From assembly GCA_913778085.1 (NCBI GenBank), contig CAJYXJ010000078.1:1-64000 (forward strand): a DNA stretch of 64,000 nt, written 5' to 3'. Shown here in pieces: positions 1 to 64,000 of the stretch (positions are counted from its first letter, which is position 1; every line of letters starts with the position of its first letter). A program made the position numbers and the translations under genes. A model generated the notes under the pieces. That model worked only from the letters and a program-made list of their open reading frames with translations, was not told the DNA's origin and did not search any database. The DNA is from an uncultured Chryseobacterium sp. Its GTDB lineage: Bacteria > Bacteroidota > Bacteroidia > Flavobacteriales > Weeksellaceae.

Positions 1-160
1 CCGTATTCCCGATGGCTGTGCTTCCGGCATCAATGGAGATCACATCGTTCAGGGTAATGTTTACTGTTGTAGTAGCCGTGGTATTCTGAGCATGGGCATT
101 GTTGGTTCCTGAGATGAATGCTCCGATGGTTAAAGCTGCTATGATGATTTGTTTAGTCAT
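1..160 (-). CDS. N-terminus of a secreted protein of unknown function (partial)
   Basis: The reading frame starts at the ATG at 158-160 and runs off the left edge of the window, so only about 53 codons are visible. The start MTKQIIIAALTIGAF is followed by small residues and HAQ, which is a good Sec signal peptide cut after about residue 25. The mature part begins with Thr-rich sequence and VNITLNDVISIDAG, which resembles small secreted beta-rich proteins common in Chryseobacterium. The function cannot be stated from this fragment. The frame is open throughout and the signal peptide is convincing. Confidence 0.7.
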   Translation of the reverse strand, partial: MTKQIIIAALTIGAFISGTNNAHAQNTTATTTVNITLNDVISIDAGSTAIGNT

Positions 161-532
161 GACCGTGTTATTTTATTTTTTATTTCTTGATTAATTGTCC
201 TCTTTTGACATTACAAATCTACGGCGGCGGTAAAATTTTCTCTGTAGTGGAACATGGAAGTTGGTGTAGTAAAATAACTACATGCATTAGTTAACAGAAA
301 AACCCTCAACACTTGAAAGTATTGAGGGCGTATATAATTTGCTGTTATTTCTATTATAAAGCTGTCGCGCTATAAATTACCGTTTGCGTATAATTTATCT
401 TTAGGTTTTTCAAAAAAAAGTATTTACAGCTTATAATAATTTCAGAAGTGCATTCTCTTTTCAAGTTTTGCGTAAGAAATTGATACTTATTATCTGAGAG
501 GGATGAAAAAATGGTGAATACCTTAATTTCGG
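161..532. other. Intergenic region, about 370 bp
   Basis: AT-rich spacer between the partial secreted protein and the esterase. It contains one rho-independent terminator (303-328) reading leftwards, out of the esterase. Apart from that I see no gene, RNA or repeat in it. Confidence 0.6.
296..328 (-). terminator. Rho-independent terminator of the esterase gene
   Basis: CCCTCAACACTT (303-314) pairs with AAGTATTGAGGG (317-328) with one mismatch. On the minus strand the hairpin is followed by a T-run. It lies about 200 bp downstream of the esterase stop and is the only minus-strand gene end nearby. Confidence 0.65.
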
Positions 533-2023
533 TTATTTCTGACTGTTTTTTTTAAGCCATTCGAGATATTTTTCCTTTAAAAATACATTTCCGTCTTTTC
601 TGTATTCCGGAGTGGATGCTGTAAAATGATCTCCGGGATAGTAAGCAAACTTAAAATCTGAATTCAGTTTTTTCATTTCCGTTTCCAAAGCATAAACAGA
701 TTTATCTAAAAAGAAGTTATCCTGATTACCCACTGCAATCCTTACTTTACCGTCTAAATCATTCTTAAGGGCTGTCCAGTTTTCCTTTAAAAAGGCTGTA
801 ATATCATATTTTTTCCAGTTTTCAAATACAGACTTATCAATATTTCCTGTAATCGGATCACACAATCTTTCAGGCAATCCATCCTTCCCTTTCTTACTAA
901 AAACAGAATTAAAGGAATTGAGTTGTTCACCGCGATAAATTACATTTTCAAGTTGAAAAATATCTTTCATTTTCATCCAGGGAATATTCCCGGCAACTGA
1001 AGATAATAACCTCGGGGTAAGATCATTCTGATAAAACATATTTATATCAGTGTATAAATTTATCATTTGAAAATTTTCGAAATTTACAGGATCCGGCGAA
1101 CTGGAGAAACAGGCAACAAATGTCTTTGGGTAATGGGTCTGGAGCCATAAGGAAGACCAACCACCACTGCTATGACCGGTAAGCAATCGTGCACCATTAA
1201 CTCTATAGCTCTTTTCCAAAATGGGGATAAATTCTTTTACCAGGGCTTCTCCCCAAGGTCCGTTATTATCACTGTCTGCATATACAGAATGCCCTGATCT
1301 GCAATTGCCGTCCAGGAAAACTTTGATAACCGGAACATCTTCAAGCGGGGCCGTTGGTACACTGTTTCCGGAAAAGTAATGATAATCTGCTCCATAACCG
1401 AATATTGTGAACAAGACCGGGAATTTGCGGCTGGGCTCTGTAAAATATTCCACAGGTAAAACCACCGCCGCATCTATGGTCATCGGCATCCTTTGAAAAT
1501 TGCTCAGTAAAGCAGATGGCACTTTCAGTTCTTTCACATATTGGGTATTGGTAAAAGTTTTTGCCGGAACAATCTCTGTGGCACTGATTTTAATGATTTC
1601 AGAATAATTTTTGGTCAATGTGATCTTTCTGCTTTTACTGAATAAATTTCCCGCACTTTCAGAAATCTGTCTCCCCCCAAGATTTCTGTCCCAAACAATT
1701 TGTACATAATATTCTCCGCGCTCAATGTCTGAAAGAACTTTAGGGTAAGAAACGGCATCATCGCCGATTAAAAAAGAATCTCCAGCTTTTAGGTTTTTAA
1801 CCGATTTTCGAAAACAGGGAAATAAATCAACCCCAACAGCACCATTTTTGGGTTCCTGATTATCTTTTGAGAGGTAAACAATTACATTCCCCGTGAAGTT
1901 ATCAGCATAAACCGACGGCAGATAACTTACTTCAAATGTTTGCGCAAAACCCTGTGCAAAGCAAAAGCAGAGAACAAAAACGGGTAATAATTTTTCTATA
2001 AGTCCTGGTTTAATTTTTGGCAT
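533..2023 (-). CDS. Secreted alpha/beta-hydrolase of the putative esterase (esterase D/enterochelin esterase-like) family
   Basis: 496 aa from the ATG at 2021-2023; the frame can be extended three codons to a GTG at 2032, which is less likely. The N-terminus carries a signal peptide ending near FAQGFAQ. About 170 residues of beta-rich sequence precede the catalytic domain. The nucleophile elbow GHSSGG gives Ser285, the catalytic His is probably in YYPGDHFT near residue 466, and an acidic residue lies between them. The layout fits PF00756-type esterases that act on sugar esters, siderophores or peptides, but the substrate cannot be read from sequence. It stands alone, with its own terminator to the left and a separate lipoprotein gene to the right. 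Confidence 0.8.
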   Translation of the reverse strand: MPKIKPGLIEKLLPVFVLCFCFAQGFAQTFEVSYLPSVYADNFTGNVIVYLSKDNQEPKNGAVGVDLFPCFRKSVKNLKAGDSFLIGDDAVSYPKVLSDIERGEYYVQIVWDRNLGGRQISESAGNLFSKSRKITLTKNYSEIIKISATEIVPAKTFTNTQYVKELKVPSALLSNFQRMPMTIDAAVVLPVEYFTEPSRKFPVLFTIFGYGADYHYFSGNSVPTAPLEDVPVIKVFLDGNCRSGHSVYADSDNNGPWGEALVKEFIPILEKSYRVNGARLLTGHSSGGWSSLWLQTHYPKTFVACFSSSPDPVNFENFQMINLYTDINMFYQNDLTPRLLSSVAGNIPWMKMKDIFQLENVIYRGEQLNSFNSVFSKKGKDGLPERLCDPITGNIDKSVFENWKKYDITAFLKENWTALKNDLDGKVRIAVGNQDNFFLDKSVYALETEMKKLNSDFKFAYYPGDHFTASTPEYRKDGNVFLKEKYLEWLKKNSQK

Positions 2024-2151
2024 AAAACACACCTTTTAGTTATATGATTTAAATTTAAGACAATCATAAAACAGCAATTATTACATCGCATTCTGAGATT
2101 CCAGACAGATTCTTTGCTTATATGCCTGAATTTTTAAAAGATTACGATTTT

Positions 2152-2592
2152 TCAACTTTCTTCAATCTTGTAAATATAATTGTATTTAATCTTTTCAGCT
2201 TTCTTAAACAGATCCTCAATCAAATATTTCTTATCGTTAATTTTAACATTTTTAACCGTCGATTTCAGATCAAAATTATCCGATTTTTCAATCCTTAGTG
2301 TTGAATTTGCAGGTATTTCAAATGTAATACTTTCATTAACAACCGCTTTTTCCATATACTTGAGATTTTTAGATTTTCTGAACTCTCCAGGTTTTACTAT
2401 TCGGTTTTCATAAGTGAAACCAACCCGTATGTCATCACCATTTTTCAGGTTACTGAATATGTTTTTTCTAAAATTAATGGTTACCGTTTGCTTTGAGGAC
2501 GTTAGATTTTGAATGAAAAATTCTGTTGAAACCGAGCAGCTAAACAGCAGTAAAAGGGTAACAAGACCTAAAAATGTTTTGATTTGTTTCAT
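2152..2592 (-). CDS. Small lipoprotein of unknown function
   Basis: 146 aa with a type II signal peptide: MKQIKTFLGLVTLLLLFSC places the lipid-modified Cys at residue 19. The mature part is a beta-rich domain with basic and hydrophobic alternation (TVTINFRKNIF, STLRIEKSDNFD) and a Lys-rich C-terminus. No known family is recognised. It is probably anchored in the outer or inner membrane facing the periplasm. It sits alone between the esterase and the GC-richer module starting at 2948. AT-rich composition like its left neighbours. Confidence 0.7.
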   Translation of the reverse strand: MKQIKTFLGLVTLLLLFSCSVSTEFFIQNLTSSKQTVTINFRKNIFSNLKNGDDIRVGFTYENRIVKPGEFRKSKNLKYMEKAVVNESITFEIPANSTLRIEKSDNFDLKSTVKNVKINDKKYLIEDLFKKAEKIKYNYIYKIEES

Positions 2593-2947
2593 GAGGAACC
2601 TATAGCTTTAATGAAAATTGTTGTAAATTTCACAGGCCCTAATTTAGAAATTTCTTTGGCATGAAATCTTTAAATTTCAGGAATTAAAGATCATATCCTG
2701 CCGGTTCTCTGATTTTCCTTATGAAAAATTTTCTTATTCTCAAAAGAGCAGACAGAAAACCTGTCATTTCTGAATTAAATAAACTTTGTTTATTCTTCAC
2801 TTTAATATGATGATTTCAATTGATTTAAATGAATATTGCCAGGCAATGACACATTGATTTTTTGAGCTAAAATACCTTAAATTCTTAATGTTAAAATATA
2901 AAAGTAAATTTAAACCGGCTCTAAAGATTTTTGCGAAAAAAATCAGG
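2593..2947. other. Intergenic region, about 355 bp
   Basis: AT-rich spacer upstream of the lipoprotein and downstream of the 176-aa orphan. I see no reading frame, strong hairpin or repeat in it. It marks the left border of the compositionally different module at 2948-4480. Confidence 0.5.
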
Positions 2948-3478
2948 TCACTTTCCGGTTGCTGTTCTTTCTACAATCAGCCATGCGGCATCGAGGATTT
3001 TTGTGAGGTGGAGGTATGGGGTGATGATCCCCGCTTCGTCTTCGCACCTTAAGTCGGACAGCGAGAAATAGGCCACCGTCGAGAGAAAATCATTATATTC
3101 CTGCAGGGTGCAGGTTTTGAAAGCGTGCCGGAAGACCTTTGCCGGATTGTGGTATTCTTCTGCGGAAAGAGAACCCGTTACTGCTTTGGGAGAAAGGGTT
3201 TGCGAAAGAACGCTGTACCTTCCTTTCTTTGCTTTTTTCCCGATCAGACGGGCGGCCCGGACCAGCGAACGGAGCGACTGGTGCAGATGGAAGATTCCGG
3301 CAGGGTCTTTACGGATCCGGGCTTTCCGCTGTACTGAACACTGCATCATAAGGCTAAGGTTCTGTTTCACTTCGGCAAGATCATTGAACTGGAAGAAGGT
3401 CTCCAAAAGGCCCACCGCCGAATGATTCCGGGTGCCGGACCAGAAACCGGCTTCAAAGTCTGTTTTTTTCTTTTTCAT
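2948..3478 (-). CDS. Conserved-looking protein of unknown function, 176 aa
   Basis: Starts at ATG 3476-3478 with MKKKKTDFEAGFWSG. No signal peptide or membrane segment. The middle is strongly basic (QRKARIRKDPAGIFH, IGKKAKKGRYS) and predicted largely helical, which would suit nucleic-acid binding, but no family is recognised. Base composition is clearly GC-richer than the genes on both sides. It is divergent from the small Xre regulator at 4236 and next to the nuclease-STAND gene, so it may be part of a mobile or defence-associated module. I believe similar proteins occur in other Chryseobacterium genomes, but this needs a search. Confidence 0.6.
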   Translation of the reverse strand: MKKKKTDFEAGFWSGTRNHSAVGLLETFFQFNDLAEVKQNLSLMMQCSVQRKARIRKDPAGIFHLHQSLRSLVRAARLIGKKAKKGRYSVLSQTLSPKAVTGSLSAEEYHNPAKVFRHAFKTCTLQEYNDFLSTVAYFSLSDLRCEDEAGIITPYLHLTKILDAAWLIVERTATGK

Positions 3479-4235
3479 TTTCTGTTTTTTTAGGTTTATG
3501 GGTTAGTTAATAGCTGATAGTTGATAGCAGTTAGCTTCTGGCTTGAAATCAGAATTTTAAAATTCAAAAACAAAGTATTCAATTATTTCAAATACGTATC
3601 AATCGTTACAACGGCGTTTCCTGGGTAGATGAAATGGTAAAAGGATTTGTCTTCTCTGGTCATCATGGGCTGAGCATGCGGGGGCCGGGGTGTCCTGATG
3701 ACAGGCCATTACCAGATAACTAGCAATGCTTTCTCCTTTGGCAGGCCAATGGTTGATTTTTTATAAATTCCTTCCGTGACGAAAATAATTTGGAAAATTG
3801 GTAGAAAGCCAGTACTTTTAAGGGACGAGTTTAGCGTACTTCGGCTTTCCTTTGCGCTTAAAGGAATTTCGGAGGGCGGCGGTTTTTGATTGCGGCTATG
3901 CCCCGCCTTCCTGCACTTGCGGGCAGTTTCGGTATAGCCTGTTATCGGTGATGCGGTGGGACCCGGTTATTCCGGAGGGCCCATGGGCGGAAGGGTTGAA
4001 AATTTTATTTTTCATCATTTGTTTTTTTATGAAAGCCTCTCCTAAAGCCATCGTAAAATCACGCCCTGCCGTCCGAAAAGTGAGGAACTTTTTGGCAACC
4101 ATTTCCTTTAAGGAAATCGTCACGCCGACTCGGATGCGTCTTTTTAATGGTCTTTAGAGACTGTTGTTAAGTTGCCGATACAAATGTAAAAATAATTTTT
4201 AATTGTGGCAATAAAACCACAATATTTTTTTTGAT
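3479..4235. other. Long structured intergenic region between orphan gene and Xre regulator
   Basis: About 750 bp with locally high GC around 3840-4000. It contains short perfect inverted repeats, for example TTCCTTT...AAAGGAA near 3848-3866 and ATTTCCTTTAAGGAAAT at 4101-4117. A minus-strand frame (3896-4102) is reported separately as doubtful. The region 3505-3550 holds TTAGTTAATAGCTGATAG-type low-complexity DNA common between genes in this genus. No RNA gene was recognised. Confidence 0.45.
3896..4102 (-). CDS. Doubtful small protein in the structured intergenic region
   Basis: 68 aa from ATG 4100-4102 (MVAKKFLTFRTAGRDF...); a GTG seven codons upstream at 4123 is also possible. The first 40 residues look protein-like and basic; the last 25 (SGITGSHRITDNRLYRN...) are less so. 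It would be transcribed in the same direction as the 176-aa orphan downstream. No family recognised. An overlapping plus-strand frame (3852-4157) is about as long, so coding is not proven. Confidence 0.25.
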   Translation of the reverse strand: MVAKKFLTFRTAGRDFTMALGEAFIKKQMMKNKIFNPSAHGPSGITGSHRITDNRLYRNCPQVQEGGA

Positions 4236-4460
4236 ATGGACGAAAAATTTGTGACTATCTATAAAACAATCGGTGAAAATCTGAGAGATAAGAGAAAAGA
4301 AAAAAATCTATCGCAACAACAATTGGCAGATTTAGCGGGTAAAATTGATCGATCTAAGATTAGTGATATTGAGAATGGTAAGGAAGATTTTTTGTTTTCT
4401 ACTCTATTAAAAATTTGTACCGCACTGGATATTAATATTGAAGAGCTTTTCAAAAGATAA
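4236..4460 (+). CDS. Small Xre/HTH_3-family transcriptional regulator
   Basis: 74 aa, almost entirely one Cro/CI-type helix-turn-helix domain. IGENLRDKRKEKNLSQQQLADLAG (shown here only as the HTH start) leads into KIDRSKISDIENGKEDF, the typical recognition helix, and LLKICTALDINIEEL closes the domain. No dimerisation or effector domain is present. Regulators of this size often act as controllers of restriction-modification or other defence genes. It lies directly before the nuclease-STAND gene, but on the opposite strand and ending towards it, with a terminator in between. It is AT-rich like the STAND gene. Confidence 0.85.
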   Translation: MDEKFVTIYKTIGENLRDKRKEKNLSQQQLADLAGKIDRSKISDIENGKEDFLFSTLLKICTALDINIEELFKR

Positions 4461-4504
4461 ATTTATTATTCTCCCCATACAAACATAATTATATCTGTAT
4501 ACAG

Positions 4505-4543
4505 AAAAAAGGCCGTCTCACAACTCGTGAAAACGGCCTTTTT
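4505..4543 (+). terminator. Rho-independent terminator of the Xre regulator
   Basis: AAAAAGGCCGT (4506-4516) pairs with ACGGCCTTTTT (4533-4543). The A- and T-runs on both sides make it usable from either strand, so it may also stop the convergent STAND gene. Confidence 0.8.
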
Positions 4544-4708
4544 ATGAAATTTTCCTGTATCCCTATACGAGAAGGGTTTTCGTTTTAACGATTCTCAACC
4601 CACATCATCTAGTTGTTAAACATCTTCTTTAGCTGGCAATTATATGTGATTGTTGGACAAATTATTATTTAAATAGAACGCTTTATAATTTAAATAGTAT
4701 TAGCTTAT

Positions 4709-7369
4709 TTATTGCTTTTTAAACCAAGTTATTACTTTAGTTGCATAGATAATTTTTGAACTTTCTTTTTCTCCACCAAAAAAATCCCGTGGCAATAATT
4801 TTATTAACTCTTTTGCTTTAATTTTTGGATTTTTTTCAATTATTGAGTTTAAAGTTATCATCTTAGGTAAAATTAACATCCGTTTTCTTAATAAATCTAC
4901 ATATAAGTCACTATCTAATTTAAATAACTTTTGTCCAAATTTTGTCAATTTTTTCTCATTATCAATTATATCGAAAATTAGTAATTCTCTTTTAAATTTA
5001 CTGCTTATATTTCCTATGTCGTCTAAAAGAGGAATTATTTCAACAAATTCTTTTATTGAAATTTTTGGTAATAGATCCTCTTTATTTTGTAAATTCAATT
5101 TACTCCCGTTTCCTCTTCCTCTTGTTGGTTCTATTAAGCGGCTTTTAATATCTAGATTTGAAAACAAAAACCAACTAATAAGATGCTTTGCGTAAGAATC
5201 CCAAGTGTTTTCTTGAAAATCCTGTTTAAAATTATTTTTAAGAACTTGTATAACATCGATTTTATTTATCTTATTGGACTTTAATTTATTTAAAACTAAA
5301 TAAGGTGTATAATTTTGAAACTTATTTGTAATATAATCAATAAACCCCTCTTTACTAGTGCTGATTTCTGGATTAATAATATATTTTTCATCAATTTTTT
5401 GTACTAAGCCCAAGTTTCTTAATTCCATAAGAATATTTGATAAGGTATCCTGAGTAATACCCCGATGATGTTTCTTTAAAATATTTTCTAACGATTCTGG
5501 TTTATTTTGTTCAAGTAATTGAAAAACTTCAAAACATAAATTAACACCTTGACGCAACAAATAACTCTCTCCAATAACAGGTATCTTTCCGGTAACTAAA
5601 TAATCTCTATAAATATCCCAATAAATATTATAATTAGAACCTGAACGAATAATTAATCTTTTATTAATTAAATCAGCAATAGTATTATTATCAATTAGTT
5701 CTCCGACCTCTGTCTCGTCAAAGAAGTTTCCATCAAAAGCTCTTTTTGCTATTAAGTTTATCGCTTTTAACTCCTTTCCATTAAGTCTTTCTTCGTCTTT
5801 TTTGAACAGTCCTTGAATATTTAGGTTTGATTCTAGCAAGTCATTTTTTGCGGTTCCTAAGTGGATTTGATCAAGAATGTGTATACAAAGCTTTTTCGTT
5901 AACCAAGGTAATCCTTGTGAACTTTCTTTAATTCTATCTTTAATTGACTTATTTAAATGTCCTACAGAATCTTCCAATTGTTTAATTATTGCATCTATTT
6001 CTTTTTCACCAAATTCAGTTATGGTAAATTCCCTAGCTTGCTCTTTGGCTTGTTGCCAAATATGATATGATGGATCTTCACTTTGTAAAAAGAAATCTGA
6101 TTTCCAAGAAAATCCAATTATTAAATTAGGCTTCGTATCAGTAACATCTGTAAGAAATTTATAAAAAGTTTTGAAAAAATCTTTTTTCCTAAATACATCT
6201 TCAAACTGATCAAAGATTAAAACTAAAAATTTATTTTCTGATTTTAGTTTATCTAGTACTGAAATAATACTTTCTGATGACAACAAATCTACTATAGAAG
6301 TAAATTCCAATTTATTTCTATAAGACAAATCTAAATCTATAAATTTACTTTCAATAGCTTGATTTATAAGCTTTTTAAAAGATAAAGCAACAAAATTTTC
6401 TGAATTAGCACTTCTAGTATCGATCGCAATTGCAAAAAAACTATTTCTAAAATGCTTATTTAAACATCTACCTTTCAATTCTAAAACTAACGAACTTTTA
6501 CCCCATCCAGATTTGCCGTTAAGATAAAAAATTCTCTTACTTGTCTTATTTTGTCTTATTTCTTTAAAGTACTGCAATATATTTGTTCTTATTTCATCTC
6601 TTCCAACAAAATGATGTTTGGCTGAAGAGGCCGGTTTATAGTCAAACCAGTTTTCACTTTCTTGTACTTCTGAAATAGTTTCTATTGGAATACTAGAATT
6701 TAAATTGCTTTCCTGTTTTGTGTAATTCTCAATTTTTGAAATTAACTCCAGGTTTGATATTTCATTTATTTTTGATTGAAGTAAATTAATAGTTTCTCTC
6801 TCAATTCTTTCATTATTTCGTCTAGCATTTATTATTATATACTTCGTAGGTAAAGCACTTGATTCATTTACTAAATAAATAAAATAATCTCCTAAAAATG
6901 TGACTGCTAAAATTTTTTTTGAAATACTGTAATGTGCAAGTTTATCTAAAGGCTCATATATTAATTTACCATCAGATAGCATCTGGATCATATCTTTTGG
7001 CTCAAAAAAGGTTAAATTTTTATACCTTTCATCTTCTCTCATTTCAATAAGCAACGCACCTGCCTGACTTTGTAATTCTTGAGATCTAAAAAAGTAACCT
7101 TTATCAATTCTTTTATGAGATACATTAAAAGCAAACTTTGAAAGTTCATCCGAAGTAACCTTTTCTTTTGCTTTACATTCAACATATAACTTTTCCCCAT
7201 TATGCTTGTGTTCTGCAATTAAATCTATTTCTAATCCAGCAAAGTTTATATTTTGTTTAATTTCATATTGATTAATAGATAATAAATTCCTGACTAAATC
7301 TTCAAAACAATTTCCTTTTGCCTTATTTGAAGAGTTTTCATCAAGTATTACTTTTATTTCTGTTTTCAT
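4709..7369 (-). CDS. PD-(D/E)XK nuclease-like domain fused to a STAND NTPase; candidate antiphage defence protein
   Basis: 886 aa, no signal peptide or membrane segment. Residues 17-110 look like a Mrr/PD-(D/E)XK nuclease: GNCFED (Glu23), GLEIDL (Asp49) and YVECKAK (Glu64, Lys66) supply the usual acidic and lysine residues. A linker to about 250 is followed by FVGRDE (254-259), Walker A GKSGWGKS (285-292) and Walker B LVLIFDQFED (382-391), typical of STAND NTPases. GLPWL (486-490) and YWDIYRDYL (583-591) fit the end of the ATPase and its winged-helix part. The 300-residue C-terminus has winged-helix-like, helical sequence with no recognised repeat, and is the likely sensor. Known STAND defence proteins of the Avs type share effector-STAND-sensor order but are usually longer. 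Single gene, very AT-rich, next to a small Xre gene: probably acquired. Nuclease activity and defence role are inferences. Confidence 0.8.
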   Translation of the reverse strand: MKTEIKVILDENSSNKAKGNCFEDLVRNLLSINQYEIKQNINFAGLEIDLIAEHKHNGEKLYVECKAKEKVTSDELSKFAFNVSHKRIDKGYFFRSQELQSQAGALLIEMREDERYKNLTFFEPKDMIQMLSDGKLIYEPLDKLAHYSISKKILAVTFLGDYFIYLVNESSALPTKYIIINARRNNERIERETINLLQSKINEISNLELISKIENYTKQESNLNSSIPIETISEVQESENWFDYKPASSAKHHFVGRDEIRTNILQYFKEIRQNKTSKRIFYLNGKSGWGKSSLVLELKGRCLNKHFRNSFFAIAIDTRSANSENFVALSFKKLINQAIESKFIDLDLSYRNKLEFTSIVDLLSSESIISVLDKLKSENKFLVLIFDQFEDVFRKKDFFKTFYKFLTDVTDTKPNLIIGFSWKSDFFLQSEDPSYHIWQQAKEQAREFTITEFGEKEIDAIIKQLEDSVGHLNKSIKDRIKESSQGLPWLTKKLCIHILDQIHLGTAKNDLLESNLNIQGLFKKDEERLNGKELKAINLIAKRAFDGNFFDETEVGELIDNNTIADLINKRLIIRSGSNYNIYWDIYRDYLVTGKIPVIGESYLLRQGVNLCFEVFQLLEQNKPESLENILKKHHRGITQDTLSNILMELRNLGLVQKIDEKYIINPEISTSKEGFIDYITNKFQNYTPYLVLNKLKSNKINKIDVIQVLKNNFKQDFQENTWDSYAKHLISWFLFSNLDIKSRLIEPTRGRGNGSKLNLQNKEDLLPKISIKEFVEIIPLLDDIGNISSKFKRELLIFDIIDNEKKLTKFGQKLFKLDSDLYVDLLRKRMLILPKMITLNSIIEKNPKIKAKELIKLLPRDFFGGEKESSKIIYATKVITWFKKQ

Positions 7370-7456
7370 ATTAGGTTATTATATTGAGATTTACAAATAT
7401 CCAATAAATAATCAATGAAAACAATTTAATTCTGAATATGAAATTAATATATTACC

Positions 7457-7483
7457 AAAAAAACCCCATCATTTCTGACGAGG
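7457..7483 (-). terminator. Rho-independent terminator of the DUF5606 operon
   Basis: On the minus strand CCTCGTCA (7476-7483) pairs with TGATGGGG (7464-7471) around a GAAA tetraloop, followed by seven T's. It closes the ruvX-def-DUF5606 transcript just before the STAND gene promoter region. Confidence 0.75.
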
Positions 7484-7509
7484 TCTATATTTTAAGTAAG
7501 ATAAATCAA

Positions 7510-8076
7510 TTATCCCTGTTTTCTGTGCGTGCTTTTCGGAGCGGCTTTGGCTGCGGAAGAAGCTTTTACTTTCGGAGCGGCTGGCTTTTCTGCTTTTGGA
7601 GCTGCTTTTTTAGGGGCTTCTTTTTCTACGTTCAGGTCTTCCGTCTGAGCAGGCTCACCGTCTAAGGTTTCAGGTTCTGCTTTTACGAAGCTTTCCGGCG
7701 TGATGTATCCTGCTTTCTGAAGGATGTTGTACCATTGGACCAGTTTTTTGATATCGGAAGCATATACCCTTTCGGTATCGTAGTTCGGAAGGGAAGCCGT
7801 CATGAATTCTTTAAGCTCGGCATCGGTAGCCTTGTGGTGGATCGCTTCCTTGTAATCGTAGTTTTTAGCAATATTTTCAAAAACCTCGAACAGAGGAACT
7901 TCTTTATCCACGGTAAACATCGCGATGTTATCCAGCAAGCTCACCTGGCTGGAGTTGCCGATGCTCACTTTTTTCTTGGTGGTAACGTCTTCAATAATAA
8001 ATCCGTTTCTTAATTGGGAAACTAATTTGAAAAGTCCCGGCTTTCCGGAAATTGAAATTATTTTTTCTAACAGCAT
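7510..8076 (-). CDS. DUF5606 family protein with Ala/Lys/Pro-rich tail
   Basis: 188 aa. Residues 1-130 match the DUF5606 family of Bacteroidota (MLLEKIISISGKPGLFKLVSQ, a small beta-barrel-like start, then a helical part ending WYNILQKAGYI). Residues 135-188 are a low-complexity tail of Ala, Lys, Pro and Glu that is likely disordered and basic at its end (STHRKQG). The function is unknown; the basic tail would allow nucleic-acid or ribosome contact. It follows def and ruvX on the same strand with a 95-bp gap, the usual neighbourhood in this group. Confidence 0.85.
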   Translation of the reverse strand: MLLEKIISISGKPGLFKLVSQLRNGFIIEDVTTKKKVSIGNSSQVSLLDNIAMFTVDKEVPLFEVFENIAKNYDYKEAIHHKATDAELKEFMTASLPNYDTERVYASDIKKLVQWYNILQKAGYITPESFVKAEPETLDGEPAQTEDLNVEKEAPKKAAPKAEKPAAPKVKASSAAKAAPKSTHRKQG

Positions 8077-8171
8077 AATTTTATTTTTTGTAATTCTGCA
8101 ATCGGTTCCTGCACTTCGGCGGGCTCGGTGGAAGAACGTTCTGCGTTTTTATTCTTATTTTCTTATTCTAC

Positions 8172-8744
8172 TTATTTCGGAAATCTCATTTTATAACCGA
8201 TGCTTACGTCACCCTGGGTAATTTTGGTCAGTTTACCTTTTACGAGCTTCTTTTTCAAAGCACTGAGATGATCGGTAAACAGGATCCCTTCAATGTGGTC
8301 GTACTCATGCTGGATTACGCGGGCCCTAATATCGGAAAAAGTTTCTGTATGTTTTACAAAATTTTCGTCATAATATTCAATCAGGATGGTTTCCTTTCTC
8401 TTCACATCCTCCCTTACATCGGGAATAGAAAGGCATCCTTCGTTGAATTTCCACTCTTCGCCGGATTCTTCAAGGATTTTCGCGTTAATGAATACTTTTT
8501 TGAATTCGGCCAGCTCATCCTTAATGTCTTCATAATCTTCGTCTTCCGCCAGCGGGCTTACGTCGATTACGAAAAGGCGGATGTCCAGCCCCACCTGCGG
8601 TGCCGCAAGGCCGATTCCGTTGGCACTGTACATCGTGTCGAACATATTTCCTATCAACTCCTGCAGCCCGGGATAATCTTGGTCTATATCCTTTGCTACT
8701 TTTCTTAAAACCGGGTCCCCAAAAGCTCTAATCGGTAAAATCAT
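8172..8744 (-). CDS. def: Peptide deformylase
   Basis: 190 aa, the normal length. Removes the formyl group from the N-terminal methionine of new proteins in the cytoplasm. All three signature motifs are present: GIGLAAPQVG (about 43-52), EGCLSIP (about 103-109, Cys metal ligand) and QHEYDH (about 144-149, two His metal ligands and the catalytic Glu). Its ATG overlaps the TGA of ruvX by four bases (ATGA), so the two are translationally coupled. Confidence 0.97.
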   Translation of the reverse strand: MILPIRAFGDPVLRKVAKDIDQDYPGLQELIGNMFDTMYSANGIGLAAPQVGLDIRLFVIDVSPLAEDEDYEDIKDELAEFKKVFINAKILEESGEEWKFNEGCLSIPDVREDVKRKETILIEYYDENFVKHTETFSDIRARVIQHEYDHIEGILFTDHLSALKKKLVKGKLTKITQGDVSIGYKMRFPK

Positions 8745-9157
8745 CTTGTTCTTTGTTCTAAAAAATTCTGCAATATAATGGTTGCACTCACTTTATCTAT
8801 TAATCCCTTTTCCTGTCTCTGTTTTTTGCTTTTCCCGCTTTGGGAGATAAAAAACGAAGCCATTTTGGAGGTGAACCTTTCATCGAAGCGATGCACTTTT
8901 ACAGCCGGAAATTCTTTTTCAAAAATTGCTATGAATTTTAGAATATCCGTTTCCACTTCGGAAACATTCCCTTTCAGGTCTACAGGAAGGCCGATAACCA
9001 CTTCATCCACCCGGTTTTCGCTGAAATATTTTTTCAGGAACCCGATGAGTGAGGGGGTCTGTACCGTATCCAGGCCGCTTGCAATAATCTGCATATCGTC
9101 CGTTGCTGCCATACCGCAGCGGGCTTTTCCGTAATCAATAGCAAGGATCTGTCCCAT
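8741..9157 (-). CDS. ruvX: Putative pre-16S rRNA nuclease / Holliday junction resolvase-like protein (YqgF family)
   Basis: 138 aa. RNase H-fold start MGQILAIDYGKARCGMAATD with the first catalytic Asp, then VIGLPVDLKGN (Glu-equivalent region) and VHRFDERFTS, followed by the C-terminal Asp in KGLIDKVSA. The family processes the 5' end of 16S rRNA in E. coli and was first named as a resolvase. First gene of the ruvX-def-DUF5606 operon; a TAAATTTG promoter element lies seven bases before the start. Confidence 0.93.
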   Translation of the reverse strand: MGQILAIDYGKARCGMAATDDMQIIASGLDTVQTPSLIGFLKKYFSENRVDEVVIGLPVDLKGNVSEVETDILKFIAIFEKEFPAVKVHRFDERFTSKMASFFISQSGKSKKQRQEKGLIDKVSATIILQNFLEQRTR

Positions 9158-9164
9158 AGGTTTG

Positions 9165-9172
9165 CAAATTTA
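9165..9172 (-). promoter_or_regulatory. Bacteroidota-type -7 element (TAAATTTG) for ruvX operon
   Basis: Reads TAAATTTG on the minus strand, matching the TAnnTTTG consensus. It is only seven bases from the ruvX ATG, so the transcript would have a very short leader. No clear TTG at -33 was found. Confidence 0.45.
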
Positions 9173-9386
9173 GTAAATTTTAATGATTTTATTCCAAAAG
9201 CCGTTTTTTATTACTTCCCGTATTCTTCTTAGCGGCTTCAGCTGCTTTCCGTATAACCTTACATGATAGGAAATACTTGTTTAAATGGGGATTGAATAGG
9301 AAAATTCTATGCAATTGCCTTGTTTTTTTACAAATCATGTTTTATTACGCTAATTTTTTTATAAATTTAATTTTCAAAACAAAATT

Positions 9387-9863
9387 ATGAAGAAACTCAT
9401 CCTCGTTAGACATGCAAAAAGCGACTGGCCGGAAGAAACGGACGACTTCAACAGACCATTGGCAGACAAAGGTTTAGAAGAAGCGATGCATATGTCCCGT
9501 TTTATGAAGACCCATAATGTACCGATCGATTATTTCGTGTCGAGCCCGGCGGTGCGTGCCCTGAATACGTGTAAAATCTTCAACCAGTCTTATGATATCG
9601 ACATCAGTACGGATGAGAAATTGTACAACCCGCTGGAAAGCAATTTTGAATCGGTTATTTACAATCTGGACGACAGCCATGAATCGGTGGCTTTCTTCTC
9701 CCACAATAACGGGATCTCCAATTTTGCGAATTCCATTTCGCAGGATATTTTCCACTTCCCGACCTGCGGCGTAGCAGGCTTTGAAATCGACTGCAATTCG
9801 TGGTCTGAATTTGACGGTGCAAAAAAGAAACTGCTGTTTTTTTACGAGCCTGGAAAAATTTAG
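9387..9863 (+). CDS. sixA: SixA-like histidine phosphatase
   Basis: 158 aa of the histidine phosphatase superfamily. LILVRHAKSDW carries the RH(G/A) catalytic histidine near residue 9, and FFSHNNGISNFA carries the second histidine. SSPAVRALNTC supplies the phosphate-binding Arg. SixA in E. coli removes phosphate from phosphohistidine of the ArcB phosphotransfer domain or PTS proteins; the target here is unknown. Cytoplasmic, single gene, divergent from ruvX and converging on the hydrolase at 10064. Confidence 0.8.
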   Translation: MKKLILVRHAKSDWPEETDDFNRPLADKGLEEAMHMSRFMKTHNVPIDYFVSSPAVRALNTCKIFNQSYDIDISTDEKLYNPLESNFESVIYNLDDSHESVAFFSHNNGISNFANSISQDIFHFPTCGVAGFEIDCNSWSEFDGAKKKLLFFYEPGKI

Positions 9864-10016
9864 CCCTTATTCAGGCTGAGGCTCGGAGGCGGATGATAGA
9901 TGCTGGAAATTCCCTTTGTAACATCAATGACAGCAGTCTTTAATATTATGTATATTCTGTTAAGAGAATACTGTTTCAGGCTTCTCGTTACTTTTTCTCT
10001 CGTAAACTGCTGAAAA

Positions 10017-10042
10017 TAGAAAAAACGGACCGAAGCCCGTTT
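10017..10042 (-). terminator. Rho-independent terminator of the beta-lactamase-fold hydrolase
   Basis: On the minus strand AAACGGGC (10035-10042) pairs with GTCCGTTT (10023-10030) around a UUCG-type tetraloop, followed by a T-run. Lies 20 bp after the stop. Confidence 0.75.
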
Positions 10043-10063
10043 CTGTTAATGCCTATTCTGAAA

Positions 10064-11608
10064 TTATTTTCTTCTTAAATCCAGGTCCTCGAAATCAAAA
10101 CTGAAATCCGTAACATCGGAAATCGGTTTTAATCTCGCAGATTGTGCTTTTCCGGTTTCATCATAATCAAAGATCATGTATACATCTGCATCGTAACTCC
10201 GGTCATCCCATCTGATGATGAATGAATTATTGGAATACGGCAGCAGCTCCCCTTTCAATCTCGGTGAATTTTTACATGAAATTCTATAGGCATTTCCCTG
10301 TTGGGCAATTTCGACATCACCAAACCACCGGTCGTTATAAGTTCCGACAAATTGCTCCGCTTTCGGCTGAAGGTTTTTATCTTTTCTGAAAGCTTCGGAT
10401 TTTGCAAACGCTTCTTTCTTCTGCTTATCAAACATTTCTTCCGTCTTTTTCATCCGGTCGCCGTAGGTTTTCAGCCAGTTCCGGTCGGCAATCCCGAGGT
10501 AAGAATCTTTCACCGTATTGGTAACCGTATTGAAAGCGGCTCCCGACTGCTGGTTGGTTAAGACCACAATTCCCAGTTTCATATCAGGAATCAGGGTAAA
10601 CTGCGTTACGGTTCCGATCAATCCGCCGGTATGCTGAACCTGTTTATGGCCTTTGACGTCACTTAAGAACCAGCCCATTCCGTATCCATAGAAATTCGTA
10701 TCGTATGGATTTTTCGCGGCTACACCGGCTGGAATCTGCAGGCTCCAAAGCTGCTGTACATTTTTATCCGAAACCAGTTTTTTGCCGTCTTTGGTAGTAA
10801 AGTTATTCAGCAGGAATTCTGCCCATGTTGTCATGTCTTTGATGTTGCTCATAATCCCGCCTGCTGCATTGGCAGTTTCGTTCCAGTCGTGGGGCACGGC
10901 AATCGCTTTTCCGTCTACCGGAGCATGGGCATCGATTTTATTGGCTACGGCTTTGGCTCTGTTGTAGCTTCCGTAGCTGGAAAGCATACCTACCGGCTTC
11001 ATGATACGCTGCTCAATAAATTCTGCCCAGCTGAGACCGGAAACCCTATGGATAACTTCACCCGCTACGATAAACATGATGTTGTTGTAATCGAGAGTTG
11101 TACGGAAAGGATTTTCCGGCTTCAGGTAGCGCACATTATGGACGATATCATTAACGGTTAAGTTTCCGCCTTCCGGAAAAAACATCAGGTCTCCCTGCCC
11201 AAGGCCCAATCCTGCACGGTGCGTTACCAGATCCTTAACGGTTACATTCTGGGAAACATAGGGATCGTACATCTGGAATTCAGGGATATATTTCGAAACT
11301 TTATCGTCCCAGCTCAGTTTTCCTTCATCGGCCAGAATAGCCAGTGCGGTACAGGTAAACCCTTTTGAATTAGAGGCGATACCAACAAGGGTATTGTCGT
11401 CCATCGGCTGTTTCGCCGTTAAAGAGCGGACGCCGAATCCTTTTGAGTAGATCACTTTTCCGTCTTTGATGACGCCGACCGACATCCCCGGCACGTCGAA
11501 TGTTTTTAAGGTATTCTGAATTAATTCATCCAGCTTTTTCTCTTCCACCTGTGCCTGGGCGATCCCCACCGTCAAAAGAAGAAGGAAAAAAGAAAGTCTC
11601 TGCTTCAT
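10064..11608 (-). CDS. Secreted serine hydrolase of the class C beta-lactamase/DD-peptidase fold
   Basis: 514 aa with a signal peptide (MKQRLSFFLLLLTVGIAQAQ). The catalytic set is complete: SNSK (Ser79, Lys82), YNN (Tyr174, Asn176) and HTGG (326-329). Residues 1-380 are the Pfam Beta-lactamase domain; the C-terminal 100 residues form a beta-barrel DUF3471-like domain. Such proteins are usually peptidases or esterases acting on peptidoglycan-derived or D-amino acid peptides rather than resistance enzymes. Located in the periplasm. Single-gene unit with its own terminator. Confidence 0.9.
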   Translation of the reverse strand: MKQRLSFFLLLLTVGIAQAQVEEKKLDELIQNTLKTFDVPGMSVGVIKDGKVIYSKGFGVRSLTAKQPMDDNTLVGIASNSKGFTCTALAILADEGKLSWDDKVSKYIPEFQMYDPYVSQNVTVKDLVTHRAGLGLGQGDLMFFPEGGNLTVNDIVHNVRYLKPENPFRTTLDYNNIMFIVAGEVIHRVSGLSWAEFIEQRIMKPVGMLSSYGSYNRAKAVANKIDAHAPVDGKAIAVPHDWNETANAAGGIMSNIKDMTTWAEFLLNNFTTKDGKKLVSDKNVQQLWSLQIPAGVAAKNPYDTNFYGYGMGWFLSDVKGHKQVQHTGGLIGTVTQFTLIPDMKLGIVVLTNQQSGAAFNTVTNTVKDSYLGIADRNWLKTYGDRMKKTEEMFDKQKKEAFAKSEAFRKDKNLQPKAEQFVGTYNDRWFGDVEIAQQGNAYRISCKNSPRLKGELLPYSNNSFIIRWDDRSYDADVYMIFDYDETGKAQSARLKPISDVTDFSFDFEDLDLRRK

Positions 11609-11725
11609 TTTTTAAATTTTTCCAAATTTAATCAATTCATCATTACTAATTTCTCTTTTTATTCGGCTTAAAGACGATAATGAATAATACGTTTCCAAAA
11701 GATAGAATTATTAAAATAGCATTTT

Positions 11726-11733
11726 TATATTTG
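11726..11733 (+). promoter_or_regulatory. Bacteroidota-type -7 element (TATATTTG)
   Basis: Exact TAnnTTTG match 17 bases before the ATG at 11750. The -33 TTG is not obvious. Drives the secreted orphan and the phosphoesterase behind it. Confidence 0.5.
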
Positions 11734-11749
11734 CAGAAATAAATAAAAA

Positions 11750-12199
11750 ATGACAATAAAAAAACTATTTGCCTTTATCTTACTAACCATCAGTGCCAAC
11801 CTTTATTTTTCTCAGGAAGTCGAGATTAAAGATGACAAAGTCTTACTGGACGGAAAACAAATCCTAAGAGCAGAGAAAATAAACATGATTCAATATTCTT
11901 TCTATGATTTAAAAAATGATGAGGAAATATTGCTGTACAGGGCATTTGACAATGAAACGCCTAAGTATGTAAATGATGATTATTATAGTCTGAATTTCTT
12001 AACTGAAAAAGTAAAAGTAGAAACAAACGACTTTTCTAAAATTGCAAGTTTCATGAATTCCAAGAAAGCCATGGAAAAACTGATAAAATGGCTTCTGAAA
12101 GAAAAAGTTCTTACGCCTGAAGGTGAGCTGAATGCCGACCGTGTCTCTATCTTCAAAGAAAAATACGATCAAAACATTACCGACAGAACGATAAGATAA
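11750..12199 (+). CDS. Secreted protein of unknown function, 149 aa
   Basis: Signal peptide MTIKKLFAFILLTISANLYFSQ, probably cut after residue 20-21. The mature part has two short beta hairpins (VEIKDDKVLLDGKQILRAEK) followed by a charged helical C-terminus. No family recognised. Its TAA is directly followed by the ATG of the phosphoesterase gene with no spacer, so the two are one operon and probably translationally coupled. Confidence 0.75.
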   Translation: MTIKKLFAFILLTISANLYFSQEVEIKDDKVLLDGKQILRAEKINMIQYSFYDLKNDEEILLYRAFDNETPKYVNDDYYSLNFLTEKVKVETNDFSKIASFMNSKKAMEKLIKWLLKEKVLTPEGELNADRVSIFKEKYDQNITDRTIR

Positions 12200-12697
12200 A
12201 TGACAAAAATCCTTCTTCTTTCCGACTCCCATTCTTACATCGACGACCGGATTTTAGAATATGCCGGCCAGGCTGATGAAATCTGGCACGGCGGCGATTT
12301 CGGAAGCATGGAGGTGATCGAGCAGCTTGAAAAAATTAAACCGCTGAAAGGCGTTTACGGAAATATCGATAATGCCAAAATCCGTTCTGAATTCCCGGAA
12401 GTGAACCGTTTTACCTGTGAGGAAGTGGAGGTCCTGATGATTCATATCGGCGGCTATCCCGGAAAATACACCCCTACAGCCAAACAGGAAATTGCTGAAA
12501 AGGCACCGAAATTGTTTATTTCCGGACATTCGCATATTTTAAAGGTAATGTTTGACCAGAAAAACAACCTCCTGCACCTGAATCCCGGAGCCTGTGGAAA
12601 ACAGGGCTGGCACAAAATGCGGACCATGATGCGTTTTGTGATTGACGGCGCGGAAATCAGGGATCTGGAAGTTATTGAATTGGGAGCGAAATTTTAA
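12200..12697 (+). CDS. YfcE/MJ0936-type metallophosphoesterase
   Basis: 165 aa, normal for the family. Metal-binding motifs are all visible: LLSDSHS (Asp, His), HGGDFG (Asp), YGNID (Asn), MIHIGG (His) and SGHSH (His pair). A cytoplasmic two-metal phosphodiesterase; E. coli YfcE works on artificial phosphodiesters and the true substrate is unknown. Start codon abuts the stop of the secreted orphan. Confidence 0.92.
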   Translation: MTKILLLSDSHSYIDDRILEYAGQADEIWHGGDFGSMEVIEQLEKIKPLKGVYGNIDNAKIRSEFPEVNRFTCEEVEVLMIHIGGYPGKYTPTAKQEIAEKAPKLFISGHSHILKVMFDQKNNLLHLNPGACGKQGWHKMRTMMRFVIDGAEIRDLEVIELGAKF

Positions 12698-12720
12698 TCA
12701 TGAATGTTTCACAGACATGA

Positions 12721-13015
12721 CGAATTGAATTAGTGGAAATTTGTGAAATTATTTATGCATTTTGTGGTTTAAAGTCATTCATGTCAAGGAATTGAAAGTA
12801 AAATTCAAACACGGATGTTACGAATGTTTTACAAATATCACGAATTGGATTAGTGGAAATTTGTGAAGTTATTTGTGTATTTTGTGGTTTAAAGCCACTT
12901 ATATCAAGGAATTTAAAGTAAAATTTAAACACGGATACCACTGATATTTCACGGACATCACTAATTTAATTTGTATAATTTGTTATATCATCCGTGTATT
13001 CTGTGGTTTACAAGA
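12721..13015. repeat. Tandem 120-bp intergenic repeat, 2.4 copies
   Basis: Copies 12721-12840 and 12841-12960 align with a period of exactly 120 bp (for example 'GAATTGAATTAGTGGAAATT' against 'GAATTGGATTAGTGGAAATT'). A third, partial and diverged copy runs 12961-13015 and ends with the shared TCTGTGGTTTA. The weak minus-strand frame through it is a by-product of the repeat. Similar 'CACGGAT...TTTGTGGTTTAAA' DNA is frequent between Bacteroidota genes. Confidence 0.85.
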
Positions 13016-13021
13016 ACAGTT

Positions 13022-13516
13022 ATGAAAATAGGCGATAAAGTTTCGGTGGTGGACGAGGATTTAAGCGGGGTGATTACTTCGGTGAAAGGGAATATCGTGG
13101 TTTTTAAGGACGAATACGGCTTTACTTACCAATACCCGAAGGAAAAACTGGTTCCAAAGATCACGGACTTTTATGAAAACATTAAAGTCATCAGGAAAGC
13201 GGAGCCGAAAAAAGTTACCTCGAAAGGTCACCAGAAAACGCCGATGATCCTGGATCTTCACTTTCATAACCTCGTAAAAAACCCGAATGACTACGATAGC
13301 TTCGAGAGGCTTTTTATCCAGAAAGAAAAGCTGGTGGAGACTTTGAATTTTTGCCGGAAACACCACCTGAAAAGGCTGGAAATCGTACACGGAATCGGGG
13401 ACGGGGTTTTACAGAAGATGGTATACGATACCCTCGAAAGCCAGACCGGACTTGATTTTTACAACAAGGAAATACTTCACCATCAATCCGGTGCGGTTAT
13501 GGTAGAATTTCACTAA
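13022..13516 (+). CDS. Smr-domain protein (MutS2-like C-terminal domain)
   Basis: 164 aa from the ATG at 13022; the longer frame from a TTG at 12971 lies in the repeat and is rejected. Residues 1-50 form a small beta-barrel (MKIGDKVSVVDEDLSG) like the KOW/Tudor-like part of MutS2 relatives. Residues 75-164 are the Smr domain: ILDLHFH, LEIVHGIGDG and the closing GAVMVEF. Smr domains are endonucleases or nucleic-acid binding modules. It begins directly after the tandem repeat and is followed by DUF3822-rsmD 18 bp downstream. Confidence 0.88.
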   Translation: MKIGDKVSVVDEDLSGVITSVKGNIVVFKDEYGFTYQYPKEKLVPKITDFYENIKVIRKAEPKKVTSKGHQKTPMILDLHFHNLVKNPNDYDSFERLFIQKEKLVETLNFCRKHHLKRLEIVHGIGDGVLQKMVYDTLESQTGLDFYNKEILHHQSGAVMVEFH

Positions 13517-13521
13517 ATTTG
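13514..13521 (+). promoter_or_regulatory. Bacteroidota-type -7 element (TAAATTTG) for DUF3822-rsmD
   Basis: TAAATTTG overlaps the stop codon of the Smr gene and lies 13 bases before the DUF3822 ATG. No clear -33 element, so readthrough from the Smr gene is equally possible. Confidence 0.4.
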
Positions 13522-13534
13522 CAGGAATCAAATT

Positions 13535-14251
13535 ATGAATATACTTAATTTACTTTTTACTAAAGACGGACTCATCTACCAGATTGCCAGGAACAAAAGC
13601 ATTGTGGAAGAGAAGTCGTATTTTACGGATGAAGATTCCCCGGAGCATTTTATTCCCGACACCCTGGACCAGGTCCTGCTGAAGCAGCGGTTTGATGAGA
13701 TCCACGTGATTTCAGCTCTCAACCACTTTACCCTGATGCCGGAAGGTTTTTCCGAGCACGAAGCCGGGTTCGACCTGATCGCCTTCAATGCACCGGTAGA
13801 TAAGGAAAAAGAGGAACTGATGCTTTCGATCAATGAAAAATTTAAAATCCAGTTCTATTATACTTTTCCGAAAGAATTTTACAAAAAGATCAAAGAGCTG
13901 GCGGTGCCGGTACAGTTTAATTTCTCCGGTGAAAAGTTTTTAAATAACATACATTATAAAAACAACAAGGAAATCCACATCAACCTGTATCATAACCAAT
14001 GTGAGTTTTTCGCCATCGACAATAAAAAAATTATCTTATACAATAACCTGGATGTAAATTCGGAGGTCGATTTCCTGTATTTCGTAATGTTTACATTGAG
14101 CAAGATCGGTTTTGGAATCAATGAAACCCATTTTTTTGCGTACGGAGAAACTACGGAGAACGAAACCTTTATTTCCGAACTGCAGAAATTTGTTAAAAAC
14201 ATGAAAATCGTATTCGATAATGTTCCCAATAAAAATTTTATATTAAATTAG
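13535..14251 (+). CDS. DUF3822 family protein
   Basis: 238 aa. Matches the DUF3822 family of Bacteroidota by its start (MNILNLLFTKDGLIYQIA), the central FYYTFPKEFYKKIK and the C-terminal ASKHA-like pattern (FFAIDNKKIILYNNLDVNSEVDF). The fold is expected to be an actin-like ATPase-related domain without clear catalytic residues. Function unknown. Located directly upstream of rsmD, a conserved pairing in this phylum. Cytoplasmic. Confidence 0.85.
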   Translation: MNILNLLFTKDGLIYQIARNKSIVEEKSYFTDEDSPEHFIPDTLDQVLLKQRFDEIHVISALNHFTLMPEGFSEHEAGFDLIAFNAPVDKEKEELMLSINEKFKIQFYYTFPKEFYKKIKELAVPVQFNFSGEKFLNNIHYKNNKEIHINLYHNQCEFFAIDNKKIILYNNLDVNSEVDFLYFVMFTLSKIGFGINETHFFAYGETTENETFISELQKFVKNMKIVFDNVPNKNFILN

Positions 14252-14314
14252 GCTGAAAGAAACCGCAGATTTTTTCTAAAGGTATTTTTATCATCACCCT
14301 ATAACCCAATAATT

Positions 14315-14902
14315 ATGTACAGAATCATTTCAGGCAAATGGAAAGCCAAGAAAATAGCGGCTCCGAAAAATTTTGATGTAAGGCCGACCACGGATTTTGC
14401 CAAGGAAGCGCTGTTCAGCATTCTGGAAAACACGTACGATATGCAGTCGGTTTCTGTACTGGATCTGTTTGCAGGCATCGGGTCCATCAGCTTTGAGTTT
14501 GCTTCAAGGGGCTGCGGAGACATTACTTCCGTGGAAATGAACCCGAAACATACTTCTTTCCTGAATACCACCGCTTCGGAACTGGGATTCAGCCTGCAGG
14601 TGAATGTTCAGCGCGGTGATGTGTTCGACTGGCTGAAAAAATTCAGAAATAAAAAATCCTTTGAAATCGTCTTCTCCGATGCGCCATTCGAGCTGGAAGA
14701 GAAGAAATACCAGGAAATCATTTCTTTGGTTTTAAATAATAAATACCTGAAGGAAAACGGAGTTCTGATCGTCGAGCACCAGAGCCGGATGAAGTTTGAC
14801 CATCCGAACCTTATAGATACCCGGAAATACGGAAACGTAAGTTTCAGTTTTTTCAGCCCGAATAAAGAGGAAGATACAACCGCTATAGCAACCGAAGAAT
14901 AA
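14315..14902 (+). CDS. rsmD: RsmD-family 16S rRNA (guanine-N2) methyltransferase
   Basis: 195 aa, normal size. Methylates G966 of 16S rRNA in E. coli. SAM-binding motif VLDLFAGIGSISFEFASRG (near residues 48-66) and the acidic SVEMN loop are present. RIISGKWKAKKIAAP at the N-terminus is typical. The catalytic motif normally reading DPPF/DPPY is FSDAPFEL here, so one proline is replaced by alanine. Second gene after DUF3822 with a 63-bp gap. Confidence 0.9.
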   Translation: MYRIISGKWKAKKIAAPKNFDVRPTTDFAKEALFSILENTYDMQSVSVLDLFAGIGSISFEFASRGCGDITSVEMNPKHTSFLNTTASELGFSLQVNVQRGDVFDWLKKFRNKKSFEIVFSDAPFELEEKKYQEIISLVLNNKYLKENGVLIVEHQSRMKFDHPNLIDTRKYGNVSFSFFSPNKEEDTTAIATEE

Positions 14903-15256
14903 TCAGGACGTTTTCCTGATTATTTTTTTTGAGGTCTTCGCTGCTTCAATCCCCCATTTGGTAATCTCACGAATCACCGGGGCCAGTGTTTTCCCGAAAT
15001 CGGTGAGGGTATACTCCACCATCAGCGGCGGTTTTTCCGTATACACTTTCCTATCGATCACATGGTCTTCTTCCAGCTGTTTAAGCTGCAGGCTGAGCGT
15101 ACGTTCGGTAATGGTGGGAATCAGCTTTCTAAGCTCGTTATACCGCTTCGGGCCATCCATAAGATGAACAAGAATCACTGCTTTCCACTTTCCCCCGATG
15201 AATTTCATGGTCAAGCTCGTACAGCAGGGATAGGTTTTGTCGTCTATCGTATACAT
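14903..15256 (-). CDS. HxlR-family transcriptional regulator
   Basis: 117 aa from ATG 15254-15256 (MYTIDDKTYPCCTSLTM). The frame can extend to 15316, but this would cover the promoter region, so the inner start is preferred. Winged-helix HxlR domain: KFIGGKWKAVILVHL, GPKRYNELRKLIP, ITERTLSLQLKQLEEDH. The Cys-Cys pair at residues 11-12 sits where YodB/HxlR-type repressors hold their redox or quinone-sensing cysteine. Divergent from the nitroreductase gene with an operator-like palindrome between them, so it probably represses that gene in response to electrophiles. Confidence 0.9.
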   Translation of the reverse strand: MYTIDDKTYPCCTSLTMKFIGGKWKAVILVHLMDGPKRYNELRKLIPTITERTLSLQLKQLEEDHVIDRKVYTEKPPLMVEYTLTDFGKTLAPVIREITKWGIEAAKTSKKIIRKTS

Positions 15257-15304
15257 TTTTATACTATCATTTTTTACCGTTATTGCAAATGTATAAAACT
15301 TACA

Positions 15305-15333
15305 ATAGTTTTGCAACTATAAAAATTATAGTT
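15305..15333. promoter_or_regulatory. Probable HxlR operator (overlapping inverted repeats)
   Basis: Three alternating half-sites: ATAGTT (15305-15310), AACTATAA (15315-15322) and TTATAGTT (15326-15333). The first pair gives a perfect palindrome around TTGC; the second gives 8-bp arms around a 3-nt spacer. It ends eight bases before the nitroreductase ATG and lies 49 bp upstream of the regulator, as expected for a repressor controlling the nitroreductase. Confidence 0.65.
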
Positions 15334-15340
15334 TAAAATT

Positions 15341-15943
15341 ATGAGCTTTTTAGAAAAAATGAAATCGAGATATACGGTAAAAAAGTATAATCCGAACGGA
15401 ACCCTCAGCGATGAAACGGTACAGCAGCTGAAAGACATTTTACAGCTGAGCCCGTCTTCCATCAACAGCCAGCCATGGAATTTTGTCTTTGTAAATGAAT
15501 CTTCTGAAAACCGGGATAAACTGGCCGACGCATCTTACTGGAATAAGGATAAAATCGTTAACAGCAACCTGCTGATTGTATTTCAGGTGCTGAAGCACCC
15601 GGAAGATTTCGAAAAGCAGATTGAAGCATACCTGCCGGAAGGTTCCCTTAATTATTATAAAAACTTTGTAAAATCCAAAGGGGAAGCCTTTATAAAATCC
15701 TGGATGGCGCACCAGGTTTACCTTTCGCTGGGCATACTGCTTTCCGCCTGTGCCGAAATGGGACTGGATTCCACGCCCATGGAAGGCATTGAGAATGACA
15801 AATATGATAAGATTATCAACAACGAGAAATACGAAACCCTTTTTACCGTAACCGTGGGAACAAGATCGGAAGAAGATACGAACCAGCCGGTACATACGCC
15901 AAAGAAAAGGCTGGAAAGCAAGGATGTAATTATAGAAATCTGA
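15341..15943 (+). CDS. NfsB-like NAD(P)H nitroreductase family protein
   Basis: 200 aa. FMN-binding nitroreductase fold: RYTVKKYNPNG at the start, LSPSSINSQPWNFVFV (flavin-binding SxxNxQPW) near residues 37-52, and a C-terminal GTRSEEDTN. Such enzymes reduce nitroaromatics or quinones with NAD(P)H in the cytoplasm. Divergent from the HxlR regulator and close to its presumed operator; shares a terminator with the convergent murI gene. Confidence 0.9.
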   Translation: MSFLEKMKSRYTVKKYNPNGTLSDETVQQLKDILQLSPSSINSQPWNFVFVNESSENRDKLADASYWNKDKIVNSNLLIVFQVLKHPEDFEKQIEAYLPEGSLNYYKNFVKSKGEAFIKSWMAHQVYLSLGILLSACAEMGLDSTPMEGIENDKYDKIINNEKYETLFTVTVGTRSEEDTNQPVHTPKKRLESKDVIIEI

Positions 15944-15964
15944 TTTAATTCAAATCATTATAAA

Positions 15965-15999
15965 ATAAAAGCTGTCTCTTCACGGGACAGCTTTGCTTT
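15965..15999. terminator. Bidirectional rho-independent terminator between nitroreductase and murI
   Basis: AAAGCTGTC (15968-15976) pairs with GACAGCTTT (15986-15994). The two genes converge on it. Confidence 0.75.
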
Positions 16000-16829
16000 T
16001 ATAGGACTTTCAGTTCCAGATCAATGGTTTTTCCGAAAAATTTCTTTGAAATTTTCTCAAAGTTTTTCGTCAGATCCGAAAGGTAGAAATGGTAATTCGG
16101 ATTGGGGTTCTGATCATTAAGGAGACTGTACTTATCCAGGATAATTTTGAGATGGCTGGCCACAATATTCGGCGAATCGATCACACGGACCCGGTTGCCG
16201 TAATACTGCTTAATTTCATCAATTAATAAAGGGTAATGGGTACAGCCCAGGATCAGGGTTTCAATATTCTTCAGTTTGCTGTTGCTGAGGTAATTGTAAA
16301 TAATGGCATGGGTGATCGGATGGTTTTTAAAACCTTCTTCGATGGCAGGGACCAGCAAAGGAGTTGCCAGTTCATCTACTTTGATCCATTTATTATGCTT
16401 CCGGATGCTTTTCTTGTACAATCCTGAATTCACGGTTGCCTTCGTTGCAATCACCCCTACATTATTGTGAATCTCATAGGATACCTTCTCCGCCACAGGA
16501 TTAATCACATCAATAACCGGCACCTTTCCTGCTACCGACTGCATGACTTCATTCAGCGCGTTGGCCGTTGCCGTATTGCAGGCAATAACAATCGCTTTAC
16601 AATTCTGCTCCAGCAGGAAGTTGGTGATTTTCGTAGAATATTCGATGATGGCTTCCCTCGATTTCTCACCGTACGGAAGGTGCTTGGTATCTCCGAAATA
16701 AATAAGATCTTCATGAGGAAGAAGTCGTTTTATTTCTTTGGCAACCGTTAACCCTCCCACCCCGCTGTCGAAAATTCCGATAGGCTGCTTCGGCGATAGG
16801 TGTGAATAATCCTGTTTTTTAGTTTTCAA
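15999..16829 (-). CDS. murI: Glutamate racemase
   Basis: 276 aa. Makes D-glutamate for peptidoglycan. Both catalytic cysteines are visible: IVIACNTATANA (near 81) and LGCTHYPLL (near 193), with GIFDSGVGGLTV at the start. No ATG exists in frame before this motif: the most upstream possible start is TTG at 16827-16829, just after an AGG, with a stop two codons earlier. This gene therefore probably uses TTG. Ends directly at the shared terminator. Confidence 0.95.
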   Translation of the reverse strand: MKTKKQDYSHLSPKQPIGIFDSGVGGLTVAKEIKRLLPHEDLIYFGDTKHLPYGEKSREAIIEYSTKITNFLLEQNCKAIVIACNTATANALNEVMQSVAGKVPVIDVINPVAEKVSYEIHNNVGVIATKATVNSGLYKKSIRKHNKWIKVDELATPLLVPAIEEGFKNHPITHAIIYNYLSNSKLKNIETLILGCTHYPLLIDEIKQYYGNRVRVIDSPNIVASHLKIILDKYSLLNDQNPNPNYHFYLSDLTKNFEKISKKFFGKTIDLELKVL

Positions 16830-16892
16830 AATCCTGATTTAATGACTACAAAATTAATTCAAATTTCATTATCAAAATTATCTGCCGCCCCA

Positions 16893-18557
16893 CTATTTCA
16901 CAAGTATTTTAAATATTTTCCTAAATTCTTTATTTTCAATGGTAAGAATATAGCTTCCGGCAATGATTCCGCTTAGGGAGATAAGATTTTTTCCTTCCTG
17001 CAGATCAACATTCTGATTGTAAATCATCTTCCCGTCAAAGCCGGATATCATGATGCTTGTACTTCCATTGAGTTTCCTGCCGTTAAAGATTTCTGCATAT
17101 CCATTGATAGCAGGATTAATTACTTTTAACTCACCTTCTTTTTCAATATCCAAGGTTTTTAAAACAACGGAATTAAGTGCTGCATATGCATTAATCCTTC
17201 CCCATCCGTGATATTTGTCAAAACCGGCCGTATCTTCAGAAGGAAGTCCTTTCATATCTTCGGCGGTCGACTGGAGGATGTTTCTCACCTGTACAGGCGT
17301 CAGTGTTGGTTTTTTCGATAAGATCAGCGAAGCAACTCCCGCAACCAAGGGGGTAGCCTGGGAAGTACCGCCCCAGTAGGAATTATAAGAAGTATTGGAA
17401 TCGATACCTAAGCCGTAAATATAATTCCCCGGAGCCACCACATTGATATGATTCCCGTAGCTGCTTCCGGAAGTGGTATTCCAGAAAAAAGGCTGGGTTC
17501 TTTTGTCATTGGCATCGGTAGAACCTACGGCAATCACATTATCGTATGTTGTGGAATAAGCCGCAGGATAATTAGCCACTTCATTGTTATTGTTCATCAT
17601 ACAGGCGACCAGCAGCACATTATTGGTTTTCATATAGCTGATGGCGTTCGCTATCAGGGAAGAAGTGGATGATCCTCCGATAGACATTGATACTACTTTG
17701 GCTCCGTTGTCCACTGCATAATACAGGCTGTTGGCCATGGCAGCATAGGTAGCACTGTTGGAACTGTTCAGTACTTTCAGCGGCATGATCTTGCTGTTCC
17801 AATTAACGCCGGCGTACCCCTTCCCATTATTTGCTATACTTCCGATGATCCCGGAACAGTTGGTTCCGTGGCCTTGGTCGTCAGTCGGGTTGTTATCGTT
17901 ATTTACCCAGTCCCAGCCGCGGTAATCGTCAATCAGGCCGTTTCCGTCATTGTCGATACCGTCTATAACTTCAACCGGCTTGCTCCACACTCTGGCAGCG
18001 ATATCTTCATGAGACATATTCAGCCCGGAATCCGAAACGGCGATAATCATATTGGGATTACCGGTTTCAATATCCCATGCCAATTCCATATCCACATCGG
18101 CATCGGTAGTCGTTGTCATTCCGGACGCTGAGAATGTTCCGGTATTGTACAGGCCCCATTGCCTGGAAAGGAAATAAGAATCATTCGGAAATGTGGAAAA
18201 AGTATCCGCTCCTTTGATTCCTGCGCCATGAGCTATATAATTAGGTTCGGCAAACTCGACGGCAGGGTTTTCCGCATAGATCTTCAGAACTGATGCAACA
18301 TCTACATCGCTGCTGAATTCCAGCAGCAGAGAGGTCGTTTCTTCAATCCTCCCGACCGGAACCATTTTAGAGATCACATAGTGCTGGTTCAGCTGGTCTA
18401 AACTTTGTACACCGGTAATATTTTTAGTTACATCGAATTTCTGCTTGTTGAATGATTCTTTTTTGATCTTAATGACCAGCTGATTTTTTTCGAATTCCTG
18501 GGCATGGAATAAAGATAAAAGCAATACGGAGAATACCGTCAGAATATTTTTTCTCAT
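16893..18557 (-). CDS. Secreted S8 (subtilisin-like) peptidase with T9SS sorting domain
   Basis: 554 aa. Signal peptide (MRKNILTVFSVLLLSLFHAQ), an N-terminal propeptide-like region to about 110, then the subtilase domain with Asp176 (AVSDSG), His230 (GHGTN) and Ser399 (GGTSQATP), and an oxyanion Asn in the ACMMNNN stretch. The last 80 residues (IINP-like start, GKMIYNQNVDLQEGKN, GSYILTI, FRKIFKILVK) are a type A T9SS sorting domain. It is thus exported to the cell surface or medium by the gliding/T9SS machinery. Confidence 0.93.
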   Translation of the reverse strand: MRKNILTVFSVLLLSLFHAQEFEKNQLVIKIKKESFNKQKFDVTKNITGVQSLDQLNQHYVISKMVPVGRIEETTSLLLEFSSDVDVASVLKIYAENPAVEFAEPNYIAHGAGIKGADTFSTFPNDSYFLSRQWGLYNTGTFSASGMTTTTDADVDMELAWDIETGNPNMIIAVSDSGLNMSHEDIAARVWSKPVEVIDGIDNDGNGLIDDYRGWDWVNNDNNPTDDQGHGTNCSGIIGSIANNGKGYAGVNWNSKIMPLKVLNSSNSATYAAMANSLYYAVDNGAKVVSMSIGGSSTSSLIANAISYMKTNNVLLVACMMNNNNEVANYPAAYSTTYDNVIAVGSTDANDKRTQPFFWNTTSGSSYGNHINVVAPGNYIYGLGIDSNTSYNSYWGGTSQATPLVAGVASLILSKKPTLTPVQVRNILQSTAEDMKGLPSEDTAGFDKYHGWGRINAYAALNSVVLKTLDIEKEGELKVINPAINGYAEIFNGRKLNGSTSIMISGFDGKMIYNQNVDLQEGKNLISLSGIIAGSYILTIENKEFRKIFKILVK

Positions 18558-18699
18558 TTTAAAAATGTTTAATTAGGTTTTCAGATTATGGAGATAAAAG
18601 TACATAAATCCACATCCTCCTGCAAATTTTCAGATTATGCCTGATTAAAATTTTTATTTTCGGTAAAGAAATTACAACTGAACAGGTTTCAAATTAATC

Positions 18700-19824
18700 T
18701 CAAACAATAAACAGATCCGAAGCAATGCCGTCTGCCATAAACCAATGCTTTTCCGGAATTTTCAAATGGTTGTCTTCAATGACCAGGATTTCTTCGTTCA
18801 GCTTCTGTTTAATTTCATGCTGGAAATGTTCCAGGATGTTGCTATTAAATTTCTCTTTTAAGCTTCCGAGATCAACACCCCAGATGGTACGCAGGCCGAT
18901 CATGATCATTTCATTGAACTGGTCTTCGGGGGAAAGGATTTCCTCTTCTTTTGCCAAAAGATTGACATTCAGTTTTTTAATATATTGCTGATTGTTAGCT
19001 ACATTCCAGCTTCTGATATCCGCTCCGTTGTACGAATGGGCAGACGGGCCGATTCCCAGGTATTCCTTATACTTCCAATACGAAGAGTTATGTCTTGAAT
19101 AAAAGCCAGGTTTCGCAAAATTGGAAACTTCGTAATGTTCAAAGCCATGATCTTTCAGGAAATCCGATAAATAATAAAATTCCCGGTTCTGTTCCTCTTC
19201 TTTCGGACTGACGACTTTTCCTTTGGAGATCCATTTTTCCAGAGCGGTTTTAGGTTCTACCGTCAGGGCATACGAAGAAATGTGAGGAACTTCAAGGGCA
19301 ATGGTCTTATATAAATTTTTTTTCCAGATTTCAAGACTGGAAGTGGGCGATCCGTAGATAAGATCAATACTTAAATTTTCAAAACCGAAATCCTGTGCCC
19401 TTTTTATTGAATCTTCCGCCTCACTGGCCGTATGTGCTCGGTTCATCAGTTTCAGATCGGCTTCGAAGAAACTCTGGGTTCCTATGGAGAGACGATTAAC
19501 TGGCGAATCTGACAATCCTTTTAAGAATTCTTTATTCAGATCATCCGGGTTGGCTTCCAGGGTAATCTCAATATCCTTTTCAAAACTGAAATGCTTCAAC
19601 ACCTCATCAATCAGGGATTTTATTTCATCCGCAGAAAGGATGGACGGTGTCCCGCCGCCGAAGTACAGGGATTGTAAACTTTTGTTCTGCAGTTCATTCT
19701 TTCTGAGAACAATTTCCTTTTTCATCGCAGCCAGCATGTCATCCTTAAAATTCAGGGATGTCGAAAAGTGAAAGTTGCAATAACTGCATTTCTGCTTACA
19801 AAAGGGAATGTGAATATAGATCAT
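18700..19824 (-). CDS. hemW: HemW-like radical SAM heme chaperone
   Basis: 374 aa. CKQKCSYC (Cys9, Cys13, Cys16) binds the 4Fe-4S cluster that reacts with SAM. YFGGGTPSIL, TLEANPDD and IGTQSFF are family motifs shared with coproporphyrinogen dehydrogenase, but the short N-terminus and HNSSYW region fit HemW, which hands heme to respiratory enzymes. The ATG directly follows the T-run of the porP terminator, so it has no room for a ribosome-binding site of the usual kind. Confidence 0.92.
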   Translation of the reverse strand: MIYIHIPFCKQKCSYCNFHFSTSLNFKDDMLAAMKKEIVLRKNELQNKSLQSLYFGGGTPSILSADEIKSLIDEVLKHFSFEKDIEITLEANPDDLNKEFLKGLSDSPVNRLSIGTQSFFEADLKLMNRAHTASEAEDSIKRAQDFGFENLSIDLIYGSPTSSLEIWKKNLYKTIALEVPHISSYALTVEPKTALEKWISKGKVVSPKEEEQNREFYYLSDFLKDHGFEHYEVSNFAKPGFYSRHNSSYWKYKEYLGIGPSAHSYNGADIRSWNVANNQQYIKKLNVNLLAKEEEILSPEDQFNEMIMIGLRTIWGVDLGSLKEKFNSNILEHFQHEIKQKLNEEILVIEDNHLKIPEKHWFMADGIASDLFIV

Positions 19825-19854
19825 AAAAAAAGAGCCCTGAAAAATTCAGAGCTC
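19824..19854 (-). terminator. Rho-independent terminator of porP abutting hemW start
   Basis: On the minus strand GAGCTCTGA (19846-19854) pairs with TCAGGGCTC (19832-19840) with one mismatch, followed by seven T's that run into the hemW ATG at 19824. Confidence 0.75.
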
Positions 19855-19876
19855 AAATGTATTTAAATTAAATCAA

Positions 19877-20827
19877 TTAATATCTATAACCTCTGTGGTT
19901 AATGAAGTTGTCGAAGTTGTATCCTAACCCGATCATGAAGCTGTTTCCTCCATATTGCTGGATATCAGACAATCCTAAATTGTACGTAGCCCCGATCATG
20001 AATTTGTTGAATCTTACTTTTACAACGGGTGCAATCTGTAGCTGCTGGCTATCGAATCTGTTCTGAACAGAACGGTAGCTTACCCCAACAGAAAATGCGT
20101 TGATATCGTTAAAGAACGTTGCCATTAAGTTATAATCGATCGTTCTTGTTGAGTTCGTATTAAGGTTGATTAATGCAGACGGTGTGAAATAGATGTTATC
20201 CCCAATATGCCAGTCGTACCCTAAGTTTAAGAAAAACTTGATCGGAGAAGGCTCACGTCCGTTTACGATGGCTTCATCGTTGGTAAGCGCGATATCGTTA
20301 ACGGAAACTCCGGCAAAGATGTTTCTGTAGGTAGCCTGCGCCCCAAAGTTGGCATAAGCCATGAAGATGTTGCTTTCACTACCCTGCAATAAAGGATCGG
20401 AAGCATCCTGCGTGTTAATCTTTGAATAATCAAAATTCATGTTATAGAAACTCACACTGGTACCGAATGAGAACTGGTCTTTACGGTCTCCTTCGCTGCT
20501 AAGAGGAATAAAATATGAAGCACCCGCCGTAATACCTCCCGCAGAAATAGGTCCGTTGCTGTCTCTGAATACAGATAAACCTGCCCCTACTCGATCGAAG
20601 ATGTTTGCGTTGATCCCCACCGACTGTACGTTGGGAGACTCACTGAACTTCGAAAATTGCTGCTGATAGTTAAGATTAAGCTGCACATAATCGGTCTTTC
20701 CGTATTGTGCCGGGTTGAACAAAAACTCACCATCTAAAAGATATTGTTGATAGTACGGTAAAGTTTCTTGTGCTTTGTATGCATTTGACAAAAGAGCTAA
20801 ACATACGATAGCATATAGTTTTCTCAT
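19877..20827 (-). CDS. PorP/SprF family T9SS outer-membrane protein
   Basis: 316 aa from ATG 20825-20827; a TTG six codons upstream is less likely. Signal peptide MRKLYAIVCLALLSNAYKAQ. The typical motif YYQQYLLDGEFLFNPAQYG follows, then alternating beta strands to the C-terminal GLGYNFDNF, as in the 14-strand barrel-like PorP/SprF family. These proteins partner with T9SS or help secrete large adhesins such as SprB. No adhesin gene lies next to it here. It follows rluD by 50 bp on the same strand. Confidence 0.9.
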   Translation of the reverse strand: MRKLYAIVCLALLSNAYKAQETLPYYQQYLLDGEFLFNPAQYGKTDYVQLNLNYQQQFSKFSESPNVQSVGINANIFDRVGAGLSVFRDSNGPISAGGITAGASYFIPLSSEGDRKDQFSFGTSVSFYNMNFDYSKINTQDASDPLLQGSESNIFMAYANFGAQATYRNIFAGVSVNDIALTNDEAIVNGREPSPIKFFLNLGYDWHIGDNIYFTPSALINLNTNSTRTIDYNLMATFFNDINAFSVGVSYRSVQNRFDSQQLQIAPVVKVRFNKFMIGATYNLGLSDIQQYGGNSFMIGLGYNFDNFINHRGYRY

Positions 20828-20878
20828 AACAAATCTTGATTTCAATTCAACAAATATAAAAAAATTCTCAATATATTT

Positions 20879-21952
20879 TTAGTTTTCTAAATAATTTCTC
20901 CATTTTTTTACAGCATCCGCCATATCTTTCGGCATTGGGCTTTCAAAATATAATTCTTTCCTGGTGGTGGGATGTACAAATCCTAAAGTATGGGCATGGA
21001 GCGCATGTCTCGGCAGAATTTCAAATACATTTTTGATAAACTGCTTATACTTAGGAAGATTCACCCCACGGAGAGGTGTATGCCCCTCATACCTTTCATC
21101 ATTAAACAGCGTATGGCCGATGTGCTTGAAGTGCGCCCTGATCTGGTGCGTCCTTCCGGTTTCAAGTTTACACTCCACCCAGGTCATGTATTTAAATCTT
21201 TCCAGCACTTTGTAATGCGTTACGGCATGCTTTCCCTGGCTTCCGTCCTCATAGGTATGCATCTGCATTCTGTTTTTGGGATGGCGGCCGATATGCCCGC
21301 GGATTGTTCCTTCATCATCCTGTACATTTCCCCAGACAAAAGCCCAGTATAATCTTTTGGTTTTCCGGTCGAAGAACTGTTTGGCCAAAAAGCTTAAAGC
21401 AAATTCGGTTTTCGCGATCACCAGCAGCCCGGAAGTATCCTTATCGATCCGGTGAACCAGTCCTACCCTATCCAGATCCGATTTCTGACCGTTCTGTTCA
21501 AAATGATAAGCCAATGCATTGACCAATGTTCCGTCCCAGTTTCCAAATCCAGGATGAACCACCATGCCCGGCTCTTTATCTACAACGATCAAATCATCAT
21601 CTTCGTATACGATATTGATGGGAATATTCTGGGGAATGATTACGTTTTCTCTCGGAGGATGAGCAAGGAGTACGGAAACCTGGTCTCCCGGCTTCACACG
21701 GTAATTCTGCTTCACGGCAGTTCCGTTTACCACAACGTTTCCCGCACGGCAGGTCTGTGAAATTTTGTTCCTTGAAGAATTCTGGCGGAAAATCAGCAGA
21801 AACTTATCGATCCTTAGCGGTTCCTGGTTCTTATCCACGGTGAGATTAAGATGTTCATACAGCCCTTTATTTTCCTCATCAATATCAAGATTATCGATAC
21901 TGTCGCGGTTTAATAATTCTTCATCCAAAAAATCTTCGTTCTCTTCTGCCAT
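20879..21952 (-). CDS. rluD: RluD-type 23S rRNA pseudouridine synthase
   Basis: 357 aa. N-terminal S4 RNA-binding domain (residues about 40-105: RIDKFLLIFRQNSSRNKI), then the RluA catalytic domain with HRIDKDTSGLLVIAK, which holds the catalytic Asp. Modifies uridines in helix 69 of 23S rRNA in E. coli. The first 35 residues are acidic, an extension common in Bacteroidota. Downstream of the PASTA gene but separated by a terminator. Confidence 0.93.
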   Translation of the reverse strand: MAEENEDFLDEELLNRDSIDNLDIDEENKGLYEHLNLTVDKNQEPLRIDKFLLIFRQNSSRNKISQTCRAGNVVVNGTAVKQNYRVKPGDQVSVLLAHPPRENVIIPQNIPINIVYEDDDLIVVDKEPGMVVHPGFGNWDGTLVNALAYHFEQNGQKSDLDRVGLVHRIDKDTSGLLVIAKTEFALSFLAKQFFDRKTKRLYWAFVWGNVQDDEGTIRGHIGRHPKNRMQMHTYEDGSQGKHAVTHYKVLERFKYMTWVECKLETGRTHQIRAHFKHIGHTLFNDERYEGHTPLRGVNLPKYKQFIKNVFEILPRHALHAHTLGFVHPTTRKELYFESPMPKDMADAVKKWRNYLEN

Positions 21953-21967
21953 TGTTTTGTCTTTTAT

Positions 21968-21999
21968 ACAAAAAGCTTCAACATAATGAAAGTTGAAGC
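21968..21999 (-). terminator. Rho-independent terminator of the PASTA gene
   Basis: GCTTCAAC (21975-21982) pairs with GTTGAAGC (21992-21999); on the minus strand it is followed by TTTTTG. It lies 25 bp after the PASTA stop codon and just before rluD. Confidence 0.75.
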
Positions 22000-22023
22000 C
22001 TGTATTCTATAATAATTTAGCGA

Positions 22024-23127
22024 TTATTCTATTACTAATTTTTTAGCCTTTGGCTTTTCAGCAGGTTTTACCGTTGCCGTTGCAGGTTTGCTGCTGTTTG
22101 TTCCGGAAGCAGTACCGGATCCGCTTCCTAAAGAAGTAGTTTTGGACCTGTTGGTTTCCGTTGCTGAAGCAGCAGGCTTCGTATTGGTTCTCGAAACATC
22201 GGTTTTCGGAGTTTCCGCAGAAGGTTTCGGCGTTTCTTTTCTTGGGGCCGGAGCCGGCGGAACCTCATAGCTTGGCTCTTCCCGTACCGGCATTTCCTGA
22301 TACTGGATCGGAGGCAGTGCGGTATCTACTTTCATTCTGTAGGTAGAGTTCAGCTGTTCAATCTTCGCACTCAATTCTGCCAAGGTCCGCTTACTTGCCC
22401 AAAGGTCGATTTGCATCCCCTGGTCACGGACGTCTCCTGCAGCCGGATCCTGATAATATATCACATCGGATTCGTCTTTGCTGCCGTCTTCATGATCCAC
22501 GATTCCTACTTCAAACATGCTTCGGGCAATCACCTGTCTCGCTTCCTTCACCGTCAATCCCACGACATTCGGAATGGCAATATTCCGCAGCGGCCCGGAA
22601 CCGATCACTACATCAACGGTGGAGAATCTTGCCAGCTTCGTTTTAGGTTTTACTTCATTTCCGTTATATAGAATACGGATGACCGCATCTTTCTGAATAC
22701 TCGGTTCGTAAATGGTATCGCCGACTTTTAATCCCACCTGCTCCAGTCGCTGGAAGGCAAGACCCGAATATTTATTGATCACATCCGGCACTTCCACTTT
22801 AGCCCATGTTCTCGGATTTACCCTCAGCTGGATGGCTCTTCCGTCCTTTACTCTTGAACCCGGCACGGGATAAACCTGCAATACCTGAAAAGGTCTGTAT
22901 TTCGGATCATAATTAAAGCTGTCCACTTCATAATCCAATCCTGAATCATCCAGTATCCTGATGGCTTCCTGTACAGATTTATTTACAACATTCGGAACGG
23001 GAATTTCCTGACCGTGGTGGGTATGGTACTCCAGCCAACGGAACGTAAGCCAGACCAACCCCACAAAAACACCGATGGCTACGATTAAGTTCAATAAAAC
23101 TTTCCAATTGAAAAGTGATTTAAGCAT
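22024..23127 (-). CDS. Membrane-anchored PASTA-domain protein
   Basis: 367 aa. One N-terminal membrane segment (about residues 8-29, VLLNLIVAIGVFVGLVWL) followed by three PASTA domains (about 40-110, 112-180, 185-250; each starts with a VPNV/VPDV/IPNV motif). The last 90 residues are a Pro/Thr/Ser/Lys-rich tail. PASTA domains bind peptidoglycan; no kinase or transpeptidase domain is attached, as is usual in Bacteroidota. It points into the periplasm and is divergent from ddl. Confidence 0.9.
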   Translation of the reverse strand: MLKSLFNWKVLLNLIVAIGVFVGLVWLTFRWLEYHTHHGQEIPVPNVVNKSVQEAIRILDDSGLDYEVDSFNYDPKYRPFQVLQVYPVPGSRVKDGRAIQLRVNPRTWAKVEVPDVINKYSGLAFQRLEQVGLKVGDTIYEPSIQKDAVIRILYNGNEVKPKTKLARFSTVDVVIGSGPLRNIAIPNVVGLTVKEARQVIARSMFEVGIVDHEDGSKDESDVIYYQDPAAGDVRDQGMQIDLWASKRTLAELSAKIEQLNSTYRMKVDTALPPIQYQEMPVREEPSYEVPPAPAPRKETPKPSAETPKTDVSRTNTKPAASATETNRSKTTSLGSGSGTASGTNSSKPATATVKPAEKPKAKKLVIE

Positions 23128-23252
23128 ACTTAAAATGACTATTATTAGACAGCAAATATAATTAATAATTTTAGAATGTCCTTTTTATTTAACACATTTC
23201 ACTTTTGACCCGAATTTTTCCGGATTTGACTTTATCCGTTCTATAAAATGAT

Positions 23253-23260
23253 TAAATTTG
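23253..23260 (+). promoter_or_regulatory. Bacteroidota-type -7 element (TAAATTTG) for ddl-coaD
   Basis: Match to TAnnTTTG 21 bases before the ddl ATG. A TTTG lies at 23225-23228, but the spacing (24 nt) is longer than the usual 19. Confidence 0.45.
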
Positions 23261-23281
23261 CCTTAACTGATACTAGACAAA

Positions 23282-24268
23282 ATGAGCAAAAAACAAGTTG
23301 CCGTAGTAATGGGAGGCTATTCTGACGAATATGTCGTATCATTAAAAAGCGGACAATTAATCTATGATTCTTTAGACAGAAATCTGTACAATGTATATAA
23401 GGTGGTCATCCTGAAAGACGAATGGTATTTTTTAGGTGAGAACGATAAAAAACACACCATCAATAAAGGTGACTTTTCCGTAACTCTTGATAATAAGGAG
23501 ATTTTAACATTTGATGTCTGTTTCAATATCATTCACGGAACACCCGGCGAAAACGGGATCCTTCAGGCGTATTGGGATGCAATCGGACAGAAATACACCG
23601 GCTGCGATTTCTACCAGAGCGCTTTAACGTTCAATAAGAAAGATACCTTAGCCGTCCTTTCAAAATATGGGATTCCTTCTGCAAAAAGTGTGTATCTGAG
23701 AAAAGGAGAGGAAATCAATGCGGATGACATCATAGAAAACCTGGGGATCCCTGTTTTCGTGAAACCGAACCAATCCGGATCTTCCCTGGGAATTTCAAAA
23801 GTAAAAGAAAAGTCCGGACTGCTTGCTGCCACGGAGATTGCCTTTAAAGAGGATGATGAAATCTTAATCGAAAGCTTCCTGGACGGGATGGAAGTTTCCG
23901 TGGGTGTCATCGATTATAAAGGAGAAACCATCGTTCTGGGAATTACTGAAATTGTCCCTCAGAACGAGTTTTTCGACTATGAAGCAAAGTATGAAGGCGC
24001 TTCCGAGGAAATTACTCCTGCCCGCATCGATGATGAAACCAGGCTCCGTATTGAAGAAATAGCCAAAAGAGCCTACAATTCTCTGGGGATGAGCGGTTTT
24101 TCCAGAAGTGAATTCATCCTGATGGATGGTATTCCTTACATGCTGGAAATGAATACCAATCCGGGATTCTCGCCGGCGAGCATTCTCCCTCAACAGGCGA
24201 AAATCTACGGAATCTCCATTACCGACCTTTGCGGAAACGAGGTTGAAAAAGCTTTATCTAAAAATTAA
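23282..24268 (+). CDS. ddl: D-alanine--D-alanine ligase
   Basis: 328 aa. Joins two D-alanines with ATP for the peptidoglycan stem. ATP-grasp motifs are complete: VKPNQSGSSLGISKV, EEITPARID, and the metal-binding LEMNTNPGFSPASILPQQA at the C-terminus. Five bases before coaD, so the two genes form an operon; ddl is next to the divergent PASTA protein, another wall-related gene. Confidence 0.96.
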   Translation: MSKKQVAVVMGGYSDEYVVSLKSGQLIYDSLDRNLYNVYKVVILKDEWYFLGENDKKHTINKGDFSVTLDNKEILTFDVCFNIIHGTPGENGILQAYWDAIGQKYTGCDFYQSALTFNKKDTLAVLSKYGIPSAKSVYLRKGEEINADDIIENLGIPVFVKPNQSGSSLGISKVKEKSGLLAATEIAFKEDDEILIESFLDGMEVSVGVIDYKGETIVLGITEIVPQNEFFDYEAKYEGASEEITPARIDDETRLRIEEIAKRAYNSLGMSGFSRSEFILMDGIPYMLEMNTNPGFSPASILPQQAKIYGISITDLCGNEVEKALSKN

Positions 24269-24273
24269 AACGT

Positions 24274-24738
24274 ATGAAAATTGCTGTTTTCCCGGGTTCA
24301 TTCGATCCGATCACTTTAGGACATTACGATATTATCGAAAGGGCAGCCCCACTTTTTGACAAGCTGATTATCGCCATCGGGCAGAATTCCCAGAAAAAAT
24401 ATATGTTTCCGCTGGAAAAAAGAATCGAATTCATCCGGAATTCCGTCGCCGAATTCCCCAATGTGGAAGTGGATTTTTTTGAAGGTCTGACCGTGGATTA
24501 CTGTTTTGACAAAAAAGCCCAGTACATCATCAGAGGCTTGAGAAACCCTGCCGATTTCGAGTTTGAAAAAGCCATCGCCCACACTAACAGAACGCTCGCT
24601 CATAAGAAGCTGGAAACAGTATTCTTATTGACTTCCTCCGGAAAATCCTTTATCAGCAGCAGCATCGTACGGGAAATCATCAACCACGGCGGAGAATACG
24701 AACTGCTGGTACCGGACTCGGTTAGAGTAGAAAAATAA
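24274..24738 (+). CDS. coaD: Phosphopantetheine adenylyltransferase
   Basis: 154 aa, normal length. Catalyses the fourth step of coenzyme A synthesis. Nucleotidyltransferase motif GSFDPITLGHYDII (T/HxGH) at residues 8-21, RGLRNPADFEFE in the middle and the closing ISSSIVRE. Second gene of the ddl-coaD operon. Confidence 0.96.
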   Translation: MKIAVFPGSFDPITLGHYDIIERAAPLFDKLIIAIGQNSQKKYMFPLEKRIEFIRNSVAEFPNVEVDFFEGLTVDYCFDKKAQYIIRGLRNPADFEFEKAIAHTNRTLAHKKLETVFLLTSSGKSFISSSIVREIINHGGEYELLVPDSVRVEK

Positions 24739-24764
24739 GTAATGGGTAATGGGTGATAAGTAAT
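24735..24764. repeat. Left flank repeat of broken four-helix-bundle gene (TAATGGGTAATGGGT)
   Basis: TAAGTAATGGGTAATGGGTG lies just before the pseudogene and is roughly the reverse complement of CATTACCCATTACCC at 25153-25168 on the other side, so the pseudogene is bracketed by imperfect inverted repeats. Confidence 0.6.
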
Positions 24765-24773
24765 TTTTTATAT

Positions 24774-25130
24774 ATGGATTTTAATCAATTATTTAGAGAT
24801 AGGACAAAGCAGTTTTCTATTGCCATAATCAGATCTTTGTCTCCATTGTCTCATTCCGAAGACCTTTCAGTAATCAGAAAGCAAATTATCAGATCTTCGA
24901 CTTCCGTGGCAGCCAATTACAGAGCTGTATCAAGAGTAAGATCTGATAAGGAAAAGTTTGCTAAAATATGCATTGTTGTTTAAGAAATTGATGAAACTCA
25001 ATTCTGGCTGGAACTCATTGAAGAACTCAAATATTTAAGTCCGGAAAAAATTTTCTAGTTAAAACAGGAATGCGATGAATTGGTAAAAGTAATGACATCG
25101 TATAAATTTAAATTATCTCAAAATATATAA
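24774..25130 (+). pseudogene. Broken four-helix-bundle (S23/IVS-type) protein gene
   Basis: The intact frame would encode about 118 aa from ATG 24774: MDFNQLFRDRTKQFSIAIIR, SSTSVAANYRAVSRVRSDKEKF, then IDETQFWLELIEEL, matching the four-helix-bundle protein family once found in 23S rRNA intervening sequences. Two in-frame stops break it without frameshift: TAA at 24981-24983 where the family has Glu, and TAG at 25056-25058. The frame continues cleanly to TAA at 25128-25130. It is flanked by inverted copies of a TAATGGGTAATGGGT repeat. Confidence 0.8.
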
Positions 25131-25141
25131 AGAATAGTTTT

Positions 25142-25170
25142 ATTACTCATTATCCATTACCCATTACCCA
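25142..25170. repeat. Right flank repeat (CATTACCCATTACCC)
   Basis: ACTCATTATCCATTACCCAT is the counterpart of the repeat at 24735-24764 in inverted orientation. It ends seven bases before the TRIC channel gene. Confidence 0.6.
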
Positions 25171-25176
25171 AAAAAA

Positions 25177-25809
25177 ATGCACGAACAGTTCAATTTTGCC
25201 ATAGAAGTACTTGGAACGATCTCCTTCTCGATGTCGGGAAGCTTTGCTGCGATGCAGAAACGACTTGATCCTTTCGGAGTTCTGATTATTGCTTTCGTGA
25301 CTTCGGTAGGCGGCGGAACGGTGCGGGATCTCCTGCTTGACATTCCGGTATTCTGGATGCATGACCTGCTAACCTGTGCTTTGATTATCCTGACGAGTAT
25401 TTTCACAATGATATTTAAATCGTTTGAGAAAAACTTCAGGGTCACCTTATTTATTTTCGACAGTTTCGGATTGGGACTGTTTACGATTATCGGTGTCCAG
25501 AAAGGACTGAACGCAAGTATCCATCCGCTAATCTGCATCGGCCTGGGAACGATTACCGGCTGCTTCGGCGGGATCATCCGGGACATCCTTCTCAACAGGA
25601 TCCCGTTGATTTTCAGGAAAGAGATTTATGCAACAGCCTGTATTGTTGGCGGTTCCATTTTTTTATTACTGACCAGATTTACGACACTGACTTATACGGT
25701 AATTCAGGTGTTCACCATCCTGCTGATCGTTTTAATACGCACTTTAGCAGTAAAATACCACTGGCAGATCCCGAAGTTTTATGGATATGAGAATAATGCG
25801 GAGATGTAG
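25177..25809 (+). CDS. Trimeric intracellular cation (TRIC) channel family protein
   Basis: 210 aa with about seven hydrophobic segments. Two repeated UPF0126 modules are visible, each ending in a GG-rich loop and RD: SVGGGTVRDLLLDIP (about 43-57) and CFGGIIRDILLNRIP (about 129-143). Bacterial TRIC proteins are inner-membrane potassium-permeable channels; YadS/YicG relatives have been linked to glycine uptake. Follows the broken four-helix-bundle gene. Confidence 0.9.
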   Translation: MHEQFNFAIEVLGTISFSMSGSFAAMQKRLDPFGVLIIAFVTSVGGGTVRDLLLDIPVFWMHDLLTCALIILTSIFTMIFKSFEKNFRVTLFIFDSFGLGLFTIIGVQKGLNASIHPLICIGLGTITGCFGGIIRDILLNRIPLIFRKEIYATACIVGGSIFLLLTRFTTLTYTVIQVFTILLIVLIRTLAVKYHWQIPKFYGYENNAEM

Positions 25810-25860
25810 TTGAACGTGGATCTGAAGTAGACCTGAGTGGGTTGGAAGATGTATCCGGTT

Positions 25861-25893
25861 AAACGTCATAGGTTTTGAAAACCTATGACGTTT
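25861..25893. repeat. Perfect 33-bp palindrome
   Basis: AAACGTCATAGGTTTT (25861-25876) and its exact reverse complement (25878-25893) flank a single G. It has no T-run, so it is a REP-like palindrome rather than a typical terminator. It directly abuts REP-like element copy A. Confidence 0.9.
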
Positions 25894-25894
25894 A

Positions 25895-25980
25895 TAGCCC
25901 CGATAGCAGCGGCATCCTTTTTCTGTATCGGACCTGGCACCGGCAGAAAAAGATACAGCGGATAGCGGGAATAAGCTCCT
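25895..25980 (+). repeat. REP-like dispersed element, copy A
   Basis: Starts TAGCCCCGATAGCAGCGGCA and ends GGATAGCGGGAATAAGCTCC. A TTTTT/AAAAAGAT stem lies inside and the ends are imperfect inverted repeats of each other. Three more copies lie at 46623, 61093 and 63903. Confidence 0.85.
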
Positions 25981-26046
25981 TAAATTAATTTTGCGTAAAA
26001 GGGAAACCCTCCTGATTAAGCCTGTTTATACTGAGGCCTGATCAAT

Positions 26047-26085
26047 AAAAAAGCACCTGAAATCATTCAGATGCTTTTTGTTTTT
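26047..26085. terminator. Bidirectional rho-independent terminator
   Basis: AAAGCACCTGAA (26050-26061) pairs with TTCAGATGCTTT (26066-26077) with one mismatch, with A/T-runs on both sides. Serves the TPR-like membrane gene on the minus strand. Confidence 0.75.
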
Positions 26086-26099
26086 ATAATGCTCTTTTA

Positions 26100-26669
26100 T
26101 TAGGAAAATTTCCCTCTGTTCCTCATATTCGGATTATGCATATGCTTCTGCATGGTCGGCATTTTCAGCTGGTCTTTCATCATTTTGATCTGATCGGTCA
26201 TCATTCCGGCACTGTCCAGCCTTTTGGCTTCATCAAGAAGTTTCTGACCTTCCTGCTTTCTGCCTTTGGAGATCGCTGCAGCAGCAAGATTAAGGGTAGC
26301 CATGGCTCTGTCGTGCTTCATATTGAGCCCGTATTCCAAGGCTTTTTTCATAAAAGGCTCCACTTTGGTCGGGTGATCCTGTGCGTTGGTTAATCCCATC
26401 AGATAGTGGTAATAGCCATACTGGGTTTTATGAAGCTGGGATTTGTAATCCGTAATATTTTTAAGCCACTCGCCGGCTTTTTCCATGTTCTGCTTTCTCA
26501 GCTGCCAGAAAGCCAGAAGAATATATTCGTTTTTAAAGAAGATAAGGATAGGCAATGCTGCTAAAAGGAAAACAACAATTCCCCAGCCTAAGCTTCTCGT
26601 AAAGATCATCATGTAAAGTCCTAAAAGGATAAGAACTGCCGCAACGGCAATTTTTATGTATTTATTCAT
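26100..26669 (-). CDS. Inner-membrane protein with TPR-like cytoplasmic part
   Basis: 189 aa. Two adjacent membrane segments at residues 6-24 and 28-45 form an N-terminal hairpin, and the rest is helical with TPR-like features (GYYHYLMGLTNA, ALEYGLNMKHDRAMATLNLAAAA, KGRKQEGQKLLDEAKRL). The Met/His/Asn-rich C-terminus (MQKHMHNPNMRNRG) is unusual and could bind metal, though this is only a guess. Function unknown. Upstream of it on the same strand lies nothing closer than folA. Confidence 0.75.
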   Translation of the reverse strand: MNKYIKIAVAAVLILLGLYMMIFTRSLGWGIVVFLLAALPILIFFKNEYILLAFWQLRKQNMEKAGEWLKNITDYKSQLHKTQYGYYHYLMGLTNAQDHPTKVEPFMKKALEYGLNMKHDRAMATLNLAAAAISKGRKQEGQKLLDEAKRLDSAGMMTDQIKMMKDQLKMPTMQKHMHNPNMRNRGKFS

Positions 26670-26756
26670 TTGTAAAATTTAGAAGTGCAAAGATAATAAA
26701 TTTAAGGTTCGATGTTCAGGGTTTCAGATTTAAAGATAAACTTTGAACCGGGAACT

Positions 26757-27248
26757 TTAAACATCGATTTTTTCATAGGTCTGAAAACAAAAATCATATT
26801 GATTTTTCTCGTCTTTTTCATGACAGATTTCGTCTGTTTTTTTCCACACCTTAGGATCAATTTCAGGAAAATAGGTATCCGCTTCCAGTTTAGCTTTTAC
26901 CAGGGTTACCTCTAGCCTGTCCACTACATCAATGGTCTGCTCATAGATCTTCCCGCCTCCGATAATGAAAATTTCCTCATCTATTTTCTTGGCGAACTTT
27001 ACGGCTTCCTTGATGCTTCCGACAATCAGAATTCCTTCCTCAAACCAGTCGGTTTTCCGGGAAACAACAATATTGGTACGGTTAGGAAGCGGTTTTCCGA
27101 TGCTTTCATATGTTTTTCGTCCCATGATTACGGGATGTCCCGAAGTAATCTCTTTAAAGTGTTTCAAGTCTTTCGGAAGATGCCAGAGCAAACGGTTTTC
27201 GAAACCGATTTCGTTCTTCTCTCCCATGGCCACCACAATTGTCGTCAT
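26757..27248 (-). CDS. folA: Dihydrofolate reductase
   Basis: 163 aa. Reduces dihydrofolate to tetrahydrofolate with NADPH. MTTIVVAMGEKNEIGFENRL, WHLPKDLKHFK (catalytic acid), GRKTYESIGKPLPNRTNIV (cofactor-binding) and the IIGGGKIYEQ motif are all typical of chromosomal DHFR. Divergent from lemA with both promoters in the 78-bp gap. Confidence 0.96.
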   Translation of the reverse strand: MTTIVVAMGEKNEIGFENRLLWHLPKDLKHFKEITSGHPVIMGRKTYESIGKPLPNRTNIVVSRKTDWFEEGILIVGSIKEAVKFAKKIDEEIFIIGGGKIYEQTIDVVDRLEVTLVKAKLEADTYFPEIDPKVWKKTDEICHEKDEKNQYDFCFQTYEKIDV

Positions 27249-27263
27249 TAAAATAAATTTTTA

Positions 27264-27271
27264 CAAAATTA
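27264..27271 (-). promoter_or_regulatory. Bacteroidota-type -7 element (TAATTTTG) for folA
   Basis: Reads TAATTTTG on the minus strand, 16 bases before the folA ATG. The divergent lemA element lies 12 bp further right. Confidence 0.5.
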
Positions 27272-27283
27272 GCACATAATTTG

Positions 27284-27291
27284 TATATTTG
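27284..27291 (+). promoter_or_regulatory. Bacteroidota-type -7 element (TATATTTG) for the lemA operon
   Basis: Exact TAnnTTTG match 35 bases before the lemA ATG. Confidence 0.55.
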
Positions 27292-27326
27292 GTTAGCACA
27301 AAAAAATATTAAAAAAATTTCAAACT

Positions 27327-27935
27327 ATGAAAAATAAAGGTTGTCTGAGCGCAGGAACCATCGGTATCGCTCTCCTTGTCATTGTTGCTGTCCTGTTTTT
27401 CTGGGGCAAAAGCGGCTACAATAATTTCGTAACAAAAGAACAGAACGTTAATACCAAATGGTCCAACGTAGAAACCGTATATCAAAAAAGGGCAAACCTG
27501 ATTCCGAATCTGGAAAGAACGGTAAAATCCTATGCTAAATTTGAACAGGAAACCTTAACAAAAGTGGTGGAAGCACGTTCCAAAGCAACCTCCATCAACG
27601 TCGACCCTACGAATATGACAGAGCAGGATCTGGCTAAATTCCAGGCAGCACAAGGTGAACTTTCAGGGGCTTTAAGCCGATTGATGGCCGTCGTAGAATC
27701 TTATCCGAACCTTAAAGCAGACCAACAGTACATTAATTTCCAGAGAGAATATACGGCGATTGAAAACAGTATCAGAACAGAGACCGTTTATTACAATGCT
27801 GCGGCTCAGGATTACAATACTTCGATCAAAACATTCCCGAATAATATCCTGGCCAACTTTACCAACTTCAAGGAAAAACCTTACTTTAAGGCGGAAGCGG
27901 GAGCAGAAAAGGCACCTGAAGTATTCTCAGAATAA
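27327..27935 (+). CDS. LemA family protein
   Basis: 202 aa. One N-terminal membrane anchor (residues 10-27, GIALLVIVAVLFFWG) followed by the helical LemA domain: NNFVTKEQNVNTKWSNVETVYQKRANLIPNL, GELSGALSRLMAV and ENSIRTETVYYNAAAQDYN are hallmarks. Function is unclear; LemA proteins are often next to TPM-domain genes, as here. First gene of a three-gene operon, two bases before the next ATG. Confidence 0.93.
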   Translation: MKNKGCLSAGTIGIALLVIVAVLFFWGKSGYNNFVTKEQNVNTKWSNVETVYQKRANLIPNLERTVKSYAKFEQETLTKVVEARSKATSINVDPTNMTEQDLAKFQAAQGELSGALSRLMAVVESYPNLKADQQYINFQREYTAIENSIRTETVYYNAAAQDYNTSIKTFPNNILANFTNFKEKPYFKAEAGAEKAPEVFSE

Positions 27936-27937
27936 TA

Positions 27938-28369
27938 ATGGCAACTCCATTCCTTACAGATCAGCAAATAGCTTCCCTTGTGGAAGCTATTCAATCGGCA
28001 GAAGAACATTCCACCGGTGAGATCAGGGTGCATATCGATACCCAGACAGAAGGAGATCATGCAAAAATTGCCTTTCAGGTTTTTGAAGAACTTTGCATGA
28101 ATAAAACGACTGAGAGAAATGCCGTTCTTTTCCACATTAATTTTGAAAGGAAATACCTGACCATTATCGGGGATACCGGTATTCATGAAAAGGTAAGCCA
28201 GTCTTTCTGGGATCACCTGCATGACTACATCACCTCTGAATTTGTAAAAGGAAATTATTATAAAGCCTTAAAAAGCGGCATCCTGGAAACCGGGCTTGAG
28301 CTAAAAAAATATTTTCCCGTAACGGGAAAAAACCACAATGAACTTCCTGATGAAATTACGTTCTCTTAA
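27938..28369 (+). CDS. TPM-domain protein (soluble form)
   Basis: 143 aa without signal peptide. The TPM (TLP18.3/Psb32/MOLO-1) fold is recognised from LVEAIQSAEEHSTGEIRVHID, AVLFHINFERKYLTIIGDTG and KGNYYKALKSGILETGLELKKYF. TPM domains may be acid-phosphatase-like or protein-interaction modules; the role is not settled. Middle gene of lemA-tpm-tpm; its end overlaps the next gene by about 30 bases in another frame. Confidence 0.88.
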   Translation: MATPFLTDQQIASLVEAIQSAEEHSTGEIRVHIDTQTEGDHAKIAFQVFEELCMNKTTERNAVLFHINFERKYLTIIGDTGIHEKVSQSFWDHLHDYITSEFVKGNYYKALKSGILETGLELKKYFPVTGKNHNELPDEITFS

Positions 28370-29156
28370 CATAGTTTTTTCATTATTATTCATTTGCTTT
28401 TACAGTTTTGTAGCGGCCCAATACACGGTTCCCCAAAAGCCGGCAGTCCTCTATCCGGTTTTTGATGAAGCCAATCTCCTGAAACCCCAGGAAAAAGAAG
28501 CCTTGAATAAAAAACTGATTGCTTTTGCCGATTCCACTTCTACGGAGATTGAAGTCATCATTATTCCTTCTACCAAAGGAGAAGATGTGAATTTCCTGGC
28601 CACGATGTTCGGCGAGAAATGGGGCATCGGAAAAAAAAATGTGGATAATGGTATTGTTTTTCTCATAGCGACTGAGGATCACACCATGTCGATCCAGCAG
28701 GGAAGAGCGGTAGAACAGTATCTCACGGCTTCTGTGGCAGGGCAGATTCTCGATTACATCGTTACCCCGCACTTCAAGCAGGGCAAATGGTACGAAGGCA
28801 TAAACCGTGGGACCTCAGCTATCATGGAGGCGGTTCAGGGCAAATTCAAGCCTTTAAACAACCAGGAAAACAGCGGTAACGGCAGCCTTACCAAAATTAT
28901 TATCATTGCTTTTATCATTTTCATCCTCCTGGCCATTCTTTTCGGCAACAGAGGCGGTGGCAAAGGTGGCGGCGATGATGACGATGTGATTATTTCCAGA
29001 AGGGGACGCAGAAATTATCCGGGCGGATTCTTCCCTTTTCCCGGCAGCTTCGGCGGTGGATTTGGTGGAGGAAGCAGTTCCGGCGGAGGGGGCGGTTTCG
29101 GAGGCTTCGGCGGGGGCGGAAGTTTCGGCGGGGGCGGTGCTTCCGGAGGATGGTAG
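28338..29156 (+). CDS. Exported TPM-domain protein with membrane anchor and Gly-rich tail (YgcG type)
   Basis: 272 aa from ATG 28338; the ATG at 28350 (MKLRSLN) is an equally good start. Signal peptide to about residue 27, TPM domain about 35-170 (YPVFDEANLLKPQEKEALN, GIVFLIATEDHTMSIQQGR), a membrane segment at about 187-203 (IIIIAFIIFILLAILFG), then Arg-rich and a Gly/Ser/Phe-rich tail ending SGGW, as in the YgcG family. Last gene of the lemA operon, overlapping the middle gene. Confidence 0.88.
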   Translation: MNFLMKLRSLNIVFSLLFICFYSFVAAQYTVPQKPAVLYPVFDEANLLKPQEKEALNKKLIAFADSTSTEIEVIIIPSTKGEDVNFLATMFGEKWGIGKKNVDNGIVFLIATEDHTMSIQQGRAVEQYLTASVAGQILDYIVTPHFKQGKWYEGINRGTSAIMEAVQGKFKPLNNQENSGNGSLTKIIIIAFIIFILLAILFGNRGGGKGGGDDDDVIISRRGRRNYPGGFFPFPGSFGGGFGGGSSSGGGGGFGGFGGGGSFGGGGASGGW

Positions 29157-29185
29157 ATCTCTCGAAATAAAGATACAAGTTCTTC

Positions 29186-29659
29186 ATGTTTAATCTTTTT
29201 TTAAAAAAGGAAACAGAAAGTAAGCTGATTTCTGTTGTAGAATATTCTAACAATTACATTTTTAAAACATTTTTTAAGATTGAAACCGGGTTATGGAAAT
29301 TAACTGATATAATAACAATTTCCAAAAAGGACATCAGTGGATCAGAAATTACCGAGCTGATTCTAAAACATCTCAGCTGCTCAAAAAATGTAAAGGAAAA
29401 AAATGTTGATTTTAAAAGGATGTATGAAAATTATAAAGAGATAACGGGACTTTCTTCGATAAAAAAACAGATAAACAATTCAAAATGTGTTCAAATTTAT
29501 CAGCAGAAAGATACAATCACATTTACTCCAACAAAAAATGGCGGCACAAAAGGAGATAACAGAGGATATAAAGAACTTTCGCATAAAAATATAATTGTTG
29601 AAAACAATACAGAAAATTTATATCAGTATCTGTTTCAATGCCTTGAAAATTGTGAATAA
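29186..29659 (+). CDS. Possible CdiI-type (DUF1436-like) immunity protein, orphan
   Basis: 157 aa, no signal peptide, clearly more AT-rich than the lemA operon before it. The C-terminal part (CVQIYQQKDTITFTPTKNGG, YKELSHKNIIVENN, LYQYLFQCLENCE) resembles the DUF1436/CdiI family of contact-dependent growth inhibition immunity proteins, where a PT(K/R)N-like strand and an alternating Leu helix ending in Cys are usual. The assignment is by eye and needs an HMM search. No toxin gene is nearby, so it would be an orphan immunity gene. Confidence 0.6.
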   Translation: MFNLFLKKETESKLISVVEYSNNYIFKTFFKIETGLWKLTDIITISKKDISGSEITELILKHLSCSKNVKEKNVDFKRMYENYKEITGLSSIKKQINNSKCVQIYQQKDTITFTPTKNGGTKGDNRGYKELSHKNIIVENNTENLYQYLFQCLENCE

Positions 29660-29798
29660 TCAAAATTTATATTAAACTAATTACTATTTTTAATTTTATT
29701 TTAATATTAACCTTAATTTAACATTAAAAAATCACTAAATGCGCTAAAACCCAATTTTTACTTCAAAATTTTTTCATTATATTTACTGAAAACAGGTT

Positions 29799-30320
29799 AT
29801 GAAGAAGACATTGGTAGTTTTTGCACATCCTTATCTGGAGCATTCCAATTCGAATGCGGAGCTCATCAATTTCTACGTCCGCCATCAGCATTTTACCCTT
29901 CGGGATCTGTACGAAGAATATCCGGATTTCCATATTGCCGCTTTTCGGGAACGGAAGAGAATCAGGAATTACGACCGTTTCATCTTTCAGTTTCCGCTGA
30001 TCTGGTTCGGAACTCCTCCCCTTTTAAAATTGTGGATCGACGAAGTTTTCGACCGCGAGTGGCTGAAAGAAGGAGAACATAATCCACTGGAAGGAAAAGA
30101 GGTTTACATCCTCGTCACCACCGGCGGAAAAGAAAGATCTTTCAGCAAGGACGGAACCTATAAATTCACCGTTGAAGAGCTGATCAGCGGCCTGATCGTC
30201 TCCTTAAATGTTTTTAAAGTCAGTATCAAAAATATAAAGATCGTTTACGAAGCCAATAAGCTTTCAAAAAAAGAAATTATCCTGCACAAGAAGCAGTTTG
30301 TAGAACTTCTCAATCAATAA
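29799..30320 (+). CDS. KefF/MdaB-like NAD(P)H flavodoxin oxidoreductase
   Basis: 173 aa. Flavodoxin-2 fold: LVVFAHPYLEHSNSNAEL (FMN phosphate loop), FQFPLIWFGTPPLLKLWIDEVF and ILVTTGGKERSF are typical of KefF/YwrO quinone reductases. KefF is the activating subunit of the glutathione-gated potassium efflux channel KefC; this gene lies three bases before a KefC-like antiporter, so it probably plays the same part. Confidence 0.88.
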   Translation: MKKTLVVFAHPYLEHSNSNAELINFYVRHQHFTLRDLYEEYPDFHIAAFRERKRIRNYDRFIFQFPLIWFGTPPLLKLWIDEVFDREWLKEGEHNPLEGKEVYILVTTGGKERSFSKDGTYKFTVEELISGLIVSLNVFKVSIKNIKIVYEANKLSKKEIILHKKQFVELLNQ

Positions 30321-30323
30321 AAT

Positions 30324-32207
30324 ATGGAAACAAGCTTAGCAATGAATACCCTGATCTTTCTGGGCGTTGCCATCATTATGGTTCCACTGGCCAAAAAATT
30401 CGGGTTGAGTTCCGTCATCGGATATATTGCGGGGGGAATTATTATCGGACCCTATGTTCTCAAGCTGACGGGAAGAAATGTTGACGACATCATGCATGCC
30501 AGTGAATTTGGTGTGATTATGCTGCTGTTTTTGGTAGGGCTTGAATTGGAGCCCCGGAAATTCTGGGAAATGCGGAAAAAGATCATCGGGTTAGGAATGA
30601 CGCAGATGCTCCTTACCATTTCCCTGCTTTTCGTCGTTTTCCTCTGGGCAGGTTGGAAGGTCGATAAAGCAGTGGCTGTGGCAATGTGTTTTGCCCTGTC
30701 TTCCACCGCTATCGTCCTACAGACCTTACAGGAAAAAAACAACCTGAATACGCTGGCCGGCGAAGCTTCGTTTTCAACACTGCTGTTTCAGGATATCGCC
30801 GTGATTCCCATTCTCGCCATCCTGCCGCTGATGGCCCATCATAAAGTCAGCAGCAACGACAATGAAATCCATGTAATTATCCAGAACCTGCCGCAGTGGA
30901 TGCAGTTTGCCACGGTCATCCTGGGCGTGGCACTTCTGATTCTGTTGGGAAGATATGTTTTTGTGCCTTTTCTGAGGTACGTTTCAAAATCCGGAATGAC
31001 GGAACTGCTTACCGCGTCTTCTCTCTTCCTGGTGATCGGCGTTTCGGAGCTGATGATCGCCATCGGCCTTTCTCCCGCGTTAGGTGCTTTCCTGGCTGGG
31101 GTGATGCTTGCCAACAGTGAGTTCCGCCATGAGCTTGAAGCCCAGATCGATCCGTTCAAAGGATTACTGCTGGCTGTATTTTTTGTAAGTGTTGGATCTA
31201 CTATGAATTTTAACATTATTGCTGAAGATCCGCTTTTTATTTTCAGTACGGTATTCGCGGTATTGGCCATCAAATTTATTGTGCTTTATATGATCGGGAA
31301 GTTTTTCAAGATCGATACTCCGCAAAGTCTGTTCTATGCTTTCGCCCTTTCTCAGGTAGGAGAATTTGCCTTTGTTTTAATCAATTACGCCTCCAATCTT
31401 TATTTGCTTAGTTCAGAATTAAATGCCCAGATGATGGCAGTTACGGCTATTACCATGTGCATTACTCCTTTTCTGCTCATCATCAACGATAAACTCATCA
31501 CCCCGAAATTCATTAAAGGAATACCTGATGCTGATAAGGATTTCAATATTATGGATGGCAACATCCGGCAAAAAAAAATTATTATCGTCGGTTTCGGACA
31601 TTTTGGAAGTACGGTAGGCCGGCTTCTGAAAGCCAACAAAATTTCAGCAACGGTTCTGGACCGGGATTCGGACCGGGTGAAGCTGCTTAGAAGCTATGGT
31701 TTTAAAGTATACTACGGGGATGCTACAAAAATCCCTACCCTGCGCGCTGCAGGAATTGAAGAAGCGGAAATCCTTGTCCTGTGCCTTGACGACCCTGAAG
31801 ATAACAAGTTTATCGCCGACTTGGTAAGGGAAAACTATCCCCAGGTGAAAATATTTGTCCGTGCCAAAAACCGGATTGATGCTTATGAATATCTGAATAA
31901 CGGCATCAACAACATTTACCGCGAAACTTTAGGAACCGCCGTCGATATGGCTGTGGATGTCCTCCATGAAACCGGAATGCGTAAATATTCGGCCAGACGT
32001 CTTGGGCAGAGGTTTATGACCATTGATAAGGCTTCTATCAGAAGACTGGCCAAGTCGGAGGAAGATGACGAGATCCATCTTTTTACCACACGAGAAATCC
32101 TCCAGAGAGAGGAGGAATTGCTCGCTTATGATAACCTGAATTTCGACAATCAGCAATGGGAAGACTCTTCTATGGATGAGGAAGAGGAAGAGGAAAATAA
32201 AAGCTGA
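30324..32207 (+). CDS. CPA2-family monovalent cation:proton antiporter (KefB/KefC type)
   Basis: 627 aa. About 12-13 membrane segments over residues 8-390 (Na+/H+ exchanger domain; FQDIAVIP at 155-162 is the ion-binding region, ALGAFLAGVML is typical). The cytoplasmic RCK_N domain follows (IIIVGFGHFGSTVG, GxGxxG nucleotide site; YYGDATKIPTLRAAG). The C-terminus is acidic. Expels potassium for protons, gated by nucleotide or glutathione adducts. Three bases after the KefF-like gene; its stop codon abuts that of the head-GIN gene on the other strand. Confidence 0.93.
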   Translation: METSLAMNTLIFLGVAIIMVPLAKKFGLSSVIGYIAGGIIIGPYVLKLTGRNVDDIMHASEFGVIMLLFLVGLELEPRKFWEMRKKIIGLGMTQMLLTISLLFVVFLWAGWKVDKAVAVAMCFALSSTAIVLQTLQEKNNLNTLAGEASFSTLLFQDIAVIPILAILPLMAHHKVSSNDNEIHVIIQNLPQWMQFATVILGVALLILLGRYVFVPFLRYVSKSGMTELLTASSLFLVIGVSELMIAIGLSPALGAFLAGVMLANSEFRHELEAQIDPFKGLLLAVFFVSVGSTMNFNIIAEDPLFIFSTVFAVLAIKFIVLYMIGKFFKIDTPQSLFYAFALSQVGEFAFVLINYASNLYLLSSELNAQMMAVTAITMCITPFLLIINDKLITPKFIKGIPDADKDFNIMDGNIRQKKIIIVGFGHFGSTVGRLLKANKISATVLDRDSDRVKLLRSYGFKVYYGDATKIPTLRAAGIEEAEILVLCLDDPEDNKFIADLVRENYPQVKIFVRAKNRIDAYEYLNNGINNIYRETLGTAVDMAVDVLHETGMRKYSARRLGQRFMTIDKASIRRLAKSEEDDEIHLFTTREILQREEELLAYDNLNFDNQQWEDSSMDEEEEEENKS

Positions 32208-33026
32208 TTACTGGATGCTTACGCTTCCGCCGCTGCTTTCTTCTTTGCTGATGTTGGTAACATTTCCTTTTTTGTATACATTGAGACTCCCGCCGGAAGA
32301 AGCTTCTCCCTGGATGGACGAAGAGGCAGTGACGTCTATGCTGGCCCCGCTGGAAGATTCCGCTTTAAGGTTTTGTACGATAAGGTCTTTCGCAGAAATA
32401 CTGCTTCCGGAAGAAGCATTGAGTTCGGCATTCTTTGATTTACCCGAAAGATCGATGCTCGCGGCTGAAGAAGCATCCACATCCAGATCCACCGCCCAGA
32501 CTTTTCCGTCGAAACTTCCGCTGCTATCTATGGAAATATCGAAATCATTGGCTTCAAGATCACCGGAAACCGCCGCCGAACTTGAAACTTCGATCTTCAT
32601 TTTATCCTGTACGAATTTATCCTTTATCGTAATTTTAGCCGCAGAATTGGCATTTAGTTTTGAGAAATCTCTGCTATAAATTTTAGCCGAAACATTATGG
32701 GAATTCATTACCCGGATCCCTGGCTTGTAATGAATGTGAAGCTCACCGCTGCTGTTATCCACCAGTACTTCATCAATAATATTCTCAGGAGCGGAAATCA
32801 CAACTTTTTCAACATCCGATTTGATGACTTCAGCATCTATGGCCTGCGAAACTTCTATTTCATCGAAATCTCCTGTTACGGTTCTTTCTCTCATTGGGCC
32901 GTTGTCTTTGCTGACCACTTTTTCCACCCAATTGCTTTTTTCATGTTCACTGTCCTTTCTGTCATGCTTTTCACAAGATGCCAGCATCAAAAAGGCTGAA
33001 AGAATAAAAATAGTTTGCGATTTCAT
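32208..33026 (-). CDS. Head-GIN domain lipoprotein (DUF2807)
   Basis: 272 aa. Type II signal peptide MKSQTIFILSAFLMLASC puts the lipid Cys at 18. Residues about 60-272 are a right-handed beta-helix-like DUF2807 domain, rich in Asp/Ser with repeats such as IKVEVSSSAAVSGDLEAN, ISIDSSGSFDGKV and VDASSAASIDLSG. Probably on the outer membrane; role unknown, members affect adhesion or envelope stability in Bacteroidota. Converges with the antiporter with no spacer. Confidence 0.9.
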   Translation of the reverse strand: MKSQTIFILSAFLMLASCEKHDRKDSEHEKSNWVEKVVSKDNGPMRERTVTGDFDEIEVSQAIDAEVIKSDVEKVVISAPENIIDEVLVDNSSGELHIHYKPGIRVMNSHNVSAKIYSRDFSKLNANSAAKITIKDKFVQDKMKIEVSSSAAVSGDLEANDFDISIDSSGSFDGKVWAVDLDVDASSAASIDLSGKSKNAELNASSGSSISAKDLIVQNLKAESSSGASIDVTASSSIQGEASSGGSLNVYKKGNVTNISKEESSGGSVSIQ

Positions 33027-33384
33027 GTTTACTGCTTTATTTGATTAATATGCTATTATTAAGTGACAACTAAGGTATAAAAAATATTACATCTGTTTTC
33101 AAAATTAACGTAACCTCAAATTAGAAACCAGATTAAAAGGCTGGAAGTAGGAAGCCGGATGCCGGAAGTGGCTCTGTTCAATATTGTTTCCAGGGGTATT
33201 AACTGTCAAATCAAATCGATGGTAACGATATGAATAGAAAATCTGTTTAAATACACCGGATCAGCAAACTGAATTCCAATTCTTCTTTTTACTTCTTCGT
33301 AAGACTTTATTTTTCCAAATCAGATCTCCCGCGGTGATGATAACATAAGTTTTAATATCTTTATGGTTTATTAATAAATAATTT
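33027..33384. other. Intergenic region, about 360 bp
   Basis: Divergent promoter region between the head-GIN lipoprotein and the M3 peptidase. Holds one copy of the GGCTGGAAG repeat family (33135-33172). No gene or clear promoter motif seen. Confidence 0.5.
33135..33172. repeat. GGCTGGAAG repeat family, copy 1
   Basis: AAAGGCTGGAAGTAGGAAGC followed by CGGATGCCGGAAGTGG. Shares the pattern GGCTGGAAGA-GGATGCCGGA-TGGAAGT with copies at 43911 and 50161. Confidence 0.65.
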
Positions 33385-35526
33385 ATGAAGAAGATTTCAT
33401 CAGTATTATTAATCTCTGCATTAGCATTTAATCAATCCTGTACAACAATGAAAACCACTGATAACAGCCAGGAAGTTCCGGCACCGGATGCATCGCTTGC
33501 CTCCAATCCTCTGCTGAAGAAAAGCAGCCTTCAGTATGAAGCCCCTGAATTCGATAAAATTAAAAACGAACATTTCAAACCGGCTTTTGATTTCGGGCTG
33601 AAACAGCATGACGCCGAGATTCTAAAGATAGCGAACAATGCTCAGGCACCCACTTTTGAAAATACCATTGTGGCCCTGGAAAAAAGCGGCGAAGTCCTGA
33701 AAAGAGCCATGATCATATTCTCCAATCTTACCAGTGCCAATACCAATCCTGCTTTGCAGGCCCTGGATGAGGAATATGCTCCGGTTTTCGCAGCCCATTC
33801 CGATAAAATGTATCTGAATGAAAACCTGTATAAAAGAATCAAGGCCATTTCCGAAAACGGGCTGGATGCTGAGGGTAAAAGACTTGTGCAATATTACAAG
33901 CAGAACTTTGAAATTGCCGGTGCCAATCTTTCTTCGGCAGATAAAGAAAAACTGAAGCAGATCAATCAGGAACTGGCTTCCCTGTCTACTCAGTATTCCA
34001 ACAAATTGCTGGAAGCCAGAAAGCAGGGGGGTGTATTCTTTACCGATGCCAAAGAACTTGACGGACTTTCAGCAGATGAAATCGCAGCAGCAGCAAGTGA
34101 TGCGAAAAATGCAGGAAAGCCGGGTCAATACTTATTGGCTCTACAGAATACAACCCAACAACCACTTTTACAAAACCTGAAAAACAGAGCTGCCCGGGAA
34201 AAGCTGTTCAAAGCATCCTGGATGAGAGCCGAGAAAGGTGATACGAATGATACCAGAGAAACCATTGAAAAATTAGCAAAGTTAAGGCTTAGAAAAGCAC
34301 AGGTACTGGGCAAAAAAAGTTTTGCGGAGTGGAAGCTGCAGGACCAGATGGCTAAAACCCCGGAAGCGGCGACCAAACTGATGAACCAGATCGCTGCCCC
34401 TGCTGTAGAAACGGCAAAACGGGAGGCCAAAGATATTCAGGATCTGATCGATCAGCAAAAAGGCGGCTTCAAAGTAGAACCGTGGGACTGGAATTTCTAT
34501 GCTGAGCAAGTAAGAAAAGCCAAATTCGATCTTGATGAAAATCAGATCAAACCATACTTTGAGATCACTACCGTTTTGGAAAAAGGCGTTTTCTTTGCGG
34601 CTGAAAAATTCTACGGACTGACGTTCAAGAAAAGAACGGATCTTCCGGTTTACCATCCGGATGTCGTAACCTATGAAGTTTTCGATCACGACGGAAAATC
34701 ACTGGCGATTTACTACCTGGATTTCTATACCAGAGATTCCAAAAACGGCGGGGCCTGGATGAGCAACTTTGTAGAACAGTCGTATTTATTGGGTACAAAA
34801 CCGGTAATCGTCAACTGCTACAATTACCAGAAGCCGGCTCCCGGAAAACCATCGCTGATCAGCTATGATGATGTATCAACAATTTTCCATGAATTCGGGC
34901 ACTCCATTCACGGGATGTTTGCGAGCCAGAAATACCCATCCCTTTCAGGGACCAATGTACCGCGTGACTTTGTGGAGTTCCCTTCACAGATCAACGAACA
35001 CTGGGCATTGGATCCGGTGGTCCTGAAAAATTATGCACTTCATTATGAGACGAAACAGCCGATCCCGCAATCGCTGGTCGATAAAATCAAGAAAGCCGCA
35101 ACCTTTAATCAGGGATATATGACTACCGAACTGGTATCCGCAGCCGAACTGGATATGGACTGGCATACAGTGACCGACGAAAAGCAGCTGATTCCTGTAC
35201 TGGATTTTGAAAAACAGTCGTTGGCAAAACACGGATTTACCTTGGCTACTGTTCCGCCTAGATACCACACGCCTTACTTTGCCCACATCTGGGGTGGCGG
35301 ATATTCGGCAGGATACTACGCTTACTTATGGTCCGAAACTCTGGATAACGATGCCTGGGAATGGATCAGCAAGAATGGCGGACTGACGAGAGAAAATGGT
35401 GACCGCTTCAAAAAATACATTCTTTCCGTAGGAAATTCCGTAGACCTGAACCAGGCATTCCGGGATTTTACAGGACACGATCCGGATATCAAACCTTTAC
35501 TGAGAAACAGAGGTTTTATTAAATAA
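33385..35526 (+). CDS. dcp: M3-family peptidyl-dipeptidase (Dcp-like) lipoprotein
   Basis: 713 aa. Zinc motif HEFGH (His502, Glu503, His506) in TIFHEFGHSIHGMF. Family motifs MSNFVEQSYLLGTKPVIVN and FAHIWGGGYSAGYYAYLWSE are present, and the length fits oligopeptidase A/Dcp. The start MKKISSVLLISALAFNQSC carries a lipobox with Cys19, so it is membrane-anchored facing the periplasm, unlike the cytoplasmic E. coli enzyme. Cleaves dipeptides from peptide C-termini. Confidence 0.93.
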   Translation: MKKISSVLLISALAFNQSCTTMKTTDNSQEVPAPDASLASNPLLKKSSLQYEAPEFDKIKNEHFKPAFDFGLKQHDAEILKIANNAQAPTFENTIVALEKSGEVLKRAMIIFSNLTSANTNPALQALDEEYAPVFAAHSDKMYLNENLYKRIKAISENGLDAEGKRLVQYYKQNFEIAGANLSSADKEKLKQINQELASLSTQYSNKLLEARKQGGVFFTDAKELDGLSADEIAAAASDAKNAGKPGQYLLALQNTTQQPLLQNLKNRAAREKLFKASWMRAEKGDTNDTRETIEKLAKLRLRKAQVLGKKSFAEWKLQDQMAKTPEAATKLMNQIAAPAVETAKREAKDIQDLIDQQKGGFKVEPWDWNFYAEQVRKAKFDLDENQIKPYFEITTVLEKGVFFAAEKFYGLTFKKRTDLPVYHPDVVTYEVFDHDGKSLAIYYLDFYTRDSKNGGAWMSNFVEQSYLLGTKPVIVNCYNYQKPAPGKPSLISYDDVSTIFHEFGHSIHGMFASQKYPSLSGTNVPRDFVEFPSQINEHWALDPVVLKNYALHYETKQPIPQSLVDKIKKAATFNQGYMTTELVSAAELDMDWHTVTDEKQLIPVLDFEKQSLAKHGFTLATVPPRYHTPYFAHIWGGGYSAGYYAYLWSETLDNDAWEWISKNGGLTRENGDRFKKYILSVGNSVDLNQAFRDFTGHDPDIKPLLRNRGFIK

Positions 35527-35533
35527 TTTTTAG

Positions 35534-35561
35534 AAAGCATTCATTTTTTGAATGCTTTTTT
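35534..35561 (+). terminator. Rho-independent terminator of the M3 peptidase
   Basis: AAAGCATTCA (35534-35543) pairs with TGAATGCTTT (35549-35558), followed by T's. Eight bases after the stop. Confidence 0.8.
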
Positions 35562-35586
35562 CATGTGTTGTTTAATTATAAATAAA

Positions 35587-35594
35587 TATATTTG
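35587..35594 (+). promoter_or_regulatory. Bacteroidota-type -7 element (TATATTTG)
   Basis: Exact TAnnTTTG match 33 bases before the ATG at 35628, with a TTG at 35568-35570 (16-nt spacer, slightly short of 19). Confidence 0.55.
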
Positions 35595-35627
35595 ACCATC
35601 TGATTTAACCTAAAAACTTTAATACAT

Positions 35628-35948
35628 ATGAGCTGTTTAACTCTTTTAAGTATTTCCTGGCAACATCTACTCATTCTTCTCATTTTTATTCCTTCTTATT
35701 TCATTCCGACATGTATCGCATTGAGCAGAAAAAAATCCAATACCCTTTCTATTTTTGCATTGAACTTACTTCTAGGATGGTCACTCATCGGTTGGGCGGG
35801 TGCACTGATATGGGCTTTATCCAACAAAGAAGGTAATCAGAATAACAGTTCAACTATTGACCAGTTAACGCAATTGAAAGTATTGCATGATCAAGGGGTT
35901 ATTACCGATGAAGAATTTGAAACCCAAAAAAGCAGATTGTTACGGTAA
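35628..35948 (+). CDS. Superinfection-immunity-like membrane protein with SHOCT domain
   Basis: 106 aa. Two membrane segments (residues about 10-31 and 43-65: LLILLIFIPSYFIPTCIAL and IFALNLLLGWSLIGWAGALIWAL) form the T4 Imm/superinfection-immunity-like hairpin, and the C-terminus (LTQLKVLHDQGVITDEEFETQKSRLL) is a SHOCT oligomerisation motif. Despite the family name, such proteins are widespread and their role is unknown. Confidence 0.85.
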   Translation: MSCLTLLSISWQHLLILLIFIPSYFIPTCIALSRKKSNTLSIFALNLLLGWSLIGWAGALIWALSNKEGNQNNSSTIDQLTQLKVLHDQGVITDEEFETQKSRLLR

Positions 35949-36029
35949 AAGATTCCGCTTTGGTTTATAAAATAAATATGAATTTGAAATATCGGGGAAA
36001 TTTAAGACTTTTGCTTTTAAATTAAAGAA

Positions 36030-36407
36030 ATGAATTGTCCCTGCTGTTCCGGAAAAGATTACAAAGACTGCTGCCAGCCTTATCACACCGGAGAGAAAAA
36101 TGCGCCAACCGCCGAAGCCCTGATGCGTTCACGATTTTCTGCCTTTGCCATCCCGAATGGTGATTATCTGATGGACACCACGCTTCCCAGCAAGAGGAAA
36201 TACCATAATCGGAAAGATTTGCAGGAATGGGGAGAAATCAATACCTGGACCAGGCTGGAAATCATAAATAAACCCAATGCCAATAAGGTTGAATTTAAAG
36301 CGTCTTATACGGATGAAGACGGAGCAGCACAGGTCCATCATGAATTATCCACCTTCAAAATGGTTCAGAACCGCTGGTTCTATGTAAGCGGCGTATTTTT
36401 AGAATAG
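36030..36407 (+). CDS. YchJ-like protein with SEC-C motif
   Basis: 125 aa. The start MNCPCCSGKDYKDCCQPYH is a SEC-C zinc-binding motif (four Cys), followed by the YchJ middle domain (NTF2-like: PTAEALMRSRFSAFAIPNGDYL, LSTFKMVQNRWFYVSG). E. coli YchJ also has a second SEC-C at the C-terminus, which is absent here. Cytoplasmic, function unknown. Followed by the repeat-rich spacer. Confidence 0.88.
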   Translation: MNCPCCSGKDYKDCCQPYHTGEKNAPTAEALMRSRFSAFAIPNGDYLMDTTLPSKRKYHNRKDLQEWGEINTWTRLEIINKPNANKVEFKASYTDEDGAAQVHHELSTFKMVQNRWFYVSGVFLE

Positions 36408-36439
36408 ACTTTTAATTCTCCCACAGATGGCTCGGATTT

Positions 36440-36894
36440 TCACAGATGATAACGTGGCTTCGGCTACGCCCAGTCACCGGATAGCACTTTCCAAACTATA
36501 GCGGAATAACATCCTGAACATTCATTACACCGTTTTGTCATTCCCGCAGGGAATCTAGATATAGTATTAGCGATAACCAGGAAAGATTGCGTTTAAGTTG
36601 CTATGAAATAACAGAAGAATCTCGATACGGATTTTCATGGATGACAATGTGGCTTCGGCTCCACTTAGCCACCGGATAGCACTTTCCAAACTATAGCGGA
36701 ATAACATCCGGAACATTCATTACACCGTTTTGTCATTCCCGCAGGGAATCTAGATATAGTATTAGCGATAACCAGGAAAGATTGCGTTTAAGTTGCTATG
36801 AAATAACAGAAGAATCTCTCGGATGATACGGATCTTTACGGATGACAATGGGGCTTCGAGTGCATCAGCCACCGGATAGTATTAACGCAATACC
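36440..36894. repeat. 195-bp tandem repeat with a collapsed third copy
   Basis: 36476-36623 and 36671-36818 are 148-bp copies that differ by one base (ATCCTGAAC/ATCCGGAAC), offset by exactly 195 bp; their upstream flanks (GGCTTCGGCT) also match at the same offset. A third copy at about 36833-36894 lacks the middle: it runs ...CACCGGATAG directly into TATTA-CGCAATACC, as if deleted between two ATAG sequences. Contains GTCATTCCCGCAGGGAATCT, a common intergenic motif in this genus. Confidence 0.9.
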
Positions 36895-37009
36895 AAAAAA
36901 TCTTTGATTTTTTTTCTTCTGTGTTCTAAAATATACACAAAGCCGAACAACAATTTCTTCTGTGACTTATGTGTTAATGGTTTTGTGGTAAAATTTTCAC
37001 GCTTAATCT

Positions 37010-37041
37010 AAAAATAAAAATGTCCGGCAGAACCGGACATT
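37010..37041 (-). terminator. Rho-independent terminator of slyD
   Basis: AATGTCCGG (37019-37027) pairs with CCGGACATT (37033-37041) around CAGAA; on the minus strand a T-rich run follows. Ten bases after the stop. Confidence 0.8.
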
Positions 37042-37050
37042 GTATTTGAT

Positions 37051-37551
37051 TTAGTGAGCTTCGTTTCCGTCGATCCCGTGTGCGTGACCATGAGAGAGTT
37101 CTTCTTCCGTTGCAGGACGTGTATTCAGGATTTCCACCTGGAAGTCCAATACTTTCCCTGCCATCGGGTGGTTAAGGTCTGCGATTACCGCTTCCGGTGT
37201 AACTTCTACCACAAATGCCTGGAAATTATTCCCTTGGTTGTCGGATAAAGGCAAAATAGCCCCAACTGGAGGGATTCCGGATTCGTTGAACATGTCGATC
37301 GGCAGCTGGGCAATGGCGTCCGGCTGTTTTTCACCGTAAGCTTCCTCAGGCTGAATGGTAAAAGCGGTTTTATCACCTGCTTTCATACCATGGATATTCT
37401 GCTCAAACTTTGGAATCATCATTCCCACACCGTACAGAAATGTAAGTGGATTTTCTGATGTTGTTTCTTCTACAAGAACCTTACTTCCATCTTCTTCGAT
37501 TGTGTGAAGTATGTAACTTACAGCTACAACATGATTGTTTTCGATTGTCAT
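37051..37551 (-). CDS. slyD: SlyD-like FKBP-type peptidyl-prolyl isomerase
   Basis: 166 aa from ATG 37549-37551 (MTIENNHVVAVSY); the frame extends 14 codons upstream without a good reason to start there. FKBP core (PLTFLYGVGMMIPKFEQNIHGMKAGDK), inserted IF chaperone domain (about 75-120) and the typical DLNHPMAGKVLDFQVEI. The tail HGHAHGIDGNEAH is a shortened His-rich metal-binding tail. Assists folding and, in E. coli, nickel handling. Cytoplasmic. Confidence 0.92.
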   Translation of the reverse strand: MTIENNHVVAVSYILHTIEEDGSKVLVEETTSENPLTFLYGVGMMIPKFEQNIHGMKAGDKTAFTIQPEEAYGEKQPDAIAQLPIDMFNESGIPPVGAILPLSDNQGNNFQAFVVEVTPEAVIADLNHPMAGKVLDFQVEILNTRPATEEELSHGHAHGIDGNEAH

Positions 37552-37663
37552 ATTTTTTCTTTTTGTCGTGAATTTCCTCACGATTAACAGCACAAAGATA
37601 CTGTTTTTGAAATCATTGACCGCAGAAATATCAGGTTAAAAAAGAAGGTCTTCGGTAATGTTT

Positions 37664-37915
37664 TCAGTTTTGTTTCCGGGCTTCATTCCGTTTTTTTTCC
37701 CGTAGCATAAACAGGTACAGGCTTTCTACCTTCGCTCTGGCCCAGTCGGTTTTTCTCAGGAATTTCAGAGAGGAATTGATGCTTGGATTATCCGTAAAAC
37801 ACCGGATGTTGATCTGTTCGCCCAGCTTTTCAAATCCCTGATAGTAGGCTACCAGTTCTTCAAGAATGGTATCCAGCCTTTTTCCGTGAAGCGGATCTTT
37901 TGATTGTTGTTCCAT
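37664..37915 (-). CDS. VF530 family (DUF2132) DNA-binding protein
   Basis: 83 aa. Matches the small VF530 family: KDPLHGKRLDTILEELVAYY, INIRCFTDNPSINSSLKFLRKTDWAR and KVESLYLF. The family has a double-stranded DNA-binding fold related to the HMG-like/KOW-free helical VF530 structure. Function in the cell unknown. Single small gene between slyD and the sensor kinase. Confidence 0.88.
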   Translation of the reverse strand: MEQQSKDPLHGKRLDTILEELVAYYQGFEKLGEQINIRCFTDNPSINSSLKFLRKTDWARAKVESLYLFMLREKKRNEARKQN

Positions 37916-38150
37916 ATTGCAAAGGTACTTATTTGTTTCTAATACAATTATTCAAAGGACCGGACCTATCCTCTTATCATTTTGCCGATGCTTCCAATTT
38001 CGTCTCTTCTTTTTTCCATGGATATTTTCCGTTCAATTTCTGAAATCTTTCGTTTTCATAATCATCAGTTTATGATCTGTATTTCATAAGAATTTCCTAA
38101 AAAACAACGCTCCTATTATTATTTCAGCAAACTTTTCCTATTTTAGTTCA

Positions 38151-39248
38151 ATGAAAAAACTGTGGCCGCATATTATCCTTATTCCGTTGCTGCTGGCAAT
38201 ACCGATTGTCTCTTCGCCGGATTTTGACGGAACGCTGTCAGTGTTTAGGGTACCTCCTTTTCAACGAGAGTTTATCCGTTTCGTACTGTTAATTATCTTC
38301 TTCTATCTGAATCTGAATATTTTTCTCCCGAAATTTTACGGCAGAAAAAAATACCTTGCGTTTATCATTTTTACGCTGGTCTGTTTCGGACTGATGGTTT
38401 TCCTTCCCTATTACCTGGCTACCGGGCATATCTGGGCAGGAATACCACCTTCACAGATGCAGATGAGACCGCCGGGAATGATGCCCCCTGGTAGCAATTT
38501 TCAACCGCCGCCTGAGGATGGGAGGTCTCCTTTTGATCATTTGACGGGCAAAAGAAATGACAGCTCTTTTCACCAGATGATCTTCTCATCGGTACTGCCC
38601 TTTCTGTTTTCTTTCTTAGCTTCATTTTTTATTTACCGGAATGCTGAGAAAAAAGAACTTGAACGGTCTAAAGCCAAAGCCGAATTATTAAACTTAAAAT
38701 ATCAGCTGCAACCGCATTTTTTATTCAATATTTTAAACTCCATCTACTCTTTGGCTTTATTGAAATCCGATGACGCGCCGGACGGAATCCTCAAACTCTC
38801 CAATGTCATGCGCTACGTGGTTCAGGAAAGCAGTAAGGATTTTGTTGCCTTGGATCAGGAAATAGGATATCTGAAGGATTACATTTCCCTTCAGCTGATC
38901 AGGACAGACGACAGCCTGGATTTCTCTTACACGGAAACCGGTGAAACGAAAGGCAGAAAAATTGCACCTTTTATCCTTGTCAATTTTATTGAAAATGCTT
39001 TCAAGTACGGGTTTAATGCAGAAAAAGAGTCAAAGATCTCGGTTAAGGTTGCTATGGAGGGGAATATTCTTCATTTCAGCGTCTCCAACAATATTGTAAA
39101 TCTAAACATGACCGATGAAAGCAGCCTGAAGATCGGTCTTAAAAATACCCTTGAACATTTACGGCAGGTATATAGAGAAAATCATACACTTGCCATAACA
39201 AATGACGGAAAGCTATACGGCGTAACACTGAAAATTAATTTAACCTGA
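38151..39248 (+). CDS. LytS/YehU-type sensor histidine kinase
   Basis: 365 aa. Four membrane segments in the first 165 residues, interrupted by a Pro/Met-rich periplasmic loop (about 100-145). The His_kinase domain starts QLQPHFLFNILNSIY, with the phosphoacceptor His189; a HATPase part follows (FILVNFIENAFKYG). Five bases before a LytTR response regulator, so the pair forms a two-component system. The signal is unknown. Confidence 0.92.
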   Translation: MKKLWPHIILIPLLLAIPIVSSPDFDGTLSVFRVPPFQREFIRFVLLIIFFYLNLNIFLPKFYGRKKYLAFIIFTLVCFGLMVFLPYYLATGHIWAGIPPSQMQMRPPGMMPPGSNFQPPPEDGRSPFDHLTGKRNDSSFHQMIFSSVLPFLFSFLASFFIYRNAEKKELERSKAKAELLNLKYQLQPHFLFNILNSIYSLALLKSDDAPDGILKLSNVMRYVVQESSKDFVALDQEIGYLKDYISLQLIRTDDSLDFSYTETGETKGRKIAPFILVNFIENAFKYGFNAEKESKISVKVAMEGNILHFSVSNNIVNLNMTDESSLKIGLKNTLEHLRQVYRENHTLAITNDGKLYGVTLKINLT

Positions 39249-39253
39249 ATATT

Positions 39254-39928
39254 ATGATAAAAGCCATTGCTTTGGACGACGAGATTCTGGCACTGAAAAT
39301 CATAGAGAATTATGCCGGAAAAATTGAAAATCTTTCTCTTGAAAAGACATTCAATATACAAAGCGATGCCCAGAAATACCTCAACAAATATCCTGTAGAT
39401 CTCATTTTCCTGGACATTGAAATGCCCTCCAAAAACGGGATGGATTTCTTTAAAAGCATTTCTCAGCACACCAAAGTTATTTTTACAACGGCCTATTCGG
39501 AGTATGCCGTAGATGCTTTCAGCATTAATGCTGTAGATTACCTCCTCAAGCCTTTTTCTTTCGCACGGTTTAAAACGGCGGTGGATAAGGTAAAGACCGC
39601 TAATGAAACCGATGATCTGAAGTACCTCTCCATCCGCGCCGATTACAAGCTTCATAAGATCAATTTTAATGATATTCTCCTGATCGAGGGACTGGACGAT
39701 TACATCCAGATCCACCTGACGGATCACTCCCGGATCACCGCCCGTTCGTCAATGAAAAGCATCCTCGAAAAACTCTCCGCCAGAGATTTCGTACGGGTAC
39801 ACCGGTCTTACATCATCCCGGTGAATGCCATTAAAACCATCGTCAACCGCAATATCCATATCGGAAACTTCATTATCCCGATCGGGGAAACCTACAAAGA
39901 CCTGGTGATGAAAATCGTGAATAGATGA
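39254..39928 (+). CDS. LytTR-family response regulator
   Basis: 224 aa. Receiver domain 1-118 with acidic pocket (ALDDE), phosphorylated Asp54 in IFLDIEMP and Lys in DYLLKPF. LytTR DNA-binding domain 130-224 (ILLIEGLDDYIQIHLTD, FVRVHRSYIIPVNAI). Cognate of the LytS-type kinase. The genes it controls are not evident here. Confidence 0.93.
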   Translation: MIKAIALDDEILALKIIENYAGKIENLSLEKTFNIQSDAQKYLNKYPVDLIFLDIEMPSKNGMDFFKSISQHTKVIFTTAYSEYAVDAFSINAVDYLLKPFSFARFKTAVDKVKTANETDDLKYLSIRADYKLHKINFNDILLIEGLDDYIQIHLTDHSRITARSSMKSILEKLSARDFVRVHRSYIIPVNAIKTIVNRNIHIGNFIIPIGETYKDLVMKIVNR

Positions 39929-40414
39929 TCTTCATATACTATTTAATCCGGTTAAGATTTTTATCGATTTGATTTGAAGCGGTTTCCCACTCTGTTGCAA
40001 TCTTTTTTCAAAAAAGGATTTCCGGGTCAGTCGGGACTAGAACAGCTGATGATCAGAAAACAGTCAGAAATTGAAGTATTATATGCAAACAATTGACTAC
40101 TGCTGATTGCCCATTCAGTTATAAAGCAGAGTTCAGATTTAAAACCAACCAGAATCCTTTTAAAATTTCATTATTTTCCGGAAAGTGAGGATCGATGCTT
40201 TTCAAATCTAGGGGGTCACCACATAATTTCTCCACAATCCATTATTCTTAACATTTCTTAAAAAACAAGACTTTACCGACACATTCCGGTCATTTACCTC
40301 ATAAATTTTTCCGCCCTTTTTTTTCACGATACATTTGTCATAAGAAATTACAGAACGGTGATAAAGCATTGATCTATATTTCCCCAATGATTATTAACCC
40401 CTAAAAAACATCTT
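39929..40414. other. Intergenic region, about 490 bp
   Basis: Spacer between the response regulator and the dioxygenase. No reading frame, repeat or strong hairpin that I can support. Probably holds the promoter of the dioxygenase gene. Confidence 0.45.
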
Positions 40415-41173
40415 ATGAAAACAATAGACAGAAAAGGTTTTTTACGAACCCTTGGCCTGGCGGGCGTTACCGCTGTTGCAGCTCCTCTTTTGGTACATTG
40501 CGGAAATGACGATGATATAACAACAGAGACAGGTTCTTCCGGAAATTCTTCGGGATCAAACTCAGGAACAGGGTCATCGGCAACGGGATGCTCCGTTACC
40601 AACTCGGAAACGGAAGGCCCTTTTCCTACAAAATCCCCTTCAAGCCTTGTGCAGACGAATATTGTGAGCGACAGGACCGGGGTTCCTTTTACAATCGCAA
40701 TTACCGTTCAGAATGTAAATGCAGCCTGTGCGAATTTACAGGGAGCCATTGTGGACATCTGGCATTGCGACAGAGAAGGAAATTATTCGGAGTACGGCGG
40801 AAGCGGGATGCAGTCGGCCAATTATACTTCCGTACATTTTCTGAGGGGAAGACAGACGACCGACGCCAATGGAAAGGTAAATTTCACTTCTGTTTTCCCG
40901 GGTTGGTACAGTGGGAGAGCTACTCATATCCATGTTCATATTTATAATGCTTCAGGACAATCGCTGCTGGTGACACAGATCGCCTTTCCAGAAGGAAACG
41001 ACAGCGCAGTCGTGCAGGTAGCCGCCAGTACAGGCTATAAGGGTATGAGCGGCTATACCTATAATGCGAATGATAACGTGTTCAGTGATGGAACCTCCAA
41101 TGAAATGTCTGTTATTACAGGAAGTGTAAGCGGAGGTTTCGCCCTGACCCATACCATAAAAGTTTCTGCGTAA
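40415..41173 (+). CDS. Intradiol ring-cleavage dioxygenase-like lipoprotein
   Basis: 252 aa. Starts with a lipoprotein signal (MKTIDRKGFLRTLGLAGV... LLVHC, Cys29) with a Tat-like RKGFLR. A Ser/Gly/Thr-rich linker (40-60) leads to the catalytic domain: SETEGPFP, IVDIWHCDREGNYSEYG (iron-ligand Tyr124) and FPGWYSGRATHIHVHI (Tyr165, His171, His173). Such surface dioxygenases of Bacteroidota are thought to cleave catechol-type rings outside the cytoplasm; the substrate is unknown. Confidence 0.88.
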   Translation: MKTIDRKGFLRTLGLAGVTAVAAPLLVHCGNDDDITTETGSSGNSSGSNSGTGSSATGCSVTNSETEGPFPTKSPSSLVQTNIVSDRTGVPFTIAITVQNVNAACANLQGAIVDIWHCDREGNYSEYGGSGMQSANYTSVHFLRGRQTTDANGKVNFTSVFPGWYSGRATHIHVHIYNASGQSLLVTQIAFPEGNDSAVVQVAASTGYKGMSGYTYNANDNVFSDGTSNEMSVITGSVSGGFALTHTIKVSA

Positions 41174-41296
41174 ACGGCAGAGAGAAGTTGTTTAACGATT
41201 AGTTTCACCCCTTCCACAACGTGCACAGGTCTATTTGGTGAATGAATTGGAATAGATGTATGGATCTGTGCCGTGTGGAAATTTAAATGGTATAAA

Positions 41297-41938
41297 ATGT
41301 TGATTCAGAATCCTTCAAGAATTTTTAAATCGGATCTTTCCGTTTGGAAGAAAGAAAGGTCCTGCATTGTAAAAGAAATCGTTCCCGAAGATATGTCCGG
41401 GCTCAGAAAATCTGCTGAAATCGTTCTTGACGAGGATGGTACATTCGATACTTATTATCCTGAAAACACAACCGTTCTTATGGTGGTTCTGTACGGAGAA
41501 GTCCTAATCAATGATTTTGAAAAACCGGTTTCATCTGAACAGGTATTTATTCTGCAGTCGGAAAAAAGCAGTGTTTTAAAGATCAGCAACCACCTTCCGG
41601 ATGAAAAAGCGGATGTTCTGCTGTTTGAACTTAAATGTAAAACGGATAAAAGCTTTTTTTCGGTGGAAGATTTAAACATCAGTGAAAGAAACCGCCTGAT
41701 CCGGATTTCCGAAAACACGGGATATCCTAACTTTATTGGATGGTATGAAGGCAGAAAAGAAGAAAGCTATACACTGTGCAATAAAGAAAGAGCTATTTTC
41801 GGCATGGTAATCAACGGGGCATTCGAGTTTCATAACCGGCTGCTGGAAAACAGGGATGCTCTTATGATTTCCGGAATCGACACGCTGGAATTTGAAGCAT
41901 TGAGTGAAAATGCCCTGATTCTTTTTCTGGAAGTCTGA
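41297..41938 (+). CDS. Pirin-like double-cupin protein, C-terminal part
   Basis: 213 aa from ATG 41297; an upstream GTG at 41273 is possible. Cupin-like strands throughout (VLMVVLYGEVLINDFEKPVSSEQVFIL). The end MISGIDTLEFEALSENALILFLEV is like the C-terminus of pirin/quercetinase-family cupins (pattern EVEFEALSENALILLLE), but the His/Glu metal set of the N-terminal pirin cupin is not visible. It probably represents a diverged pirin relative. Function unknown. Alone between the dioxygenase and an orphan gene. Confidence 0.65.
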   Translation: MLIQNPSRIFKSDLSVWKKERSCIVKEIVPEDMSGLRKSAEIVLDEDGTFDTYYPENTTVLMVVLYGEVLINDFEKPVSSEQVFILQSEKSSVLKISNHLPDEKADVLLFELKCKTDKSFFSVEDLNISERNRLIRISENTGYPNFIGWYEGRKEESYTLCNKERAIFGMVINGAFEFHNRLLENRDALMISGIDTLEFEALSENALILFLEV

Positions 41939-42100
41939 GAACATTTAGTGCAATCATCATAGAATACCTGATGAAACGAAGGTCAAAAAGAACAATACAC
42001 AGCTGATGCCTTTGAGTATCGGATATTTTTTCATTAATCGGTTTGTTTAAGCCAGGGCGGATCCGGCAGACGGCTGCCCTGATTTTTTAAATTTAATAAG

Positions 42101-42598
42101 ATGAAGGCCAAAATAAAACTGGCATTCCGCATCGTAATCGACAAGGATTCTACGATGATCTGGGATAAATACATTTTTGAAGACACTTATTTTGAATATA
42201 AGATTCAGCATCAGGTTTTTAACAGCCCTGAAGATCCTGTAAAAAACTACTGGGAATTACTGGCAAAAAATCCTGCTGCGGAAAAGATTCCGTTCCTGCT
42301 CAGTACTGCGGTGGTTAACTATGTTTCCCAGTTAAATGGTGAGATCAAAAGCCTGCCCGATGTTTTAGGCAATACTTTTTTTCCGATAGCGAACTTCAGA
42401 CTGGACCTGATCAGCTCGAACGTAGAAGACTCTTCCAAGCATAAGATTGGTCTTACCTTTTACACGCCCGAATTGTTGTTGCTTGATATGATCGACAATA
42501 AATATCTTCTGAGTAAAAGTACTTCAGGGGACACTTTTGAAACCTTTATGTTCGGTTTTCATCCGCAGGTGGCGATTGCCTACTATGCTCCGATTTGA
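42101..42598 (+). CDS. Protein of unknown function, 165 aa
   Basis: No signal peptide. Alternating strands and helices (KAKIKLAFRIVIDKDSTMIWDKYIF, LGNTFFPIANFRLDLI, LLLLDMIDNKYLLSKS). No family recognised. Starts MKAKIKLAFR after a 160-bp spacer; ends 200 bp before the strong bidirectional terminator. Codon use and AT content like the surroundings. Confidence 0.6.
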   Translation: MKAKIKLAFRIVIDKDSTMIWDKYIFEDTYFEYKIQHQVFNSPEDPVKNYWELLAKNPAAEKIPFLLSTAVVNYVSQLNGEIKSLPDVLGNTFFPIANFRLDLISSNVEDSSKHKIGLTFYTPELLLLDMIDNKYLLSKSTSGDTFETFMFGFHPQVAIAYYAPI

Positions 42599-42765
42599 TT
42601 TTGCCCGAAACGTTAAAGCCATATGATTCTGAAAGAGAAGCTAAGTGAAAAGGCGTGAGAATAGCAGCGTATTCACACGACAATATGCTTAAGTATTATG
42701 CAGTTTAGATGAAAAATTTATATCTCTATCCCTCAAACAATAAACTATACAGGATTTATTAAGGA

Positions 42766-42797
42766 AAACCCTCCGCTGAAATTCAGCGGAGGGTTTA
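42766..42797. terminator. Strong rho-independent terminator between orphan and LLM oxidoreductase
   Basis: AAACCCTCCGCTGAA (42766-42780) pairs perfectly over 15 bp with 42782-42796, with a single-base centre. Serves the minus-strand oxidoreductase and possibly the plus-strand orphan. Confidence 0.8.
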
Positions 42798-42800
42798 TGT

Positions 42801-43826
42801 TTACAGATGCGCGACCAACGGTTTTACTTCTTTTCCGAAGAGCTCAATGGATTTCATCATGATGTCGTGGGTCGGATCGCCGACATCCATGTGGCCGATG
42901 AATCGGGTAATCCCGAAGATCTCCTTCATGTACGTGATCTTGTCGGCAACTTCTTTCGGACTTCCGATGAACAGTGCACCGTCTCTGCTTCTCCCTCCTT
43001 CATACTGCATTTTGCTGAAAGGAGCCCATCCTCTTGATGAACCGATTCTGTCCATTTGCGCTTTATACGTATGGAAGTAACCGTCGATAACGGCAGGATC
43101 ATCGCTAACAAACGTATGCGAATGGATGGCAATCTGCATTTGGGAGACATCGTGGCCCGCTTTCTTGTATTCCTGCTTGTAGAATTCGATCAGGTTCCTG
43201 AACTGTACCGGCATTCCTCCGATGATGGCCACCACCAAAGGCATTCCCAGCTCGGCAGCCTGAAGCACCGACTGCGGAGTTCCGCCTACCGCTCTCCAGA
43301 TCGGCAGCTTTCCGTTATTTTTTGCCCTGGGGTAGACCGTCTGGTTCTGCATTGGCGCCCGGAGTTTCCCTCTCCAGGTTATATTTTCTTCTGTATTTAT
43401 TTTGAGTAACAAATCTAATTTTTCATTAAAAAGCTCCTCATAATCATTCAGTGAGTATCCGTACAGCGGGAAAGATTCGATGAAGCTTCCGCGGCCTACA
43501 TAAATTTCTGCACGCCCGTCTGAAATCAAATCCAGCGTCGAAAAATCTTCATAGACTTTTACCGGCTCCGACGAGCTTAAAACGGTAACCCCGCTCGCCA
43601 GCTTTATATTTTTGGTGATGCTTGCGGCCGCAGCCAAAACGATTTCCGGAGATGAAACGGCGTAGTCGGGACGGTGATGCTCGCCCATGGCAAAAACATC
43701 GATTCCCACTTCATCCATGAATTTTACCTGCTCCAGGATCTCACGGATCTTAATTCCTGCCTCTCTATATTTTCCGGTGGCCTGGTCGAATGACAAATCG
43801 CCAAACATTCCTATTCCTAATTCCAT
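42801..43826 (-). CDS. Luciferase-like (LLM class) flavin-dependent oxidoreductase
   Basis: 341 aa from ATG 43824-43826 (MELGIGMFGDLSF); a TTG seven codons upstream is less likely. TIM-barrel family: GMEHHRPDYAVSSP-like MGEHHRPD, IKLASGVTVLSSSEPVKVYEDFSTLDLIS, RAEIYVGRGSF. Uses FMNH2 supplied by a reductase. No reductase or specific pathway gene is next to it, so the substrate is unknown. Cytoplasmic. Confidence 0.9.
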   Translation of the reverse strand: MELGIGMFGDLSFDQATGKYREAGIKIREILEQVKFMDEVGIDVFAMGEHHRPDYAVSSPEIVLAAAASITKNIKLASGVTVLSSSEPVKVYEDFSTLDLISDGRAEIYVGRGSFIESFPLYGYSLNDYEELFNEKLDLLLKINTEENITWRGKLRAPMQNQTVYPRAKNNGKLPIWRAVGGTPQSVLQAAELGMPLVVAIIGGMPVQFRNLIEFYKQEYKKAGHDVSQMQIAIHSHTFVSDDPAVIDGYFHTYKAQMDRIGSSRGWAPFSKMQYEGGRSRDGALFIGSPKEVADKITYMKEIFGITRFIGHMDVGDPTHDIMMKSIELFGKEVKPLVAHL

Positions 43827-43910
43827 ATTATTGATTTTATAGTACAAAGGTACGGCAACTGAACATCAGAAACATTGATGTTTGATAAGAACGGAGAGAC
43901 GTAAACCGGT

Positions 43911-43950
43911 TAAAGGCTAGAAGATGGATGCCTGAGGCTGGAAGTTTCCC
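43911..43950. repeat. GGCTGGAAG repeat family, copy 2
   Basis: TAAAGGCTAGAAGATGGATG, then CCTGAGGCTGGAAGTTTCC. Same pattern as the copies at 33135 and 50161. Confidence 0.65.
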
Positions 43951-44239
43951 CGGTCACATCACAATCTCACGAACTAAATGTTAATAGTATTTTTTCCTCA
44001 GCCGATAACCGAAACTGAATGGACGGCGTACAGATGGCAAAATAGAACCGCATTACATAAAAGCCAAATTCTTACTACTTTCTTTTTCAATGGGATTTTT
44101 CCCTGATAATTTATTTTTTTGAAAGTCAGAATGCAGATGATGAGAAAACTGCTCAAGAAAAAGAAACACCTATTCTTTCTTTAAAAATAATGTAATCAAC
44201 TATCCCGGGGAACGGAGGAATGGTAAAGGAAACCAATAA

Positions 44240-44291
44240 AAAAAAGACAGAAACCTTAACGAATCAAACGTGTAAGTGTTCTGTCTTTTTT
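44240..44291 (-). terminator. Rho-independent terminator of the S9 peptidase
   Basis: AAAAAAGACAGAA (44240-44252) pairs with TTCTGTCTTTTTT (44279-44291) with a long loop that can itself pair CTTA/TAAG. The minus-strand T-run follows. Confidence 0.7.
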
Positions 44292-44315
44292 TATAAAATT
44301 ATTTTATCACCGGAC

Positions 44316-46457
44316 TTATTTTTTCAGGTACTGATCAAAATAATCCGTTACTTTCTGCATAAGATGCACACGGTCTTTTCCGATCACGTTGTGCGGGTGG
44401 CCCGGATAAACGAAATAATCCAGCTGAATGCCGTTGTCTACTGCCGACTTTATAAATTTAATAGAATGTTGCCACACCACTACATCATCCTGTGCGCCGT
44501 GGATCATCAGCAATTTCCCCTTCAGGTTCTGTACCTTGTCCAGAAGGTTAGCCGTAGCGTAACCCTGTGGATTTTCCTGCGGGGTATCCATATATCTTTC
44601 GCCATACATGATCTCGTACATGCTCCAGTCGATCACAGGACCTCCGGCCACGCCTACTTTGAAAACATCGGGCTTGCGGAGCATAAAGCTTGTCGTCATA
44701 AAACCGCCGAAGCTCCAGCCGTGGATCCCCATTCTGCCCGCATCTACGTAAGGCAGGGATTTCAGGTATTCTACCCCTTTCATCTGGTCATTCATTTCAT
44801 TGGTTCCCAGATTTCTGAACACCGCCTGCTCGAATTTCATTCCGCGGTTGGCCGAACCTCTTCCGTCCATGGTAAAAATGATGTATCCGTTCTGGGCCAT
44901 GTATTCGTACCAAAGGTTTCCGGATGCAGGGAAGGTATTGGTAACGAGCTGTAGGTGCGGACCATTGTAAAGATATACGATCACCGGGTATTTTTTATTC
45001 GGATCGAAATTGGTCGGAAGGATGATCTTTCCGTACAAAGGCGTTCCGTCATCTGCTTTCAGGTTTACGTTTTTAATTTCGGGACGCTGGTAATTTTTCA
45101 GCGGGTTTTCCGAAGTAAGGAGATTGCCGGTCTTTAAAGTATTTGTATTGATGATGTTGGCTACTCTCGGCGTAGTGGCGTTGCTGTATACATCGTACAG
45201 GTAATTGCCGTCGCTGCTGAGCACTCCCGAATGAACACCTTCCGCATTATCCAGCCGCTGCATCTTGAAATTGGCCCAGTTTATTCTGTAGAGGTGTTTT
45301 TCAAGAGGGGTTTCTTTGGTAGAAGTAAAATAAATTTCCTTTTTCTTTTCGTTAAATCCTAAGATCTCATTTACGAGCCAGTCGCCTTTGGTGATCTGGG
45401 AAACGAGACCTTTCTCCAGGCTGTAATGGAACAGATGGTTGTATCCTGTTCTCTGGCTCTGCCAGATAAATTCGGTATTGGAATTGGGGAAGAAAACGAG
45501 CGGATGCTGAGGTTCAACGTATTTGTCGCTAGTTTCTTCAAAGAGGGTTTTTACCAAATTTCCGGTTACCGCGTCATACTGGTTCATTTTCAAGTGGTTC
45601 TGCCCTCTGTTCAGAACACCCACAAAAATGTATTTTGAATCCGGGCTCCACGTGACGGCCGTTAAATACTGGTCTTTTTCGCCTTCGATGTTCAGGAAGG
45701 TTGTTTTCTGGCTTTTGATGTTGAAAACACCCAGGGTTACCTGGTGCGAGGTTTTCCCAGCCATCGGATATTTGATGTTGTGATTCACGGCGGGTGTTAC
45801 GGACCAGTCGATGATCGGATAGTCCGCCACCATGGTCTGATCCATCCTGTAAAAGGCTACGCTTTCGGAATTTGGGGCCGGGAAGATTCCGGTATCGATT
45901 CCGAATTCATTACGGTGAACATTGGCTGCGCCGTTCAGTATATTTTCGTTGGAATCGCTGGTCACCGCGATGGTTTTCCCGTTTCTGCTGACAAACAAAT
46001 TGTTCTTTACGGTAAATGCAAACGTCCTGTTGTCGCTGAATACTTTCATGTTCTCTGCATTTTCATCTACAGCCACTGTATTTTTCATTTTCCAGTCGCT
46101 GCCGGATTTTTCCATCCAGACCATTTTGCCGTTCGCATTGAAATAGCCTTGTCCACTTCCGGTAAATTTGATCGGCGGAACAGCTTTGAATTTATTGTCC
46201 GCCAGGTTACGGTTCAGCTGGGCAAGCGAAACCAGGGTATCCTGCTTTTTTGTTTTGATATCGGTGATCAGGTATCCGCCTTTTACTGCCTGGATGTAGG
46301 ATTTTCCGTCTGCGGACCATGAAAACTGGGAAATGTTTTTAACGGCCAGGTTTGTCCTCATCCCGTTTACCGCCTCCGCCATGGTAAATTTTTGGGTCTG
46401 AGCCATCGCATGGCCTCCCAAAACCAGCATGCATAAAGATAAAGTATAGAGTTTCAT
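44316..46457 (-). CDS. S9 family peptidase (dipeptidyl peptidase IV type)
   Basis: 713 aa from ATG 46455-46457 (MKLYTLSLCMLVLGGHAMAQ is a signal peptide); 14 further codons upstream are open but unlikely. N-terminal beta-propeller (about 30-450), then the alpha/beta-hydrolase domain with GWSFGG (Ser582), an Asp in HGAQDDVV and a His in YPGHPHNV. Periplasmic; removes X-Pro or X-Ala dipeptides from peptide N-termini. Confidence 0.94.
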   Translation of the reverse strand: MKLYTLSLCMLVLGGHAMAQTQKFTMAEAVNGMRTNLAVKNISQFSWSADGKSYIQAVKGGYLITDIKTKKQDTLVSLAQLNRNLADNKFKAVPPIKFTGSGQGYFNANGKMVWMEKSGSDWKMKNTVAVDENAENMKVFSDNRTFAFTVKNNLFVSRNGKTIAVTSDSNENILNGAANVHRNEFGIDTGIFPAPNSESVAFYRMDQTMVADYPIIDWSVTPAVNHNIKYPMAGKTSHQVTLGVFNIKSQKTTFLNIEGEKDQYLTAVTWSPDSKYIFVGVLNRGQNHLKMNQYDAVTGNLVKTLFEETSDKYVEPQHPLVFFPNSNTEFIWQSQRTGYNHLFHYSLEKGLVSQITKGDWLVNEILGFNEKKKEIYFTSTKETPLEKHLYRINWANFKMQRLDNAEGVHSGVLSSDGNYLYDVYSNATTPRVANIINTNTLKTGNLLTSENPLKNYQRPEIKNVNLKADDGTPLYGKIILPTNFDPNKKYPVIVYLYNGPHLQLVTNTFPASGNLWYEYMAQNGYIIFTMDGRGSANRGMKFEQAVFRNLGTNEMNDQMKGVEYLKSLPYVDAGRMGIHGWSFGGFMTTSFMLRKPDVFKVGVAGGPVIDWSMYEIMYGERYMDTPQENPQGYATANLLDKVQNLKGKLLMIHGAQDDVVVWQHSIKFIKSAVDNGIQLDYFVYPGHPHNVIGKDRVHLMQKVTDYFDQYLKK

Positions 46458-46622
46458 TGTATAAAATTGAATGCTCCAAAAATAAGAAATAAATATCAAT
46501 CGTTAAGAAAACGTTAAATCAAAACGAAGATAGAGCAAAACGGTGGCAGGAAGGGAAATATTTCGTAAATTGAGTTATTAGTGATGATTAATAATTGATT
46601 GGTAATCATGGACTGCTGCCCA

Positions 46623-46717
46623 TAGCCCCGATAGGAACGGCATCCTTTTTTGTCGCGGATGGAGTGAAGCGGAGGCCGCGATAAAAAAGATACAGTGGAT
46701 AGCGGGAAACAGCTCCT
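46623..46717 (+). repeat. REP-like dispersed element, copy B
   Basis: Starts TAGCCCCGATAGGAACGGCA and ends GGATAGCGGGAAACAGCTCC. Internal CATCCTTTTTT and AAAAAAGATAC form the stem base; the sequence between them differs from copies A and C. Confidence 0.85.
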
Positions 46718-46783
46718 TAAAAATAAAAGGGAATCAGGCTTATTTCTTATCCTACGTCAATGATTTATACCCGTCTTCTGATA

Positions 46784-46791
46784 TAAATTTG
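46784..46791 (+). promoter_or_regulatory. Bacteroidota-type -7 element (TAAATTTG) for yceI
   Basis: Match to TAnnTTTG, 31 bases before the ATG of the YceI gene. Confidence 0.5.
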
Positions 46792-46822
46792 CATTATAAT
46801 TAACAACAAAAATAGTAATACA

Positions 46823-47335
46823 ATGGCTACAAAATGGAACTTAGACCCAGCGCACAGTGAAATTACCTTTAAAGTAAAACACATGATGATTTCCAGCATC
46901 AAAGGAAATTTCACCGACTTCACCGCGGAGATCGAAGCGGAAGATGATACTTTCGCCAATGCGAAAACAACAGCTACTATCCAGACGGATTCTATTTCTA
47001 CGAATAATGCAGACCGTGACAATCACTTAAAGTCTGCAGAATTTTTCAATGCCGAAGCCAATCCTACCATCACTTTCGAATCTTCTGCCCTGAATAATGA
47101 AGTAACCGGTAACCTTACCCTGAACGGCGTTACAAAGCCTGTGGTTCTGGATGTGGATTTCGGAGGGATTAATGTAGATCCGTGGGGAAATACAAAGGCA
47201 GGATTTTCTTTTGAAGGAAAAATTAACAGAACAGATTTCGGACTGAACTGGAATGCAGCGCTTGAAGCAGGCGGCGTACTGGTAAGCGACGAAGTAAAAA
47301 TCGCCGGAGAATTACAGTTTGTTAAACAGGCGTAA
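46823..47335 (+). CDS. YceI family protein
   Basis: 170 aa. YceI lipocalin-like barrel: WNLDPAHSEITFKVKHMMIS, GNFTDFTAEIEAED, ATIQTDSISTNNADRDNHLKSAEFF, ITFESSAL and NRTDFGLNWN. No signal peptide, so this member is cytoplasmic, unlike E. coli YceI. The family binds long-chain isoprenoids such as polyprenyl or quinone-like lipids. Single gene. Confidence 0.94.
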   Translation: MATKWNLDPAHSEITFKVKHMMISSIKGNFTDFTAEIEAEDDTFANAKTTATIQTDSISTNNADRDNHLKSAEFFNAEANPTITFESSALNNEVTGNLTLNGVTKPVVLDVDFGGINVDPWGNTKAGFSFEGKINRTDFGLNWNAALEAGGVLVSDEVKIAGELQFVKQA

Positions 47336-47487
47336 TTTCTATCTTTTGACATTAAGAAATTAAGATCAGAATGGCAATGGATATTTAGAGCTGCCTAAAT
47401 TCTTAATGTAAAGAGAAATAAATAATCTTCAAAGGGTTCAGGGATTTCTAAAGCCTTGGACCTTTTGTTTTTCTAAAAGTGAATTTT

Positions 47488-48315
47488 ATGAACCTCAACG
47501 ATCTCCGGAACATCAGTGACCATTTTACCCATACCCAAAAAATGCCCGTTCTTTTCCTTGGGCACGGTTCGCCAATGAATGCGATTGAAGAGAACCGTTT
47601 TGTACATGGATTCCGAAAGATCGCTACCGAGATCCCGAAACCTCATGCAATCCTGTGTATTTCCGCACACTGGTTTACCCAGGGCACCAAAGTAACGGCG
47701 ATGGATATGCCCAAAACGGTCCATGATTTCGGAGGCTTTCCGCAAGCTCTGTTCGATGTACAATACCCGGCACCCGGCAGTCCTGAGCTGGCTAGAGAAA
47801 CCGCCTCTTTGCTGGCTCCTGTAATGGCAGAAGAAGATCACAGCTGGGGACTGGATCACGGGGCATGGTCGGTGATTAAGCATCTTTACCCGGAGGCGGA
47901 TATTCCGGTAATCCAAATGAGCATCGATTACACAAAACCGCCTCGGTACCATTTTGATCTGGCAGTACGGCTGAATAAACTCCGTGAAAAAGGCATTCTG
48001 ATTATCGGGAGCGGAAATATCATCCATAACCTGCGGCTGATCGACTGGAGAAATATCAATACGCCCGGAGCCGGCTGGGACTGGGCCATCGAAGCGCGCG
48101 AAAAGACCAACCAATGGTTGCAGGACGAGAATTTCCAGCCTATCATTGATTATCATAAGCAAGGCACAGCCCTGCAGTATGCAGTTCCCACCCCAGACCA
48201 TTATTTACCGCTGATTTATACATTGGGACTGAAAGAACAATCCGAAAGCCTGACTTTATTTAATGACGAACTGATCGGCGGTTCTCTGAGTATGACGAGC
48301 GTAAAAATCGGATAA
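47488..48315 (+). CDS. ygiD: 4,5-DOPA dioxygenase extradiol (YgiD family)
   Basis: 275 aa from ATG 47488; a GTG at 47479 would add three residues. Class III extradiol dioxygenase with zinc/iron ligands in VLFLGHGSPMNAIE (His) and LCISAHWFTQGT (His). SYTKPP and GSGNIIHNLRLI are typical. YgiD opens 4,5-bonds of L-DOPA; true substrate in Bacteroidota unknown. A perfect terminator follows 3 bases after the stop. Confidence 0.92.
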   Translation: MNLNDLRNISDHFTHTQKMPVLFLGHGSPMNAIEENRFVHGFRKIATEIPKPHAILCISAHWFTQGTKVTAMDMPKTVHDFGGFPQALFDVQYPAPGSPELARETASLLAPVMAEEDHSWGLDHGAWSVIKHLYPEADIPVIQMSIDYTKPPRYHFDLAVRLNKLREKGILIIGSGNIIHNLRLIDWRNINTPGAGWDWAIEAREKTNQWLQDENFQPIIDYHKQGTALQYAVPTPDHYLPLIYTLGLKEQSESLTLFNDELIGGSLSMTSVKIG

Positions 48316-48526
48316 TAAAAAAGCAGTGATGTATGTAACAACACTGCTTTTTCTTTATTAAGTAAGGTTTTGGCTGGCGGTTTAGCAAACTGATGTCGAA
48401 ACTTAGGTTAAGCCGATTATTATCTACCTTGAAGCCTATATTTAAACCTAATTCCTTTAACCGGTAATAAGAATATAATTGGTATTCAGGAATTCCGACT
48501 GTAATTGACAAGAAAAATTCCGGCAT
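48260..48526 (-). CDS. Doubtful small protein downstream of the S8 lipoprotein
   Basis: 88 aa from ATG 48524-48526 (MPEFFLSITVGIPEYQLYSYYRLKE is about the protein-like start, split here: MPEFFLSITVGIPEYQ). A GGAAGAGGG directly before the ATG could be a binding site. Residues 1-60 look like a real protein, but the frame then runs through the ygiD terminator and the ygiD end, so the 3' part is not genuine. It may be a remnant of a gene truncated at its end. Confidence 0.25.
   Translation of the reverse strand: MPEFFLSITVGIPEYQLYSYYRLKELGLNIGFKVDNNRLNLSFDISLLNRQPKPYLIKKKQCCYIHHCFFIIRFLRSSYSENRRSVRH
48318..48352 (+). terminator. Rho-independent terminator of ygiD
   Basis: AAAAAGCAGTG (48318-48328) pairs with CACTGCTTTTT (48342-48352). 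Confidence 0.8.
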
Positions 48527-48553
48527 CCCTCTTCCGAATTTATTACAATTCAA

Positions 48554-50050
48554 TTACTGCACCGCCTGCAGCACATTGATGTTTCCATACCCGTAATCCG
48601 AATTCGGGGTTGGATAATACGTGGCAGACTGCCGCATTTTATTCAATACCTGATCTCGTGTCCAGGAAGGATTTTTAGACCATACCAACGCTGCAATTCC
48701 AGCTGTAGAAGCTGTGGCTACGGAAGAACCGCCTACGTAATCCGTCTGGCCGTTGTAATAGCTCAGCACCGGGATATTGTTTCCTGAAGCCCTTTCCATC
48801 TGATAGGTAAAGTCGATTTCGGCTCCGGAATGGCAGACATCGCATTTCTGGTTGGAAGTATTTTCTTTCACCCCTGTAATAGCCTGCGTTTCAGGCATCC
48901 ATGCCGGGAAGATTACGCCCACGAAATTGGTAAAACTGGTAGAGGTTCCGCCTGCACAGAAAATCAGTTTTCCTTTAGAATAGGCATACTTTACACCATC
49001 TTCAATTTTTCCTACAGAGAAAATGTGTCCCATCGACATGGAAATGATCTTTACATTATTGTTATTTCCCAGCTCCGTAAATGCGATCTTTACCCCGTTC
49101 TGCTCATGATAGCCATCCAGAACCACGTTGGATGCAGCACGGTATGTAACCAGGTTCGCATTGTATGCTACACCTACCGGTTGTCCCAGATTATTCCGAG
49201 GGGCTGCCGCAGCGGAAGCCATGCTGGTCCCGTGGCCGCATTTGTCTGCAGAGCCGTCATAACCTGTACTCCATGGCCACGCTGAATCTACGTAGACCCC
49301 GTTCTTGCTGATGGTCCTGCCCGATGACAGCCCGTTATTGAAACTGCTTCCGAGTAACGTCTGCTCGGGAGAAACGCCGCTGTCGATGATTCCGATGGTA
49401 ACCCCCTGCCCCGTACTGTAGCTCCAGGCATTGACGATGTTATGTTTTGCAAAAGACCATGGTGCTTTAGCATTAGGTGAAACGGTAGTATAATCGGAAG
49501 TGCTGAGTACTGCAGATTCAAACCCGCAGCCTGATGAGCTGCTGCTGGATTTTGCCGTAGCCCCGAATTGCCTTTCATTTTCAAAGTAGCGGTAATCGGC
49601 CGGCTCCAGATAACGGATATTTTTCATTTTCCTTAACGCGATCACCGTTTCCTGCTTTTCGATAGCGACATCGATCTGATTTAAATAAGGATCGGAAGAC
49701 CGTACAATACGGTCTGTCTTGCCTTCATATTTTTTGATCAGTTCCAGGATTTCGTTTTCAACAGCTTTACTGTTGGCATCCAGACTTCTGTCGAATGAAG
49801 AACCAAAGCCGATGGAAGCAATTTTATTTCCCTGATAAATGGCACTCCATACAAAATGATCGGAAGATTCATTCCAGGAAAAATGTCCTTTGGTTTTGAT
49901 GGACTCATTAATTTTTTCATTGATCTGCCTGGCGGTCAAAGGATCTTTTTGGGTAATTTCACTTTCAGCCAAGTTGCTTTGAAGGTCGTCCCTGTTGCAT
50001 CCCGTAAATACGGAAAGGGATAAGAGTAAATAGAAGACACTTTTTTTCAT
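48554..50050 (-). CDS. S8 (subtilisin-like) peptidase lipoprotein
   Basis: 498 aa from ATG 50048-50050 (MKKSVFYLLLSLSVFTGC, lipid Cys18). Long N-terminal region (20-200), then the subtilase domain with Asp223 (GIIDSGVSP), His273 (CGHGTSMA) and Ser443 (GGSSVATAS). The residue normally the oxyanion Asn (AAGN) is replaced: the stretch reads FCAGGTSTS. The serine motif reads GGSSVATAS instead of GTSMATP. Two CxxC-like Cys pairs (QKCDVCHSG) follow. Anchored on the outer or inner membrane, periplasmic. Confidence 0.88.
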   Translation of the reverse strand: MKKSVFYLLLSLSVFTGCNRDDLQSNLAESEITQKDPLTARQINEKINESIKTKGHFSWNESSDHFVWSAIYQGNKIASIGFGSSFDRSLDANSKAVENEILELIKKYEGKTDRIVRSSDPYLNQIDVAIEKQETVIALRKMKNIRYLEPADYRYFENERQFGATAKSSSSSSGCGFESAVLSTSDYTTVSPNAKAPWSFAKHNIVNAWSYSTGQGVTIGIIDSGVSPEQTLLGSSFNNGLSSGRTISKNGVYVDSAWPWSTGYDGSADKCGHGTSMASAAAAPRNNLGQPVGVAYNANLVTYRAASNVVLDGYHEQNGVKIAFTELGNNNNVKIISMSMGHIFSVGKIEDGVKYAYSKGKLIFCAGGTSTSFTNFVGVIFPAWMPETQAITGVKENTSNQKCDVCHSGAEIDFTYQMERASGNNIPVLSYYNGQTDYVGGSSVATASTAGIAALVWSKNPSWTRDQVLNKMRQSATYYPTPNSDYGYGNINVLQAVQ

Positions 50051-50160
50051 ATTCAATAGATTTGATTCGTAAGACCAATATATCACTTTAGACTGAATTA
50101 CAGTTTGTTGAAATTCAAATAATCTTTAGTTCTGTTATGCTTTGAATAACAAATGGTGGT

Positions 50161-50201
50161 TCGAGGCTGGAAGAGGGATTCCGGATGTTGGAAGTTTTTG
50201 T
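50161..50201. repeat. GGCTGGAAG repeat family, copy 3
   Basis: GAGGCTGGAAGAGGGATTCC, then GGATGTTGGAAGTTTTTG. Lies between the S8 lipoprotein gene and the DUF2059 terminator. Confidence 0.65.
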
Positions 50202-50230
50202 GATTGTATGAAATCTTTTTATTTATTGAA

Positions 50231-50259
50231 TCAAAAAGGCTTCCAGTTAATGGAAGCCT
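50231..50259 (-). terminator. Rho-independent terminator of hutH-DUF2059
   Basis: AGGCTTCCA (50237-50245) pairs with TGGAAGCCT (50251-50259) around GTTAA; on the minus strand TTTTT follows. Confidence 0.8.
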
Positions 50260-50300
50260 GATATCATTTTCATTTCATTGGAGGTGGCGGCCCTTCCGAC

Positions 50301-50744
50301 TTAGTTGGGGGGAAGTGATTGGAGGTAACCCATTTTTTCCAGATCGTTATTGATCATTTTTGTAATGTTCATGCCCCAGTCACTACTAGCAGTTTGAATT
50401 TCACTTATCAGATAGGGAGAATTCTGAATAACTTTTTTACCCAAATCTGATTTATAAAAAATAAGCAACTGATCAATTTCCTTTTCACTAAATCTGTTTC
50501 CGTAAATATCAGCTACTTTATCAATAAGATCATTAACATTAATTTTTTTCTCAATGGATGACCAAGCAGATTCAGGAACATTACTGTATTGTTTCTTATA
50601 ACGTGAAATCAACTGCTTTTCAATTTCTTTAGAAAGAGGAAAGGAGCCATTTAAAGAAATCAATTCTGTTATTCTATCTTGTTTAGTTTGAGAATAGGAA
50701 AATACCCCAGATAAGATCATTGAAAATAGAATAACTTTTTTCAT
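50301..50744 (-). CDS. Secreted DUF2059 family protein
   Basis: 147 aa with signal peptide MKKVILFSMILSGVFSYSQ. DUF2059 helical domain: KQDRITELISLNGSF, ISRYKKQYSNVPESAWSSIE, IYGNRFSEKEIDQLLIFYKSDLGKKVI. Function unknown; found in many proteobacterial and Bacteroidota periplasms. Twelve bases after hutH, so co-transcribed. Confidence 0.85.
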   Translation of the reverse strand: MKKVILFSMILSGVFSYSQTKQDRITELISLNGSFPLSKEIEKQLISRYKKQYSNVPESAWSSIEKKINVNDLIDKVADIYGNRFSEKEIDQLLIFYKSDLGKKVIQNSPYLISEIQTASSDWGMNITKMINNDLEKMGYLQSLPPN

Positions 50745-50756
50745 GTAAATAAATAA

Positions 50757-52244
50757 TTAATTCACAACAAATTTCCTTTCATTAATCAGCTCAGCAATCG
50801 CCAGCATATCCTTCCCGATCAGACGGTCGTCTTCAAGTTTAGCCACTCTGGAACGAAGGATGGTGAAGTTTTCCTCAATAATTTTAGAGCATTTCGCCGG
50901 CCTTCTGAATTCCAGTCCTTGTGCCGCAAACATCAGCTCAACAGCGAGAATGTTGACTAAATTCCCAAGGACCTGGTTGAATTTTCTTCCGGAAATACTT
51001 CCCATGGAAACATGGTCTTCCTGCCCCAAACTGGTGGGAATGGAATCGGCAGATGCCGGGAAACACAAAGTTTTGTTTTCTGTTACCAAAGCCGCAGAGG
51101 TATATTGTGGAATCATAAATCCTGAATTCAATCCGGAACTTTCCGTTAATAATCTCGGTAATCCGTATTTTCCTTCAAGCAAAAGATAGCTTCTACGGTC
51201 TGAGATATTTCCCAGTTCTGCAGCTGCCAGCGTGGCGTAATCCAACGGCAGGGCCATCAGCTGTCCGTGGAAATTTCCGCCTGAAATGGATTCTTCGGCA
51301 CTCAGGACAATCGGGTTATCCGTTACGGAATTCAATTCCGTTTCCGCCATCATTTTCAGATGTTCAAAAGCATTCCGGCTGGCTCCGTGTACCTGTGGCA
51401 CACACCGCATAGAGTAAGGGTCCTGTACCCTGTCGCAATATTCATGGGATTTCAGATTGTCGGAACCTTTTAGGAATTTCAGCATTCTTGCCGCCACTTT
51501 TCTGCTTCCTTCGAAAGGACGGATCTCATGAAGCTCTTTTTTGAATGGGCTTGCCGAACCCCTGTAAGCTTCCAGGCTCATAGCAGCGGTCATATCCGCC
51601 AGATCCAGCAGATATTCAAACTTTTCAAGGCCTTTGATCGCATGGGCCAGGATAAACTGGGTGCCGTTGATCAGCCCCAATCCTTCTTTCGGACCTAAAG
51701 CCAAAGGTTCCAGGTTATTTTTCTCTAAGACCTCAGCCGTTTCAAAGATTTCGTTTCCTACCCATACCTGCCCCAACCCTAAAAGCGGCAACACCAGGTG
51801 AGCAAGTGGCGCAAGGTCTCCGGAAGCACCTACCGAACCCTGCTCCGGAACTACCGGGATGATGTCTTTCTGTAACATGAGGATCATCCGCTCGATCACT
51901 TCCAGGGAAACCCCTGAAAACCCTTTTGATAAGGCATGAACCTTGGCAATCATCATGATTTTGGAAAATTCTTTATCAATCGGCTTTCCTACACCTACGG
52001 CATGGGAAATGATGAGGTTATATTGTAAGAGCGCCGTTTCATCCGCAGAAATTTTAGTATCGCAAAGCGGTCCGAATCCCGTATTGATTCCATAGACACA
52101 TCGATCCGATGCTACAATCTGCTGTACATTCTTCTGGGATTTCAGAATCTGTTCTTTGGCTGCCTTGTTTAATTTGGCTTTATCGGGATTTTTACAGACC
52201 TCCAGAACGTCATGGAAACTGAAAACATCAACACCGTATATCAT
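50757..52244 (-). CDS. hutH: Histidine ammonia-lyase (MIO-dependent)
   Basis: 495 aa from ATG 52242-52244; a TTG two codons upstream opens the longer frame but is less likely. The Ala-Ser-Gly triad (140-142) in GSVGASGDLAPLAH forms the MIO cofactor, YGINTGFGPL (51-60) holds the catalytic Tyr, and later motifs (QDPYSMRCVPQVHG, SGGNFHGQ) are complete. Converts histidine to urocanate and ammonia, first step of histidine breakdown. No other hut gene is in the window. Confidence 0.95.
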   Translation of the reverse strand: MIYGVDVFSFHDVLEVCKNPDKAKLNKAAKEQILKSQKNVQQIVASDRCVYGINTGFGPLCDTKISADETALLQYNLIISHAVGVGKPIDKEFSKIMMIAKVHALSKGFSGVSLEVIERMILMLQKDIIPVVPEQGSVGASGDLAPLAHLVLPLLGLGQVWVGNEIFETAEVLEKNNLEPLALGPKEGLGLINGTQFILAHAIKGLEKFEYLLDLADMTAAMSLEAYRGSASPFKKELHEIRPFEGSRKVAARMLKFLKGSDNLKSHEYCDRVQDPYSMRCVPQVHGASRNAFEHLKMMAETELNSVTDNPIVLSAEESISGGNFHGQLMALPLDYATLAAAELGNISDRRSYLLLEGKYGLPRLLTESSGLNSGFMIPQYTSAALVTENKTLCFPASADSIPTSLGQEDHVSMGSISGRKFNQVLGNLVNILAVELMFAAQGLEFRRPAKCSKIIEENFTILRSRVAKLEDDRLIGKDMLAIAELINERKFVVN

Positions 52245-52376
52245 TTTCAAAATTTTGTCCTAAAATTAAGCATTTAGACAGTATTGGGAAAGCTAAATTT
52301 CCTTCCATTACATTTTTCTGAAAAGCAGCCGATTAATTTATTACTTTTACGGCCGAAATTAAAAAATTAATACCCT

Positions 52377-53138
52377 ATGAAACTTAAATTTTTGATGCTT
52401 TCCCTATCCCTTATAAGCACTTTATCTTTTGCCCAGAAAGTAAAATATTCCAAAGAGGAAAAGAAAGAGATGAATCAGTACTTATTTAATGAAGGCTTCA
52501 ATACGGCATCATCCAATAAAATTTCCACTATTATACTGAAGGATAATAATGAATATCAGGGCTACACGAAGTCATGGGTAAAACAGAGAGGGCAGATTCT
52601 TTCTATTACCATCGAAGATGCAGAGACAGGAAAAGCCATAAAACTGGATGCTAAGGATATTGCTGAAATGTATCTGTACGCTACAGAGGCCGAAAAATCC
52701 ATGAAAGCAGCAAAATTCATTTCAAACATGAGGAATTACAGCACCAAAAAATATAAAAAATCGGTTACGGACGATGCTATTCTGTTTGAAAACCAAACAG
52801 TTTCCCTTAAAAACAAAAAAGAAAGCAAATCTTTTTTAATGCAGGTGATCAATCCTGAATTCAATGAGAGCATTTCCGTATATTACGATCCGTTTGCCAA
52901 GGAAACCGCAACGTATGGTTTTGCCGGTGCTCCATCTTTCGGCGGCGGTGTAATCAAATCCTATTATATAAAAAAGGGAGATAAGGTCATATGGCTTCAT
53001 AAAGATGATTTTGAAGACAACTATGATTTCCTGTTCGGAGATAATGCCGAATTCATGAAGAAATATCCTAAGAATTCTGTAGAATGGGATAATTTCAGCT
53101 TTCTGGTATATCAATATACTGCAATGAACAACGGATAA
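52377..53138 (+). CDS. Secreted protein of unknown function, 253 aa
   Basis: Signal peptide MKLKFLMLSLSLISTLSFAQ. The mature part begins with a charged helix (YSKEEKKEMNQYLFNEGF) followed by beta strands with several Tyr/Phe/Asp-rich stretches, and a Gly-rich turn (FAGAPSFGGGVIKSYY). No family recognised, though similar secreted proteins are common in Flavobacteriales. Divergent from hutH. Confidence 0.7.
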   Translation: MKLKFLMLSLSLISTLSFAQKVKYSKEEKKEMNQYLFNEGFNTASSNKISTIILKDNNEYQGYTKSWVKQRGQILSITIEDAETGKAIKLDAKDIAEMYLYATEAEKSMKAAKFISNMRNYSTKKYKKSVTDDAILFENQTVSLKNKKESKSFLMQVINPEFNESISVYYDPFAKETATYGFAGAPSFGGGVIKSYYIKKGDKVIWLHKDDFEDNYDFLFGDNAEFMKKYPKNSVEWDNFSFLVYQYTAMNNG

Positions 53139-53219
53139 CCGTTAATTTTAACATAACATTGTGTGGCCATAGGATTTCTATGGCTTTTTTCTTGCTCTTA
53201 AATTCCGTAATTTTGTTAT

Positions 53220-55010
53220 ATGAATCCTTCTTTAGAATTACAGCTCAAAACTTTACCTTCCGAACCCGGCGTTTATCGGTATTATGATAAAAACGATCAG
53301 CTTTTGTATGTGGGAAAAGCCAAGAATTTAAAGAAAAGGGTTCTCTCCTATTTCAATAAAACCCTGATGGGGTACCGGATCAAAATCATGGTCGGGAAAA
53401 TCAACCGGCTGGAAACAACGATCGTGAACAGCGAATACGACGCCCTTCTTCTGGAAAATAACCTGATCAAAGAGCATCAGCCGTTCTATAATGTGATGCT
53501 GAAAGATGATAAGACGTACCCCTGGATCTGCATTAAAAATGAAGATTTCCCAAGAATTTTCCTGACCCGTACCAAAATCCGGGACGGCTCGGAATATTAT
53601 GGTCCTTATGCAAAAGTGCGCCCGGCCAAGATTTTACTGGATACGATCAAGCATATCTATAAGCTCAGAACCTGCAACCTGAACCTGGCACCTGCCAAGA
53701 TTGAAGAAGGTAAATATAAGGTATGCCTGGAATATCATATCAAAAACTGCGAAGGCCCATGCGAAGGCCTTGAAAGCAAGGAAGATTATGATGAAAAAAT
53801 AGATGCTATCCGTGGAATGATCAAAGGCGATTTCCGGAAAGCCAAAGAATATCTGATGAACCAGATGATGAGATATGCTACCAATCTTCAGTTTGAAAAT
53901 GCCCAGATCATCAAAGAGAGACTGGATGCCCTGGAAGATTACCAGGCGAAGAATACCGTTGTAAATCCGAGTATTGATGATGTGGATGTTTTCGGAATGA
54001 CCAGCGACGAAACGGCGGCGTACGTGAATTTCTTTAAGATCCGAAACGGAAATATCATCCAGAGTTTTACCACGGAGATCAAGAAAATTCTTGAGGAGGG
54101 CGATGAAGAGATCCTGGAAGAAGCGCTGATTGAGATAAGACAGAAATTCGATTCCAATTCAAAAGAAATTCTTCTGCCGTTCCATCTATCCGTTGAGATC
54201 CCGAATGTGAAGCTGATTGTCCCGAAAGTAGGTGACAAAAAGCGAATCGTCGAGCTTTCTGAAAAAAATGCAAAAGAATATCGCCTGGAAAAGCTGAAGC
54301 AGGTACAGATCGTAGATCCGGAACGGCATACCAACAGAATCATGGCCGAAATGCAGAAGTTGCTGAGAATGCCCGTAGAACCGCGCCACATCGAAGGTTT
54401 CGATAATTCCAACATTCAGGGTACAAATCCCGTTTCGGCATGCGTGGTTTTCAAAGACGGCAAGCCGAGCAAAGCCGATTACAGGATCTTTCATCCAAAA
54501 ACGGTAGAAGGACCGAATGACTTCGCGACCATGGAAGAAGTGATCTACCGCCGCTATAAGCGCTTGCTGGAAGAAGGCGAAAGCTTGCCGCAGCTGATCC
54601 TGATTGACGGAGGAAAAGGGCAGTTGTCTTCGGCGGTGAAGAGTTTAAGACTTCTGGGACTGTACGGAAAAATTACCATTGTTGGTATTGCGAAAAGGCT
54701 GGAAGAGATTTTCTTCCCCGAAGATCCCATCCCGTTATACCTGGATAAAAAGTCGGAAACGCTGAAAATACTGCAGCGGGTAAGAGATGAAGCACACCGT
54801 TTCGGGGTTAAGCATCACCGGACAAGAAGAAAAAATTCGACAATAAAATCCGAGCTTGAAGAAATTCCGGGAGTAGGCGAAAAAACAATCGAGCTGCTGC
54901 TGTCTAAGCTGAAATCCGTTAAGCGGATCAGAGAGTCAAATCTGGAAACACTTGAAGAAATTCTGGGGAAAAGCAAGGCGAAAGTTATTTATGACTTTTT
55001 CAACCCATAG
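53220..55010 (+). CDS. uvrC: Excinuclease ABC subunit C
   Basis: 596 aa. N-terminal GIY-YIG-type nuclease (PSEPGVYRYYDKNDQLLYVGKAKNLK region, for 3' incision), UVR domain about 200-235 (for UvrB), central RNase H-like nuclease (HIEGFDNSNIQGTNPVSACVVF, LILIDGGKGQLSSAV; 5' incision) and C-terminal helix-hairpin-helix (LEEIPGVGEKTIELLLSKLKSV). Makes the two cuts in nucleotide excision repair. Starts five bases after a TAATTTTG-like element. Confidence 0.96.
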   Translation: MNPSLELQLKTLPSEPGVYRYYDKNDQLLYVGKAKNLKKRVLSYFNKTLMGYRIKIMVGKINRLETTIVNSEYDALLLENNLIKEHQPFYNVMLKDDKTYPWICIKNEDFPRIFLTRTKIRDGSEYYGPYAKVRPAKILLDTIKHIYKLRTCNLNLAPAKIEEGKYKVCLEYHIKNCEGPCEGLESKEDYDEKIDAIRGMIKGDFRKAKEYLMNQMMRYATNLQFENAQIIKERLDALEDYQAKNTVVNPSIDDVDVFGMTSDETAAYVNFFKIRNGNIIQSFTTEIKKILEEGDEEILEEALIEIRQKFDSNSKEILLPFHLSVEIPNVKLIVPKVGDKKRIVELSEKNAKEYRLEKLKQVQIVDPERHTNRIMAEMQKLLRMPVEPRHIEGFDNSNIQGTNPVSACVVFKDGKPSKADYRIFHPKTVEGPNDFATMEEVIYRRYKRLLEEGESLPQLILIDGGKGQLSSAVKSLRLLGLYGKITIVGIAKRLEEIFFPEDPIPLYLDKKSETLKILQRVRDEAHRFGVKHHRTRRKNSTIKSELEEIPGVGEKTIELLLSKLKSVKRIRESNLETLEEILGKSKAKVIYDFFNP

Positions 55011-55150
55011 AGAATAATTACAAACAATTAATAAATATTAAATAATTTTTTAAAAATAAAATTCATAATATTTGTTAATTTAAATAATTTTTATAAATTA
55101 GACAACGTTAAACACCGCTTAACAACTTCTAAACATTTAAATTTACAAAA

Positions 55151-55179
55151 CTAAGTCCTCAAGTGATTGAGGACTTTTT
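55151..55179 (+). terminator. Rho-independent terminator downstream of uvrC
   Basis: AAGTCCTCAA (55153-55162) pairs with TTGAGGACTT (55167-55176) around GTGA, then T's. About 140 bp after the uvrC stop, across a very AT-rich stretch. Confidence 0.75.
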
Positions 55180-55199
55180 GTTAATAAGAATCGGGTGTA

Positions 55200-55940
55200 T
55201 TATTTTTTAAGAAATATTTCTTTTGTATAATTTCCACTACCCTGCGGAATCTCGATCACAATATTTCCGTTTTCATAATATCCGAGTGTAGATTCGCCGT
55301 TTTGAAGCTTTACCCGGAAAACATCGCTTTTAGTGGTTGCTTTAAAGGTGGCAAAAGGAGAAGAACTGTTGTTTCCTACCAGGATAAACTGGGAAGAATC
55401 GATCTGGATTTTCTGAAGTTCCGTTTTACCGTTGCTGAATTTTACAGCGGATTGATCTGCTGTATCAACCAGCTGGGCGGCAACCGCCACATCCTGAACG
55501 CCGGAATGAGGCTCAGTAATCCGGTTTATAGGACTGGCTGGAGAAATGGATACGAAAGTCTGCTTCAGGGCATCCTGATACCCCTCTTTGTATTCTTTGA
55601 TATTTGAAGCTCCTTTTGCGGAAGAAATCACCTTCCCGTTGCAGTCTTTAAACTGAAGCAAGACCTTGTTACGCAGAAAACCGCTGTCATTCACAACATC
55701 CGCCGTTAAAACATTACATGGGTTGCCCTGAGCTTCTGCAGGCCACTGCATTTTATCCTCAGGAATTACCGTATAATTCTTGCTTCGTAAGGTTTTGGTC
55801 AGCATTTCTCCCAACCCGTAATCTTCTTTTTTGAAAGTTGCAAATTTTGAAGGAACCGATATATATTTATAATCCGGAACCTTTTGTCCGAAGGCTAGCA
55901 TCGAACAGGCTGTTACTATAAGAAGTGAAATTTTTTTCAT
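55200..55940 (-). CDS. Secreted protein of unknown function downstream of PorV2
   Basis: 246 aa from ATG 55938-55940 (MKKISLLIVTACSMLAFGQ signal peptide). The body carries beta strands (VLLQFKDCNGKVISSAKG, FILVGNNSSSPFATFKATT, TLGYYENGNIVIEIP) without recognised domain. It starts eight bases after porV2 on the same strand, so it belongs to the DMT-porV2 operon and may be an accessory of the same surface system; this is inference. Confidence 0.7.
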   Translation of the reverse strand: MKKISLLIVTACSMLAFGQKVPDYKYISVPSKFATFKKEDYGLGEMLTKTLRSKNYTVIPEDKMQWPAEAQGNPCNVLTADVVNDSGFLRNKVLLQFKDCNGKVISSAKGASNIKEYKEGYQDALKQTFVSISPASPINRITEPHSGVQDVAVAAQLVDTADQSAVKFSNGKTELQKIQIDSSQFILVGNNSSSPFATFKATTKSDVFRVKLQNGESTLGYYENGNIVIEIPQGSGNYTKEIFLKK

Positions 55941-55948
55941 ACTCAAAT

Positions 55949-57031
55949 TTAATCATTTCTGAATTGTCCGATATCCAGTTTCAGAGAAAAGAAGTTGGAA
56001 TAGAAATTCGATCCGCCGATTCCTGAATTGGTAATTGCATAGTCTAAAGTAAGCCCTCTGTACCGGATCCCGATCCCTGCGCTCGGCTGAAAAGAAACCT
56101 TTCTTCTCAGGTCTTCAATATCGGTGATGGATTGGAACCTGTTTACCCCTAATCGTACAAAAATCATTTTCTGGTAGCCGAGTTCGGCTCCGGCATAAGG
56201 TGTTAAACTGGCAAAATCCGTGGAAACCAAAGCCGCAGTTTTAGCAAAATCCACATTAATCCCTGCTTCCGGCAATACATACACACTGCTGTTGATTTCA
56301 AACATTTTGCTGGCTCCCACATTCAGTTTAGGCATGGTGAGCTCCATTTTGTCTTTCGGGGCCGGGTTGAATTCTTCCCCGTTTACCACTGTAGATAATT
56401 CTTTCTGGTTAATACTCCAGAAGTTTACCGTGGTGGTAGCATCTCTCAGCATTCCGCCCAGTTTCCAGCCATTATCGAGTTTATAGATGGCTCCGACATC
56501 GAAACCAAAACCGTATCCATTGGCAAATTTCCCGACGTTCCGGTAAACGATTTTGGCATTGATCCCGACATCCAGTTTGGCATTTCCTCCGGGATTAAAA
56601 GCATACGAAAGGATCGCTGCATAATCCGACTGTGAGAACTTGGTGATTTTATCGTAATCGATATTTCCTTCGGTATCAATAAGTTGCGTGGTATTCAGGA
56701 TATTGTCTACTCCAAGCCTGACAACGGAAACCCCAAAAACCCCTGTTTCCAGTACTTTTGCATAAGCAAGGTAGTCGTATTTGGCAATAGACTCAAAGTA
56801 TTCGGCGTGCATGGCCGCACCCTGCCAGTCTTTTTCCACGCCCATCAGCCCGGCAGGGTTCCACATCGGAGAATAGACGTCATCCTGGTTGGAGATCACA
56901 GCGCCTCCCATCGCCAGACCCCGGGCTCCCGCTCCGATGTTTAGGAATTCGTTGGAATATTTCCTGATGATCTGGGATTGCGATATCCCGAAAACAAGGG
57001 TGAACACAAATAAAAAATATTTTTTCATCAT
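55949..57031 (-). CDS. PorV/PorQ-family outer-membrane protein (PorV2-like)
   Basis: 360 aa. Signal peptide then the typical FLNIGAGARGLAMGGAVISNQDDVYSPMWNPAGL, followed by beta-barrel strands to the C-terminal FSLKLDIGQF. PorV shuttles T9SS cargo to the attachment complex; this one matches the second, PorV2-type paralogue of Flavobacteriales. The DMT transporter gene lies 12 bases upstream and an orphan 8 bases downstream. Confidence 0.88.
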   Translation of the reverse strand: MMKKYFLFVFTLVFGISQSQIIRKYSNEFLNIGAGARGLAMGGAVISNQDDVYSPMWNPAGLMGVEKDWQGAAMHAEYFESIAKYDYLAYAKVLETGVFGVSVVRLGVDNILNTTQLIDTEGNIDYDKITKFSQSDYAAILSYAFNPGGNAKLDVGINAKIVYRNVGKFANGYGFGFDVGAIYKLDNGWKLGGMLRDATTTVNFWSINQKELSTVVNGEEFNPAPKDKMELTMPKLNVGASKMFEINSSVYVLPEAGINVDFAKTAALVSTDFASLTPYAGAELGYQKMIFVRLGVNRFQSITDIEDLRRKVSFQPSAGIGIRYRGLTLDYAITNSGIGGSNFYSNFFSLKLDIGQFRND

Positions 57032-57043
57032 ATTAATTGATGT

Positions 57044-57922
57044 TTAATTTAAAGTTTTTTGTTTCTTAGCTTTTATCAATCCGTTGACAATGATTGCCAG
57101 TATCATAACTCCTGAAGCGATATAAAAAACCGGACTCATGTGTTCTGATTCTCCAAAGATAAAAAAAGCTAGTATAATTCCGTAGACCGGTTCTAAATTA
57201 ACTGTTAAAATTAACGTAAACGGCGAAATGTATTTCATCAGATTTACCGATTCCAGCATTGGGAAAGCCGTGAAAACACTTGCCAGTAAGCCTATTAACG
57301 CAAGATCACGGTAACTTATTTCGTTAATTTCAAAAATCTGCCCGCTGAACAGATAAAAAAGCATCAAAATGAACCATCCGGAGAATATTTCGTAAAAAAT
57401 AATGTTTCCGGAACTGGTTTTTCCGAACATCTTCCCGTTGAAAACAGAAAATATAGTCCCGAAAATGGCACACAGGACACCGTAGAAAATTCCTTCCTTG
57501 TATTGAAATTCTGTTTTAAATATCATTAAAATACAGGACACAATCACCACGCCCATGATAACTTCCGAAATGTCAATTTTTCTCTTAAAAATGACAGGTT
57601 CCATAACGGACGCAAATAAGGTCGATAACGAAAGGCAGCTCAAGGCAATGGAGACATTGGAAATTTTAATTGAATGAAAGAAACAATACCAGTGAAGCGC
57701 CATGGAAAAACCGATGGCCGCCAGCTGGAAAAATACTTTCTTCGAAACTTTAATGCTGTCTTTCCTGAAAACACGGATGTATACAAAAAGGCAGATCGCT
57801 GCAAACAACATCCTGTAAAATACAAGAATCTCTGCATTCGCATGAATCAGTTTTCCCAAAATTGCCGTAAACCCCCATAAAAACACAATCAAATGCAACC
57901 TGAAAAGAGCCAATTTATGCAT
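57044..57922 (-). CDS. DMT-superfamily (EamA) permease
   Basis: 292 aa with ten membrane segments in two EamA halves (residues about 7-135 and 150-285: LHLIVFLWGFTAILGKLI and the FSLSTLFASVMEPV loop). Exports or imports small metabolites; the substrate is not predictable. First gene of the operon with porV2. Confidence 0.9.
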   Translation of the reverse strand: MHKLALFRLHLIVFLWGFTAILGKLIHANAEILVFYRMLFAAICLFVYIRVFRKDSIKVSKKVFFQLAAIGFSMALHWYCFFHSIKISNVSIALSCLSLSTLFASVMEPVIFKRKIDISEVIMGVVIVSCILMIFKTEFQYKEGIFYGVLCAIFGTIFSVFNGKMFGKTSSGNIIFYEIFSGWFILMLFYLFSGQIFEINEISYRDLALIGLLASVFTAFPMLESVNLMKYISPFTLILTVNLEPVYGIILAFFIFGESEHMSPVFYIASGVMILAIIVNGLIKAKKQKTLN

Positions 57923-57947
57923 ATCCTACCTTCTTATATTATTTTTG

Positions 57948-57955
57948 CAAATTTA
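57948..57955 (-). promoter_or_regulatory. Bacteroidota-type -7 element (TAAATTTG) for the DMT-porV2 operon
   Basis: Reads TAAATTTG on the minus strand, 25 bases before the ATG at 57922. Confidence 0.45.
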
Positions 57956-58169
57956 CAAATCGGTTTCACAAAACCTGTAATAAATTTATAATAAGGTGAT
58001 TAATTCTTTAAATATTAACAAGCGCAGCATTTGTCAATATTTAAAATTAATTTCAGCACATCATACATTTGAAAATCAATTATTTAAATAAAAAATAAAT
58101 TTTTATTCAAATGTCAACCATATATACTTGAGAGTTATCCCTAATTTTAGAATTCAATACGAACATAGA

Positions 58170-58622
58170 ATGGAATTTTTTAAAGGTAAATATCAAATAG
58201 TTACTGGAATTACTGCTGAGTACAAAATAAATCCTCAAAATCCAAAATATTTCGCAAAATTTGTGAATGATCATATCATGACTTTAGGACATACTGAAGA
58301 AGAAGCTATTGAAAGGTTAAAAAAACTTTATGAAGAATATAAGTTTAAAAATAAACTACACTGTATTTTGTCTAAACAAGTTCTTAACGCATTTGTACCA
58401 ACAGAAAAATTTGAAAAACATTTTGATAATGGAATTTCAATGGATTTTTTTGAACTAATTGGTAAAGACCCTTACACGCAAATAGATGATGAATTCACGA
58501 TAAAAGATTTGGAATTAGACACTCAACAAATTGAATTAATTAATACCAAATATAATATTGAAGTTAATGAGGAGGATATTATCGTAAATATCTTTGAAAA
58601 AATTGAAAAGAGCCAGGCATAA
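58170..58622 (+). CDS. AT-rich orphan, possibly an integron-like cassette gene
   Basis: 150 aa from ATG 58170; a TTG at 58128 would add 14 residues. No signal peptide; mixed alpha/beta (MEFFKGKYQIVTGITAEYKI, TEEEAIERLKKLYEEYKFKN, acidic C-terminus). No family recognised. AT-rich and unlike the neighbouring genes. Its stop codon TAA overlaps the first base of an attC-like hairpin (58617-58747), the usual layout of an integron cassette, and a GTTATCC at 58134 could mark the other cassette border. Confidence 0.7.
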   Translation: MEFFKGKYQIVTGITAEYKINPQNPKYFAKFVNDHIMTLGHTEEEAIERLKKLYEEYKFKNKLHCILSKQVLNAFVPTEKFEKHFDNGISMDFFELIGKDPYTQIDDEFTIKDLELDTQQIELINTKYNIEVNEEDIIVNIFEKIEKSQA

Positions 58623-58747
58623 CAAAGGCTTGCAATAATGGAACTAAACTGCAAAGTTCAACTGTTGTTCTTCGGTTTACCTTTTTTGCAAAGTAGAAGA
58701 TTTGCGCTTTAATTGCCTAACTATCGCAAAGCCCGGAAACGTTATAA
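58617..58747. repeat. attC-like (59-base-element-like) imperfect hairpin
   Basis: Ends: GCATAACAAAGGCTTGC (58617-58633) and GCAAAGCCCGGAAACGTTAT (58726-58745). ATAAC/GTTAT and GGCTTGC/GCAAAGCC pair as attC R- and L-boxes would, over about 130 bp, a length like Vibrio VCR sites. The right end reads GTTATAA (58741-58747), close to the GTTRRRY core. No integrase is in the window. Confidence 0.55.
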
Positions 58748-59045
58748 TTCCTGAAAAGACAATTAAATTAGAATTGCAGATGTCTCTTCAAAATACAAAA
58801 TTAATCCTGATAATAGAGACCTCTCTGAAAGCGGATTAAATGCCTGTTAAAATGTTTTGTAATTGCTGATGACAAATTATTATTGAATCAATGACTTTTA
58901 TGGTCACCCTTTTATAAATCAACTGTTGTAATAATGATAACATTTAAAACCTAACGGATTTTAGAAACCCATTAGGTGTATGTATTTATGTATTAACGTA
59001 TTTGCGTGGATTTTAAAACTATCAATGAGCAGGATATAAGCCTGT
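58748..59045. other. Intergenic remnant region after the attC-like site
   Basis: AT-rich, with a short open stretch reading ADVSSKYKINPDNRDLSESG (58776-58835), which slightly resembles the TAEYKINPQNP part of the orphan before it and may be a decayed cassette. A palindromic repeat lies at 58949-58977. No intact gene. Confidence 0.35.
58949..58977. repeat. Imperfect palindrome (ACCTAACGGATTTT...AAACCCATTAGGT)
   Basis: A REP-like hairpin between AT-rich arms with two mismatches and no T-run; similar in kind to the perfect palindrome at 25861. Confidence 0.55.
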
Positions 59046-59155
59046 ATAAAAAAAACCCTGAAAATTTATTCAACTTTCAGGGCCTTCAAATAATAAACTA
59101 TTAAAAAAATAAACTAGGAACTAGAGAAGGGTAAGATATCACTCTTACTTTCTCT
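59046..59155 (-). ncRNA. Candidate small RNA with 5' hairpin and terminator
   Basis: On the minus strand: TAACTTTA (59160-59167) resembles the -7 promoter, then AGAGAAAGTAAGA...TCTTACCCTTCTCT (59123-59155) folds into a strong two-part stem, followed by an A/T-rich linker and a terminator CCCTGAAA/TTTCAGGG with eight T's (59047-59082). No minus-strand gene ends nearby, so the terminator has no other user. About 110 nt. The family is unknown to me; it could be a known Flavobacteria RNA. Confidence 0.55.
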
Positions 59156-59308
59156 ATGGTAAAGTTAGCAAATAACGAACCATAAAAAATATATTTTTTG
59201 TTAAATATTTCATAAATTTCTGAAAACCAATTTATTAAACAATTGTTTACATCAATTTCCATTCCATCCAAAAAATAGTATCTTTAAAGGGAAAAAATAG
59301 AAATTTTT

Positions 59309-60937
59309 ATGGACATCGAATTCAACAAGAGAGAAGATCAGAACAGATTAAAATTATCCGAGATCAATCGTCTGCTTTCCGAAATAAAAAAGGGAGGCGG
59401 TGAAAAGAGGCTTCAGAAGCTTCGTGAAGAAGGTAAAATGACGGCCAGGGAAAGAATAGAATATCTTCTCGATAAAGATTCGGACTCCATAGAAATCGGT
59501 GCTTTTGCCGGCTATGAGATGTATGAGGAGCACGGGGGCTGCCCAAGCGGCGGCGTTGTCGTAGTAATAGGTTATGTTTCCGGAAGACAATGTATTATTG
59601 TAGCCAATGATGCTTCAGTGAAAGCAGGTGCCTGGTTCCCAATTACAGGTAAGAAAAACCTGAGGGCCCAGGAAATTGCCATGGAAAACAGGCTTCCGAT
59701 TATTTATCTCGTAGATTCTGCAGGGGTTTATCTGCCGATGCAGGATGAGATTTTCCCGGATAAGGAAATGTTCGGAAGAATTTTCAGGAACAATGCCAAA
59801 ATGAGCGCTGCAGGAATTATCCAGATTTCCGCCGTCATGGGAAGTTGTGTGGCCGGTGGTGCCTACCTTCCGATTATGAGCGACGAAGCCATGATCGTGG
59901 AAGGGACAGGCTCAATCTTCTTAGCGGGAAGTTATTTGGTAAAAGCGGCCATCGGGGAAAGCATCGACAATGAAACGTTGGGCGGAGCAACCACACACTG
60001 CTCGATTTCCGGGGTTACGGACTATAAAGCCAAGGACGATAAAGATGCTTTAAATAGGATCCGGACCATTATGAAATCAACCGGAAGCACGGAAAAAGCG
60101 GGCTTCGACAGGATTGAAAGTGCCCAACCGAAAGAAAAGCCTGAAAATATTTTCGGCATCATGCCGGTTTCCAGAGCGGAACAATATGATACCTATGAAA
60201 TTATCAAGTGCCTGGTGGACCATTCGGAATATGATGAATATAAGGCCGATTATGGTAAGAGCATCATCTGTGCTACTGCCAGAATCGACGGCTGGTCCGT
60301 AGGTATTGTGGCCAACCAGAGAAAACTGGTGAAAAGCGGTAAAGGAGAAATGCAGTTTGGCGGAGTCATCTATTCTGATTCTGCGGATAAAGCGACACGC
60401 TTTATTGCCAACTGCAACCAGAGAAAAATTCCGTTGGTTTTCCTACAGGATGTGACCGGTTTTATGGTGGGTTCAAAATCAGAACATGGAGGAATTATCA
60501 AAGACGGAGCAAAAATGGTCAATGCCGTTTCCAATTCGGTCGTTCCGAAATTTACGGTTATTACCGGAAATTCTTACGGAGCCGGAAACTACGCCATGTG
60601 CGGAAAAGCATATGATCCAAGGCTGATTGTCGCCTGGCCGTGGGCAGACCTTGCGGTAATGGGTGGTGCGCAGGCAGCAAAAGTATTGGCCCAGATCCAG
60701 GAATCGACCCTGAAGAAACAAGGTAAGGAAATTACAGAAGAAGAACATAACGAAATTTTAGATACCATCTCAAAAAAATACCAGAAGCAGACCGAATCTA
60801 CCTATGCCGCAGCAAGGCTCTGGACGGATGCCATCATCAATCCTGTAGATACCAGAAAATGGATTTCCATGGGGATTGAAGCTGCTAACCATTCACCGAT
60901 TACTGAAAAATTTAATTTGGGAGTGATACAGGTTTGA
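59309..60937 (+). CDS. Acyl-CoA carboxylase beta subunit (methylcrotonyl/propionyl-CoA carboxylase type)
   Basis: 542 aa. Carboxyltransferase with two crotonase-fold halves: SGGVVVVIGYVSGRQCIIVANDASVKAGAWF (first acyl-CoA site), GSCVAGGAYLPIMSDEAMIVEGTGSIFLAG and, in the second half, QDVTGFMVGSKSEHGG and NSYGAGNYAMCGKAYDPR. Transfers CO2 from biotin to an acyl-CoA. Closest in style to methylcrotonyl-CoA carboxylase (leucine breakdown). The biotin carboxylase and biotin carrier subunits are not in the window. Confidence 0.92.
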   Translation: MDIEFNKREDQNRLKLSEINRLLSEIKKGGGEKRLQKLREEGKMTARERIEYLLDKDSDSIEIGAFAGYEMYEEHGGCPSGGVVVVIGYVSGRQCIIVANDASVKAGAWFPITGKKNLRAQEIAMENRLPIIYLVDSAGVYLPMQDEIFPDKEMFGRIFRNNAKMSAAGIIQISAVMGSCVAGGAYLPIMSDEAMIVEGTGSIFLAGSYLVKAAIGESIDNETLGGATTHCSISGVTDYKAKDDKDALNRIRTIMKSTGSTEKAGFDRIESAQPKEKPENIFGIMPVSRAEQYDTYEIIKCLVDHSEYDEYKADYGKSIICATARIDGWSVGIVANQRKLVKSGKGEMQFGGVIYSDSADKATRFIANCNQRKIPLVFLQDVTGFMVGSKSEHGGIIKDGAKMVNAVSNSVVPKFTVITGNSYGAGNYAMCGKAYDPRLIVAWPWADLAVMGGAQAAKVLAQIQESTLKKQGKEITEEEHNEILDTISKKYQKQTESTYAAARLWTDAIINPVDTRKWISMGIEAANHSPITEKFNLGVIQV

Positions 60938-60974
60938 TAATTGATAATTGATAATTGATAATTGATAATTGATT
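60934..60974. repeat. 7-bp satellite (TTGATAA)n
   Basis: Five perfect TTGATAA units from 60934 to 60968, then TTGATT. The stop codon of the carboxylase lies inside the first unit. A site prone to slippage. Confidence 0.9.
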
Positions 60975-60983
60975 ACAAAATAA

Positions 60984-61017
60984 AAAAGATGTGAAATTAT
61001 TTCTTCACATCTTTTTT
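60984..61017. terminator. Rho-independent terminator downstream of the carboxylase
   Basis: AAAAGATGTGAA (60984-60995) pairs with TTCACATCTTTT with a short loop and T-run. Confidence 0.75.
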
Positions 61018-61092
61018 GTTGTTACCAGGAAACATATATTTATTTACTTGTACTGCTACCCGCCACTACTCTTTAAAGTATGTCTTCCACCA

Positions 61093-61175
61093 TAGCCCCG
61101 ATTGCCGCGGCATCCTTTTTTGAAGTGGGAGGGGCAAGGAAAAAAAGATATAGCAGAAAGCGGGAAATAGCTCCT
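61093..61175 (+). repeat. REP-like dispersed element, copy C
   Basis: Starts TAGCCCCGATTGCCGCGGCA and ends AAAGCGGGAAATAGCTCC. Same ends as copies A, B and D; the middle differs. Confidence 0.85.
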
Positions 61176-61185
61176 AAAAATAGAA

Positions 61186-62625
61186 TCAGGAAAAGAACAC
61201 CCCCGTTCTGAATCTTTCTTTATTCAGTTTTTTATTCACTGCCAATCCCCAGAGAATAAATTCTTTCAGGAACAGCATGTCTTCCGGTTTTGTATCAGGC
61301 TGATACTTTTCGATGATTTTATCCAGCGGACTGATTCTGTTTAAATTTTTAGCATATACTTCATCAGAAGATTCATCAGTGATTTCCAGGAAACCGTCGT
61401 CTTCCAGGAACCAGTCGGTAATTTGGCTGAACGGTCCGTCGATATTTTTCTTCTCCAACTTTTCGATTTTCGGGAAATAGTTCATAAATAACGTTTTCAC
61501 TGCATTGTCCAACAGCATTTGCGCCACTGCTTCAGCACCTTCCTGCTCTCCTTCATACACCAGTTCCACTTTTCCGGTAATGGCCGGGATAACACCTACG
61601 AAATCACTCAGGCGCACCGACGTAGTTTCTTCTCCAGTCAACAAAGCCCTTCGTTCTGCCGTACTCAACAGGTTTTCAAAAGCCGTGATGCTCATCCGGG
61701 CACTTACTCCGCTTTTAGCATCTACATATTCGCTTTCCCGGGCTTCAAAACCAATCTGCTCCAGAAGGTCTTTCGCCAGTTCAGGAACATACACGCCATT
61801 ATTCTGGCGGCTGTCGAGACTTGATTCATAGCTGGTAATTTCCTTGGCAATATGGATGTTTTCGGGATAATGCGTTAAAATCTGAGATCCGATCCGGTCT
61901 TTCAGCGGCGTCACAATACTCCCCCTGTTGGTATAATCTTCCGGGTTTGCCGTAAACACAAACTGGATATCCAAAGGCATTCTCACTTTAAACCCACGGA
62001 TCTGCACATCTCCTTCCTGAAGGATATTAAACAGGGAAACCTGGATTCTTGCCTGAAGATCGGGTAATTCGTTAATAACAAATATACAGCGGTTCGCGCG
62101 CGGGATCATTCCGAAATGGATGACCCGGTCGTCGGCATAAGACAGTTTAAGATTGGCTGCTTTAATCGGATCAACATCCCCAATAAGATCGGCTACCGTT
62201 ACATCCGGCGTGGCCAGTTTCTCGAAAAACCGCTCGTCACGGTGCAGCCACTCAATCGGTGTTTGATCTCCTTCTGCTTCGATCAACTCTTTTGAATAGC
62301 GGGAAATCGGGTTCAAAGGATCGTCATTAATTTCGCTTCCCTGTACAAATGGAATCCACTCATCCAGCAATGAAGTCATCATTCTCGCCAATCTCGTTTT
62401 GGCTTGTCCCCTTAATCCTAACAAATTGATATTATGACGGCTGAGGATGGCTTGTTCCAACTGAGGGATTACCGTATTTTCATACCCGAAAATCCCTTCA
62501 AATACCGATTCTTTATTTTTGATTTTACTTCTTAAATTATCTCTCAGTTCATCTTTGATGCTTTTGGTCTGGTATCCTGAAGCTTTTAACGAACCTAAAG
62601 TTTTTATATGTGGCTTTGCAGTCAT
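61186..62625 (-). CDS. Magnesium-chelatase-like AAA+ ATPase (ChlI/MoxR type)
   Basis: 479 aa. AAA+ core: Walker A GLRGQAKTRL (about 71-80), a sensor region FVFTANPEDYTNRG and VSARMSITAFENLL. The Walker B segment reads CIFVINELPDL, with Asn-Glu where ChlI has Asp-Glu. Residues after 380 are helical. Lies 60 bp downstream of a VWA-domain gene on the same strand; AAA+/VWA pairs of this type work as chelatase- or MoxR-like remodelling complexes, here of unknown substrate. Confidence 0.9.
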   Translation of the reverse strand: MTAKPHIKTLGSLKASGYQTKSIKDELRDNLRSKIKNKESVFEGIFGYENTVIPQLEQAILSRHNINLLGLRGQAKTRLARMMTSLLDEWIPFVQGSEINDDPLNPISRYSKELIEAEGDQTPIEWLHRDERFFEKLATPDVTVADLIGDVDPIKAANLKLSYADDRVIHFGMIPRANRCIFVINELPDLQARIQVSLFNILQEGDVQIRGFKVRMPLDIQFVFTANPEDYTNRGSIVTPLKDRIGSQILTHYPENIHIAKEITSYESSLDSRQNNGVYVPELAKDLLEQIGFEARESEYVDAKSGVSARMSITAFENLLSTAERRALLTGEETTSVRLSDFVGVIPAITGKVELVYEGEQEGAEAVAQMLLDNAVKTLFMNYFPKIEKLEKKNIDGPFSQITDWFLEDDGFLEITDESSDEVYAKNLNRISPLDKIIEKYQPDTKPEDMLFLKEFILWGLAVNKKLNKERFRTGVFFS

Positions 62626-62685
62626 TGTATTTAATATGTGATTGATAATAATTGATTGATATTGGTAAATTTCAACAGTAAATAA

Positions 62686-63807
62686 TTAACGTATTTTTTT
62701 CTTGCGGTTGGCCTCATAATCTTCAAAAATCATTTGCCCAAGGCCGTTAAGTCCCGTATAGAAGGCTTTCCCCTGGTTGGCTTCAGTAAATTCACTTACA
62801 AAATGCTGAAGATAAGGATCCTGGGCAATCATAAACGTGGTAATCGGAATATGCAGCCTGCGGGCCTGTGCAGCCATATTATAACATTTCTGCATTACAT
62901 ATTCATCTAGACCATAAGAATTCATATAATAGGTACCGTCCGGTTCACGCACGCAGCTTGGCTTTCCGTCGGTGATCATAAAGATCTGTTTGTTGGTATT
63001 TCTTTTCCGCCTTAAAATATCCATTGCGAGCTGAAGTCCGGCCACAGTATTCGTATGATAAGGACCCACCTGCAGATAAGGAAGCTCTTTGATCTTAACC
63101 GGCCAGGCATCATCCCCGAAAACAATAATATCCAGCGTATCTTTAGGATAACGGGTGGTAATAAGTTCAGCCAGCGCCATGGCTACTTTTTTGGCAGGGG
63201 TAATGCGGTCTTCTCCGTACAGGATCATACTGTGGCTGATGTCAATCATCAGGACCGTACTCATCTGCGACTGATGAACACTGTCTTCCACAATCAGATC
63301 GTTCTCCGTCAGATGGAAATCTCCGATGCCGTTATTGATCTGTGCATTCTTTAAACTTTCCGTGATGGAAATCTTTTCGACAGCATCTCCGAAATTGTAA
63401 TTCCTGAATTCACCGGTAGTGTCTTCACCAGCACCGTTTTTTTTGGTTTTGTGGTTTCCGTTACCGCTCTTGGCCAGATTTCCGAAAATCTGATTCAGGG
63501 CCTGCTTCCTGATATTTTGCTCCATCTTTGAACTTAGCTTTATCCCGCTGCCGCTTCCGTTAGGATCAACTTCTTCACGGATGTAGCCTTTCTTTTTCAG
63601 ATCTTCTATAAAATCATCAATGGTATATTCTGGGGTCGTAAGCTGATATTCTTCATCCAGCATCCGGAGCCAGTCGATCGCTTCATCAAAATCTCCCGAC
63701 GTATGCGTCAAAAGATCGGTAAAGATTTCCAGCAGTCTGTCGAACACCGATAATTCCGGCGCCTTGTACGTCTCAAACCTGAAACCTTTTACAATATGCT
63801 CTTTCAT
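62686..63807 (-). CDS. VWA-domain protein partner of the AAA+ ATPase
   Basis: 373 aa. C-terminal VWA domain (about 170-350) with the MIDAS motif VLMIDISHSMI (DxSxS, residues near 184-188), TDGKPS and VAMALAEL. The N-terminal part is helical, like the N-terminus of chelatase subunit D-related proteins in Bacteroidota. Pairs with the ATPase gene 60 bp downstream; likely forms the adaptor of an AAA+ remodelling complex. Confidence 0.9.
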   Translation of the reverse strand: MKEHIVKGFRFETYKAPELSVFDRLLEIFTDLLTHTSGDFDEAIDWLRMLDEEYQLTTPEYTIDDFIEDLKKKGYIREEVDPNGSGSGIKLSSKMEQNIRKQALNQIFGNLAKSGNGNHKTKKNGAGEDTTGEFRNYNFGDAVEKISITESLKNAQINNGIGDFHLTENDLIVEDSVHQSQMSTVLMIDISHSMILYGEDRITPAKKVAMALAELITTRYPKDTLDIIVFGDDAWPVKIKELPYLQVGPYHTNTVAGLQLAMDILRRKRNTNKQIFMITDGKPSCVREPDGTYYMNSYGLDEYVMQKCYNMAAQARRLHIPITTFMIAQDPYLQHFVSEFTEANQGKAFYTGLNGLGQMIFEDYEANRKKKIR

Positions 63808-63902
63808 ATTCTAAAGTTACGATATAAATGCACGAATCAGTAAAAGATTTCGTCTATTTTAGTTTTTTGGATTAAAAATAATATCAACGTCATATCTATT
63901 TC

Positions 63903-64000
63903 AGGAGCTTGATCCCGCTATCCACTGCTACTCCTCACGCCTGTGCTGGTGCCTTTATTTCCCGCCGCCTGCTGCGGGGTATCCGTTTCTATCGGGGCTA
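63903..64000 (-). repeat. REP-like dispersed element, copy D
   Basis: Minus-strand copy running to the window edge: reads TAGCCCCGATAGAAACGGAT on the minus strand and ends GGGATCAAGCTCCT. The middle is longer and GC-richer than in copies A-C. Confidence 0.85.

Follow-up and report, generated by a model that had tools for sequence, protein, structure and literature searches.

Does a large open reading frame near one end of a contig from an uncultured Chryseobacterium encode a one-gene defence system against phages, and if so, what would its product sense? The gene lies at 4709..7369 (minus strand) of the window, the whole 64,000-nucleotide stretch of DNA analysed here. It is complete, begins with ATG and encodes 886 aa, in which an Mrr-type nuclease is followed by an nSTAND1 NTPase and by tandem winged-helix-containing units. 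The reading frame and the residues named in the original prediction proved exact: Glu23, Asp49, Glu64 and Lys66 (within YVECKAK), FVGR at 254–257, GKSGWGKS at 285–292 and DQFED at 387–391. The proposed fusion of a nuclease to a STAND module also held, with Pfam families PF04471 and PF20703 both matching the protein above their family cut-offs. The nuclease-STAND receptor is real and well supported.

Relatives came from a genome contig scan that returned at least 44 loci, at least 36 of these with extended matches. Conservation was read from an alignment (A2) of 32 rows, comprising the window protein and 31/36 extended relatives; cut or short relatives (L010, L024, L030, L033, L037), the 8 NTPase-only loci (L044–L051) and the plasmid relatives were excluded. 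The PD-(D/E)XK (Mrr_cat) nuclease domain covers residues 1–130 (6980..7369, minus strand), as delimited by Pfam, residue counts and predicted secondary structure. PF04471 matches residues 17–107 (36.9 bits, cut-off 21, E 4.4e-9), and the catalytic set is E23, D49 and E64-C-K66. E23 is conserved in 31/32 aligned proteins and D49, E64, C65 and K66 in 32/32, so the relatives do have the nuclease residues in common. The structure model places the E..D..ExK set in a helix-strand core of matching order (H15–32, E35–44, E47–54, E60–66, H73–85, E90–95), in agreement with the PD-(D/E)XK fold first proposed. The catalytic set is intact here, even though 13/32 proteins also match PF22722, “NACHT-associated inactive restriction endonuclease 1”. 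By analogy with its family, the Mrr-type domain is probably a DNA-cleaving enzyme. It leads into an alpha/beta linker region (residues 131–240; 6650..6979, minus strand) that is weakly conserved and modelled with low confidence at 216–226.

The nucleotide-binding and helical domains of the STAND module occupy residues 241–529 (5783..6649, minus strand) and are marked by FVGR, Walker A (6494..6517, minus strand) and Walker B (6197..6211, minus strand), the latter two recognised by motif and by alignment conservation. A WHD-like part with a conserved YWDI(F/Y)R(D/E)Y motif follows at residues 530–602 (5564..5782, minus strand). PF20703 (nSTAND1) matches residues 250–469 with 37.4 bits (cut-off 27.1, E 3.1e-9). 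The G-GKSS core of Walker A and the DQFE of Walker B are kept in 32/32 proteins of the alignment, and all 32 match both Mrr_cat and nSTAND1 (E ≤ 0.001). The predicted fold shows the NBD-HD1-WHD arrangement of NLRs, and NTPase matches dominate a fold search with the full model. Mean pairwise identity among the 32 proteins is 42.6% in the WHD-like part, the highest of six regions compared, 39.6% in NBD-HD1, 34.1% in the nuclease and 21.6% in linker residues 131–240. By analogy with other STAND proteins, the module may be expected to exchange nucleotide and oligomerise in a ligand-dependent manner.

The C-terminus had been described as winged-helix-like, which is borne out by the AF2 model (pLDDT 90.6 for residues 601–886), by fold matches and by HTH Pfam matches in relatives. 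It had also been described as lacking repeats, which is contradicted by two tandem winged-helix-containing units. Unit 1 (residues 603–750; 5120..5563, minus strand) combines a winged helix with a second helical or HTH-like part, and is recognised by the duplication, fold matches and the HTH Pfam matches of relatives. Unit 2 (residues 764–884; 4718..5080, minus strand) is a second copy of unit 1 according to hhalign (prob 97.2, E 2.8e-11). The module is present twice in the window protein and three times in some Bacteroidota. Among the 25 of 48 families listed for the relatives’ C-termini, Pfam matches are mainly to DNA-binding HTH families. The best structural neighbours of the unit are DNA-reading domains, of Nt.BspD6I/AlwI type and of BrxA, at borderline Z, and the part of Nt.BspD6I that is matched is presumably its recognition domain. 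Unlike in those proteins, the module is here duplicated and joined to a STAND NTPase. Basic character is missing from the first winged helix and only mild in the C-terminus as a whole. Mean pairwise identity is 22.3% in unit 1 and 19.4% in unit 2, and the linker and C-terminus are the most divergent regions of the alignment. With Pfam at E ≤ 1, a search in which HMMER filters drop weak matches, the window protein showed neither TPR nor any other known type of protein-binding repeat.

A search for sequence homology of the C-terminus to either of these families gave a negative result. Against 11 PF09491 proteins (AlwI/Nt.BspD6I), hhalign gave prob 2.9 for unit 1 and 1.4 for unit 2, with reversed controls at 0.6 and 0.1; against 19 BrxA proteins (PF08849) it gave 0.2 for both units, with reversed controls at 0.1. 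These comparison sets represent 11/13 AlwI loci and 19/20 BrxA loci, the fragments L085 and L090 and the interrupted L106 being excluded.

We consider it probable that the gene encodes a single-gene, mobile, STAND-gated DNase defence receptor of NLR-like build. The STAND module (NBD-HD1-WHD) would keep the resting protein inactive. On binding of an invasion-marking ligand by the C-terminal array, the NTPase would swap its nucleotide and oligomerise, bringing the N-terminal Mrr-type nucleases together to cleave DNA, with the outcome that either the invader’s DNA would be destroyed or the infected cell killed. The least certain step is the identity of the ligand. Nucleic-acid and phage-protein triggers are about equally likely, because the array resembles DNA-reading modules. 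One tentative version of the proposal is a DNA-sensing NLR, in which a repeat array of restriction-enzyme-like DNA-recognition modules would serve as the sensor and foreign DNA, through its sequence, base modification or structure, would trip the STAND switch and in turn the Mrr nuclease. The odds of that version are slightly reduced by a first winged helix that lacks basic character.

The same charge distribution is compatible with an NLR that senses proteins, in which the winged-helix units would form a protein-binding surface and the trigger would be a conserved phage protein or the state of a host chaperone, all else being as in our proposal. We give this reading serious weight, at a little under an even chance. 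Precedent speaks for it, since in the accessible literature the STAND receptors of bacterial defence sense phage proteins, usually via TPR-like or other repeats (cited papers, here and below, are represented by the accessible portions of their text). Characterised Avs proteins detect terminase, portal or early phage proteins (PMC12724215, PMC12931631), and bNACHT25 uses phage proteins via DnaJ (PMC12169576). Low C-terminal conservation likewise fits an arms race with proteins. The window protein nevertheless shows none of the protein-binding repeats searched for, and both the HTH families listed for the relatives’ C-termini and the borderline structural neighbours point to DNA instead.

Comparison with characterised receptors shows how far the resemblance to protein sensors goes. 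Like the window protein, bNACHT25 and bNACHT32 have an N-terminal PD-(D/E)XK DNase, a central STAND-class NTPase and a C-terminal sensor in one polypeptide. They are PD-(D/E)XK-NACHT single genes of clade 6 that defend through DNA degradation, and they are described as having a NACHT module and an NCH1 C-terminal helical domain (PMC12169576), whereas the window protein has nSTAND1 and a duplicated winged-helix-containing unit. The NACHT domain PF05729 is not among its Pfam matches at E ≤ 1; 8/32 family members match PF05729 at 0.001, against 32/32 for nSTAND1. The Avs (AVAST) proteins share the tripartite effector-STAND-sensor design, and some of their effectors are nucleases, that of Avs4 being Mrr-like. 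The window protein matched no Avs model in PADLOC (E ≤ 1) and no Avs chain in the PDB by family profile (E ≤ 10), both libraries presumably containing Avs entries, and no Avs chains are among the matches listed in the NTPase-dominated full-model fold search, a listing that leaves room for a fold match to Avs. Avs5 sensors are reported to be TPR, Sel1 or PPR repeats (PMC12931631), none of which Pfam found in the window protein, and TPR is the example given for antiviral STAND sensors in PMC10907252. PMC8195603 named nSTAND1 as one clade in a set of predicted conflict systems whose effectors vary, and PMC7159879 lists Mrr-like REases among the effectors of NTP-dependent conflict systems. The nSTAND1 and related conflict systems (PF20703) share the NTPase clade with the window protein and vary in effector and sensor; in the accessible text of PMC8195603, PMC10907252 and PMC7159879, nSTAND1 proteins have adaptor domains or FGE/C-lectin sensors, and no Mrr-nSTAND1-winged-helix fusion is described.

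A winged helix joined to a nuclease also recalls restriction enzymes that read modified DNA. The protein could be an NTP-dependent, modification-directed (type IV-like) enzyme, whose winged helices would read modified bases while the NTPase acted as motor or clamp and the Mrr domain cut, in cis, the DNA to which the enzyme is bound. Some modification-dependent enzymes have Mrr-like catalytic domains (PMC12707154). Fusions of a winged helix to a nuclease are described as acting as N6-methyladenine-dependent systems, and the group combines the winged helix with a PD-(D/E)XK or Mrr nuclease and sometimes an NTPase, a wH-Mrr-NTPase fusion being mentioned as a type IV candidate (PMC11037411). No constant partner, methyltransferase included, was found among the relatives, as such an enzyme would allow, and yet some have methyltransferase neighbours. 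We nonetheless think this reading unlikely: the NTPase is of STAND/NLR type, and Pfam at E ≤ 1 detected neither a McrB-type AAA+ motor nor an SRA, EVE, YTH or ASCH domain in the window protein. The winged-helix type IV enzymes in the accessible part of PMC11037411 have McrB-like NTPases and other domain orders, unlike the NLR-like NTPase and tandem C-terminal array seen here.

The STAND-gated receptor that we favour is most likely a single-gene system. A small Xre regulator had been noted next to the gene, and a 74-aa xre gene is indeed present at 4236–4460 on the plus strand; the two genes are, however, unlinked and convergent, with a hairpin and then a T-run, read by eye, between them (4505..4543, no strand assigned). 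Because of this convergent arrangement and the intervening hairpin and T-run, xre is not placed as an operon regulator. The stretch holding the hairpin, 4506–4600, recurs as a dispersed repeat in another genome of the genus, and the Xre protein matches general HTH models in PADLOC (best 3.8e-13). Upstream of the nuclease-STAND gene lies a DUF5606/DUF6852 gene (7510–8076, minus strand; Pfam), and beyond it are genes that we take from their sequences to encode peptide deformylase and a RuvX-like protein. In 8/8 same-genus relatives examined, the next ORF of at least 100 aa past the DUF5606 gene starts with MNT(K/R)QEKLEAFGRLL and presumably encodes MazG. In the window’s own genome that gene is on a different contig, C29, where about 2.3 kb of other sequence separates it from the contig end. 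An insertion or rearrangement thus parts the DUF5606 and mazG-like genes, which here sit on contigs C78 (that of the window) and C29. About 7.4 kb of C78 lies on the nuclease-STAND side of the break, and the ends of C78 and C29 may be neighbours across an assembly gap. GC content is 0.265–0.288 over 4001–7000, compared with 0.478 at 3001–4000 and 0.355–0.406 at 7001–9000, so the AT-richness remarked upon earlier is real, but it is not unique within the window (0.296 at 2001–3000, 0.273 at 58001–59000).

Among the neighbours of relatives (323 ORFs, 36 loci), no blastp cluster occurred at more than 4 loci, a comparison that includes 3 loci with no neighbours on their contig and that distant homologues could escape. 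The gene therefore most likely acts alone, and the single-gene arrangement first proposed agrees with the lack of a constant partner among the 36 loci. Xre as a co-regulated partner was rejected on account of the convergence, the hairpin and T-run, and the lack of a constant neighbour in this comparison of relatives, and a two-gene system was rejected for the same reasons.

Scans of neighbours for defence functions covered 203/323 ORFs (at least 120 aa, within 4 kb, 32 loci). At 1e-20, PADLOC matches included the BREX parts PglX/PglXI, PglZ, BrxA and BrxHI (among 25/67 and 25/104 families listed); type II and III methyltransferases, type II restriction enzymes, DrmD and candidate systems were also listed. 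Pfam families among the neighbours included NgoPII, BsuBI/PstI, Abi_2, YhcG_C, HepT-like and TOTE (among 25/128 and 25/90 families listed), and ordinary metabolic genes occurred as well. We claim an association with defence genes at some loci and attach no enrichment value to it, because the count of matching neighbours is not given and the control was one genome. The window copy is itself outside any recognisable defence island: 0/57 other window ORFs (at least 120 aa) match PADLOC at 1e-20.

The nuclease-STAND gene is a sporadic mobile accessory gene. Relatives occur in 2/174 same-genus genomes (E ≤ 1e-10), the window’s own and one whose copy is probably that of the Chryseobacterium oryzae plasmid (63% identity), and in 2/296 genomes of a phylum-wide sample (E ≤ 1e-40), the window’s own and one in which the match is a fragment where a contig ends. 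The family is present in at least 12 phylum-level groups with its nuclease and NTPase residues intact. A tree of the 32 proteins mixes phyla: a Chloroflexota copy groups with one from Eremiobacterota, a copy from Fusobacteriota falls within Pseudomonadota, and the Sulfurospirillum copies are divided between two separate clades. Counting against free mixing, the six Bacteroidota proteins form one group (85/85); phylum labels, taken from record titles, are clustered on the tree, with 14 changes against a shuffled mean of 22.1.

Among plasmid records, 15/72,556 match, some of them chromosome-sized; clear carriers are plasmids of C. oryzae (50 kb), Fuscovulum (157 kb), Burkholderia vietnamiensis (398 kb) and Nostoc (447 kb), and chromosome-sized Acinetobacter “plasmid” records were not counted as plasmids. 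Partial relatives on plasmids of Enterobacter, Salmonella and Allocoleopsis seem to have been truncated or split, with insertion sequences next to them. Among the relatives examined, none was noticed that joins the STAND core to a different N-terminus, as an effector swap would. None of the 50,697 phage records matches, and 14 IMG/VR contigs carry the gene, with an integrase-family gene on 12/14, a portal gene on 4/14 and an HK97-type capsid gene on 1/14; the integrase family is also found in 14/14 control genomes. In 7/14 viral contigs no more than 0.2 kb separates the end of the gene from an integrase-domain match. Five of these seven are near-identical (99.6–100%) and a sixth, which is a fragment, shares their 85-base gap, so the seven amount to about two independent cases. 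The few congeners, the plasmids and the integrase-bearing viral contigs together agree with a mobile accessory distribution.

Carriage on plasmids and proximity to integrase domains might also be expected of a factor that serves in the maintenance of plasmids or prophages or in exclusion, or of a regulator acting on competing elements, with no part in defence. We regard this as quite improbable, as mobile elements commonly carry defence cargo, defence genes are among the relatives’ neighbours, and the nuclease and NTPase residues stay intact across 12 phylum-level groups, which suggests that the protein targets nucleic acids in a generic role. The rarity of the gene among congeners, and the shortened or split relatives that lie next to insertion sequences in plasmids of Enterobacter and Salmonella, might hint that the copy in the window is a functionless passenger in decay. 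This is very improbable given its intact reading frame, its invariant residues and its 66% identity to an intact Flavobacteriia copy.

The defence receptor that we propose has no full-length match to a named PADLOC defence protein; in PADLOC 2.0.0 the window protein has only a partial CARF_PDDEXK match (residues 5–73, E 0.0019). The PDC-S02 model is matched by 16/32 family members (best 6.5e-8, among 25/46 families listed). Of ten relatives compared with PADLOC, nine have single-domain matches only (the nuclease part of PDC-S02, the P-loop of PDC-S20 and PDC-M62A, the CARF_PDDEXK stretch) and one has none at 0.001. The Mrr-nSTAND1-winged-helix architecture was not found in the accessible portions of the literature searched, subscription papers and bioRxiv being largely outside its reach. 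DefensePredictor validated 13 PD-(D/E)XK systems in E. coli (PMC13092281), and overlap of the present family with these is possible.

If its defence role holds, the gene would add a defence family with no full-length match in PADLOC 2.0.0. As a widespread family with the same switch and nuclease effector and a duplicated winged-helix sensor, it offers a one-gene test of whether NLR-type receptors read nucleic acid directly. A DNA-sensing NLR, if true, would link restriction enzymes mechanistically to NLR immunity, and the family that would provide this link occurs in at least 12 phylum-level groups.

The surroundings of the nuclease-STAND gene (4709-7369, minus strand) include several stretches that recur elsewhere in this genome or genus. 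The hairpin between this gene and the convergent xre gene is contained in a stretch of about 95 bp (4506-4600) that is a dispersed repeat in the same-genus genome G035, where all 23 of the matches listed fall at these window positions with identities of up to 96%. A second stretch of about 160 bp (2767-2925) has dispersed copies, some of them partial, at no fewer than 10 places in the window's own genome (identity up to 95%), and the congener G142 also carries copies. Beside it, an ORF of 176 aa (2948-3478) lies where the GC content rises (0.478 over 3001-4000) and had no Pfam match at E ≤ 1; DNA resembling it at 66–73% is present on contigs C25, C5, and C54 of the same genome.

On contig C29 of this genome, a mazG-type gene region (locus L073, 1105-4014) lies close to the contig end, followed toward that end by a Gly-rich, collagen-like ORF of 481 aa. 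In eight congeners the mazG-type gene comes next after a DUF5606 gene.

On seven of the 14 viral contigs, relatives of the nuclease-STAND protein end <0.2 kb from an integrase-domain match, as cargo carried at the margin of an integrative element. Five of these (L119, L120, L121, L122, and L125) are near-identical copies, the fragmentary L126 shares their 85-base gap, and the seventh is L114. On three Enterobacter and Salmonella plasmids (L074, L075, and L077), relatives are shortened or split and lie near IS3 and/or IS110 genes, with heat-resistance genes nearby in two of the three.

In one Bacteroidota relative (L019, gene at 7995-11399), the extreme C-terminal part consists of helicase-associated (HA) domains (PF03457, 1.1e-32), a further sign of C-terminal variability among relatives. 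Of the 32 aligned family members, 13 match PF22722, the NACHT-associated inactive restriction endonuclease family; however, the alignment shows their catalytic residues intact, and the Pfam name may be too narrow.
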